Positions 1-64,000 of a stretch of DNA of 64,000 bases are shown here, in pieces; positions within the stretch are counted from its first letter, which is position 1; the number at the start of each line of letters is the position of its first letter. The DNA is from Crambe crambe (lineage: Eukaryota > Porifera > Demospongiae > Poecilosclerida > Crambeidae), in the NCBI GenBank assembly GCA_963924555.1, contig OZ004585.1:6585488-6649487 (forward strand). Direction: 5' to 3'. Position numbers and translations under genes: made by a program. The notes under the pieces were generated by a model, which worked only from the letters and a program-made list of their open reading frames with translations, made no database searches and was not told where the DNA came from.

Positions 1-387
1 TAGATCAATTGACAGAATACCACCCACACAAGATGCACTACTTCAGCACACTCGTACTCAGCATGCACTGTCCAAGCTGGAATCTGGACCACCTGCATGC
101 AAACACAGCCAGTTATTTCTTCACCACATGAATTCTCGTAGACCAAGGAGTCAACATCAGGGCCTTGGATCCCAGTGTGGATTACAATCACAGAAGTTTC
201 CAGAGCATGCAGCGAACTCGTAAAATGTTCATGCAAAGGAGATTATACCAGATGCAAATGTGCTAAAGCTAATCTTCAATGCTCATCACTTTGCCAATGC
301 AAATGTAATGACTCTGTTTACACTAAACTAATTTTGCATCAGTTATTTTTTCTCGCGCAGCCATTTGTTCTTAACCATAAGTGCTAA
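1..387 (+). pseudogene. Remnant of a mobile-element protein with C-terminal CXC cysteine cluster
   Basis: Two adjacent stretches in different frames resemble consecutive parts of one protein. The first (about 8-60) reads IPPTQDALLQHTR and the second (175-320) reads WITITEVSRAC followed by a cysteine array, CSCKGDYTRCKCAKANLQC then SLCQCKC. From general knowledge, this order (IPPTxxALxQH, then a WxxLPEASKAC-like segment, then a Tesmin/TSO1-like CXC cluster) occurs at the C-terminus of a protein found in many copies in invertebrate genomes and thought to belong to mobile elements. The part between the two stretches is out of frame and no start or upstream domain is present in the window, so it is a broken 3' fragment. 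The cysteine pattern is directly visible; the family assignment is by pattern memory. Confidence 0.5.
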
Positions 388-473
388 ATTATTGTTGAAG
401 TTAGCTCCTAGCCTAGTAAGGGATCTTCATGTAAAAGTGACTGCAATAGCCTACTATAATCTTCACTTTGTAT

Positions 474-655
474 GCAATTTGCAGTGATTTATCTTATAAT
501 TGCCGAATATGGCGGCCATTTTGTTATTCTGCGAGTGCGCTAGGAATATTTTCCACTTTGTAACTGCTATTGTGAATAATAATGCAATTTTCAGTCATTT
601 ATCACAAGATAATTGCTGAATATGGCGGCCATTTTATTATTCTGCGAGTACGCTA
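474..655 (+). repeat. Two-copy direct repeat of about 70 bp
   Basis: Positions 474-544 and 584-655 are near-identical. Both contain ATATGGCGGCCATTTT followed by ATTATTCTGCGAGT or TTATTCTGCGAGT and then CGCTA(G/A)GAAT. Around 40 bp of unrelated sequence lies between them. Confidence 0.7.
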
Positions 656-772
656 AGAATTTGTCGGGGGCTCCTAGGCTAATATTGTTTAGTATCACAA
701 AATGAACTCTTGTGCAAAAAATGGCACTTTTGTCCGCCCGGTAACGATTATTTCACTAAGCAACCTGACTAT

Positions 773-1093
773 AAGGGAAAAAGCATTTCGTGAAATGAAA
801 AAAGATGTAGGGATGACCACTGCTCAAAAAAGTAAGGAAACAAGGGTAGGTATGAAGGATGGAAGGATGGAAATGGGATCAGTCTTTGTTCTACATATCC
901 AGCCAACAATCCTACATATACGCACTATATGAAGCTACCTGACGTATATGTAGGGATTGTTGGCTGGATATACAGAACAAAGACTGATCCCATTTCCATC
1001 CTTCCATCCTTCATACCTACCCTTGTTTCCTTACTTTTTCGAGCAGTGGTCATCCCTACATCTTTTTTCATTTCATGAAATGCTTTTTCCCTT
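773..1093. mobile_element. Foldback element, copy 1 (long near-perfect inverted repeat)
   Basis: The left arm starts AAGGGAAAAAGCATTTCGTG and is mirrored at the right end by the complement finishing TGCTTTTTCCCTT. Each arm is roughly 130-150 bp with a short central spacer, so the whole element could fold as one hairpin. Related copies lie at about 3862-4130, 22575-22865, 24578-24868 and 25388-25637. Open frames over it appear on both strands with the same peptide because the arms are complementary; they are not genes. Confidence 0.85.
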
Positions 1094-1896
1094 ACTTGTT
1101 CTAATTACGCAAAATTGAAAAATGGATAAGTGCTATTATCAAGTCCTTCAATATGGATGTCGAAGTCCTCAGATCCATCAGTAGCAACAGATATGCCACA
1201 CTTACTTTCTAAATAGTCTGACTGTTATCTCTGTTCCATGACAACGCTTCCCAGGCTTGCCCAACCCACTTAGTTATCAAGACGTGTCTTTCACTAGAAG
1301 ATATTCTTGCTAACTTGTTCCTGCCAGCAGGTTGTACAAGCCTTATCCAACCTTTGGTGTAGTATTTAATGCTCCTTTTAAGAAGAAGGCAGCAGAAGCT
1401 GCAGCTATGAAGCACATGTAAGACAACCTTGAAGCATATATATGTTAATGGCAAGTTCACAGCGAATTCTCTGAGCTTTGTGCAAATCGAGAATAAGGAT
1501 GGACTCTTCAGTAACATGAGGCTTCCAACAATTCATAGCCCAATATTTCATAATCTTTTCGTCGCACCATGCAACTAGACAATGACTTGCTTGTCATATT
1601 GCATCCATTCTTGCAAAGTTAGCTATTCACTTTCCCTTACCTCAAATAATTTTTATCCATCTGCCAATATATATTTAATTATACAGTACATTGACGTTTA
1701 TCCAATCCTGAAGTTCAAGCACGGACCTAAACAGTTGAAGCATTGGTAGTGTCATAAGTTTGACCTTCGGCAAAAGAAAATGGGAGGGGGTACTGTTTGA
1801 CCAACTGTATCAAGCAAGTGAGTCAAGCACTTGTAAACTACTACCTGTGGCTGTTTAGGTTGTTTTCTCCCATTGCAGATATTTAACAGTCCTTAA
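1094..1896. other. No gene recognised
   Basis: About 800 bp between the foldback element and the TTAA-flanked element. Only a short antisense open frame (1209-1517) lies here, without recognisable motifs. I see no domain or repeat that I can name. Confidence 0.5.
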
Positions 1897-2880
1897 GGGG
1901 GCTCCGACATGACTACGTGCATGCGCAACTAAGTATAAGCACTAATAACGAATCATTATTGTGGAAAACGAGCTGAAAAACCACAAGAAGGTTAGGAATG
2001 TAACTTTGTGCAGGTTGCACATGAGCCATGCAAGCAGGAAAAGTAATAATAGTAAATAATTCATTCAATTGCATGTAGCTATAATAGCTAGTATAGGTAG
2101 CATTCCTGAAGAAATAATGTAGGCGATCTATAATTATCTCCAGCGCCAGATTCAGAGCCTATTCCAGAGCCAGTGTCACCGGAAGAGTCTGGCCCGAGCG
2201 AGACTAACTCCAGAGCTAGTCTGGGCTAGCAGACCTCCAGTACAAAGAGGTGTTGAGATCCAGACGAGTCCGAAGTGTAACGTTGAGAGAGAGAGAGCCA
2301 GACTCTCCTGAGTCCAGGATCAGGGCCGCCTCACCGTGGCATGAACGATCACTCGACCAACGGTAGAAAGAATCGGCATCCTGCCGGATATAATGGGTGG
2401 GGCAGGGGTGGGGCTGTGTATCGGTATACCTGCAGATGCCTGTAAATCCAGAAGAGTCCGTACTTGGCATGTTGTTTCCTCATGGTCTTGCTACTGATGG
2501 GATTAGGAAATCTTCAAAAACTTAAGTGATCAGCGCTTTCAGCAGTTCATTCTAAAGCTAGAAATTCGTGTATCTAGGAAGCTAGGTTATATAGAGACGA
2601 TTCGATCCGTAGTTGTCTTATAAGCATGCAAAGGAAGGATGTGAAACTATTTTCAACACTGTAAGTTTAGCACAAAAAAAGAAGTAGTCCTTTTAGCTTC
2701 AAGTGGTGCTAGCCTCTCGGTACGTAACTGCCCCATTTTTTCTAGTTCTTGGGAGATCAGCGACCGTAGATAAGTCCTCCACTGTGATCTTTGTACCTTA
2801 TCTCTGCAAGTGTCGGTAGTCTCGATATCAGTCCCTAGCAACCTGTAAAACAAGCGCGTGGGCGGGATGTCGGAGCCCCC
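1897..2880. mobile_element. TTAA-flanked non-autonomous DNA transposon
   Basis: The sequence GGGGGCTCCGACAT at 1897-1910 is matched exactly in inverted orientation by ATGTCGGAGCCCCC at 2867-2880. Both ends are directly flanked by TTAA (1893-1896 and 2881-2884), which fits a 4-bp TTAA target site duplication. TTAA targeting is known for piggyBac and Kolobok superfamilies; the ends alone do not decide which. The 984-bp interior has no transposase frame, only short open frames (for example 2216-2470 antisense), so it is non-autonomous. Confidence 0.8.
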
Positions 2881-2884
2881 TTAA

Positions 2885-3861
2885 AATGAAAATTTACCAC
2901 CAAAAAAGACGTCGCATAGGTCTAGTCCTCAAGGAAAAATGAGAAGCAACTCAAACTAAAGAGACACATGCAAATCTACCTTTGGTCAATACAATTCTTG
3001 TTATCATATGTCTTGAAAAACTTCCAGATTTGTGCAAAGAGGAGATGCTTTTAAATGTTTTACTTGTTTAGCTGCATGCTGCTCAGTTCATAATGGCTTT
3101 ATCTGGAAATGTGGAGTTTCTACCTAAGTGACCTCTTAGGTTAATAGATGGGAATAGGGAGGAGTTATGGGCTACTCTTGTCTGGATTAGTGATTCCTGG
3201 AATATTTCTTATTTACAACTTGAGCAATCCATGTCCCAGTCCTGACCCCTTCTCCTTCCAATTTTAAATGGGCTTGAGAGTGGTTTGACAGTCCCCAGCC
3301 AAGTATTTGAGATCTAGTTCATATGTAGAGCATATGTAGAGGCTGTGAAGTGATTTCCTTCAAGTTATTTATAATGGCCACAGGTTATTAGATCAGTGCT
3401 TGCTACTAAAGCATAGAATACTTTATGGCCACCTATGGGCCTTCTAACTCTTATTAGAGAGAGGAATAGAGTAGAATCCTAGAAATTTATCCTTCTACAA
3501 GTAAGTACATAGATTTTTGCTGACCCCAGAAAAGTGAGAAGTAACTAGCTTCCTAGAAATCTTGTTACAGCTCCCTAAGGGCTCCAACTCAATATCCTTC
3601 AATAAGCCTGCTGATTTTGAGATATTTAGCGATTTAGTAGTGTGAATAGAGTGGGCTTTACTGGGCCGATTTCCTTGCTTCTTGGAAAAATCAAAGAACA
3701 AGCCTATGTCAACATGGAGGTGGGCTCTATTTCGTTTAGTTAGCCACGAGGCACTTGCTGTAGTGCATTTTTGTGACATCATTTGGGTTGCTAGGCCTGT
3801 TGCTAAACGCTATTGAATCAATTTATAATATATTCATGATGTCATCAAATGTCCATGATTG
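2885..3861. other. No gene recognised
   Basis: Roughly 1 kb without a supportable gene. A 95-codon antisense frame (3495-3782) has no recognisable domain and no clear start or splice context. Confidence 0.45.
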
Positions 3862-4460
3862 GAAATGGGATCAATCTTTGTTCTGTATATTCAGCCAACA
3901 ATCCCTACATATATGTCGGGTAGCTTCAGATTATAGTGCAGTAATGTACGTATATGTTGACAGAACAAAGATTGATCCCATTTCCATCCTTCTTGTTTCC
4001 TTACTTTTTTGAGCAGTGGTCATCCCTACATCTTTTTTCTTCTCTTTTATGGTTTTAGCTATGTATAGAGTTCATTCTTCTATGTGTATGCAGGGACGAA
4101 TAGTTCTTCAATAGCATAGCAACAAGTCAAGGTGTTGTGTTATTGTTGAGCTATACTTGGAGATCGAAGATGCTGAAACAGAGTCTACCGGTAGATGGAT
4201 TGGTGAATCTAAAATGATCTAGATAGCTGAGTAATATTATAATTTCAAATAATTGGATATCAAATACATGCGCATGCGTATTATAGAAAAGATGGCTTCC
4301 ACTAATTGAATCAGTCGAGTGCTGTGCTCTGTAGTGTCTCGACTCTTTCGAGGATCAATGAGTAAAAAAGATCGTAGTTGGTAAAATTTGGAGTGGATTT
4401 ATCCAGAAATCAAGCTGTAGCTTGAGTGGTTCGAGAGATATGGTTATCTAAGAATAATAA
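3862..4460 (-). mobile_element. Composite foldback repeat, inverted partial copy
   Basis: Positions 3862-4130 repeat the foldback core (the AATCCCTACATATA and GAGCAGTGGTCATCCCTACA segments). Positions 4230-4460 carry, in inverse orientation, the same flanking body seen at 22092-22330, 24073-24310 and 24897-25140, including the palindrome GCGCATGCGT and the TCGAGGATCAA segment. So the core and the body travel together as one repeat family. This copy lacks the AGAGAGTGCGG terminus found elsewhere. Confidence 0.7.
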
Positions 4461-5289
4461 TAATAACTAGTGAGTACCCGCAGAAACTCTGCACACGCCC
4501 GCACCCGCAAAAACTCTACACACGAATGTGTGTCAGGCTTGTAATCAGGAGACCATGAGATCAAGTCCTACCAGTGACATATGTGAAGGGTACAAGTTAT
4601 GCATGTCAAGGAAAAGGTCTATTTCTGCAAGACATGCAAATCAGATTGTAATGTGAAAACCGATTTAATTGTGCGAATATACTTGTACCCATCACATTAT
4701 GATGTTTACTCTTCCTTTTCACATGCATTTATTTGTAGTGAGTCTGAACCTACATCCTATATAGGACAGTAAAGGCAGTATGGTCAGCTGTACACTGTTG
4801 AGCAGTAATGCCTTAAACTGACTATCTCTTCTCAGTAAGTGGTGTGGGTACCCTGAACCACAACTGAATTTGATTTGATTCCAGATACCTGGGTGGACTG
4901 GTGGCATGGTATTAGATGAATAGTCTGACCATAAGTACCACAACCATCATTTAGAGTGCATAGGATTTTGGATATTTTCTCACATGCAACATAGCTACTC
5001 AATCCATTTCTCAACAGGAGTAAATCCTTTCGATCGATCCCAAATTTTCATTTTAACCAGTAAACAGTTCTTTGAGTGCAGAGGGATAATCAGTAAGAGG
5101 TAATAGACTAATTTTTCTACTGTGACAGCAATTGAGAGCTTCACTTGCAAACCTCAAACTTGACCATGTTGCAATGGCAAACTGAAGACATTGGCCCAAG
5201 GTAGATGCGGCTTATTTCATTAGCAGCTTTGTTCTTCCCTGTTAATATTCTCTCTCACTGGCGGACATTTCTTCTCTTCTTCTTCTCTC
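4461..5289. other. No gene recognised
   Basis: Short open frames only (4719-4943 and 4832-5014, antisense), with overlapping frames and no known motif. Confidence 0.45.
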
Positions 5290-5536
5290 CTTCACTCTGT
5301 GCCTCTCTTTCTCTTGCTCTTTCATTTTCTGTCAAGTCTGTTTTTCGACTTCTCTGTCTCTCTCTTTCCCTTGCTCTTTCATCTTCATCTCCAACTTCTC
5401 TGCCTCTCTCTCTCCCTTGCTCTTTCATCTTCATCTCCAACTTCTCTGCCTCTCTCTCTCCCTTGCTCTTTCATCTTCATCTCCGACTTCTCTGCCTCTC
5501 TCTCTCCCTTGCTCTTTCATCTTCATCTCCGACTCT
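5290..5536. repeat. 46-bp CT-rich minisatellite, about 4-5 units
   Basis: The block CTTCTCTG recurs at 5349, 5395, 5441 and 5487, giving an exact 46-bp period, with a diverged unit upstream. Each unit contains CCCTTGCTCTTTCATCTTCA. Long open frames across it are simple consequences of CT-rich sequence. Confidence 0.85.
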
Positions 5537-5819
5537 CTCCCTCCATTGCTCTTCTAGTGTTACCTGAACTTCACCTCTGCCTCTCTCTCCTTGCTGTAAG
5601 CTGAATTTCCCGCCATTATATTTAAGCGCAGTCATGTTTAAGTATGCACGCATTCGTCACCACCTCTCGTCTTGCTGCTCTGTGGGAGTTAAATTATCCC
5701 TCTCATGGCTGAACCTCTAGGTGGCCTCACGGAGGATGCTATCACTTGATCCCACCTCCTCCACCAAGCACCTTTTCATGCATGTTGCCATTGCTCTTTG
5801 ACATAGGAATGCAAGTTTG

Positions 5820-6240
5820 TTACTTGTTTTATTGTCCTTTGTTTGTTTCTCTTTTGGTTTCATCTTTTCACAATCATCAAAATTCAGTGATAAAAAACAA
5901 ACAAAAAACAATATCCTTTTAAAAATCAAATGTTCGTAGCATTGCCGTTGTAGTCAGTTTTTCTTTTCACTTTTTTTTGTCCCTTGTTTGTATCTCTTTG
6001 GGTTTCATCATCATTAAATTTCAGTGAAAAAAAAACAAAAAAAACAGCATGTCTGATCTGCAATATCCTTTTAAAAATAAAATATTCGTAGCATTGCCGT
6101 TGTATAGTCATTTTTTCTTTTCACTTTTTTGTCCCTTTTCTGTATCTCCTTGGAAAAAAAAAACAACAAAACAGCATATTTGATCTGCAATATCCTTTAA
6201 ATATTCTTTAAAAATCAAGTGTAAGTAACATTGTCGTTGC
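5820..6240 (+). repeat. AT-rich tandem repeat of about 140 bp, three units
   Basis: Each unit contains, in order, a TTGTCCCTT or similar block, GTTTC or ATCTCCTTGG, an A-rich run, CTGCAATATCCTTT, then a segment ending GTAGCATTGCCGTTGTAGTCA. The third unit ends AACATTGTCGTTGCAGTCA and runs directly into a tRNA-like sequence, suggesting that the repeat and the tRNA-like part belong to one element. Confidence 0.6.
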
Positions 6241-6305
6241 AGTCACGCGGTAGCGCGTTGGCTTGCGAAGCCCGAGGACTCGGTTCGATCCCTAACTCAA
6301 TCTGG
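6233..6305 (+). ncRNA. tRNA-like sequence, probable tRNA-derived SINE head
   Basis: It contains GGTAGCGCGTTGG (D-arm/box A region), an anticodon-like loop TTGCGAA flanked by partly pairing TTGGC and GCCCG, and a perfect RNA polymerase III box B, GGTTCGATCCC. The loop would give anticodon GCG. The T stem and acceptor stem do not pair properly, so this is a decayed or SINE-type tRNA relative, not a working tRNA gene. A run of T residues follows at about 6306, like a Pol III terminator. Confidence 0.5.
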
Positions 6306-6434
6306 TTTTTTTTCTTTCTCAATTTTTAACTGTGATGATTTCCTTGCGTACGTACGTACGCACTGACAAGCACATTATTATATAGAAGATAACTAGGGTA
6401 TGTTCGTGTAACATATTCAATCGGCGAGCGAAGT

Positions 6435-9075
6435 AGTTGCAGTCGCGTAGCCACCCGACCGGAAGTGACATTGAAATAATACATTTCCTTTTTCAAAACA
6501 ATTTTTAACTCCGCGAATTTATCAATAATGTTAGCTACATGAAAAATTATACACAGGCCGCAAAAAAAAGGTTAGCTACAAGAGCAGCTACAAAAATAAC
6601 AAGGAAGAAGTGTTCTATCCCATCGTTCTTGAAATGTTCATTCGTTTTCTTGTACGAAGTAATTAACCACGTTGTAAAGTAAGCAGGTAGGTCTGTAGAC
6701 TTTTGGCACAAATCATTCCGCAAGCAAGACAGTATTAGTCACCCCCCTCACTAAGTAGCTTAATGATAGATGCACCAAATATCCAAAAAACTGTAACTGC
6801 AAAAGTATTATACAAGTAGTTATGCGTGCTTCATTTATTGAATAATAATAGAATATTAAAACCAAAATTAGTCATGTCAAAAGTTCATCCTTGCCACCCT
6901 CAACATCCTGATGGTCCATGTTCTCTTTGTAAACAAGAGTGAAACTATTACTCCCATCCATCTTCATGGAATTATAGAGGAACTCCTTCAGTTAGAGAGG
7001 CAAGTTGTATCTGTAAGTTATATGAAAGGAATATAAAAGAAATGTATATCACTGCATCATTCCAGTGCACCACGATGTAGACAATATATTATGGGCCCAA
7101 GCAGGCACTACAAGGGCTTATCGAGTCGCGAAGCGACGAGAGGGCATGCAACTTCCAATGCTCTGTATATAGACGGCGTAATGTAAAATATTACTATAAA
7201 TAGCTTAGGTTCCGTCTGCATATGTCCGGATACTGCAGTAAACTGTGGTTAAATATAGTAACAATTTACATTTTGCCGTCTATACTAGTTGCATGCCCTC
7301 TCGCCGCTTTGCGGCTCAATACGCCCTTGCCGGTACCCAGATCCCCAAACCACTAGCTTCATTTCTCTACTCATGGTGACATTGAAACATCAAGAGACGA
7401 TACTAGGACAATACATGCACTAACTGTTATAACACCCACCTTTCAATCATAAGCCATAAGCCATGATCACAATCTTGATGATTTACTTCAACAAGTGAAC
7501 TCTGTGGGGGCAGAAAGGGAGATAGATAATAGTATGTGAAAGAAGAGGCAGGGGTTCACCCTTGGGATTTCAGTAAATTAACTAAATGACATAGTTACAG
7601 CAAGCCTTCTATTCCATTTATAGTACTATGCTTAGTTAGATGAGCATGGCTGAGTCCCCCAAGGCTAAGAGACATTACAAAGAATAGATAGATCAAATTT
7701 CCGGGAATAGGTACCAGCTCTGAAGGTCCTTAGAGCACATATTGATAGGTGATGTAATGTCCATTGACAATACATACAATACATAGTCATTGTTAATATC
7801 ATACAGTCCACCCAAAAGGTGAGGTCAGGCAAAAGTGGGCATGGTTAGGCCAAAACTTTTCCACACACAAGTGTGCAGATATGCTGCCCCCTCCCCCTTA
7901 TTTCTCAACCTTCATCCCCCCGTATAATGAAACCCTGATAGGTACTAGAGATTCATGGTCTTTGAGATCGTCTTGTATCTTTTCAAGAATTACAAAAGAC
8001 ACCCCCATCCCCTTAGTGTTTTGGTTAGGCATGTGATGAGATCTGTGCCAATGATCTTACTGTGTGACAGTCGAGGTTACTTTGATGCTCTACAATGAAA
8101 ATTTCTGCCTTTCAAACTTTTTTCAAAAGTAGAAAGTGTGAATAAAGTTTGATTTCTACCCTCAATTATCACATGTACAGAAATGCCAAAAAATGGCATT
8201 GAGCAAGCATCTCTTCTTATTTCTGACTTGCTTGCATCTTTTATTGCTTCTTTCATAAATAGATCATAAGTATTGGTCAGTAGTATAACTTAAATCACCC
8301 CTTAAACCACATGCCTACAAATCCTTTGAGAGTCGGACATTCACCGAAAGACAAAAGGACAAAGAAAGAAAGTGAAATAGGATTCAAATACTGGGTGGTT
8401 TGCATTAGAGAGTACATCCCAGATAGAAATCTACTCATAGCTAAGCAATAAAAGGTATATGCAAGTGGAACCCAAGAACAGGTGTGCACCATATAGAATC
8501 CTTGTTGAATGACATGTACAACAGAGATGCAAGTGTAAAAAAGCAGTGTTCTCCCCAGTATATCTTAAGAATAAGGGCCCACAATGCCTTCAAGTACATC
8601 TTCCCATTGATGTGGTCAATAGAATGCTGATTAACCACAAATACGTGACGGAATGACTTCATTCGAACACTGATCACTTGGCACAAATCATTCCGCAACG
8701 TGCACTCAACCTTTTTTTGTCCAAATACTCTAGAACATACTCTGAACTTACCTTTCGTTGAATCTTGAAACTGCAAAATACTTCTGCTGAATGTTAGCGG
8801 CAAAAGTCGTAGCTCGAGGCAGCTTGCTAAATTGGTAAGGAGCAAGGTCAGCTGCCTGTTTCTCTTCGTAGCGCTAGTCTTACATCGAAAAGTTGGTAAA
8901 TCGGTAAAATACTTTCATTTAGCAAAATAATTGTGTAAGAAACTTCTCATTCCATCACCGCTACACGCTGTTAAGAAACTATAAAACTGACCACCTCGGC
9001 CTTATAAAATTTGGCCATTTTGGCCCATGACGTCACTTCCGGTCTGCAATAGAATTTGCACGGTGGCTACACGAC
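6435..9075 (-). mobile_element. Possible degenerate 2.6-kb DNA transposon
   Basis: At the left, CAGTCGCGTAGCCACC and GACCGGAAGTGAC lie close together (6439-6472). At the right the inverse complement of both blocks occurs (GTCACTTCCGGTC at about 9030, GGTGGCTACACGACTG at 9063-9078). That gives an imperfect terminal inverted repeat. The segment TGGCACAAATCATTCCGCAA occurs twice inside in the same orientation (about 6707 and 8678). The largest internal frames (8295-8492 and 8441-8845, antisense) show no transposase motif that I recognise. Everything between could also be unrelated intergenic DNA. Confidence 0.3.
7111..7329. mobile_element. MITE with about 42-bp terminal inverted repeats
   Basis: The left end CAAGGGCTTATCGAGTCGCG, continuing AAGCGACGAGAGGGCATGCA, is mirrored by the right end, which contains TGCATGCCCTCTCGCCGC and closes ATACGCCCTTG. 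The inner part of each arm (TATAGACGGC and GCCGTCTATA) also pairs. No coding frame is present. Confidence 0.8.
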
Positions 9076-9289
9076 TGGTTGGTGAAAGTCATTTGTACTT
9101 TGACTTACTAAGATATTGCAGCTGCATACATAGGAGGCTGTATAATGCTTACCACAAGCACTTAGAAAGCCAAGCGCCTACAATCCACTTAGCGCCTCTA
9201 TGACAAAATGCTGTAGAAAACAATAAGCTCAAGCTGTTCATGTTTCATTTGTGGGGTCAAAGGTCAAACGAACGTGCACATGCGTATTA

Positions 9290-9602
9290 TTAACTATGCC
9301 CGCTAGCTATTGACGTACGTATATATATATCTCGAGCACCCGTTGACATGACCAGAGAGTGGCTCGCTTCGCTCGCCAATAATAGAGAAGAAGAAGAATC
9401 CAGCAATTTACCTGCTTGCCGTATTTCTGAAACGGTAAGCTCCCTGGTCCTGAAACTTGGTCTGCACATTGTAGTAGGCTGGATAATCATTCATAGTAGC
9501 TTTTGTTAGGTCTAAGTGGGGGAACTAGAATTTCACTTTTGTATTAGTCTATAGGCGGCGCGCGCAGCAGTCCGAGTCATCCCTACATACCGCACTCTCT
9601 GA
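9290..9602 (-). mobile_element. Inverted partial copy of the AGAGAGTGCGG repeat family
   Basis: Reading the minus strand from 9602, it starts TCAGAGAGTGCGGTATGTAG and continues through a GC-rich CGCGCGCCGCCTATAGAC segment to GAATGATTATCCAGCCTACT and a sequence that encodes CRPSFRTRELTVSEIRQAGK in one frame. The same series occurs at 23800-24025 on the plus strand. Here the terminal hairpin has lost its second arm. Confidence 0.7.
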
Positions 9603-10164
9603 GTACAGATTTATGCCTTGAATGTAGACATAGTGCAGCCTAGTTTATCTGGCTTGTATATTAATTATCATTCCCATTACCCATTATGGGGGATGCAATT
9701 ACTCAACGTAATGAATTTCCACATGAAACGTAACACCCCTGATAGCAACTCTTCAACCACTTTACATAACCTGTCATATTATTTGCACTTAGAGCCTTCA
9801 AATGTAGAGCAAGTACCTGAAATTAGTTTAGTTTTACTGTTAATTTTATTGGCCGAGCAAAGCAAGCCCACACACTAGTGGAGAAAAAAGTACATACCAT
9901 ATATATATTTCAAAGGGTGAAAGTTTCATGGATTAGGAAATGCATGCAGGCTCTATTCGCAATGACTCAGTGTTGATTGTTCAGAGAGGAGCTAAATTTT
10001 TTGAAACCTGTATTTTATTCAGCAAGCTACAAAGGCCTAGCTAGTAAGTTTCATTGTGCTGAGTCAGTGGGATGCACTCGTAGATTCAAAGGTCAGAACT
10101 TCAGTTCACATGAAATATTGGTGAATAATATCTATTGAGTCTGTGGGAAGACTATAATTATGCA
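9603..10164. other. No gene recognised
   Basis: An 86-codon plus-strand frame (9618-9878) exists, starting at a non-ATG codon, without recognisable motif. Nothing else supportable. Confidence 0.45.
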
Positions 10165-10734
10165 GTATAGGGTAGGTGTGGGTATTATGAGTCAGCTAAG
10201 TATTGTTGCTCTTTTCTTGGAAATGGACTATCTTAGAATCCTGAAAATTGCTCCAGATATAAAATAGGTTATGTAGAACTAATGTGTGGAGAAAGTAATA
10301 AAAATATTGCATCTTGAAGATAGGAGTTATGATCTCACATAACATACTCAGGAAGGTATTATGAGTCATAGGTATGAATTATGAGTCGCTGGCTTGATTT
10401 TTGTCTCTAAAAATTGATAATGTAGTTAAGATTTCTACAAAATAAAAATAATAACCTTAGATTACTTTAAAATTCACTTTTTACTCCATCTTGTGGCATC
10501 ATTGCTTCCCTGCGCTTTTTTTATTCAGATTGGTTACGATTGTACCCATTTTAAAACTTCTCATTTAAGATTATGTTTATGCATGAATAAGGCATTTTCT
10601 GGATGATTTTATTTGATCAAAAGACCAAAAAAATGATTAAGTTTTCATATCTAAAGTATCAACTCTTGTAGATTCTTATCAAGTGGTGAACCCATAATAG
10701 GGACTGACTCATAATACCCACACCTACCCTATAC
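10165..10734. mobile_element. 570-bp MITE with 30-bp terminal inverted repeats
   Basis: GTATAGGGTAGGTGTGGGTA at the left, continuing TTATGAGTCA, is matched by TGACTCATAATACCCACACC, continuing TACCCTATAC, at the right. The motif ATTATGAGTC recurs internally near 10351 and 10378. If TA is the target duplication, the element proper starts TAGGG. The interior is AT-rich and non-coding. Confidence 0.8.
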
Positions 10735-10956
10735 TTAATACTAATCTGATATTATTCTAATCTGGAAGAATCCTAAAAGAGATTATCACAGGCATGCTAG
10801 AAACTTAACCATCTGAGTTTGCTGGCTAGAGAATGATTGCCTGGATGATTGAACTTTTACTTTAGTTTTTAGCAATAGAAATGTAGCTATTAAATGTTTT
10901 TGAACTGCGCAAATCCACATACATAAGTCAAGTGACATTACAATACTCCACCAATA

Positions 10957-11985
10957 ATATGTGACACGCTATATGAAAACCAGGAATGTTACTTAATAAT
11001 CAATTCATGGATATGCGCGTACAAAGGAAAAAAAATTTTTTTATCCACTTCTTCTCTTTTTTTTTACCTCCACAGTATCTTCGGTCCTTTTAACTGCCTC
11101 CATACCAAATTTGAGGAGGAGGGAAGGCTTTGAAGTGGGCAAGCGCTCGAGTTGAAGTCACCCACTCAAACCGACATAATTATTTTGACCTACATGCCCA
11201 AAGATTAATATTGAATTACGGAGGGCATTCATATGTAGTGCGTGGAAAGAAGGGAAATTCCCCAGAAGTTATATTGATGTGTATGTTGAATCTAGACACA
11301 GCTACTGAAATATCTAGCTAGCTACAGGTAGGTACAAGCTATGGCAGTAGCCATCCAACTTCTCAGGCCACATCTGGAGGTGCTGGAAGAGTATTATTGT
11401 CTCCTTCAACCCTAGGTCCAGCTGGCAATGAAATTTTCACTCAAACGGAGCCCTGATCCCAGCAGTGTATATATCCCATCCCAGACTGTTTCCTTTATCA
11501 CATGAATCAGCTTTAAAACAGAGATATGATCATGAAATTCACTAGTATCTAAGGCTTTTCATACATCTATCTGCCCAAAACTTACCAGGTTATGATCCAG
11601 GATTGGCCCCATGCCTTACACACCCTAGATAACCAAGGCGCTCAAAGATAACAACGCAGTGAAGCAAAACTTACATGGCCTTCTTCCTCTCTCAAATAGC
11701 TGGTGTGCAAAGATTGAAATGATGTCATCGCGTTATACGGACGTACGTAACAATTTACGAAGTATTGTGTCATAACAGGAAGTTCAATGTTTGGACACGT
11801 TTTATTCTGAAACGCTTTGTCAATCTCTTTCACTTCAAGCGCTTATAGCTCAGGGGTGCTTTAAGGTATAGCCTCGAGCTTACTATCAATCGATAGCTAA
11901 CGTAGTGAGCTATTGTGTGATAGGAATAACTCCGTTTTGAATTTTTGAGCTAACATTCCTGGTTTTCATATAGCGTGTCACATAT
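10957..11985. mobile_element. TIR element A (1,029 bp)
   Basis: The ends are ATATGTGACACGCTATATGA (left, continuing AAACCAGGAATGTTA) and its complement finishing GCGTGTCACATAT (right). A shorter relative lies at 12127-12896 with the same ends and shared internal blocks, such as CCTCCACAGTATCTTCGGTC and CCCAGCAGTGTATATATCCC. Short frames inside (11130-11321 plus, 11642-11833 minus) are conserved only because the DNA is repeated. Confidence 0.85.
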
Positions 11986-12126
11986 GATTACTGTTTGCAT
12001 GGGCTCACTTCACTTGCCAAATCGTTTATATAGCAATTGAATTGCCTGTGCATTTGTACCTTTGACTGAATATCATCCTTATCTGTTCCATGCATTCATC
12101 AATCATTTTATGTTCCAACAATCACA

Positions 12127-12896
12127 ATATGTGACACGCTATATGAAAACCAGGAATGTTACTCAATAATCAATTTCTGGATATGCGCGTATAAAGGGAA
12201 AAAATTTTTTATCCACTTCTTTTTTTTTAAACCTCCACAGTATCTTCGGTCCTTTGACTACCTCCATACCAAATTTGAAGGCTTTGAAGTGGGCAAGTGC
12301 TCGAGTTGACGTCACCAACTCAAACCGGCATAATTATTTTGACCTTTGTGCCCAAAGATTAATATGGAGGGCATGCATACGTAGTGCGCGGAAAAAAGGG
12401 AAATTCCCCAGAATTGATGTTTTTGTTGAATCTAGACATAGCTCAACAAAAACATCAATTCTGTTTTCAATTCTGATCCCAGCAGTGTATATATCCCATC
12501 CCAGACTTACCAGGTTGTGATCCAGGATTGGCCCCATGCCTTACACACCCTAGATAACCAAGGTGCTCAAAGATAACAATGCAGTGAAGCAAAACTTACA
12601 TGGCCTTCTTCCTCTCAAAACAGCTGGTGCAAAGATTGAAATGATGTCATCGCGTTATACGGGTGCACGTAACAATTTACGGAGTATTGTGTCATAACAG
12701 GAAGTTCAATGTTTGGACGCGTTTTATTCTGAAACGCTCTCTCACTTCAAGCGCTTATAGCTCAGGGATACTTTAAGGTATAGCCTCAAGCTTGGTATCA
12801 ATCGATAGCTAACGCAGTGAGCTATTGTGTGATAGCAATAACTCTGTTTTGAATTTTTGAGTAACATTCCTGGTTTTCATATAGCATGTCACATAT
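12127..12896. mobile_element. TIR element B (770 bp), ending next to a splice acceptor
   Basis: It has the same termini as the element at 10957-11985 and an internal deletion relative to it. Its right end (GTCACATAT, to 12896) lies 4 bp from the AG at 12901-12902 that I read as the acceptor of the first visible exon of the ROCO gene. The terminal repeat therefore forms the end of the intron, including its weak pyrimidine tract. Confidence 0.85.
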
Positions 12897-12902
12897 ATGC
12901 AG

Positions 12903-14441
12903 ATCGTCATACTCCAGCTGGATCATGTGACACACAAGATGACGAAAATATTTCATCCTCTGAAACATGTTATCTCCCCCAAGAAAAAGTGGATCGATTA
13001 ACCCGCCCTACTGAACAAAGCCAAGGTGCACTTAACTGGCTTCCTAAACAGAGCTGTTTAGCACGTGTAAAGAAAAAAACAGAAGATTTAAAATGGAAAT
13101 TCAACATATTGCTTCATGATTTTCGTGCAACTTTATCAGAAACAACTAATGATGAAAATTTTTTCCGTCGGTGTGACCTGATCTTGGATATACTTTCAAT
13201 CGATTCTAAGACAGGGGATGAAATAAAAGCAAGTAATGATGTGAAGAAGCTTTCAGAAAAGATTTTTAAACATCAGTCTTTCATGAATTTTGGCATTCTA
13301 GTAGAGAAACTCATTCCACTGTTTGGATCTGAACAAGATAAAGTAATGGCAAAAGAATATATTGAGACCTTTAAAACATATTTAAAATGCAGAGTAATTG
13401 ATTGCAGTGAGATGTGTCCATCAGTTCTTACTAATCATTTTAGCATTATTTTTATTGTAAACGAAAATCAAGAAGAGTACAGGATTAGTGACCTGTTTAC
13501 TTTCAGGCTACATCTGAGTGAATATATAGGAATTGATGACACTAAAATATTATTAGCTGGAGTTAAAGGAGGGAGTGTTATAGTTCATGTTCTACTTCCT
13601 GATTCCTTCTTGAAAAAGTTACTGTCTCGACCTCTTTATCCAAAGAAAATAGAAGCTTTTAAAGATGCTTCTGTAAGATCGTATCATTGGAAAGACCATG
13701 AAGTGTTGCTAAAGCATTGGAAAACACTCACAAATGTCTCATTACCTCCAGCTGAATCATCTCCAATACATGAGAAAAAAGGTAAGATTATAAAATCTGC
13801 TCATCATCAGGGCGAGGAGTGTATGGCTCTTGTGTATCCAAATCAGTTTTCTAAAGAATCCGAGGTTGATATTGAGTATATTAAGTACCTGGAAGTTTTG
13901 ATTCGTGATCACAAAGAAGTACCATCTATTAGAGGGTTATACTATCCACCAGAAGAGGGAGAATTGCAAAGATATCCTGTAGTAATCACTGAAAAGTTAA
14001 AATTTTTGGAAGAAATTACCATTCCCACGAATTATGATGAATCAGATATCGATCTACTTCAGATATCTCTCCTTTCGAATATTGCAAGTTGTGCAAAGGG
14101 ATTTGAAAAGCTAAACCATAAAATGAAGGTGTCCACTGACCACATATTAATTCAAGAAGATGCTGCTGAATACAAAGCAAAATTCATTCCAGTTTATGGT
14201 GACTCGCTCATTAGTGAAATACACAGCAACAGCATTTCTAAATCACTACCACAAGATGACTTGCTGTGGATTAAGGAAATAGTACTTCATATTGTGTCTC
14301 ATGGTGGTAGCACTTCCCATGTTGAAATTCCCGACAAACATATTCTGAAGAACATGATTGAACAAAAGTGGCTCTCTGAGGACACACAGTTTAGACCTCA
14401 TACCTACTCAGAATTAGCTGATGAACTTCAACATTTACTTG
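12903..14441 (+). CDS. ROCO-Death gene, exon 1 visible: helical region and pseudokinase
   Basis: A 513-codon exon, bounded by a phase-1 acceptor (ATATATGCAG) and a phase-1 donor (G|GTGAGTACAT). The open frame extends a little upstream into element B, but only via a TTG codon and no ATG until about 13281, so at least one earlier exon is missing from my model. The N-terminal half is charged and probably helical. A middle segment, around GVKGGSVIVHVLLPDSF, resembles a conserved stretch seen in many sponge signalling proteins. The last 200 residues look like a protein kinase fold: IRGLYYPP then YPVVITEKLKFLEE (hinge region), HKMKVSTDHILIQED where the catalytic loop should be, and FRPHTYSELADELQHLL as the end of the C-lobe. 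HRD and DFG are absent, so it should be a pseudokinase. Fold assignment is by motif order only. Confidence 0.7.
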
Positions 14442-14592
14442 GTGAGTACATAATGCTTGCTGAATTACCATGCATTATACCCATCATACATTTATAGCTA
14501 CTGTAGAATGATATTGCATGTCATAATAATTATCATCATAGTATGGCACCTTAAACTTATATAAGCTCTAAATAATTATAATACCTTTTTAG

Positions 14593-16455
14593 AAACAGAA
14601 AAAACCTGGATTGGCTTAATAAAGATTTCCACAGATGACGATCTTGTAATGGATGAGGTTCAGATTCATGTTATTTTGATCGGCCACACTGGAGTTGGTA
14701 AGACAAGTCTCCGAAAGCATCTGAAAAATGATCCTATAGATATTAATGAACGACCCACAATAGTCATGGAACCTGAATTCCTCTATTGTGAATCAATGGA
14801 AGGAAGTGTCTTCAAGCCATTACTGGATCTACCCAGTGATTGTCAAACTAAAGTCTTTCTCACCATGTGGGACACTGGAGGTCAACCGATATTCCAAGAT
14901 CTACTGCCTTGCTTTGCACGACTAAAGTGCATGTATGGAATAGTTTTCCGTTTGAGCGATTTGGAAAAGTTTGACGAGAGGCCAGAAATCAGACCCTGCA
15001 CGTCTTCCCATAAGCCAGCTTCATCTCCATTCACTAATCGAGACATTATGTATCGTAATCTATCTTTTGTCCAAGTTTTTTCTCAAAGGCAACAAGAGAT
15101 CTTGCCTCCAGAAGTGAGATCTGAAGATTCCCAAGAAGCTTTAACTGCAGCTGTTATGATTGGAACATTCAGAGATAAAGCAACTCCTTCAGACAGACAT
15201 ATTCTTAAAGATATTGATCTTAATATTGGTCAGTTTGCCAGTGAAAACAAGAGTAGCATATCACTCTATGCTGTACAAGAACAGGGAGAGTATAAATCTT
15301 ATGTACACAAAGTTGATAATACAAGATCAGGGAATGAATCAGACAAAGGAAGTGATTCAGGAATTGAGTTACTTAGAAACGCTATATCAACTTGTGCTAA
15401 AGAGTCATCAAGCACTAAAATTCCACGCTCATGGCAACAATTCAGACTAGCTCTACAAAGAAAGTGTTACACTAATTTCATCAACATCGGCATTCTTCCC
15501 TTAGATGAAGTTATTTTAATTGGCAAAGAGTGCAATGTCAAAAACCCTAAAGCTGCATTGATGTACTTTCATGAGCTTGGAGTGTTCATGTGGTATCATT
15601 CATCCAAAAAAAGAACTCTGAAAAATTTCGTGGTAATTGATCCAAAAAATTTGCTGCAAATCCTTGGAACTTTATTTTGCTATGATCCTAAATCCCTTAC
15701 AACTGAATGGGGAACATTAACCAAAAAGGGAGTCGTACCAATGAGCTTGTATAGGTGTTGTCTTGAGAAGAAAGGATGTAAAATTGATGAAAATTGGTTT
15801 ATGGACTTTTTAGAAGAGCATCATCTGTGCATTAGAGTTTGTTTTCCTTCAAAAGAGATTTGTTACTTCATTCCTTCAGTAATGCCTACTGTGGATGACT
15901 ATGAAAGAAATTTGAAGCGGTTGAACAATGATGACATATCTCCCCTCTATATAGTTCCAGATCCCAAGTCTAAATATATTGCTACTGGTGTATTTGCTAG
16001 ACTACTAACCGCATTAGCCGGAGTTACTTATGGCAATACAAGATGGAAGATACCACTTGATAGCAGCATTCAGTATATCCAATTCTGCAGAAACCAGTTT
16101 GAATTTATAATCAATGATTGTATGCATGTAGTACTATCTGAATTTTCTCAATATATTAGAGTTGATTGTATTCCATATGACGACATTTTGATGAACAAAG
16201 ACATCTACTTCCATATTAGGTCAACTCTAAATGTACAACTACAGCGAGTAGTACCACCACGTTGGTCTAAAGAACAAGAGTTTGATTTAACAGTAGCTTG
16301 CAATAGCTGTTCATTGAAAGAAACACATTTTTTGAAAGTGAAGAAGATTGATTTAGTATCAAACACTTGTGAATGTACCAATGGATATGCTAGTGAGCTC
16401 AAGAAGTCTGATAGAAGATGGTTTAATAATGAAGATATTCCTGAGATGACTACAG
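14593..16455 (+). CDS. ROCO-Death gene, exon 2: Roc GTPase and COR domain
   Basis: A 621-codon exon between phase-1 junctions (acceptor CCTTTTTAG at 14592, donor G|GTGAGC at 16456). It opens with about 20 linker residues, then VHVILIGHTGVGKTSLRKHL-type sequence with a complete P-loop (GHTGVGKT) and switch II WDTGGQPIFQDLLPCFARLK. The Roc domain is followed by a long acidic and serine-rich insert, then a COR-like region with DEVILIGKEC, ALMYFHELGVFMWYHSS and FVVIDPKNLLQILGTLF. COR domains mediate dimerisation of ROCO GTPases. Nucleotide binding looks intact here. The tail (about 16300-16440) has several cysteines (CNSCSLKE, CECTNG) that could bind zinc. ROCO class is well supported; the closest subfamily is not decided. 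Confidence 0.88.
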
Positions 16456-16597
16456 GTGAGCTTTAGTGATGTATACATGAACAAAACTGTTATAATAGTG
16501 ATCTTTATCATACCCATTGAATAACTATCCAGTAGCTACATATGGATTGATTCATCTAGCTATATGAATAGCCATTTTATTTTAAGTATATCTCTAT

Positions 16598-16820
16598 AAA
16601 GGTATATACCTTTTCGCACAAAAATTTAAAATTGAGTTATTGGTATCATTTTAAAGCTCTTAATCTGGAGATTTACATGGCTTTTAAATCAAATTTATAC
16701 ACCACTTTGTTCCTGAGTTATACTTAATTGAATTTTACATCTCTTGTACATTTTATATGTAGCTTGTAAACTTTACAAGTGTTTAACAGCTTTTAATGTT
16801 TTGCACGAAAAGGTACCTTT
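16598..16820. mobile_element. MITE inside the ROCO gene intron
   Basis: AAAGGTATATACCTTTTCGC at the left, continuing ACAAAA, is matched by TTTTGCACGAAAAGGTACCT at the right. Its interior (CATTTTAAAGCTCTTA and AAATCAAATTTATAC) recurs at 60640-60720, and CTTGTAAACTTTACAAG-type sequence recurs inverted at 43300-43345. It sits wholly in the 424-bp intron 16456-16879. Confidence 0.75.
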
Positions 16821-16879
16821 TCTGTCACATATTTCATCTTCCTCCTCCATATTAATATTATCTTATTATTAATACACAG

Positions 16880-18796
16880 GTGAGGCTGATACTCTATTTT
16901 ATGAAGCAATGAAGAATGGATCTCTCAATATCAGTGTTGCATCAGTTGTGTTTTTTGGAATTTCCAGCTCTGAAGTTTCAAGTGCTAAGCACATAACCCT
17001 TCAAGAACATGTGCCTACTACAATGAATACTGCAATGTCATCCTTAGGTAAGCATGAAATCTATTTTCGAGCTGCTGATTGCAATGATACTATGTTTAAG
17101 AAGATGGAAACAAATGATTATAATGAAATCATAACATTTACAATGTCATCTAAAGCCGAGAGAAAGGTGGAAACAAAACATGTATCATCATCAGCACAGG
17201 TACAGGTATCTTCACCAACATTTCCATCACAACAGTCATCAGCATCATCACTAGAATCACCTCGTGATCAGATTTTATCAGCACAGCAAATGGATGCATC
17301 AATATCTACTGTAGAAGAAACAGCAGAAGAAACAAAACCTAAACAAGATCTACCTCATCAAGAGTCAAGTCCTAAACAAGATCTGCCTAAGCTTGAAGCA
17401 AGTCTTGATCAGTCTTTAGTAGCTATGAGTGTTGCTGACACTATACACTTCATGACACAGTACAAGAATACAGGGAAAATGGAATTGTTACATGTTATTG
17501 AAAATGGTGGATTGATTTCATGTAAATTCAGTGAAATTTTGAAACTTTTTATCAAGGATGTGACTCTGTATGCTTTTGTTACTGATTTATCGAATGACTT
17601 ACATCCTGCTGAATTGAATGCTTTGCTGCACATTACAGCACAAGGTTCCAAGATTCTCATTATAGGAACTAATGAAGAAACCGATGATGAAATTAAAATC
17701 CCTTTGCTACAACAAAACTTGAACAATAAAAACATTAAAGAAAATAAACTCCTCCTAAGATGTAAATCACCACAAAGAAAGGACTATGAAGTTGGTTCCA
17801 GCATTATAGTGCATGCACTATCAGTGTCTAATCCCAAGAGATTTCCATTTTCATGGTATGTATTTGGTTTCAAGTTGAAAGACTACATTGACTCCTCAAA
17901 CTTGGGAATTCTGAGTGTTAATGGACATTGTATGGAAATTGGTAAAAAACTCCACATGGATGCGCCAACAGTTCGGGCAGCACTTGAACATTTGACAGAT
18001 CACAACATGATACTTTACTTTAAAGATATTCTACCTGATATTGTTTTTTCAGGAATTGCAATTTTTTCACATATATTTACTTCTCTGTGTGCTAAACTCA
18101 ATTCAGGCAGGAGTTTAATCGACTGGCATTCATCCATCGTCAGTAAAACAGCCTTTCTGACAGAAATTACTTCCTTTACTAGTGGACTGAATTATATAAC
18201 TGACAATGATTTTATAATATTATTCCAAAAGTTAATGATACTAGCACCTTTTGATGGCGACTCCAATTACATATTGCCTTTCATGCTTCAATCTTTGGAT
18301 GAGACTAGAAGACAACAGATTTATGCTAATCATCTTACTTCATCAAATGTTCCTGTGTTAATAAAGTGCCCTGGTCCTGGTAGTGAGTTTATGTCGATGT
18401 TAATTGCATGTCTTTTGAATCAGTCATGGATTATTGCTAAAGATCATTCTGGAAATCCCAGGTGTCTATACAAAAATTGTGTTACCTTTAGATTAGAAAA
18501 TTATACCATAACAGTCACTTCCTGGGCAGAATATATAGAAATATGTGTAGAAACATTCAAGGAGAAAAAAATTTCTAATTATCGTCACATTGCCTCGACC
18601 ATTTTGCTAATCTTACACAGAATAAACGTCCTTAGAAATGGCTATAATCAATTTGAATTTAATATTGGATTTTATTGTGATTGTGGAAAAAGCAATGAAC
18701 AACACACATGCACTTACAGCACTAAAGACCATGTATTACTATGTGAAAAGAATAGAGATAAAATGTTTCCTTCTTCTAGTCAAATGCAATGGTTAG
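16880..18796 (+). CDS. ROCO-Death gene, exon 3: second, degenerate Roc-COR unit
   Basis: A 639-codon exon with phase-1 boundaries (acceptor ACACAG, donor G|GTAAGA). It starts GEADTLFYEAMKNGSLNISV, the usual lead-in to a Roc domain, but where a P-loop is expected it reads FFGISSSEVSSAKH with no GxxxxGKS/T. A low-complexity Ser/Gln/Glu-rich insert follows (about 17160-17400, including a repeated PKQDLP). The rest again follows Roc-COR order: TLYAFVTDLSNDLHPAE, ILIIGTNEETDDE (normal Roc sheet), FPFSWYVFGFKLKDYI, then GKKLHMDAPTVRAALEHL and MILYFKDILPDIVF (COR). The C-terminal third (VPVLIKCPGPGSEF to DHVLLCE) matches a region commonly found before Death domains in sponge ROCO proteins. This second GTPase should not bind nucleotide. 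Confidence 0.75.
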
Positions 18797-18851
18797 GTAA
18801 GAAATAATTATCTTTGAAATGTATCAATCATTACAGTATCTAATTCATTAG

Positions 18852-19093
18852 GTGCAGACGTTCAAGAACCCCTGACAATTACTAATGCTGTCAATCTGTT
18901 GCTTCAATTATCTGATAAGTGGATTGAGGTGGCATCTTTTCTTGGTGTACCTGGAGCAGTAATACACACCATCACTGTTTCTAGTCAAAAGGATAATCAA
19001 GTTGCTTTGAGGAAAGCTGTGGAGTGGTGGTTCAAGAACTGTGCTAATCCTGAATGGGATCAAATTCACCAAATATTGATTTCAGGTCTGTAG
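18852..19093 (+). CDS. ROCO-Death gene, exon 4: C-terminal Death domain
   Basis: After a 55-bp intron (18797-18851) the frame continues GADVQEPLTITNAVNLLLQL, then SDKWIEVASFLGVPGAVIHT, and ends near AVEWWFKNCANPEWDQIHQI before a stop at 19091-19093. The W-x(2)-VASFLGV core, a central I-x-H-x-I helix and the late W-W...W pattern fit a Death domain of about 80 residues, a homotypic interaction module used in apoptosis and innate immune signalling. The frame can either end at TAG or leave at a GT (19086) that would again be phase 1; see the GRF exons downstream. Confidence 0.82.
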
Positions 19094-19099
19094 CTCTTT

Positions 19100-19460
19100 A
19101 GCTACAGTGTGTCACAATGTGTCATGGATAGTCCATGGATGAGGGTTACTATCTCAGTGAGGGGGAGAGAGAGAGTTATATTTGCTGGAAAAGTTATCCA
19201 TACTGAGATAGTAAGCCCTGTCCATGGATACTTTGAATAATGGAATAGTTTACACCTCTTCCATGAGATAGTATAACCCTCGTCCATGGACTTACGATGG
19301 ATGGCCAGAGATACTTTGAACAATGGAATACTCCCCCCCCCCCTCCAATCCATGGATAGTTGGAGTTATAATGTATTCCTGAGAAATTTTCCATCAAGTA
19401 CAACCCCTCTCCCCCTAAGCTCTCTCCAAAAGTTATCATCCTTTCTTAGATAGTCCATGA
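19100..19460. repeat. Cluster of CCATGGA palindromes in diverged tandem units
   Basis: The palindrome TCCATGGA(T/C) occurs at about 19132, 19219, 19283 and 19350, in units that also share AGATAGT or GATAGTA and ATACTTTGAA(T/C)AATGGAATA. Open antisense frames across it are repeat artefacts. If the Death-domain exon is spliced to the GRF exons, this cluster lies within the intron. Confidence 0.6.
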
Positions 19461-19588
19461 ATTACTGTGCTACATGAGAAGGGGTGCCTCTAATTATAGG
19501 CACTACTGGACATCCCTCGAGACACTAGCTCGAAACAGTAAAGCAGCAAGTTGTATTGTTATAATATTATTTGCTATTTTTATTTTAG

Positions 19589-20516
19589 TTTATGGCAAGA
19601 AAGGAACAGCCTTTAATTTCAGCCGTGCTATTGGTACACCGCCAAAAGGATCCACTTCACAGCATGGAGGTGAATCAATAAAATAAATTGCTGGCAAAGT
19701 CTACATTCTCATGTAGCCAACCCCTTACTCACAACCTCTATCCTAAAATCTCACCATAATAAACTAGGACTGTAAAAATAGTGATGCCTCCTGGCATCTG
19801 TGTAAGGTAATTCCGAATGAAGAGACTTCTGAGCTCAAAATTTAGGCGTTTTGAACTTACCTTGCCATTCAGAATTACTCTGCTTTATACCTTACCTGCA
19901 TGGAATGGTTTGGCTTATATAAATGAGGATCTTATCACTGAACTACACAGCAGTAAAATTCTTTCATTATCAATAGATATTAGCTAGCTATAGCTAGCTA
20001 GCTTCTCTATCATTCCCTGAACTGCAGTTCCTTCTACCCTGGATGATAAACCCTTGTGCAAGTGTGGAGAGCAAGTTGTCCTCTTGACTGTACACAAAGA
20101 AGGTCCAAACAAAGGTATAGTTAGTAATATCTATGATTCAACCAGCTCTATCTCCTATGGTGTATATAGGTAGGAAATTTTACAGGTGCCCTCACTTTCA
20201 GAACAAAAGAGATTGTGAATTCTTCTTGTGGGCTGATGAAGCCATGTCAAGCAACAGTCAGATGGCATGTCAATCAGGGTCAGTACAAAAAAGAAGAGAA
20301 GGAGCTAAGAGGAGCGATAACATAATATTATGTCATTGTGGCAAAAAGACAGTTAAAAGGAAAGCAAAAAAAGGAAAACATAAGGAGAAGTGGTTTTATG
20401 GGTGTTCCAAGTATGTTGATGAGGATAATAGAGGTTGTAACTTCTTCAAGTTGACACAAAGATGCAGTAACTGTAAGGAGTTGGGGCACGACAGACGATC
20501 GTGTCCGAAATTATAG
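19589..20516 (+). CDS. GRF-GRF-CCHC zinc-finger exons (partial gene or 3' end of the ROCO-Death gene)
   Basis: Three exons fit together in frame: 19589-19669, 20028-20114 and 20170-20516 (stop TAG at 20514), with introns 19670-20027 and 20115-20169, both phase 1. The product contains a GRF zinc finger (CKCGEQVVLLTVHKEGPNKG, then RKFYRCP and CEFFLWADE), a second GRF-like finger (CHCGKK, WFYGCSKY, GCNFFKL) and a CCHC knuckle CSNCKELGHDRRSC. GRF fingers bind single-stranded nucleic acid and occur in NEIL3, TOP3A and APE2. No catalytic domain lies upstream in this frame. The first exon can be entered from a good acceptor (TTTTTATTTTAG). A rival reading starts at ATG 19474 and would add a hydrophobic segment (CIVIILFAIFILVYG). 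Domains are clear; gene boundaries are not. Confidence 0.65.
19804..19895. repeat. Short imperfect inverted repeat in the GRF intron
   Basis: AAGGTAATTCCGAATG at the left is mirrored by CATTCAGAATTACTCTG and TATACCTTAC at the right, making a hairpin of roughly 90 bp. Non-coding. Confidence 0.5.
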
Positions 20517-20520
20517 CTAT

Positions 20521-21270
20521 ACGACTTACTATTATATTTTCAATTTAAGGTGTACCATATGGCTGAAAATGTTTCGAGGTTTAATAATTTCATGGTTTCT
20601 CTTTCAAAAAAAATTTATTCATGAACTAGGTATATCACTACTAAAAAAATATGTGCATGATGTTAAATTTTTGTGCATGCTATCCTGTGCGCTTGTAAAG
20701 TAGCTGTCTGATCTAAGGATTCTTAACCCAGTTCTGGAGAAGAGCAAGTTACCTTTGAATTCAATCTTGTGTTAGAGGGTACCACGTGTATAAAGGATTT
20801 CAATTCTTTATCACAATAGACATGATCCTTTCACTGTAAAGGTGACTCTATTAACCTGCAGTTGTTGTTCTTTGAAGATTAGCTCTATAATTATGTTCTT
20901 TGTTTCTGAGAATACACTCCACACAAAATTTATGTCAGTGCCTGGATCTTTGTGCTCCAATCAGATTGTCTATCAGTTGTTTCATTCTTAGGCCAATATG
21001 ACCCATTGGCCTAAGAATGGTTAGATGTATATGTCAGTACATATTTATATAATTATTTGCATATGTGGGGTGAAAGAGTGTGGGGCTCACAAAATTGAAA
21101 TGTGTTGTGGGGAGCCAGAGCTGATGTATTGTGGGGCATGCCTGAGCAATGTGATGCATGTTCCTTTAGCAGGTGAAACAGTGAGAATGGCCTCTCTTAT
21201 ACATTAATTAATGTGCACACAATAATAGTAGTGGTACATACACTTCCTCATGGACTTAGCTTATTATTGA
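20521..21270. other. No gene recognised
   Basis: Spacer between the GRF exons and the pseudogene. I searched it for the short 2A leader exon present upstream of the intact family members and did not find it. Confidence 0.5.
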
Positions 21271-21277
21271 ATTGCAG

Positions 21278-21930
21278 ATATCTATAATTATGTTTATAAA
21301 TTATGTGAATATTATGATAAAATCTGCTCTTGTTTATTTATTACTTCTTGTGGTTTTTTCTATTAACATTGCCAAACTTGCCAAGTGGTGATGTCCCAAT
21401 ATCAGCAATGTCAACTTTATTACCAGTGGTGACTCTTTTTTATCAGGAAATTCCCCAATAGCTAGCTACAAATGATCAGCATAATTTTACCAACTGAATA
21501 TTGCCAATAAATACGAAACCTTGTTAAAAGATCTGTGGTTCAGTACATGTTCTCAAGTTTTAATTCCCCACATAATGTATTGCCTCTATTCCTGTCTTCC
21601 TCGTACAGTGACTTCACTGCCTTCATAGCCAATGCAAACACTTCCTCCTCCAGCATCATTAATGACTTTTACTATAGCTATCTGCAAACGACATATTTTG
21701 TGGACTAAAAAGTTTCCAACCATCAGTCAGCACAGTGATTTTGCCAATGCTCTTTTCCATCACCAAGCTGCTCGATCAATAACCCCACTATAGTGATGAA
21801 GATAAGGCATTCTAGCATCTCTGCAAATATAAAATAGCTACCTTCATTACTATGAACTTTACTAGTGAGAGTTCAGATCGATATAAGGCACAGCTAGCTT
21901 TTACAGTCTAACACTTCTTACATTCTCATA
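21278..21930 (+). pseudogene. Pseudogene copy of the four-pass receptor family (copy 1)
   Basis: It is homologous at DNA level to the main exons at 29483-31281 and 35714-37512: the acceptor and TTGTGTTCACAAATTACGTG-like start, ACATTGCCAAACTTGCCAAG, TGTCTTCCTCGTACAGTGAC and AACTTTACTAGTGAGAGTTC are all recognisable. It carries stops, frameshifts and several deletions. The upstream half matches module 1 and the part after the TACAGTGACTTCACTGCCTT block matches module 2, so the copy has only one ectodomain. The last coding part is lost at the insertion of a foldback element (21953-22868); homologous 3' sequence (GCAGATCATGGTGATTCATA) resumes at 22886. No 2A leader exon is detectable upstream. 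Confidence 0.85.
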
Positions 21931-21952
21931 TAATTTTTTGTCACTCATTTTA

Positions 21953-22868
21953 TCAGAGAGTGCGGTAGCACTCTCTATGTAGGGATGACTCGGACGGCCG
22001 CGCGCGCCGCCTATAGACTAATACAAAAGTGAAATTCCAGTTCCCCCACTTAGACCTAATAATAGCTACTGTGAATGATTATCCAGCCTATCTCTCGAAC
22101 CACTCAAGCTACAGCTATGATTTCTGGACAAATCCACTCCAAATTCTACGAACTACGATCTTTTCTACTCGTTGATCCTCGAAAGAGTCGATGAAAAAGG
22201 AGACACTAAGGAGCACAGCACTCGACTAATTCAATTAGGAAGCCATCTTTTCTATAATACGCATGCGCATGTATTTGATATCCAATTATTCAAAATTATA
22301 ATATTATTCAGCTGCCTCTAGCTAGCTAGGTATAGGTATATGTAGCTAGAATAATGATGATGATGATGATAGACTACTGTATCGACTCGGAGATTTAGAT
22401 TCAAAAAGGTAGACTCTATTTCAGCATCTTCTACCTCCACCTCGACTCGTTGATAGTGATTGGGCTGGTATGCTATTGGAGAACTATTCTTCTTTCATCT
22501 GTCCCTGCATACACATAGAAGAATGAACTCTATACATAGTTAAAACCATAAAAGAGAGGAAAAAAAGACCAGGAACAAGTAAGGGAAAAAGCATTTCGTG
22601 AAATGAAAAAAGATGTAGGGATGACCACTGCACAAAAAAGTAAGGAAACAAGAAGGATGGAATCTTTGTTCTGTATATCCAGCCAACAATCCCTACATGT
22701 ACGTACATTACTACACTATAATCTGAAGCTACTCGACGTATATGTAGGGATTGTTGGCTGGATATACAGAACAAAGATTCCATCCTTCTTGTTTCCTTAC
22801 TTTTTTGTGCAGTGGTCATCCCTACATCTTTTTTCATTTCACGAAATGCTTTTTCCCTTACTTGTATA
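21953..22868. mobile_element. Composite AGAGAGTGCGG/foldback element inserted in the pseudogene
   Basis: The left end TCAGAGAGTGCGGTAGCACT, continuing CTCT, is a perfect 9-bp hairpin (AGAGAGTGC/GCACTCTCT). Then come the GC-rich CGCGCGCCGCC block, the body (22092-22560) and the long foldback (22575-22865, arms of about 130 bp). Because receptor-family homology stops just before it and resumes just after it, the junctions define both ends of the element. Confidence 0.8.
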
Positions 22869-22879
22869 ATTATAAGTAG

Positions 22880-23590
22880 CTGAAAGCAGATCATGGTGAT
22901 TCATAAGCCTCAGTTTTAGCACTAGTATGCAATAAACTCTTAATTATCATGAGTATAATTCATACATAGCTAGCTATACATACAGCTCTACTTAGCTATC
23001 AACTACAAAATTCATGTCGCAGTAAAAATACAGTCATTCCTTCTTGGTTATCAATTTTACAGTTGGTTCCTCTCCCATAAACAGTCTACACTAGCTACTG
23101 CAAGTATAAGTTTATTATTATGGGTGCTAAGAATTTAATTGTGATAATTGACTTGAGATCATACATGAGAGGACATACCTACAGTCTGTCAAGTTAGAGC
23201 TACATATACAATTAAGCAGATGGCAGAGACATAATGAGTGGATAGCACTGCTTAGCTATACACTTTATTGCAACTTCATTATTATTAGCAAAGTTAGTCA
23301 TTTATGACCTTCAGATTTCAATCTATATATACCTAAACATGTGTTGGGAATATAGTTATTTCCAGTTATTGATTTCTACATTCAGTTGAGACATCACTGG
23401 GTAAGTTTCAGCTGTTACATAGCTACCCCTTCTTTTTTCATATAACTTGATAATTATTTTGACTTATCATCTCTTCATTTGTGTAAAGCTAGCTACTTGT
23501 ACCTTTGCAATAAACCATACAGCCTTATACCTATACATACATCTATGGTATGATAATTATTACCATACATAGAACAACTGTATATATCAG
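22880..23590. other. 3' flank of pseudogene copy 1 and duplicated intergenic segment
   Basis: 22880-23060 matches the 3' flank of the intact copies (31260-31450 and 37495-37640). 23219-23580 matches 34385-34605, the region upstream of copy 3 (ATAATGAGTGGATA, CACTGCTTAGCTATA, CATCTCTTCATTTGTGTAAA). The match shows that the tandem duplication unit includes intergenic DNA and not only the genes. Confidence 0.65.
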
Positions 23591-23626
23591 AGAGTGCGGT
23601 AGCACTCTCTAAGTAGGGATGGCAGG
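23587..23626 (+). repeat. Solo terminal hairpin of the AGAGAGTGCGG family
   Basis: TCAGAGAGTGCGGTAGCACT followed by CTCTAAGTAGGGATGG, with no further element sequence behind it; what follows is unrelated. Confidence 0.65.
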
Positions 23627-23799
23627 TCAAAGTCCATAGGACAGTATAAACTAAAAACTCTTCTTTCTCTTCTACCCTTACTCTACAGGTTCTCAGAAGG
23701 CTACAGTGAATTATATCTACAAAGAAGAGAGGAGAATGTTCAAAAGCCAAAAATTCATTCGCCAACATAAGAAAAAAACGAGTTCTAAAATTGACTTAA

Positions 23800-25640
23800 T
23801 CAGAGAGTGCGGTAGCACTCTCTATGTAGGGATGACTCGGACGGCCGCGCGCGCCGCCTATAGACTAATACTAAAGTGAAATTCTAGTTCTCCCACTTAG
23901 ACCTAACAAAAGCTACTGTGAATGATTATCCAGCCTACTAGAGCCTACTACAATGTGCAGACCAAGTTTCAGGACCAGGGAGCTTACCGTTTCAGAAATA
24001 CGGCAAGCAGGTAAATCGCTATATTCTTCTTCTTCTCTATTATTATTATTATTATTATTCTTCTTATTATTCTTCTTAGACAACCATATCTCTCGAACCA
24101 CTCAAGCTACAGCTATGATTTCTGGACAAATCCACCCCAAATTCTACGAACTACGATCTTTTCTACTCGTTGATCCTCGAAAGAGTCGATGAAAAAGGAG
24201 ACACTAAGGAGCACAGCACTCGACTAATTCAATTAGGAAGCCATCTTTTCTATAATACGCATGCGCATGTATTTGATATCCAATTATTCGAAATCATAAT
24301 ATTATTCAGCTGCCTCTAGCTAGCTAGCTAGCTAGGTATAGGTATATGTAGCTAGAATAGTGATGATGATGATAGACTACTGTATCGACTCGGGGATTTA
24401 GATTCAACAAGGTAGACTCTATTTCAGCATCTTCTACCTCCACCTTGACTCGTTGATAGTGATTGGGCTGGTATGCTATTGGAGAACTATCCTTCTTTCA
24501 TCTGTCCCTGCATACACATAGAAGAATGAACTCTATACATAGCTAAAATCATAAAAGAGAGGAAAAAAAGACCAGGAACAAGTAAGGGAAAAAGCATTTC
24601 GTGAAATGAAAAAAGATGTAGGGATGACCACTGCACAAAAAAGTAAGGAAACAAGAAGGATGGAATCTTTGTTCTGTATATCCAGCCAACAATCCCTACA
24701 TGTACGTACATTACTACACTATAATCTGAAGCTACCCGACGTATATGTAGGGATTGTTGGCTGGATATACAGAACAAAGATTCCATCCTTCTTGTTTCCT
24801 TACTTTTTTGTGCAGTGGTCATCCCTACATCTTTTTTCATTTCACGAAATGCTTTTTCCCTTACTTGTTATTATTATTATTATTATTATTATTCTTAGAC
24901 AACCATATCTCTCGAACCACTCAAGCTACAGCCATGATTTCTGGACAAATCCACTCCAAATTCTACCAACTACGATCTTTTCTACTCGTTGATCCTCGAA
25001 AGAGTCGATGAAAAAGGAGACACTATGGAGCACAGCACTCGACTAATTCAATTAGGAAGCCATCTTTTCTATAATACGCATGCGCATGTATTTGAATATC
25101 CAATTATTCGAAATCATAATATTACTCAGCTGTCTCTAGCTAGCTAGCTAGCTAGCTCTAGCTGATGATAGACTACTGTATCGATTCGGGGATTTAGATT
25201 CACCACGGTAGACTCTATTTCAGCATCTTCGACCTCCAAGTATGGCTCAACAACACAACACCTTGACTCGATAAATGATTGGGCTGGTATGCTATTGGAG
25301 AACTTCTTTCATCTGTCCCTGCATACACATAGAAGAATGAACTCTAATCATAGCTAAAACCATAAAAGAGAGGAAAAAAGACCAGGAACAAGTAAGGGAA
25401 AAAGCATTTCTTGAAATGAAAAAAAGATGTAGGGATGACCACTGCTCAAAAAAGTAAGGAAACAAGAAGGATGGAAATGGGATCAATCTTTGTTCTGTAT
25501 ATCCAGCCAACAATCCCTACATATATGTACATTACTACACTATAATCTGAAGCTACCTGACATATATGTAGGGATTGTTGGCTGGATATACAGAACAAAG
25601 ATTGATCCCATTTCCATCCTTCTTGTTTCCTTACTTTCGG
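23800..25640 (+). mobile_element. Tandem array of composite foldback elements
   Basis: 23800-24030 is the TCAGAGAGTGCGG terminus with the GC-rich block. Body plus foldback then occur twice in a row: body 24073-24560 with foldback 24578-24868, then body 24897-25380 with foldback 25388-25637 (the second one truncated at its right end). ATT microsatellites (24037-24078 and 24868-24897) sit at the joints and may be the site of unequal exchange. Peptides such as CRPSFRTRELTVSEIRQAGK are read from the repeat and are not evidence of a gene. Confidence 0.75.
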
Positions 25641-28490
25641 CAGTCATATTGAGCATGCACAATTGATGTACTTTGAACCTTATAATCTAGTGAGTGACGG
25701 TTCCATCTAGATTCTACTATTGCTGTACTCTTGTCAGCCACAAGCTGATAGTGAATGAGTGATGAGAATGTGATTAGCTAGCTACAGTTTGTGACAAGAT
25801 CTGCACAGTCATTTTTAACCATCTCATCCTTAAAATAGGAGTCTAGAAGGTCTTGAACAGAGCAGATCTGATTCTCCTATGGAGTGTTACAATTGAGGTA
25901 ATCGTGTAATTTTAAGTGCTAACCCTCAGTGCAGGAGCTGTATTTCCTCTAAAAGCCAGGGCCTCTGTTTCCTTTATGAAAATCAACTGCTAGTCATACC
26001 TTAGTGAATGACCTTTTGAACTTTATGGCTTGCTATTTATTAATGAGGTACCCTAGGTGTTTTATTTGAAGGTTATACACTTGCACTGAAGGACCTTTAA
26101 ACTAAGATTTAATTATTGGGTCAGACTTCAATATATGACTATAAGACAAGTTAATGCCATTACAAGTGTAGTTGCTATTGTGCTAGCTAACCAGTTTCTG
26201 TCACTTCAATGCTCACTAGCTTCCTCAAACATTCACCTGTAGAGCTATAAAGTTATGATAATTAGAATAATCATACTAATTGTTATTTATACCCTTGGGA
26301 TTGAGAATGCCTTCCTGAAACTCCATCAAGAATTCATGAGCATCCTGTTGTCTACCATGTAGCTTATAGATGGACACAGTTCTATCACAAAAGATGTGGT
26401 ATTGAACACTCTAATTATGATCATTGCGTGTTCCTACCCCACAGATTGTGCAGGAAGGAAGTTGGATCCAGCACACTGGGCTGAAAACTGTACTTATATT
26501 TATCATAGAGCATCTCTAACTCCCCTAACACAGCAACTGGTTCCTGTGGATCAAGCACTAATATTTATTTGTACTTTTAGCTTTAGACTCTCATCACATA
26601 TCAGACCACTATGGTATACACCAACCACAAATGTTAAGTATAATAGTATCCCATGATTAGAATTTAAAGTAGGGGTCTATAGCGCCATTTACACAGGACC
26701 TAGGATCTGGATTCGAATATCCGGATCACAATCCACATGTGGAAGGTGGGTTGAGTCCAGAGTCGTGATCAAGATCTGGGTTGATGGATTTACATGGATG
26801 GATATTAGGATCTGGATAAGTGGTCCTGGCTAAAGATACGTGAGGGCCAGATAATGTTGGTTTATTGTATGATCAATTGATTACTGTCGTAACTTTACTG
26901 TTGTATTATACCATGTGATACACACTGACAGGACTCTTCATGACTTGTAAACAGCCACCAAGTACTTAAGCTGACATATATTAAAATAGCTGTGAACAAT
27001 GCTATTAATATGCTATTAATATAGCAATTAGTTTAAAATTTGGAGACAAATATGCCTTGACATCATAACTCCAGGTAAGCTTAACTTGGTCTTATTTTTC
27101 CCAACCCTGGCCTTTCTTCCTAACTTTGCTTTTGGCCTTTCAATACCGCGCGCTCTCAACTGTGCATGCGCAATATGACTGCTGGAACTATTTGATGCAA
27201 TGCTATTGGTCCGGTTACCGGACCAATATATAGCCACTTCGATAATAATAATAAAGATAGTGATACCGGATGCTATGGTGGGCGGGGTCAATTTTTTATA
27301 CGTAAAGATAATACTGCAGGACGGCACCAAAAGTGACCAAGATATAACCTGGCTGCGAAGGTCCAGATCCAAAGAAATTCAGAAAAAAAGCATATCAACA
27401 GAATCCTAATATTCTAGAGAATCTAACTGTGACAGTTTCTTTTAGATATAGTGCTAAAATTAGATTTGATGTTCAAAAACATATTTAAATTTCGATTTTC
27501 TTATGATATAACGCTTGAATAGGTCATGAAACCATATTTTTTGGAAACTTCATCAAAAACTGATTCTGGTACCTTGGATAACTTCTTGCATCAAGCGGAA
27601 AAGAAGGCACGCAAGAAGGATAAGGCATTCAACTTATATAACTGATAGGTCAAAGTTCACGACCTCAACCCTTTCCCGCTAAATTTGAATCTGTGCTGCC
27701 TCAGGTGAATAGCCTAACCCCCCTCACCCCCATAGTACACATTTTAATGTAAAATAAAAGTTGTGAAAAAGGTTTGAATTCTGAATCAATCTCTGAACAA
27801 CACAAATCAGTTCTGGCTGTGGAGTCATAGTTGATTAATGCTGCAGTCTGAATTCCTTAATAACAGCAAAGCTCTCAGATCCTGTACATGACTTTGAACA
27901 TCAATCACTGTCCACTGCAAAGCTTGGAAGCAGAAATTGCAGGTTTAATGCCACAAATTCTAAAATATAGCAAAGCCGTAATACAGTAAATTTGAAATGA
28001 GCAACCAAAACACGTTTTAGATGGGGAGGGTAGGCCTACTCAAGTTCCTAACTTTGTCAATGTTGTGTACATTCAGAACAGGGACAGACTCTAGGACAAA
28101 TTAACAACGATTGTACAACAGTTTCTACTAGTCTGGTGTAGTCCAGACTACATGGCCTTTTTTTTTTAATTTACCCTTAGTTCTATACTCACTTTCATAC
28201 TCTTCCATATGAACTTTATTTGAAGAAAATCCATCCAGTAGATCCTAAGATACGAGCAAAAGATTGCTGTACTATTAGCCATTATGACCTTTAACCTACT
28301 TGGAAAGGTGCCATTTTTTTTAATTAAAAGAAAGTAAAATTTTCCTGTACAATTTCAATTGTAAAATGTTAGTATCTCTGCTTCTACTGGATGGATTTCT
28401 ATCGGATAAAGTTTATCTGGCTGAGGAAAGAGAGCTTAATATTTTTAAGAAATGAATTTATAGTTTCATAGTATTTTTAAAAATAGCCCG
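25641..28490. other. Long intergenic stretch, no gene recognised
   Basis: Only short frames (26396-26656 plus; 27028-27372 minus) without motifs. Two small perfect or near-perfect palindromes are visible: TTGGTCCGGTTACCGGACCA at about 27206 and TAGTCTGGTGTAGTCCAGAC at about 28134. Confidence 0.5.
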
Positions 28491-28774
28491 GTATCACTAA
28501 TAAAGAGACAGTTTTGTCTCAAATGTTATGCCATTCCTCCACTGGATTGAACTGATAAATTAACATCAAATGAGCCTCACAGAACGACTATAACACGTAG
28601 CTACAGGAAACAACACGCCTATTAGATCACTGGCTGGACATGACACAATTAAGTTCCATGTTATTAAGGGTGACGAAACCAACCCGCGGAACTATTCATT
28701 TGATGTAGCTAGCTAATATAGCTTGCTCCTACTTCTAGCCCCTCCAAAGTACGTAGCTAGTTGTAAGTAATAAA

Positions 28775-31281
28775 ATGACTCAATCCCACCACTGGAAGAG
28801 TGTTGGAGATATGTATCTACAAAGGGATGTGTGCAAAATAGTGATCATCGGCCCTTTGTTGTTGATGCTGGCTGGTGACATTGAAGTGAACCCTGGACCT
28901 GGTGAGTATACATAGTAGAGTGACTGGCAGCTAAAACTAAACTAATACAATTATTCCCTTACATATGTGTAGATTTTAATTGCTACATAAAATAATATAG
29001 CTAGTTACAAAATGAGGTACGTAGCTATGGGGATTTCGAAAGCTTGACAATTTTATGTGGTTTAAGGATTCTGTAGGGTTTGAGCGTTCCATGGGGCTTG
29101 AAAGTTCCATGGTATTTAGGGTTGGACATAAATTTTCATGGGGCTGCATGGAGCTTGAGATTTTCTAAACCATGAAATATGGAAAGCAACTACATAGTGT
29201 AACTTAAATTTAGCAAGAATAATTATGCAAGGTAGCACTCCCATGTAATGACCTCACGAACAAGGCTATTCTTCGAGAGCAGGTACCAATCGTGTGTACT
29301 TTATCATACTTGAATTTGCTCAAACTTGCTTGACTCTGATTTCTTGGGCCTCAGAACGGAACCACTCTTGGCTGCACGTGCCCCTGATTAATAGTGCCAT
29401 AGATTGTATAGACTACATAGTCTATGATAGCATGCATAATGTGATAGGGACCTAATTAATTATTATTCTTATTGAATTTCAGACAACTGTGATTGTGTTC
29501 ACAAATTACGTGAATATAGTGATAAAAACTGCTCTTGTTGTGTGCTGTTAACTGTAGTTTATTTATCACTACTGGTGGTTTTTCTATGTCTGTATTTAAC
29601 ATTGCCAACCTTGCCAAGTGGTGAAGTCCTGATAGGGAGCAATGATGTGGTGCTTGTCACAACCATAAACACCGATGCTGTCAGTAATGTCAATTTTAAT
29701 ACCAGAAGTGACTCACCGGATGTCTTATTATATCAGGAAAAATGCTCGGCAATCCCGAATACAAATGATCGGCATAATTTCACTGATCGACTGAATGTCG
29801 CAACCAATACACAATACATCATCAATCAGACGTACCTTGTCAAAGGATCTGTAGTTCAGTACACATTCTCAAGTTTTAATTCCTCACATAATACATCCAC
29901 TTGCATTGCCTCTATTCCTGTCTTCCTCACGTACAGTGACTTCACTTCCTTCCTTGTAAGTGGATTCATTGCGAATTCAAATGCTTCATACTGCCTTCCT
30001 CCAGCCTCATCAGTGACATTCACTATATCTGCTGATGATCAAAATTTGCACTATTTCGTGGGGCTGAAAGGACTCCAATCAGCTGTCGTTGACTTCACCT
30101 TAATTGCTGATGTCATTAGATATAATATCACCGAACTGACTGCTACTTCTTGTACATTTCCAACATCACATTGCTCTATAATACCCCTTTCGAATCACGA
30201 CAGTCGAGATGTATGCATTCTAGCTTGGACGATGCAGTCTGAAGTCTTCACTACACTGCAGTATGATAGTGGAAGTTCTAGACACTTGGCACAAGTTATT
30301 TTTTCATGGATAATGTTAAGTTTTGCTGTTATATTATTCATTTGTACAATTGTATTATGCTTATTGTCTTTTCGTTATGATACATGTTTCCAACACTTTG
30401 TTATTCTTTTTGTATGCAATCCTTGCATTTTTATTTTCGTATGTGCATTTTCTGCACCTATTGGTCTTATCATCGGCTTAACTCTACCTGTTCTACCAAG
30501 TGGTGAAGTTTTGATTGGTGATAACAACGTGGTACTTGCTACTAGAGTAGGCAGTTTCGTTGGTGAAACTAACTTCCATGGCACCAGTTCATTGAATGTC
30601 ACTTTTTATCGTGACACCTGTTCTGAGATTCCGACTAAAATCCGACACCGGAGTTCGTCTCAACAAATCAATGCCACTGAAAATATGTATATTATAGATC
30701 AAACATATGTGATTATTGGTTCTGAAGTGCAGTATATATTTTCGAGTTTTGAGTCATCAATCGGATTATCTTGTATTGCAATAATTCCTGTCTTCCTCAC
30801 ACACAGTGACTTCACTGCATTCCTTGCCAATGGATTCATTGCCAATGCACATACTTCCCACTGCCTCCCACCAGCATCATCAGTGACTTTTACTATATCT
30901 GCAAATGACAAAAACCGTCACTATTTTGTGGGACTGAAAAGTTTCCAATCATCAATCATTAACGGCACAATCATTGGAAATGTAGTCGAGTATGACGTTG
31001 CCAACATGATCACTATTTCATGCCGCTCTTTTTCATCACAGAGCTGCTCAATCAATAACCCCCCTAGTGGTGAAGATATGTGCATTCTAGCATCCCTGCA
31101 AGTATCCAATGCCTTCATTACTGTGAACTTTACTAGTGAGAGTTCACATCGATATAAGGCACAGCTTGCTTTTGCAGTGATAACACCTGTGGTTTTTATT
31201 GTGACAGTTTTCATAATTGCATTTATTATACTTAATTACTCTATATATTATTCACTAATAGTAGATCATGGTGACTCATGA
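28775..31281 (+). CDS. 2A-led four-pass membrane protein, copy 2
   Basis: Two exons, 28775-28901 and 29483-31281, joined by a phase-1 intron (donor G|GTGAGTATAC, acceptor GAATTTCAG), predict 641 residues. Exon 1 encodes 42 residues: a polar start, hydrophobic CKIVIIGPLLLMLA, and GDIEVNPGP, the 2A skipping motif. After skipping, a product of 600 residues would begin with Pro42 and a Cys-rich segment (NCDCVHK, NCSCC). TM1 is about 63-81; ectodomain 1 about 86-307; TM2 313-339; TM3 348-376; ectodomain 2 381-600; TM4 603-627; short tail SLIVDHGDS. The two ectodomains are clear repeats (LPSGEVLIG, VFLT-SDFT-FL, GFIAN, CLPPASSVTFTIS, HYFVGLK), with many NxS/T sites. I do not recognise the ectodomain family. 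No ATG occurs in frame at the start of exon 2, so exon 1 is needed for initiation. Confidence 0.85.
28874..28900 (+). other. 2A ribosome-skipping motif, copy 2
   Basis: Codons 34-42 read GDIEVNPGP, which satisfies the known 2A core D-(V/I)-E-x-N-P-G-P, with the peptide bond expected to be skipped between Gly41 and Pro42. The motif ends one base before the exon donor site, so the exon is essentially leader plus 2A. Confidence 0.85.
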
Positions 31282-33263
31282 GCCTCATGCAGTTCTAGCT
31301 AATGAACTAGCTCTAATTATCATGATAATAATGAGAACTGTCATTCATATGTAGCTACATACATACAGCTATAGCTACTTATGCTTTCATGGCACAGTAA
31401 ATATTAGTACAGTATATACACTAGCTACAAAGTTATTCATTCTTGGTTATTATATAATTTAGCTACAGTATCAGTATTTTTTATGTAGCTAGTTCATCAT
31501 TAGAAGATGCAGACAGGGATGCTACAATCATGCATGATGGTAGCTACTCGTCATATTTATTAGTGTGGGATTATAAATGGGAGATCAAGGTCAGGATGTA
31601 TGACACATAAGTAAAGGGGCCTTCATAGGGGATGGAAAATATCCACCAAGTGCATAGAGAGAATATTACCTGACCATGCCCAACCACACCTTTAGATGAA
31701 TGTAAAGGGATAAAGAGTCTCTAGTAATGGTGTCTCTTGGAAATCCAGATCTCTGACCAACTGGTGTCTTTCTACCATGTGCATATTACAGGGGTGGATC
31801 TAGAAAGTGAGGGTAGGAGATGGTGCAGGGGTTCTATAGAGCTAGAGGGGATTGAACAGCATGCACTTACATCTCTTGGAGAATAGCTGCAGCAAATTTA
31901 GCTAGTGGGTGCACGCACATGCTAGAATAGGCTGACTCCACCTATAGCTATAAGGGCAAAAGGGTCCTTCAATCATTTGAAGTCATGGAGCTCCCTGCTC
32001 AATTGTACCTTGATTTCCATTAATTTGGTTGTACGTGGAACCTCAAAATAATAGACATTCCGAATAAAAGACACCTCTCTCAGGGCTGTAGCCAGGATTT
32101 TAAAAAAGGGGTGCATGGCTGAGCCGTGCACTGTGTGCGGGGGAAAAATTTTTATGACCATGCCCACTTTAACCTAACCACACCCTAAGCAATTAATTAC
32201 CTCTCGGTTTTTTATGCATCATATCACTGGATGGTATTATGTAGGTTAACTTATATATCTATTTCATTGCCTTGTTTACTTCTGCTTTCAATTTGAGTGA
32301 CTCAGTTTTGTGCCATTTTCCTTGTATAAATTGTGTCACATTCACTTAGGGATAGAGGGAAGTTATAGGTGGTGATATTGTAAATCCGTATACCACTTTT
32401 GAACCTATAATAATTATAGAATATAGAAAGAGGTGATAATAGTGTAATACTGGGAAATGGCTATTGCTTCCCCTTGATATTACTAGTAAAGTGGTCCCTG
32501 GGATTAGCTATAAGACCACCCCTTGGGATGGTAGAAAGTGGAAAGTGGTCTTATAATTATTGCAGGTGGTCTCTATAATAAAAGGATACATAAAAGGGTC
32601 TATGCATTAGAAAGTGGTCTGATAAGGCCGGGATCACTGTACTGTTTGTCATGTGCATGCTAAGTGCTCACCGTGAAACCCTCAGGAGAGTGTGTATAAT
32701 GCCTGTAGTTGATGGGTTTAGTCTGGCACTCGATGTTTCTGGTCTCTTGAGGAACTAATGGAAGCAACTGAGCATGAATAGCGTTAAGGTCTTGTATTAA
32801 CTCTGATAGATGGATTGATTCAACTTTCCAGTATGCTAGATTGGCCTCAGGAAGTTGAATCAACATTAGCAATTCATCTATCTCAGAAGAAATATTGATA
32901 GAATGTCAGGAAGGTTATTTGTGTTCACAAATAGCTAATTAGCTATGCATCACTAGCACTCTAGCTGCTAGCTAGCTACATGAGTGCTGATCAATAATAT
33001 ATGGAAGCATTTTCCTTAGCTACTATTCTTATGCTATAATGAATCAAGGGGGGGTGGGGGCGCTGAGCCGCCTGCTGGCTACGTACGGGCCTGTCTCTGT
33101 GAAGGACACTTGTTGCTGTCCCACCATAGTAATTTATGTATTAAATGACCTCTGAATAAAGGAAAATTTCAGTGGTCCCAACTTGTCCATCATAATGTCA
33201 AAGGTTCCACTGTACAGCTATTTTCGAGAACGCAAGCTCAATCGGATTATAGTCTGGAGAGAG
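31282..33263. other. Intergenic region between receptor copies 2 and 3
   Basis: Starts with the 3' flank shared with copy 3 (GAGCCTCATGCAGTT). Apart from the antisense exon candidate at 32660-32872, I see no gene. Confidence 0.45.
32660..32879 (-). CDS. Candidate orphan exon on the minus strand
   Basis: On the minus strand an open stretch is preceded by an acceptor-like TTTCTTCTGAGATAG and ended by a strong donor ACG|GTGAGCAC (at about 32672). It encodes roughly 66 residues with ordinary, protein-like composition: DELLMLIQLPEANLAYWKVE, then SIHLSELIQDLNAIHAQLLP and CQTKPINYRHYTHSPEGFT. I do not recognise the family and found no neighbouring exon. It could be a relic of a gene or part of a gene with long introns. 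Confidence 0.35.
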
Positions 33264-33738
33264 CAGTGGCGTATCTAGCAAGGTGCTCAGGGTGCTCGAG
33301 CACCCCCCTCGAGCACCCCCCTCAGCTGCTAGCTAGCTTTTGCAGTAGGCTCGCTTGTATAGTTATCTATCCAATTATTTAAAGCTGATCATCTAGCAAG
33401 CAGTTATTACACTAATACAGAAAGAGCAGCATTGGGTCAGAGTTCAATAATCACATCGTGTGACATCGGCGAGGCGCATGCGCCCGGCACGTTTTTACCC
33501 TAAATAATGCACATCTCGATCTAAAATCTCTATGCTTCTTTATTCAGTCTGCACCAGTGTCTTCTCACTTCTGATCCTGTACGCTGGTAAAGTAGGGTAG
33601 CTAATACTTAGGCCATCATCTGGGTATAATAAAGAGGGTGTGGTTAATCAAAAGTGGGCGTGGTTCGAAAAAATTTCGCGCGCGCTTACGCGCGCATTAT
33701 CTAGCACCCTCCTAGTTCAAATTCTAGATAGGCCACTG
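33264..33738. mobile_element. hAT-like MITE
   Basis: The ends are CAGTGGCGTATCTAG and CTAGATAGGCCACTG, an imperfect 15-bp terminal inverted repeat of the CAGTGG type common in hAT-like elements. The flanks GGAGAGAG and GAGAGGGC suggest a degenerate 8-bp target duplication. Internally it carries a doubled CTCGAGCACCCCCCT and a GCGCGCGC tract. No coding frame. Confidence 0.7.
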
Positions 33739-34384
33739 GAGAGGGCCACACCAATTAGATAATTTAGCTAGCTATGTTGCTCGGGCGAAAATATGCTGAC
33801 TGATGGGTAGGTAGGTCAGTTTGAAAATGATAATAACTAAAGTTTAGACATGTCAAGTACTGATGGACAGAATGTGATGGAGGAAGAAATAAATTAATCC
33901 CTATCCTTGGCATGCAATGATATCTAAAGTTTGGCTGAAAGCTCAGTACCGACTTGTTGTGAGGTAGTATATATACAATTCGAATTTTCACAGTAATAAT
34001 CATAGTATTTTCAGTATTGCAATGCAGAAATTAGGTGTGCTTTATCTAGAGTATCATTATTGAATATGCAATCTTGATTTTAGTGGGTCGGTAGCAATAG
34101 GGCCAAGCAACATAAAATCTTTTTGGTATGGCCTAAACTACTGATATATAGCTATAGCTATGATGCACAGAACACTTACAGCTGTCTGAAATAAGCAGTG
34201 GTGTGCTTTTTATATAGCTATTTAACTCTCTGTACACTCACTACTAGCTACACTGTGTCAGTTTCTAACTTACTAGCTAAGAACGAAATAACTGTACAGT
34301 TTCATTCATACTAATCTCCTTTCTGAAGAAATTTGGATGACACAGTAAGTGGGGTGTCAGGTGGTGGAAGCATGATAGGCGCAG

Positions 34385-35051
34385 ATAGCAGCGACACAAT
34401 GAGTGGATATATATCACTGCTTAGCTATAGTTAGCTACTACACTTTATATGCAGCTTCATTATTATTAGCAGCACCTTCAGATTTTATTTGACTTATCAT
34501 CTCTTCATTTGTGTAAAGCTACTTGAACCTTTAAACCATACGGCCTTACCTATACATACACCTATGGTAGTATCTATTACCACACAAAGAACAATTGCAT
34601 ATGTACGTATATGCTATCATTGGATTCAGTACACAAGTCTAGAATTCCCTATGGAATTTTATTATTTGCCATTGGACCTTTAAACAGTAGCTATAATACT
34701 AATAAAGAGATTTTGTCTCATGTTATGCCATTCCTCCACTGGACTGGACTGGTATATTAACTGAATTCCATGAACTGAAAAGACTGAACTGATAACAGCT
34801 GATAGCTAATTATAGCTGCTCTCAAATAAGCGAATTTTAAGTTCCATGTTGTTCACAGACTGCAGAGTAACACATACAGGAAATAACACGTAACTTGTTA
34901 GATGTTCTGGCTGGCTGGCCGGACATGATACAAGTTCCATGTTATTAGCTAAGGGTGACGAAACCAACCCGAGGAACTATTCATTTGATGTAGCTAATAT
35001 AGCTTGCTCCTACTTCTAGCCCCTCCAAAGTACGTAGTTGTAAGTAATAAA
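34385..35051. other. 5' flank of receptor copy 3, shared with copies 1 and 2
   Basis: 34385-34605 matches the 3' side of pseudogene copy 1 (23219-23580). 34690-35051 matches 28490-28774 upstream of copy 2, with long identical blocks such as GGGTGACGAAACCAACCC and CTCCTACTTCTAGCCCCTCC just before the start ATG. I cannot place a TATA box or start site; conservation right up to the ATG suggests the promoter or 5' UTR is in this segment. Confidence 0.55.
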
Positions 35052-37512
35052 ATGACTCAATCCCACCACTGGAAGAGTGTTGGAGATATGTATCTACAAA
35101 GGGATGTGTGCAAAATAGTGATCATCGGCCCTTTGTTGTTGATGCTGGCTGGTGACATTGAAGTGAACCCTGGACCTGGTGAGTATACATAGTAGAGTGA
35201 CTGGCAGCTAAAACTAAAACTATTGCCTTACGTATGTAATTGCTACATAAAATAATATAGCTAGTTACAAAATGTAGCTATGGGGATTTCGAAAGCTTGA
35301 CAGTTTCATGTGGTTTGAGGGCTTGAGTGTTCCATGGGGCTTGATAGTTCCGTGGTATTTACGGTTGGACATGAAGTTTCATGGGGCTGCATGGAGCTTG
35401 AGATTTTCTATATAAACCATGAAATATGGAAAGCAACTAGCTACATAGTGTAACTTAAATTTAGCATGCAAGTAGCACTCTCATGAAATGATCTCACGAG
35501 TACACTGCAAGCATATGTAGATACTAATCCATGCTGCAAGGCTATATTCTTCGAGAGCAGGTATAGCTACCAATCGTGTGTACTTTGAATTTGCTTGACT
35601 CCAATTTTTTGGGCCTCAGAACAGAACCACTCTTGACTTAACATGCATAGCTCCTGATTAATAATGCCATAGATTGTATAGACTATACATCATCTATTCT
35701 TATTGAATTTCAGAAAATTGTGATTGTGTTCACAAATTACGTGAATATAGTGATAAAAACTGCTCTTGTTGTGTGCTGTTAACTGTAGTTTATTTATCAC
35801 TACTGGTGGTTTTTCTATGTCTGTATTTAACATTGCCAACTTTGCCAAGTGGTGAAGTCCTGATAGGGAGCAATGATGTGGTGCTTGTCACAACCATAAA
35901 CACTGATGTTGTCAGTAATGTCAATTTTAATACCAGAAGTGACTCACTGGATGTCTTACTATATCAGGAAACATGCTCGGCAATCCCGAATACAAATGAT
36001 CGGCATAATTTTACTGATCGACTGAATGTCGCAACCAATACACAATACTTCATCAATCAGACATACCTTGTCAAAGGATCTACAGTTCAGTACACATTCT
36101 CAAGTTTTAATTCCTCACATAACACATCCACTTGCATTGCCTCTATTCCTGTCTTCCTCACGTACAGTGACTTCACTGCCTTCCTTGTAAGTGGATTCAT
36201 TGCGAATTCAAATGCTTCATACTGCCTTTCTCCAGCCTCATCAGTGACATTTACTATATCTGCTGATGATCAAAATTTGCACTATTTCGTGGGGCTGAAA
36301 GGACTCCAATCAGCTGTCGTTGACTTCACCTTAATTGCTGATGTCATGAGATATAATATCACCGAACTGACTGCTACTTCTTGTACATTTCCAACATCAC
36401 ATTGCTCTATAACACCCAATCACGACAGTCAAGATGTATGCATTCTAGCTTGGACGATGCAGTCTGAAGTTTTCACCACACTGCAGTATGATAGTGGAAG
36501 TTCTAGACACTTGGCACAAGTTATTTTTTCATGGATAATGTTAAGTTTTGCTATTATATTATTCATTTGCACAATTGTATTGTGCTTATTGTCTTTTCGT
36601 TATGATACATGTTTCCAACACTTTGTTATTCTTTTTGTATGTAATCCTTGCATTTTTATTTTCGTATGTGCATCTTCTGCACCTATTGGTCTTATCATCG
36701 GCTTAACTCTACCTGTTCTACCAAGTGGTGAAGTTTTGATTGGTGATAACAACGTGGTACTTGCTACTAGAGTAGGCAGTTTCGTTGGTGAAACCAACTT
36801 CCATGGCACCAGTTTATTGAATATCACTTTTTATCGTGACACCTGTTCAAAGATTCCAACAAAAATCCGACACCGGAGTTCTTCTCGACAAATCAATGCC
36901 ACTGAAAATATTCCATATAGTATAGATCAAACATATATGATCATTGGCTCTGAAGTGCAGTATATATTTTCGAGTTTTGAATCGTCAATCGGATTATCTT
37001 GTATTGCAATGATTCCTGTCTTCCTCACATACAGTGACTTCACTGCATTCCTTGCCAATGGATTCATTGCCAATGCAAATACTTCCTACTGCCTCCCACC
37101 AGCATCATCAGTGACTTTTACTATATCTGTAAACAATAAAAACTGTCACTATTTTGTGGGACTGAAAAGTTTCCAATCGTCAATCATTAACAGCACAATC
37201 ATTGGAAATGCAGTCGAGTATGACGTTGCCAACATGATTACTACTACTTCATGCCACTCTTTTCCATCACTGAGCTGCTCAATCAATAACCCCCCTAGTG
37301 GTGAAGATATGTGCATTCTAGCATCCCTGCAAGTATCCAATGCCTTCATTACTGTGAACTTTACTAGTGAGAGTTCACATCGATATAAGGCACAGCTTGC
37401 TTTTGCAGTGATGACACCTGTGGTTTTTGTTGTGGCTGATTTCATTATTGCATTTATTTTACTTAATTACTATATATATTATTCACTAATAGTAGATCAT
37501 GGTGACTCATGA
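35052..37512 (+). CDS. 2A-led four-pass membrane protein, copy 3
   Basis: Two exons, 35052-35178 and 35714-37512, phase-1 intron, 641 residues. Exon 1 encodes exactly the same 42 residues as copy 2, ending GDIEVNPGP. The main exon differs from copy 2 by scattered substitutions and two compensating small indels (SIIPLSNHDSRD against SITPNHDSQD; TENMYIIDQ against TENIPYSIDQ), which leave the length unchanged. Residue 43 is Glu here instead of Asp. Topology is the same: TM1 near 63-81, two homologous ectodomains separated by a two-helix hairpin (about 312-375), TM4 near 603-627 and a short SLIVDHGDS tail. Both copies keep open frames through 1.8 kb, which argues that both are under constraint. 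Function unknown; extracellular recognition or adhesion is a guess from glycosylation sites and topology. Confidence 0.85.
35151..35177 (+). other. 2A ribosome-skipping motif, copy 3
   Basis: Identical GDIEVNPGP at codons 34-42 of the short leader exon. The synonymous codons are also unchanged from copy 2 over this stretch. Confidence 0.85.
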
Positions 37513-38012
37513 GCCTCATGCAGTTTTAGCTAATAAACTAGCTCTAATTATCATGAGTATAATAATGAGAACTGTCATTCATAAGTAGCTACTATAAATG
37601 CTTTCATGATGCAGTAAATACTATAGCTACAAAGTTATTCCTTTTTGGTTATTAAAATTATTATTATCATTTTTTAAAGGTTGGCTCTGTGTCATAAGAA
37701 TCATCTCTTTCTGGTCTTTGAGTTCATTCAGTGTTATACATTAGCAGATGAAATAGCTTCTAATTGGGAAATGGGGCTGATTGATCGATCGATCAGATTA
37801 TAGCTAGTCTGGAGAGTAAGGTAAGACACAATTTAAGATCTTGGTAAATTTCACTACAGAACAGTAGTGATAATGGTAACTACTTATGTACACAGAGGGG
37901 TAGGGATGGTGACTCTTAAGCTCCAATGTATACAAAATACTTCATTGATTTTCTCAAATGCACATGTGAACCAAACACTATTCCTTTATGAAACATCAGT
38001 GAAGCTTTTGAA

Positions 38013-38180
38013 ATGATCTGATAAAATGTCAGACCATGAGAAGAGTCGATCGGCTCTATGTCTTTACATTCCTACGTAAGTGCAATGGGGTGTATTATGT
38101 CATTATGATATCAGACCAAAGCAAATTATGATCAGACATTTGACCTTTTGACCCGGTAAATGGCCTATGGCAGACTGTCT
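38013..38180. repeat. Dispersed repeat, TGATCTGA...GACCATTTG family
   Basis: Contains GATCTGATAAAATGTCAGAC, then GTGCAATGGGGTGTATTATG and GGTAAATGGCCTATGGCAGAC. Relatives lie at 40250-40425, 42230-42410 (partial, inverse order) and 63850-63990 (inverse). Confidence 0.65.
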
Positions 38181-38185
38181 ATAAA

Positions 38186-38491
38186 CAGCACAGACCTAAT
38201 TTTTCCTGAAGAGAATCAGCACAGGGCCAGAAAGCTTAGTTTACAATAGTCCTCGAGTGTTGTATACTCATGTGCACAAACTAGTTTACAGCTACGTATA
38301 TGAAACAAATTTACAAGAGTTAACCACATGTATGTGTACATTCCAGTTTACACCAAAGTTAAGTATACAGTAAATTACAGCTTGTATACTTGGTTCATAT
38401 ACATGGCTGTAAACTAGTCTGTGCACATGAGTATACAACACTTGCAAACTATTGTAAACTAAGCTTTCTGACCCTTTGCAGGTCTGTGCTG
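38186..38491. mobile_element. 306-bp MITE
   Basis: CAGCACAGACCT at the left end and AGGTCTGTGCTG at the right form the outer repeat. Inner blocks also pair over a long distance (GAAAGCTTAGTTTACAATAG with CTATTGTAAACTAAGCTTTC; GTTGTATACTCATGTGCACA with TGTGCACATGAGTATACAAC). Confidence 0.8.
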
Positions 38492-38536
38492 GTGAGATTG
38501 TGATGTGGCTTACTTATCCCTGTAATCAGCTATTAG

Positions 38537-38760
38537 CTGGTACAGGAGTAGCTGGTCCGGTGCTGGGTGTTGGAGTGGCTGGTACAGGAGTAGCTTGGTC
38601 CGGTGCTGGGTGTTGGAGTGGCTGGTACAGGAGTAGCTTGGTCCGGTGCTGGGTGTTGGAGTGGCTGGTACAGGAGTAGCTTGGTCCGGTACTGGGTGTT
38701 GGAGTGGCTGGTACAGGAGTAGCTTGGTCCGGTGCTGGGTGTTGGAGTGGCTGGTACGTA
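38537..38760. repeat. 43-bp minisatellite, about five units
   Basis: GGTGCTGGGTGTTGGAGTGG recurs at 38559, 38602, 38645, 38688 (one base changed) and 38731, an exact 43-bp period. As 43 is not a multiple of three, the open frame over it changes its repeat peptide each unit and is not a gene. Confidence 0.9.
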
Positions 38761-40249
38761 GCTAGTGGAGTGAAGGCTGGTGGGTGGAGTAGTGACTGGT
38801 GCTTATTATGTCACTTCTCCAGTTACTCTATATGGGGTTCATACATGTATAGCCTAGCTAGTAGTTCACTTGGCACATAGCTACCAACACTTTCATCCAT
38901 AACTGTGTCAGTTTCATAATACTTGGCCTACTTAGAACGTAACTGTACAGTTTCTGTAAGCCCTTTCTCTGAAGGATGGGGCTGGGGTCTCTAGACTCTT
39001 TCGTAATATTAAGATTGTTCGTTGTCACCTTTCGATATTTCATACCTTGAGTTTGCCAAACTATTTGCCATCCCATGTCCTTGCACTTGATCAGAGTTGT
39101 TACAAATAAACTTAGTGCAATGAATGCAATGAACTCTGATGCCCAACAAGGGGCAGAGGAAACACAGCACAACTATAATAAGTGCATATCACAAATGCGC
39201 ATGCGCAAAGCGATAATCGCGCAGGCGCGTTAATGCTGCATTCTTGGAAAACCCCTTTTGCAAGTGGCATGGCGCGCGTGGAAGGCAGACAGATTATTGG
39301 CTGGGAAATGCAGCCACAGTGACGCCTGTCTGCTAAATCCATCAGAAACTACGTATAGGCAGTTCAAAGAAACAAACGCCCCTTGAGAAAAGTGTTCAGA
39401 GAAGCAAACTTGACTACCAGAAGTTCTTCCTGCTTGACTCGACTGTGTCAAGTGATTGTAAGTGACAGGCATAGCTGCTCCTTACCTAATCAAACTCATC
39501 TCCTAGCATGACAAAGAGAATCTAAAAAGACTTGCCCAAGACCAAGACTTGGGTTTCAGTCACTCAAACCCTCACCAGTTCTATCTAGCAAACTGCCACA
39601 TCAAAAGGGAACCTTTTGTTTGATAATAGAGAAACCTCTGTAGCCGGTTGTACAATAAACAAAACAAGTGTGTCTGTCTGATAGCTAAAAGGCAATCAGA
39701 TGATCTTAAGAAAAGTGTGGCCGGACATAGCCATCCCCCTCCCCCCCAATTTCCCAATTTCGAACCTTGAAATGCTTACATAAAGTGAGTATCGTCTACT
39801 TGTGTTCACTTGGCATTTGGAGCATTCAGGGCATTTATGATATTTGTTATAACTTTCACAACAATTCCCAAACTTCAAAGACCAGCAGATGGTTAATTAT
39901 GTTGCCTTCTTCTGATAAGGTTAATACATACCACCCCCCCCCCCCCCCCCAAGTATCTAGAGGTGTGGTCATGACATATCTGCCGTCTTGGTATGTATTA
40001 GTGGCAGTACTGCTGTTTAAAGAGAGCCAGTGCAGGCATTAACTACTAGTTCTGTTATCAAAATATCTAATTTTTAATACCCCCTTTTGCAAGCTCCTAA
40101 ATCTATTTGCATTCTCTGGACCCCTTGATCATTCACTCTATCTCCTCTAACGTTCTCAATTCTTGACCAAATTTCACACTTAAAACACCAGCAGAGAGCT
40201 GATCACCTGACAAAGTTATAATGAATCTGTAAGAGGATTATAACTCTTT
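38761..40249. other. Upstream region of the MAN1-like gene; no gene recognised
   Basis: Holds a poly-C run (39933-39950) and short overlapping antisense frames (38858-39472) without motifs. A 5' untranslated exon of the MAN1-like gene may lie here, because its first coding exon has an acceptor-like CTGCTTCCAG at 40581-40590, but I cannot place it. Confidence 0.4.
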
Positions 40250-40606
40250 TTATAATGATCTGACAAAATGTCAGACCTTGGGAAGAGTTGATCAACCATA
40301 TTATGATATGGCCTTTAAATAGAAGTGCAATGGAATGTATTATGCCAATTATGATGTCAGACCAAATCAAATCTTGATCAGACATTTGACCTGGTAAATG
40401 GCCTATGAAAGACTCACTGTGAATATTAATAGTTGAGGGATCAAGTGCGACTTTAGCTGTCATTGGGCTTGTATTCCAACATGGCCAACGCATATATGAT
40501 GTAATTAAAAATTATGTAACTGAAATAGGACCTATAATTACATGGTTAATTCTAACTCTGACCTAGGATTAACTGCCTTTCTGCTTCCAGGCTACCGTGA
40601 TTGAAG

Positions 40607-47364
<6,758 letters not shown>

Positions 47365-49100
47365 CAACCAACCACCACCTTTCATTACCACCAACCTCCA
47401 CCCAACCCCACCCACCCACCCTATATAAGAGAACTACAATTTTTATAGAGATCACAGTAGAGAATTGATTGTATTCATTATTAGTATAATTTTAATTTTC
47501 TTTCTTTCTTTCTTTCTTTTCTTAAGCCTCTAATTCTCTCTGGGGGCATTTTTTCAATTAATTTTTAATGAAAATAACAAAATAGAGTGGAACGTCTCTT
47601 AGTGAACTCTCTATAATACAAAAACATCTCTATTAGGGACATATCAAACCATTCTAATACAACTTGAACCTCTGAAGAGTGGCAACATCTCTATTGAGTT
47701 CGAAAATAAGGACAAAAAACAGCTGGTCCCATGTCCATAGAAGGTTGCACTGTATTATCTTTTCACTCAAGGGCACATGTGATATGCTTATTCTTGCATA
47801 ATATCCATTCTGTCCTTTATGATCCAGCTGTTTTGTAAACAGTCATCCCCACGCACACGTCACTTTCATAAAGGACTGCTTAGCCAATTCAGCACAAATT
47901 ATGTATGTACATACAATAGTTGGAACTTGGACTTATTCCGTAGCTAAGTGAAGGAGTGGAACTTCTTATGCATAGTGGACACTTGGGGACCAGAGGTTTC
48001 CTCTAGCTGAGAGGTTGAATTTGTATCGACAGTTCCTTGAAAAAAATATACTTCTTAGGAAGGATTCTTGCATTTGCATCTTGAATGAAATTTTTAGAGA
48101 ACTCAAAGAGAGGCTCCACTGTAGCTGGTAATCATTTTTATTAATGGTACACATGACTCCTGCATTAGGATCTGAGGGTTTGGTGACTGACAGACGAGGA
48201 GGCTACTAGTGGGAACCATACTGCTAAGAGGACGTCATAAGGACTAGGATATAGTGATATAGTGATAAAGATAACCTGGTCACACATCCCCCTCATATGA
48301 CATGATGGGATCCCACATGCACACATGTGACCTCATTGTTTTTTCAGGTATTCTGGCTTCTAGAACACTCAGATGGCTAATTCCTGTTGATGATAACAAG
48401 TTTCCTGTTGCATGATGATAATAGGCAAGGGGCAATGTATGTATGATTGGATGCTAGCTAGCCATCATATCGATCTAGCTGGGTGGCTCACTAGGCAATT
48501 GAAGAGGTCATTCCTAAAGCTCTTATTAGCCACAGTGAAACATCTCTGCCATGGACATATTAGAACCTGTACCTGTCTCTGCCATGCACCCATTGATTGC
48601 AGTATAACTGTCTTTTGGAAAAAGAAAAATTAGTTGAGTTCCTGTGTCCTGACTTACTCTATAAATTAAAATACTTCCCATCATGTAAATGAAATAACCT
48701 AAGAGTCTGCTTATGCTGCAGTTGGCATGAGCTATACCAATAGATGCCTTTCAAATATAATTATAGCAATTCCTCTTTTTTTTGTTTTCACCTTGCTAAC
48801 CTTGCTAATATTACTATTTTGACTCAGAATAGCTTTAGGTGTATTCTACAGAGGTTTTCAATCGACAGGATATGTTTTATGTTAACACTTAACAGCGTCA
48901 AAGAGAATACTAAATAAACCACATCCTCATGATCGATGATATAGTACATAGTACAAGTACACGTCATCTGCGGGAAACCGGATGGTGACGTAGACCGTTT
49001 CTAGGATACTAAAGCAATCTACAACCAAAAGTCTGCTCCCATTGGTCAGTTTTTACCTATGACGCAAGGGATAGCGCCAATTACACTTCCGTAGCTGGCG
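47365..49100. other. Intergenic, MITE-like fragments, no gene recognised
   Basis: Two segments (47587-47760 and 47930-48130) share AGTGGAAC, AGTGGACACTTGGGGACC and related phrases with repeats further downstream. A (TTTC)n tract lies at 47501-47520. Confidence 0.45.
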
Positions 49101-49290
49101 GTTGTCAACAAATAAAAGGTACGGTCTTTTCAGCTGCTGAAATCACCAAGTTGTGTTTGCTGCTCATGCTGTGAAGAAAGTGTTGCAGAGTCGTTCGCTA
49201 GACTCGCCCTTAAAAAAAAAAGAGTAAAACTGTAGCCTATCCACTAAGGATCTTTTTCTCCCCACAAAACAACAAAAAAAAAAAACCATG
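49095..49290 (+). promoter_or_regulatory. Putative core promoter and 5' UTR of the BTG gene
   Basis: AAATAAAAGG at about 49111 resembles a TATA box; it lies roughly 175 bp before the ATG, in a stretch that is less AT-rich than its surroundings. The start codon context is AAAAACCATGA. Both are inferred by pattern only. Confidence 0.35.
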
Positions 49291-49836
49291 AAAGAAGAAG
49301 TTCACTGTGCGTGTGAGTTTTTCTCCAAGATGCTGGAAACTAGACATCTACCTCGCCAGTTCGCCAACCAGTTCAGAATCAGACTGGAAGAGCTGCTATC
49401 CGAAAGATTTAAGGACCACTGGGACACTAGGAACCCCAACAAAGGCAGTGCGTATCGCTGCATAAGAATCAACTCGAAGATGGATCCCATTGTAAGCGAG
49501 GCCGCTAAGGCAACAGGCCTCAAAGATATCTCGAAGTACTTCCCAGCTGAGTTCACGATGTGGATAGATCCTAGAGATGTGTCGTACAGATTCGGAGAAG
49601 ACGGGTCTATCTGTTCGTGCCCTCTTGACTTCATGATAACACGGTCAGAATGGGCTTCGACTGGTTCAAGCACCTCTACCGTTTCCACAGTATCGACTTC
49701 AAGCTCTCTCTCTTCCTCAAATCGCGTCCTGCCCCTGAGAGCAAACAGTAGTCCAACGCAACAATCTAGCTACTACAGAGCATATCACAGAAGGGATGCT
49801 GGTATGTCTTCCAGACTTATTCAAGTACAGGTTTGA
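49288..49836 (+). CDS. BTG: BTG/Tob-family anti-proliferative protein (intronless)
   Basis: One uninterrupted frame of 182 residues with an ATG in good context. The BTG domain covers about residues 1-115: helical N-terminus (EFFSKMLETRHLPRQFANQF), box A region 41-61 (FKDHWDTRNPNKGSAYRCIR) and box B region 84-105 (YFPAEFTMWIDPRDVSYRFG), followed by EDGSICSC. Family proteins bind CAF1/CNOT7 of the CCR4-NOT deadenylase and restrain proliferation. The remaining 60 residues are a Ser/Thr-rich tail. The length is nearer BTG1/BTG2 than Tob. No intron is seen, whereas vertebrate BTG1/2 genes have one; retroposition or intron loss is possible, though no poly-A relic or flanking duplication is evident. 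Candidate poly-A signal AATAAA at 50332. Confidence 0.93.
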   Translation: MKEEVHCACEFFSKMLETRHLPRQFANQFRIRLEELLSERFKDHWDTRNPNKGSAYRCIRINSKMDPIVSEAAKATGLKDISKYFPAEFTMWIDPRDVSYRFGEDGSICSCPLDFMITRSEWASTGSSTSTVSTVSTSSSLSSSNRVLPLRANSSPTQQSSYYRAYHRRDAGMSSRLIQVQV

Positions 49837-51464
49837 GTGTTAAAAAGGACCCTACCCCATACCACCTTCTATTCTACTCCATCAGGCATTGACTTTCTCA
49901 TTATGTTTTTTCCCCTCAACCTCATTCACCCTCTTTTGTTCTTTTTATCTTTTTTTTTTCTTTTTTTTTCACTTCATCAAAATTTAGTATCCCTAGGACT
50001 TACTGGCTAAGAATTTTATCTGTTAATAATGTAACTTATTTTAGGTCATTATTATGTAAATTCTATGCTCAAAAAGTTGTAAATTAATCAAAGGAACTTC
50101 ATTTTATAGGTAATAAAAACCGATTCACTTCATTCTGTTCAAAATATTTCATGTTATCTCTCAGTAAAAGTTCTGTTGCGTTTCATACCTTGTATGGAGT
50201 TTTTACTTGATAAATTTTCAGGTCATTTTTTTCCCCCTTTGTCTTTAGAATGCATTCCGACCATTATATCTGTTTATGTTTGCCCAAATTACATCATTGA
50301 TTAAAAATTTATGCTCTATATAATTATAATCAATAAAGAACAAGTTAAACAATGATAATAAATGTACAGTGGAATGTTATGTACCTCTAATAATTATTAT
50401 GTGGACACTTGGGACCAGTGATAAAATTGTAGAGTGTGAAGTTACACTTCCTTAATTCAGGAGTGAATTTATTGCGAGGGTAGATAGAGGGGAGCTCCAC
50501 TGTATTACCATTTTCTAGTTTGTTCTAGAAGCTTCTATAACGAATAACTTATCCCTCATGCTCACTGTCAATGGGGCATGGAACTTGTAGCAATGGACAT
50601 TTACAATAATAATGGGTGTTCTGCTCTGCTGTGTTATTCAATGGAGCCAGAGAAGCATAAAGCTTGAATACAAGAATGGAATGGAGTTTCTCTTGTTGTG
50701 GCATTTGGGCCTTGAATGGGGTGACCTCAATGAAAAAAAAGCACTCCAGTTATACAGTGAATAATACATTTTCTACCCTGTACTGCACGATATATATTAT
50801 AGTTTAGGCCAGAGGGAGTCACTTCCCTGTGAAACACCTTAAACTTTGTCCGATAACAATTATACGAGTTATGAGTCAAAGCAACCTCCACAAGCCTGTA
50901 AAGGTTGCCAGGCAGATAAAGTCTCCTGCATTGCATGATAACATAAGTGCACAGTACACAGTATAGTATAGTACAGTATAAGTATGACATCATTCCACCA
51001 CACAGGAAGTCAAGCGTGACTAGGATTCCCCTGGGGCTGTCTAACTCAGACAATACTAATTTAGTACATGTACTGCAGTATACTAGACTTAACCACTACT
51101 CCATTGATAGGAACCACAATAGAACCACCAGAATGTTAGTTTTCTGGGTAAACAACACACCAGATTGTGATTCTTGAAGGGTGTTATTGTTCACATAGTA
51201 TAGTTATTGGGATGGTTGCAATAATAACAGGGTTTGGGGGGATTGGGGTATGACTCTGGGGGATAAGTATGTCCTACAGTGGGAGGCTCCCTATGATTAA
51301 TCATAATATCATTATACTCTAGCAAGTGTTAATTCTACCCAGAATTTGACAAAATACTTTGGCCACACCCATTATTTTAGTAGGTGCGGTGCGTGCAGAA
51401 GAGATATGGCAAAATTAGTGATGGCAAAAAATATTATATGCTGATTGGTGGCCATTATTGACCA
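49837..51464. other. BTG 3' region and intergenic DNA
   Basis: AT-rich, with AATAAA at 50332-50337 as a possible end of the BTG transcript. Antisense and sense short frames (50727-51177) have no motif. Confidence 0.45.
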
Positions 51465-51857
51465 ATGTGGGTAGAACCCTGCTATTAACTCCTGAAATAA
51501 GGATACCCCCTCAATCAATCAGGACACTTTCCCCGATCACTGTATGTATGTATGTATGTATGTATGTATGTGATTATCTCATTACCACAGGAGACAGTGA
51601 GTTTGAGGTGGGAGTCAACTAAGGTTAAGGCTTCCCATTGAATGAGCTTCTATTGCATAGGACATGTGGGTAGAACCCTGCTATTAACTCCTGAAATAAG
51701 GATACCCCCTCAATCAATCAGGACACTTTCCCCGATCACTGTATGTATGTATGTATGTATGTGATTATCTCATTACCACAGGAGACAGTGAGTTTGAGGT
51801 GGGAGTCAACTAAGGTTAAGGCTTCCCATTGAATGAGCTTCTATTGCATAGGACATG
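51465..51857 (+). repeat. Tandem duplication of about 199 bp
   Basis: Copy one 51465-51663 and copy two 51664-51857 are nearly identical from ATGTGGGTAGAACCCTGCTA to TTGCATAGGACATGT. They differ mainly in the number of GTAT units (about 7 in copy one, about 4 in copy two). Contains TCAATCAGGACACTTTCCCC, the core shared with downstream minisatellites. Confidence 0.9.
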
Positions 51858-52625
51858 TAGTACATCATTCTGGAAGTGATTGTATGGTCTCCAGACAGAG
51901 TCAAGACATAAACATCACAGTCTAGTAGTAGCAAGCAGAGTGTACACTGATAATCACATAAAGAATGCCATATTTGTGACAAAAGGGGAATTGAAATCAC
52001 ACTTCTTGCTTGTCTGTAATGAGATTGACCATCTGCATAGACTATGAAGTCATGGCAACCATGTCATCCCCTGCTGGCTACATCAAAGGACATTAGCTAT
52101 TAGATAATGAGATAATACAACCTATGAAATGCTATGATCTGACTCTGTTTTTAGAGGAAGTGTGTTACCTTCCCCGGTTAGTCCCCCCAATTTAGTGGAA
52201 CCTTGCTCGCTTATTTTTGGGATGACCAGAAAAGGAGTGTCCAGAAAGGTGAGAGTCATAAATCTACCTCGATCAGGCAAACTTTCCTGCATGCAAGAGT
52301 GCATAGAGACACAAAAAAATCAATATCATGTCCAGATTAGGGAGGCTTTATTTCTGAATCAGCTGGAGGAAAATATACACCTTTTATTATTATCATCATC
52401 ATCATCAACATTTAATTTATTAGCTATTGTAATGGGACAGAATAGAAGTGACCTAATCATAGAGTCTACTTCGAGGGAATCAATACTCTTATGAATGCAG
52501 TATTAATGCTGCTCAACAATCTTATTTATTGGTGGCAGTGAATACCAGCTAGAGTCAGTGCTAATTAACTCGGGACTTTGTGACAAAGAACCTGTTAATC
52601 ACCTTCTGTTGTATACAGAGAGCCA
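51858..52625. other. No gene recognised
   Basis: Contains short frames on both strands (52122-52304 minus, 52162-52494 plus) and an (ATC)n run near 52390. None has a recognisable domain. Confidence 0.45.
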
Positions 52626-53107
52626 TACCGTAATCGTATGAATTTTCAATGGGATTTTATTTTCATTTTTTTCGTAGTCGATCAGAATCCTCGAAATTCA
52701 TAAATGGAAATCTTAGTACTATGACGTCATATGACGGCATTGTGCATGCGTGTGCGATGCGATATCGATAGCAGCTGGAAAAAAATCTGGAGCAGATAGT
52801 CCGTGAGATGAAAGTATCATGCTTCATTATGGCCGTTACCTGTCTCTCTTCTACAACGCCTTCCGTAGCAGTCTAGATTTTAATCTGGCATCGCCAGCCC
52901 AGCTTTTCTTCTTTTGGGGGATTTCTCTGTAGTAGCCACGAATCACAAGAAGGTAGCTAGCAGCAGGCAATGATATAGCTATTATGCGCGTGCATTATTT
53001 TCCATGTGCTTGATACGAAAATTAGACCTGCGAAAATTTTTTATTATAGGAACAGCTCTGGAAATCACGAAATTTTAAACCTCTGAAAATTTATACGATT
53101 ACGATAG
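52626..53107. mobile_element. 482-bp MITE
   Basis: TACCGTAATCGTATGAATTT at the left, continuing TCA, is matched by TGAAAATTTATACGATTACG, continuing ATA, at the right. Inner blocks CGAAATTC and AAATTTTCG-type segments also pair imperfectly. Non-coding. Confidence 0.7.
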
Positions 53108-54285
53108 TTAGTTTGCAATGAGTTCGCTTGATTGGGAAAGTGTCCTGATTAGAGGGTATCCTCATTTTCAGGAGTTGATAGCAGGGTTCATGCATTTACC
53201 TTCTACTATAATAACTTGCTCAATTTTTTTTTTTACAGGATTTCAAATTTCAAAACCCAGCTCATGATCAGCTCTCTGCTGGTGTTTTAAACATGAAATT
53301 TTGGTCAAGAATGGAGCAGATAGCTACTTACGTGTGTGTAGCAAGTGATCAAGGAATGTAAATAGAGATAAGCCATGTAAGCATACAACATTAACCAAAA
53401 TCTATAATCGTTTATAATCCTTAGCTAAACATTGAATTCTGGTTGGACATAAATTCCTTTGTTATTATTATGACCAGCAAAAAACTATATACGGTTTCAA
53501 TAATGGTACGCATGTAGGATAATAGTCATTGAAAGTGCAGCACACATCATCACAGCTGTGCACAGCAAAGCAGAATGCTTCTAATCACTTGTAAGGAGAT
53601 CAAGTGTCTGTCCACTGATTTCTGAACAGGTGCATCAATATTATTATAATTAACAATTCTCAACTCTATCATTACACACCCTAATAGGGAGCAGTAAGGT
53701 CTTTACACACAATGGCAGTGCAGCATGTTGTCACCAACTTAAAGTCTTTGTATTAAACTATGAAGATTAGATCATTGCTATGGAAACTCATGGCTCATGA
53801 TATGTTTACATTTAGGGTCAATGCCAATAGCTGGGAAACACACCTTTACAAAGAATGCCTCTTTTAGCAGATGTTTGCATGCATGTTTGCCTGCTGTGCA
53901 AAGGCTTCCTTTTTGTCCCTATAAGCTGACGTGGTCAATAAGGTATGTGCTCATTAGTGTCACCGGATAAGGAAGCCAGAGTGCTGGTCGTAGTACCTGC
54001 CGGGTGGTTCATTGATGTGCTGGAATGCTTGTACTGATGTGGGAGAGAGGAGACCTTACTTGTGTCATGTTTGCACTCAAATTTGAGTCAAACAAGGTAT
54101 GCTGGGAAATCGTGTGGACTCCTTGAGAAATGTTATGAAAATCTTACTATGATAATCAGGACATATCCCAACAAATTCTCCTCAAAATATTTCTTAATCA
54201 GGACTCTAATCGATCACTCTCTAATCAGGACACATTTATAACTTCTGATCAGGACACATGGACAATGAAAATTAATACAGTGGAC
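53108..54285. other. No gene recognised
   Basis: A GTGTCCTGATTAGAGGGTAT segment at 53139 belongs to the CAGGACA family in inverse orientation. The rest has no identifiable feature. Confidence 0.45.
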
Positions 54286-54570
54286 TCCCTCTAGTCCAGC
54301 CACCTTCGGGGCCAGCATAAGTGTCCTGATTAGAGGGGTGACCTCATTTCAGGGGTGGATATTTATATTACATTAGGACTTTTAAAGTGTCCTGAATACT
54401 GGGACGGCTTCATTTCAGGGGTCGAGAGTTCACTGTGATTATGTACAGTCAGTGTGGACTCCTTGAAATGTATCATCAGGACACATGATCACTTATATGA
54501 ATCCTCTGGGACTCCACTTTTATCAGGACACCTCTCTATCAGGACGCTTTATTTCTGGTCTTAAAGTACC
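54286..54570. mobile_element. MITE-end cluster with CAGGACAC/GTGTCCTG core
   Basis: GTGGACTCCCTCTAGTCCAG, then GTGTCCTGATTAGAGGGGTG and CTCATTTCAGGGGT repeated, then CAGGACAC several times. Similar phrases at 62072-62243 and 62398-62625 suggest these are ends of one dispersed element family. Confidence 0.6.
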
Positions 54571-55339
54571 ATGACATAGCCAATTTTCTACGTAGTTTCC
54601 TGACATTCAAAACTAGGATACCTCTGTATATCCAACCCCTCAGGGCAATAGCTCCATAAGATAGAACAAAATTTTGTGGGTATGATATTCATAGGGCAAG
54701 CTTACCTTTACTTAGCAGAATATAAGGAAATTCATAGCTAATTATTATATTATATTATGCTGTATCAGATCAGATATAGAAGAATTCTGATTGGTCAGTA
54801 AGCCAACTGCCTGATGTACATGTGTGTGCTGATATTAGGCCAGCTTGTTAATTTTCAATACTTATGTTCACCATCTTTTTTTTCCAATTAACAGCTACTT
54901 CAATCACTTTGCAATCACTTCCCTTTTAAGAAAACAGATAATTTTTCACTTACATTTTGACGCTCTTAATATCGGCTTAGCTAACACATAAACACACACC
55001 GACGAGTATGAGAGTGACACATGCAGTCACAAACGAAAACAGACTGACGAAAAAGTGTGAAGTTGTTTTCAAACCTTGTTGAAGTCTAGAGGCAACATAG
55101 CATCAACATGATCCCCCAACATTACCTTATCATGTGAACATTTGAGTTGCTATGCACATCATCTCTATGAAGATCAAAGAGCAAAGGAAATTGTTTTTTA
55201 AGAGGATGGCTCTAATGAATAAGTGTCCTGATTAGATAAGCCACACCATGTCCTTATGCTGTACATATGTATACACTCTTGCAAGTCATTCAGGTTTTGA
55301 CCTTCAATTCTCTCTGCTACTATACTGTTAACAGTGTCA

Positions 55340-55562
55340 CCTCTATATCAGTGTCACCATCAGGACAGCATCCAATTATCAGGACAATGTCACTATCAGG
55401 ACAGTGTCAATATCAGGACAGTGTCAATATCAGGACAGTGTCGATATTATAGTATCAGTGTCATCATCAGGAGAGCATCTAATCATCAGGACAATGTCAA
55501 TATTAGGACAATCAGGACAGCGTCAATATCAGAGATAGTGTCACTATCAGGATAGGTGTCAA
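55340..55562 (+). repeat. Minisatellite with TATCAGGACAGTGTCAA units
   Basis: Units of about 17 bp, such as GTCAATATCAGGACAGT, repeat irregularly about a dozen times with variants (CATCAGGA, ATTAGGACAAT). Frames across it are repeat-driven. Confidence 0.8.
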
Positions 55563-55762
55563 TCAGGATTGAAAGGGTCCACTGAATAATTATCTTTTGG
55601 TGACTGCCACTCCTAACCTCTTAATCAAAACAATCCTACTGACCAAACCTCACATCAAAAACAGCCATTAAAGGTTAATGGCCCTCTTTGATTCAGACCA
55701 CTTAGTCATCTATTCACACCCTTCGATTCAACCCACTCTCACTGGTGGTCTCTCCTGCACTA

Positions 55763-55764
55763 CA

Positions 55765-55795
<31 letters not shown>

Positions 55796-55849
55796 CATAC
55801 ATACATACATACATACATACATACATACATACATACATACATACATACA
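55763..55849. repeat. (CATA)n microsatellite
   Basis: About 22 uninterrupted CATA/ATAC units. Confidence 0.95.
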
Positions 55850-56342
55850 GTGAAGATCTCGCCTCAGTGTTGTGATTTTTCTGTAAATAACTGAGTGTAA
55901 AATATTAAAGTGAGACACTTCTTTTGCCCCCAATGAAGGTTAATTTCCCACTTCTGTTCAAGTCCGTAGCCATGCAGTCCACACCGTTATATGTAACACC
56001 ATGTAATACTGCATAACACCACTGCATGCCACATGATAACATCATGTAGTGTTGCTTATAGGATAGCTAAGGTGTCCTGCTTGCTTGATAGAGAGACTGA
56101 AAACTTCACTGCATTAGTATGGAACTAGAACAAGTGTCCTGGACATGTTGCTTGGCTACATATTATATATATTTAGCATGAGACAAGAGTCCGTTAAAGG
56201 ATGGATACATACAATGAAAGGATGTCCTTAATCATTGATATGGTGACTTCAATAGCCCAAAGTGAAAAATGTGATAGAGTTGAACCTTGGTTATCTGCAC
56301 CTCCTTTATCCAGAACCTTGTGAAATAATAATATGTACATAC

Positions 56343-56475
56343 ATGTTTTTTTGTTTTTTTTTTGTTTTTTTGTTTGTTTTTTGGTTTTTTTTTGGTTTTT
56401 TTTGTTTGTTTTTTGGTGTTTTTTTTGTTTTTTGTTTTTGTTTTTTGTTGTTGTTTTTTTTTTTGGGGGGGGGGG
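56343..56475. repeat. T-rich tract with G interruptions, then poly-G
   Basis: About 120 bp composed of T runs broken by single G or GG, ending in a run of about 10 G. The lysine-rich or phenylalanine-rich frames over it are artefacts. Confidence 0.9.
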
Positions 56476-56520
56476 AGTGAGGAGTGCTTTGCACAGGCAC
56501 ATAATTTGCAACTGAGCAAC

Positions 56521-57425
56521 AGTAATCAGTAGTAGTTCTAGGCTGGACTAGTATTGGTGAGTAGTCTACATAAAATTATTTTTTTAATGAAATGTACGTA
56601 ATTTAATTACCACTTATGAGGATCTTTTTTCAGCTCAGGAAAAGCATCTCCCTGACAAAGATGACATAATTACGAACTTGGCATCAGTCTGCATGTGGGA
56701 TGCTATGTGTACATTATCCGACTATGAAAAAAAAATTATTTTTTAATAACATAGCATACGGAAGAGGTTGTGTATGGAGAGACTAGACCTAGTATTGTGA
56801 AACATCGTACCTCAATTATGAAACAAGTGTCCTTTGTACCTCAATTGTGAAACCAGACGTCCCTGGTACATGCAACATATACAGTCACAGGAAGAGGTTA
56901 TGTATAGAGAGCTCATTATTATTGCATCTATAGCAACTGTGAAACAAGTATCTCACGTAGGTGCTCCCAATTAACACATAAAGTCACACATTGTATAATG
57001 TATAGCACCCACGAGAATAAAAGTGTCACCAAGCTTTTAGAAATTATTTTTAAAGAAGTACTAACAGAGCTCGAGCATTGCAAACAACTGCTCATTCCTG
57101 AACGAGAAATAAGGCCCTTGCTTTGTAGTCTCTTGGTTATCGGTCATGATGGGAAGGAAGCAATCAATGACACTTCTCCTGCGAGTTCCTAGCCCGAGGT
57201 GTACAAGATATGTCATGCTGTATTAGAAAAATGGTGAGGTACACTCTCCATGGCGACATGCAAACCTCCCCTCCCCCTTCCAATCACTTCTAAATTGAAT
57301 ACAGCATTGATACTATAACCTCCTACAACATAAAATATGTTGCTAATGTTGCTAACAAAGCTGACAGTGATGATGGACTTGCCTACCTTCTCTTCCTAGT
57401 TTTTACTTGAGCAAAACCATCCAAA
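56521..57425. other. No gene recognised
   Basis: A 64-codon frame with ATG at 56998 (contains LEIIFKEVLTELEHCKQLL) is protein-like in composition but isolated; I cannot assign it. Confidence 0.4.
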
Positions 57426-57427
57426 GC

Positions 57428-57488
57428 ATACATACATACATACATACATACATACATACATACATACATACATACATACATACATACA
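57428..57488. repeat. (CATA)n microsatellite
   Basis: About 15 CATA units, second occurrence within 2 kb. Confidence 0.95.
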
Positions 57489-58023
57489 GTCAAGTAGGTA
57501 TGTAGGTTGGTGTATGTTTATAGTGACAGAGGTTTTCCAAGCCAACTAAACTGTGAACTTCGAACCTTATAGAGTGTCTACTGACAGGACAGTCATGATA
57601 ATTATGGGCCATCAGTATTGAGTTGCTCTAGGTGGAGTCATGTTTCAATTGATATCAGCGTTGGCGGATGGACATAAGTGCGTACCACGTACGTAGGTGC
57701 CTGGGATTACTGACGTTCAGCTCTAACTGGTTGTGGTGCATGTTGCCCCATTCCTTGGCTCGGCTTCAAAGGAGAGTCATTAGACTGCAATCGATCACTC
57801 TATGAAACCATTGACCTTTATATGTATTATTGAGATTGTTTGGGCAAACTTATCCCTAATATAAACTAATCAAGTGTTGATATGGACCCCTGAAACAAAA
57901 TACATAGATGTAGATAAGGGGTGGCTTTGGGGGCTAAATGAATTGCTACATAATAATTTTTTTTTGGCCTTCTCACTCTGTGGGAGGAGGCACATCCATC
58001 TCCTGCAGCTGCTTATGCAGCCA

Positions 58024-58612
58024 TACACCCCTGAAATACACCTCTCTAATCAGGACACCTTTTGTAGTGACCCCCGAAACAAATACACCTCAGTCTCTGA
58101 CCAGGACACTATGTTGACCCCTGAAATAAAGACACCTCAGTCTCTGACCAGGACACTATGTTGATCACTGAAATAAAGATACCTCAGTCTCTGACCAGGA
58201 CTGACATGTTGACCCCCTGAAATAAAGACACCTCAGTCTCTGACCAGGACACTATGTTGATCACTGAAATAAAGACACCTCAGTCTCTGACCAGGACATG
58301 TTGACCCCCTGAAATAAAGACACCTCAGTCTCTGACCAGGACATGTTGACCCCCTAAAATAAAGATACCTCAGTCTCTGATCAGGACTGACATGTTGACC
58401 CCCTGAAATAAAGACACCTCAGTCTCTGACCAGGACACTATGTTGATCACTGAAATAAAGACACCTCAGTCTCTGACCAGGACTGACATGTTGACCCCCT
58501 GAAATAAAGACACCTCAGTCTCTGACCAGGATACTATGTTGATCACTGAAATAAAGACACCTCAGTCTCTGATCAGGACTGACATGTTGACCCCCTGAAA
58601 TAAAGACACCTC
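58024..58612 (+). repeat. Minisatellite of about 50-57 bp, 11 units
   Basis: CACCTCAGTCTCTGACCAGG occurs eleven times (with minor variants) linked by CTGAAATAAAGA and alternating CACTATGTTGATCA or TGACATGTTGACCCC blocks. The alternation suggests a higher-order two-unit period in part of the array. Confidence 0.9.
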
Positions 58613-59373
58613 TCTTTATAATTAAAACATCAGCAGAGAACTGATCATCCACTCTCTCTATGAGCTGGTTTTTAAAAAGAAAGTTGTAGCAGTTATAATG
58701 GATGATCAGAGTACTACATATCGAGTGAATTAACACAAAATATTTAGTGAACAAAAAAAATCTCAATGTGAACACTTTTTTAGGAACCAGAATCACTATC
58801 ATCACTGCTATCATTAATAATGTGAAATTTGAGAAAGTTAGAGCAGGTTGAATGATCAATAGACTTTTAAATTACCATGATCCCAAGAGTACATGCTGGT
58901 CCTATCAAGATGCTGTGTGTACATTGGCTATTCACATGGAGTGTAGCCATCCACCACTTAAACTATTCAGATAATCCTCTTCATCCACCACTTAGCAATT
59001 CAGAAATTGTTGTGACCACATATAGCTTGTGATCAAGTATATTTACTACTCCTGACCAACCACCGCAAAGACCCAGTTTACACTAGAGCCTTCTGGCATC
59101 AATAAACTGATTCAGCAAATACCAGCATTGAGCAAGAGTGGGGAAGTATTGCTTCATGGTCACTTCAAAGATGAGAACTCTATGGGATGTCCTTTATGAA
59201 CTCATCTGTCATTGTAGTTTGCTTGCATGGTAACATTCTTAGAATGAATCAAGTGTTGACTAGGACTGATCTAACCTAACACACTTCTTGGATTCCTCAA
59301 TTCACTGAAAAGCAAATTAAATGTTCTATCAGAATATGCTATTCCTTTCATTGTATTAATCCAACCCAGAACA

Positions 59374-59860
59374 CCTAATCTGGACACCTCTCTAATGAGG
59401 ACACCGCTCTAATCAGGACACCTCTCTAATCAGGACACCAGAGCTCTAATCAGGACACCTTTCTAATCAGGACATCTCTCCAATCAGGACACCTCTCTAA
59501 TCAGGACACCAGAGCTCTAATCAGGACACCAGAGCTCTAATCAGGACACCTTTCTAATCAGGACACCTCTCTAATCAGGACACCTCTCTAATCAGGACAC
59601 CTCTCTAATCAGGACACCTCTCTAATCAGGACATCTCTCTAATCAGGACACCAGAGCTCTAATCAGGACACCTTTCTAATCAGGACATCTCTCTAATCAG
59701 GACACCTCTCTAATCAGGACACCAGAGCTCTAATCAGGACACCAGAGCTCTAGTCAGGACACCTTTCTAATCAGGACACCTCTCTAATCAGGACACCTCT
59801 CTAATCAGGACACCTCTCTAATCAGGACACCTCTCTAATCAGGACACCTCTCTAATCAAG
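59374..59860 (+). repeat. Minisatellite of 17-20 bp built on CTCTAATCAGGACACC
   Basis: About 27 units of CTCTAATCAGGACACC preceded by CT, TT or AGAG. The AGAG variant recurs at intervals, giving a higher-order pattern that itself is duplicated (59437-59640 resembles 59641-59860). Confidence 0.92.
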
Positions 59861-60262
59861 TGACGTACGTACATTTCATCACTGAGAGGTTCTACATTAA
59901 TTATTTTTTGTTGGAAACCACCAAAAGCTAAATTGAGTGGTCAATCATAACTGACTCCTTAAATTATAAACCCTTGCACCATTCTAACTATAAAGTGTTA
60001 CTTCTCACTTTCAAAAATTCACACCTGGTCCAGGAGATATCGTAGCCTGAAACCTGAAGGAAACTTGATGATGAAATTCATAGGATACACAAGGGCACGC
60101 ATGTCGTATCCTTGCATATTTTACAAAAATTACACTGTGTTTCCTTCAAGTTTCTTGGAAATACCAAGGGAAATCTCATATTTTTCATAGTATAATCGGT
60201 GCATGTTGAAAGGTTTTCACAGCTAGCAGATGTGCAAGAACAATAGAGCATTTTGCATGTGT

Positions 60263-60360
60263 CTTTTACCATGCGGCCATTTTAGTGCACTATATCTCCA
60301 TAGAGCATAATACGTACAATTGTGCACCAAAATGGCCATCGTGGGTATGCATGGTAAAAG
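60263..60360. repeat. Inverted repeat of about 98 bp
   Basis: CTTTTACCATGCGGCCATTT, continuing TAGTGCAC, pairs with GTGCACCAAAATGGCC and GCATGGTAAAAG, leaving a loop near CTCCATAGAGCATAATACG. Confidence 0.75.
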
Positions 60361-60409
60361 TAAGCACTCTTTTAAGTTTGTGCATCAAATTCATATTCAA
60401 CAGTAATCT

Positions 60410-61810
60410 TGATATTGGAGGCCCCAAGTCTTCATGGACTCACACCACATGCATAATTCCATGTGTGTGAGCGTGTGTGTGCATGTGTGTATGTGTGTGT
60501 TGATATTTGAGACCTCTATAGTTTCATTATCCGCAGTAACTAGCGCCACACGTAACTGCATGTTGCCTTTATATTTGCTAGACATCCTGATCCAATCTAG
60601 CACAGGTAGCTGGACGATTAGGGGGTAAAGATCCAAAAAAGGAGTTAATGGTACGTTTCATTTTAAAGCTCTTACTCTGGAGTTTTATATGGTGTTTAAA
60701 TCAAATCTATACGCCATCATTATTCTAAAGTTTCCATCTCATGATGTACCATGCGTGATAAGACCCCTCACAGAAGTGGTCTATTACATATTGTATTTTA
60801 ATTCATGATTGAGTGCTCTAGCTGGCACGTAATGGTAATGTGTGTCTTAATTGATATTCGAGACCTATAACATCCTTCATGAGTGTTCTAGCACATACAT
60901 ACGTAGCTGGTGTGTCTTGATATTTGGAAACATCCTTCATGATAGAGTGATCTAGCACATGAATCATGTACAGTTTAGCTTGTAATGTGTCTAGACCCTT
61001 AATAAAATAATTATTTGAGACCTTCAAGACCTTCATATTACAGAATCACCATATGCATGAATTTTATTTTCAATACTAATTTATCACATAAGAAGCTAAA
61101 TAGCTAGCTGGTATCAATGATTGTGTGTCTTGACATTCATTCAAGACCTTCACACTTCTTTTCAGTCAAACTTGCATTGTCTATAGTCACTACCATTGAG
61201 CCACCAAAAGATGGTCTCTTAATGGAGGTGGTCTCTTAATGGAACACTATTGGGACAGAACCAATTAAGTGGTCTTTTAAAGAAGAGGTGATTCCTGAAT
61301 AGGGTGGTCTCTAATTAATACAGCGTATTGATAAAGGAAAATATTTAATATAATATAAAGAAAAGTGGGGATAGCTGTGTGTGGTTCAAAAAGAAATCAT
61401 TTTTAGAAAAATGATTTGTATTTGTGCAATGGAGCAATCCGTGCCATCGTTACTTAGAGAGTAGTATTAATTGACAATGTACTGTCTGATTATTATGAGA
61501 CCCTTCAATAAACCATCCCAGCTGATATAATTAATGTGCACTTGACTTGATATTTGAGACCTTCATAATAACAACACATAATTATGGTACTATGTATGCA
61601 GAGCTGTATCCTTAACTGGTGTATGTGTCGTGAATTTAAGTCCACATTCTTCACACAGTTAACATGGCGCCTCATATACCGGTGTCCCTCATTCATGTGG
61701 CCGATGTGTGATATCCAAGACTTTCCAATCAAAATAACATTCTTCATATAAGGACTCTTTGATCGTGATTGGTGTCGGTTGCATTTGTCTTGATATCTGA
61801 GACCAATCAG
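60410..61810. repeat. Diverged repeat series with TTGATATTTGAGACCTTCAT motif
   Basis: The motif (T)CTTGATATTTGAGACC(T)TCAT or a close variant recurs near 60410, 60500, 60850, 60915, 61015, 61130, 61548 and 61793, often preceded by GTGTGT. On the minus strand this yields recurring MKDVIGLEYQ-like peptides, but no frame spans several units. Confidence 0.5.
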
Positions 61811-61983
61811 AACAATAGCCACACATCTTGTACTATTCAAGCAGACATGCACACAGAGGTACATCAAAATGAAATAACTTTTTTTTTTTTTCCAGCCATA
61901 TCTTCTATAATGCTTGTACTACGAAGAATGTCATAGTGTCACAGGCAGGGTTTATTTCAAGGGGGCGAGAGGGGGGGAGGGGG

Positions 61984-62023
61984 ACAGCCTGAACGATCCC
62001 CCCCCCCCCCCCCCCCCCCCCCA
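61984..62023. repeat. Poly-C tract
   Basis: About 32 consecutive C between GAACGATC and AAGAATTAGC; an assembly-sensitive run. Confidence 0.9.
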
Positions 62024-62071
62024 AGAATTAGCTAGCTTTCATAATGAGATTATCATAGGATTCCACATAGT

Positions 62072-62625
62072 AGTGGACTCCCTCTAATCCAGCCGGGCCA
62101 GCAGAAGGTTCCTGGTTAGAGGGGTGGATTTATAAAGAGTGTACATTTTGAGATTTTTTTTAAAAAGTGACCTGAAAAAAAAGTCTCAAAAAAGTCTTCT
62201 TAATGGGCACATTTTCAAGGGGTCCTGATTAGAGGGAATTCACTATAGAACAATAGCCACACGTCTTGTAGTAATGTAGGCACAGACATCTGAGCAGTCA
62301 TGTAAAGCAAGTTAAACATTTCTGCCATATGTCTTCTATAATGGTTATACACTAGCTAGGTATGTTTCATCTTTAATCTAGCTACTCAATGAACTACGTA
62401 ACTCCCTCTAATCAGGACCCCTGAAATGAGGCCACCTCCCGATTCAGGTCACTTTAAAAAGTCGCAATGCACACTTCATAATCCACCCCTGAAATGAGGC
62501 CACCCACTGTATTTAGGACACTTCAAAAAGTCACAATGTATCACTTCATAATATAAATCCACCCCTGAAATGATTCAGGACACTTAATTCTGCTGGCCCC
62601 CAAAGGTGGCCGGATTAGAGGTATG
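62072..62625. mobile_element. Two MITE-like segments of the CAGGACA family
   Basis: 62072-62243 begins GTGGACTCCCTCTAATCCAG and ends GGTCCTGATTAGAGGGAATT, an inverted-repeat-like arrangement. 62398-62625 starts CTCCCTCTAATCAGGACCCC and ends GGCCGGATTAGAGGTATGGA, with duplicated CCACCCCTGAAATGAGGCCA inside. Confidence 0.6.
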
Positions 62626-62639
62626 GAGTTAGCTAATAC

Positions 62640-63419
62640 TCATAAGTTATGGAGATTTGAAGAATATGGTCGGCACGAACGTTCAGGATGTTCGATTCCT
62701 ATCAGGGGACTTCTCACGTAGCATGTGGTGTGGGCACCCGAAGTTCCCACGTGGGCTACGACTGATATTGGAGAGACAGCCAGTTGACCTTCACCCTGGA
62801 AATTCCAGGTACCCATTTTCAGCTGGGTGGAGCATGGTACAGCTTTATATGTCATGGATACATATACACGCAAAGTGGTAGTTGTTTGGCAGATGGTGGA
62901 GTGTGTATATGCTGGCAGAGAACGTGTGACAGCACTTTAGTTTCACTGTCTGTCTCTGCTCCCAGAGCCAAGTGGTGTTGTTAAGAAACAGCTGTCACAG
63001 CAATCAGCCCCTAAAGTACCACACAAGCATTGCAGACCACATAATCACCATTTTGTACGCATTCAATTTTGTTCGCATCTGTAAACATTCAATTACCTGT
63101 GGGATATTGTGTAGGTGTGCTCAAATAGATCCTGGACATAACAAAAAAACTCACTAGACATGATGATTTAATAGAGTGAAGCCTGCATGTCTAATCAGAC
63201 CACCCTGGAGTGATGAGGCTATCTCTTTATTAAGGCCACATTGCAGTAGCACCTACGTAGGTACTATGTAACTATGTACATATTCCTGACCAGCTATTTT
63301 GACCACCACCTCTCTATCAAGGGCTTATCACAGTACATACCCATATGGAGAAATTGACTAGAACATTACTTGACTGGTCCTATGATTGACTATTATTGTG
63401 AGCCCAGTACAATAATAAG
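62640..63419. other. No gene recognised
   Basis: The stretch 62650-62960 is richer in GC than its surroundings and open in several frames, without a recognisable motif. Not annotated as a gene. Confidence 0.4.

Positions 63420-63423
<4 letters not shown>

Positions 63424-63509
<86 letters not shown>
63424..63509. repeat. (CT)n microsatellite followed by CAG
   Basis: About 43 CT units ending CTCTCAGGTCTTCC, which looks like a splice acceptor as at the MAN1 gene, but no coding exon can be read behind it. Confidence 0.9.
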
Positions 63510-63511
<2 letters not shown>

Positions 63512-63849
63512 GTCTTCCTCAATCTAATTGACACTAAGGCTGAATTGCTGACAATAAACTGTCCTTGGTATTGCACAAAGGTACAGTGAGCCTCTCCATT
63601 GTGGACACTTTGGGACCTTGAAAAAGATTTGCTCACCATCCATTTCCCTAGCTGGTATAGGTTTCCTCAATAGATGTAGAGTTTGAGTTTGTGTCTTTTT
63701 ACAAAATGCTCCGATGTGTGTGGCATGTACATTCCTACGTAGGACCTTCATCCTGTCCTCCACCTACTCAATCCTCTGGGAATTTCTTCCTAAAGTGTCC
63801 AATTTCAAAATCACAGATGTTGATTATAAGTATGAATATGATTATGACA

Positions 63850-63990
63850 GCTAGTCTGCCATAGGCCATTTGTCAGGTCAAAAGGTCAAATGTCGGATCA
63901 AAATTTGCTTTGGTTTGATGTACATTATAATATAGATGTAAAGGTCAAGTCATATGTATGGCCGATCAACTCTTGCTATGCATGATGACC
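63850..63990 (-). repeat. Dispersed repeat, inverted copy of the 38013-38180 family
   Basis: GTCTGCCATAGGCCATTTGT, then CAGGTCAAAAGGTCAAATGT and CCGATCAACTCTTG, are the inverse complement of the order seen at 38013-38180. Confidence 0.65.
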
Positions 63991-64000
63991 TTGTATGTGC

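Follow-up and report, generated by a model that had tools for sequence, protein, structure and literature searches.

Predicted 2A (StopGo) leader exons ahead of membrane-protein and death-domain-like exons in the genome of the sponge Crambe crambe

In the sea urchin, immune genes are already known to carry N-terminal 2A leaders: 85 of 241 NLRs belong to a 2A-leader family (Roulston 2016, PMC4981915). According to the available part of that paper, the leader of SpNLR2A6 gives approximately 80% skipping in vitro, and a non-skipping mutant carries a reporter into the exocytic pathway, to the Golgi and the medium. Cellular use of such StopGo elements is called rare in a paper that combines structural work with a survey (Li et al. 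2026, PMC12846837) and which in its available portion describes L-rich StopGo motifs 2 and 6, ending in (A/S/C)G before p12=D, and a motif-6 example that is active in vitro.

Here, we describe an exon from Crambe crambe that ends in a motif of this kind. It lies in a stretch of 64,000 nucleotides of contig OZ004585.1, hereafter the window, for which a sequence-only reading had proposed that a 2A peptide forms a leader exon of its own on a multi-pass receptor. We consider it likely that the exon belongs to a large genomic family of skipping 2A (StopGo) leaders with a minority unskipped, signal-like form, and that the two window genes that carry it are a derived short form.

The leader and membrane exons of the window

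The first gene of the pair consists of the following elements (window positions):

28775..28901, + strand: leader exon 1, copy 1; 42 codons and the first base of codon 43, with the 2A octapeptide at its end
28838..28876, + strand: hydrophobic stretch IVIIGPLLLMLAG, residues 22-34, an L-rich StopGo context ending in AG, its motif class as given in the available text of PMC12846837
28877..28900, + strand: 2A/StopGo core DIEVNPGP, with a predicted skip between Gly41 and Pro42
28902..29482, + strand: phase-1 intron, GTGAGT...TTTCAG, with no death-domain exon detected within it
29483..31281, + strand: exon 2, with four predicted TM helices, two related ectodomains and ten N-glycosylation sequons, ending in TGA

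Translation of 28775-28900 gives the 42 residues MTQSHHWKSVGDMYLQRDVCKIVIIGPLLLMLAGDIEVNPGP, confirming the 42-codon exon ending in a 2A motif that had been called in the earlier reading. Its exon end at 28901 was also correct: base 28901 (g) opens the next codon, and the exon therefore runs one base beyond its 42 codons (phase 1). A strong phase-1 donor, CCTG/GTGAGT, starts at 28902, one base past the leader codons and hence past the core, as expected of a dedicated leader exon. The C-terminal end of the leader, LLLMLAGDIEVNPGP, consists of LLLMLAG followed by DIEVNPGP, and thus bears out the claim of a full 2A core, (D/G/C/N)(V/I)ExNPGP, together with a permissive StopGo context, L-rich with (A/S/C)G before the D. 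In a six-frame translation of the window, NPGP occurs only in this leader and in a twin leader (35154), and the motif is beyond chance. The 13 residues of the hydrophobic stretch have a mean Kyte-Doolittle value of 2.63 and are short for a membrane span; by hydropathy alone, this best 13-residue mean compares with 2.82 in SpNLR2A6.

Joining 28901 to 29483 produces an ATG-to-TGA frame of 641 aa, so the frame-preserving junction to a multi-pass exon held up. With its ATG and its place at the head of this open frame, the 42-aa leader puts the 2A at the protein N-terminus, as in the SpNLR2A type; the DEATH-NACHT-LRR arrangement downstream in that type is absent, the window gene having neither a death domain (DD) nor NACHT. 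Among the AGs from 28960 to 29620, the only open phase-1 acceptors are 29483 and 29558, the latter inside TM1. Methionines of the joined protein are at positions 1, 13, 31 and then 293, and because there is none at 32-292, exon 2 needs an upstream start exon.

Strong hydrophobic segments of the joined protein span residues 61-79, 319-337, 357-375 and 608-626, and the second ectodomain has two weak ones as well. The two similar ectodomains hold six and four N-glycosylation sequons, with two more in the N-tail and C-end, and the N-tail of the receptor carries three basic and four acidic residues with no clear charge bias. The ten ectodomain sequons speak for a normal topology of the shed receptor, with its N-terminus inside; a topological switch by the unskipped leader is possible. 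Exon 2 matched no Pfam family at E 0.001, and a fold search from a structure of the membrane exon was dropped at an AlphaFold2 mean pLDDT of 46.5. Between the leader and exon 2 in the window, no death-domain remnant was detected.

A DD is clearly matched at just one place in the window, a DD-like ORF at 18818-19090 (profile E 2.1e-6) behind a Roc-COR gene (12842-19090, + strand; Roc 9.8e-10). The first ORF of this gene resembles the domain that follows the leader and DD exons at two other loci, L040 and L045 (tblastn 1e-12), and no NPGP leader was found upstream of it within the window. A BTG/Tob family gene is located at 49228-49836 (+ strand; Pfam BTG 2e-37).

The leader and membrane exons recur in tandem, and a further piece of the membrane exon precedes both copies:

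35052..35178, + strand: leader exon, copy 2, identical to copy 1 at 127/127 positions
35179..35713, + strand: intron, copy 2, 92.1% identical to that of copy 1 where aligned, with 160 gap columns
35714..37512, + strand: exon 2, copy 2, with 96.2% DNA identity to copy 1
21327..21908, + strand: broken fragment of a third membrane exon

The 3′ flanks of the two copies are 67.8% identical. We rejected the identity of the leaders as proof of selection: their 5′ flanks are nearly as alike (98.9% identical over 100 nt), which leaves leader identity as weak evidence of constraint.

We found six full-length, uninterrupted members of the membrane exon family, every one of them on contig C8, plus several broken pieces. 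Among the listed motif sites, a same-strand canonical motif lies 0.5-6.8 kb upstream of five of the six; the 48 kb upstream of the sixth hold none that is listed, which counts against the reading we prefer. The motif adjoins the membrane exon directly in the two window genes, because no death-domain exon is present there, and DD-like and other ORFs intervene at L040, L045 and L047. At L047, the membrane exon has a phase-1 acceptor available besides phase-0 ones; a second, decayed leader in front of it was considered and rejected, as LLLMLA alone matches. Most simply, the two window genes would be short forms derived from a leader-DD-...-TM arrangement by loss of the intervening exons, though the opposite order is possible.

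Alternatively, the leader could be part of some other transcript, for instance from a death-domain gene that has decayed, with no splicing to the membrane exon. This would accord with the missing death-domain exon, but we judge it improbable: frame and phase fit in both copies, exon 2 has no early Met, and a motif upstream recurs in the family as described above.

Relatives of the leader across the genome

Motif sites like that of the window exon number about two hundred in this genome. Searching the 143-Mb assembly with DNA patterns for D(V/I)ExNPGP gave 40+62+105 = 207 matches, and the reversed form of each of the three patterns gave 0. The 202 sites that are listed, out of 207, fall on 15 contigs and into 56 groups at 150-kb spacing, with up to 23 sites per group. 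One stretch, C9:306738-572027, holds 23 DVESNPGP or DVETNPGP sites (L059 among them) on one strand over 265 kb, about one per 12 kb. We read 66 of the 207 sites, comprising two in the window, the 30 first in contig order, 20 of the isoleucine type to which the window motif belongs and 14 from other groups, with four sites that were read twice counted once; this sample is non-random and contains many paralogues.

A strong donor lies within 45 nt of the core at 56 of the 66 sites, always in phase 1 and in open frame. The distance is within 22 nt for 55 of these, 38 being at offset 1, and the remaining donor (L072) is at offset 40. Six of the ten sites that lack a strong donor have AAAG/GTAT at offset 25, also in phase 1. 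Four copies of one leader on contig C18 (L053-L056) keep the core, have no phase-1 donor and run into an early in-frame stop; an ORF that we read as Gag-like from its sequence lies approximately 6 kb from one of them, L053.

This ORF, and the knowledge that 2A occurs in such elements (PMC4981915 and PMC11512398, in the text available), would suit an origin of the motifs as remnants of a 2A-bearing non-LTR retrotransposon or virus, exapted or dead. We disfavour that origin as very improbable, since no reverse transcriptase family was found in the 38 ORFs scanned (a subset of the locus ORFs), and the motifs stand in arrays with splice donors.

The dipeptide before the core is AG, SG or CG at 64 of the 66 sites, GG at one and AD at one (L057); these positions lie outside the genome search pattern and thus were not demanded by it. 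The AD site (C20:1572361) reads MADDIEVNPGP, a core without the L-rich hydrophobic context, with caspase and dsRNA-binding ORFs behind it, and, judging by its residues, may possibly be a natural loss of skipping.

Whole leaders also end where the motif does. A protein search of the genome with a 123-aa leader of another class returned 82 rows at 81 places. At 78 places the match terminates precisely on a canonical motif from the list, as do 58 of the 59 strongest rows, those spanning nearly the whole leader. The three exceptions are a place on C16 that may be an unlisted motif, C11:7085909, where the end is reached with no listed motif, and C11:2665901, where the match stops short of the leader end and a canonical motif follows about 0.5 kb further on. 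When the window leader served as a DNA query, the 15 rows returned fell at 14 places, every one on a motif site. In a 1.2-kb contig that may be from another species, a leader (P0028) that is 43% identical keeps LLILAGDVETNPGP. Some observations run against our preferred reading: stop codons occur in 9 of the 82 rows of the 123-aa search, a leader homologue in a protein collection (P0023) lacks the motif, and many leaders begin with a long region that does not resemble a classical signal peptide. The shortness of the hydrophobic stretch in the window leader, the missing context at L057, the C18 copies with no usable donor and the lack of a DD exon in both window genes weigh on the same side.

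In an ungapped comparison of 14 leaders of the window class, anchored at the core, pN from far to near the core was 0.42, 0.29, 0.18 and 0.06, and pS was 0.40, 0.35, 0.19 and 0.15. Between residues -25 and -8 the ratio is about 1; only in the last 7 residues and the core does it drop. We dropped the octapeptide value of 0.10 as proof, as its residues were demanded by the search. The pattern of amino-acid constraint near the core fits dual targeting and a pure self-removing start exon alike.

The latter would serve only to supply phase-1 exons with a promoter and a start codon before being almost fully shed, leaving the unskipped form without a role. The confinement of the drop in pN/pS to the core and the 7 residues before it points this way, as do the great diversity of the downstream ORFs and the fact that unlike leaders have in common only the L-rich context, the core and the phase. 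However, hydrophobic runs in L010, L039, L061 and L066 are longer than StopGo needs, as they would be for a signal, and a signal function has been shown for a sea urchin leader (PMC4981915, available text). On balance we hold a pure start exon to be a serious though unlikely alternative, and give the same weight to its corollary that the hydrophobic stretch is merely StopGo context.

What follows the leaders is, at more than half of the sites read, a DD-like exon. Two small profiles made from these loci detected one within 1.5 kb downstream on the sense strand at 37 of 66 sites, and none upstream (0/66) or antisense (0/66); 14 of the 37 loci were themselves seeds of the profiles, and among the other 23 many are closely paralogous to a seed. 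For some of the remaining 29 sites, little flanking sequence was covered. The pairing of leader and receptor thus stands in part: its junction fits, but it is an exception among the roughly 207 motif sites rather than the usual arrangement. A phase-1 acceptor precedes the DD at 26 of 26 loci in one DD-positive set and 8 of 8 in another. Other acceptor phases are open in some loci as well (for example L012, L013 and L074), and acceptor phase is weaker evidence than the donors because a phase-1 AG is often there by chance.

Pfam Death scored above cut-off at L027 (1.3e-9), L076 (3.3e-6), L010 (1.1e-5), L074 (2.4e-5) and L039 (3e-5), just below it at L067, L068 and L075, and weakly at L012 and L070 (0.027, below cut-off). 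At E 0.05 it had no match in the DD-like exons of L021, L035, L043, L069 and L073, the last of which matches Sec20 instead (2.5e-4, below cut-off). For the DD of the window class, Pfam Death was found in 7 of 8 members (best E 0.0029), and a predicted model (pLDDT 60.5) had the FADD death domain as its top Foldseek match (TM 0.57, E 1.3), with no PDB match by sequence; these results are no more than suggestive of a death fold.

NACHT was matched at L070 (6e-18) and L039 (6.3e-11), the relatives with both Death and NACHT matches, Death being below cut-off at L070. Other downstream ORFs encode Ig (L039, L069), NB-ARC with TPR (L049, L050), ankyrin and COR (L042), ankyrin (L028), a sacsin domain (L052), and caspase and dsRNA-binding domains (L057); no LRR family was found in the 38 ORFs scanned with Pfam. 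Their order and strand suggest that these ORFs are spliced into single genes with the leaders. At L039 (C8:3.09 Mb) and L069 (C10:4.68 Mb), a leader, a DD-like exon and Ig lie in one stretch, and at L039 NACHT is found beyond Ig, an unusual Ig-NACHT order.

The recurrence of one leader ending before such exons also bears on whether this is an ordinary signal peptide or anchor exon, its NPGP kept for another reason and its skipping negligible. The hydrophobic stretch ahead of the core and the adjoining membrane protein are what such an exon would have. Yet both the core and its context agree with StopGo elements that have been tested, including at residues left free by the search pattern, and the same ending precedes DD-like exons, where secretion makes little sense, so we regard this possibility as slight.

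A proposed mechanism and its wider meaning

In the skipping-leader reading that we prefer, exon 1 would be spliced in phase 1 to exon 2, as the splice signals and their phase suggest. By its likeness to tested elements, nascent LLLMLAGDIEVNPG is predicted to block formation of the Gly-Pro bond in most rounds of translation, whereupon the 41-residue leader would be released and the receptor would start at Pro42 (PDNCDCVHKLREYSDK). The shed receptor would have a short, cysteine-rich cytosolic tail and insert through its own TM1, with its N-terminus inside and both ectodomains out. By analogy with the sea urchin NLR leaders, a minority that did not skip would keep the hydrophobic leader as a signal-like segment and be routed to or through the ER as a second product.

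More than half of the relatives that we read would yield a cytosolic shed protein with a death domain at its start. Since the unskipped form would be routed to the ER, skipping would set the cytosolic to ER ratio of an immune protein. The window pair may have lost the exons between the leader and the membrane exon, a loss that could occur without a frame break because the phase-1 junctions are shared.

More speculatively, and with a little less confidence than we give to the pure start exon, we suggest that the 2A leader is a portable, self-erasing phase-1 start cassette of promoter, start codon and self-removing peptide, and that it contributed to the combinatorial assembly of an innate-immune repertoire comprising as many as about 200 genes. 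Because its peptide removes itself, the cassette could precede any phase-1 exon and leave the N-terminus of the protein unaltered. As skipping depends on undisturbed ribosomes, the ratio of skipped to unskipped product could report viral attack on translation and switch the location of a death-domain protein.

A trick thought rare in animals may thus be routine in this genome: 207 canonical sites, recurring at phase-1 exon ends and in many cases ahead of DD-like exons, would make StopGo a standard part of gene architecture here. Gene models without short first exons would miss these leaders. Two questions become testable. One is whether 2A skipping evolved as a means of regulated protein targeting in animals far removed from sea urchins; the other is how newly arisen immune receptor genes acquire working 5′ ends.

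Comparison with known systems

Odon et al. in 2013 and Heras et al. in 2006 reportedly described 2A sequences in non-LTR retrotransposons. The elements studied here resemble those in being encoded by a cellular genome, and differ in that the 38 ORFs scanned with Pfam, a subset, held no attached reverse transcriptase/endonuclease ORF. With the viral L-rich StopGo motifs 2 and 6, as set out in the available text of PMC12846837, they share the core octapeptide and the type of upstream hexapeptide; unlike viral StopGo, which stands between polyprotein domains, they are cellular, N-terminal and at an exon end.

No account of N-terminal 2A leaders in sponges, or on these architectures, was found in the literature compared, Rao et al. 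2025 (PMC12338488) being outside the comparison. One apparent NPGP match in a sponge paper was NPGPx, a peroxidase, and one match to '2A-like' was a protein name; both were discarded. The NLR repertoire of the sponge Dysidea avara (PMC12909245) is similar in its expanded DEATH/NACHT genes, some with TM segments, and the terms '2A-like', 'NPGP' and 'signal peptide' do not appear in the available text of that paper.

The nearest known counterpart of these leader exons is the sea urchin NLRs, a likeness that the earlier reading had drawn and that our comparison supports. In the available text of PMC4981915, which contains neither the word 'exon' nor 'sponge', those proteins share with the sponge loci an N-terminal hydrophobic leader ending in D(V/I)ExNPGP, an association with innate-immune death-domain proteins and a large family. 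Unlike them, the sponge leaders form a separate exon with a phase-1 donor, occur at 207 motif sites and precede architectures beyond NACHT, and in the window genes the leader is predicted to be joined directly to a 4-TM protein without a death domain.
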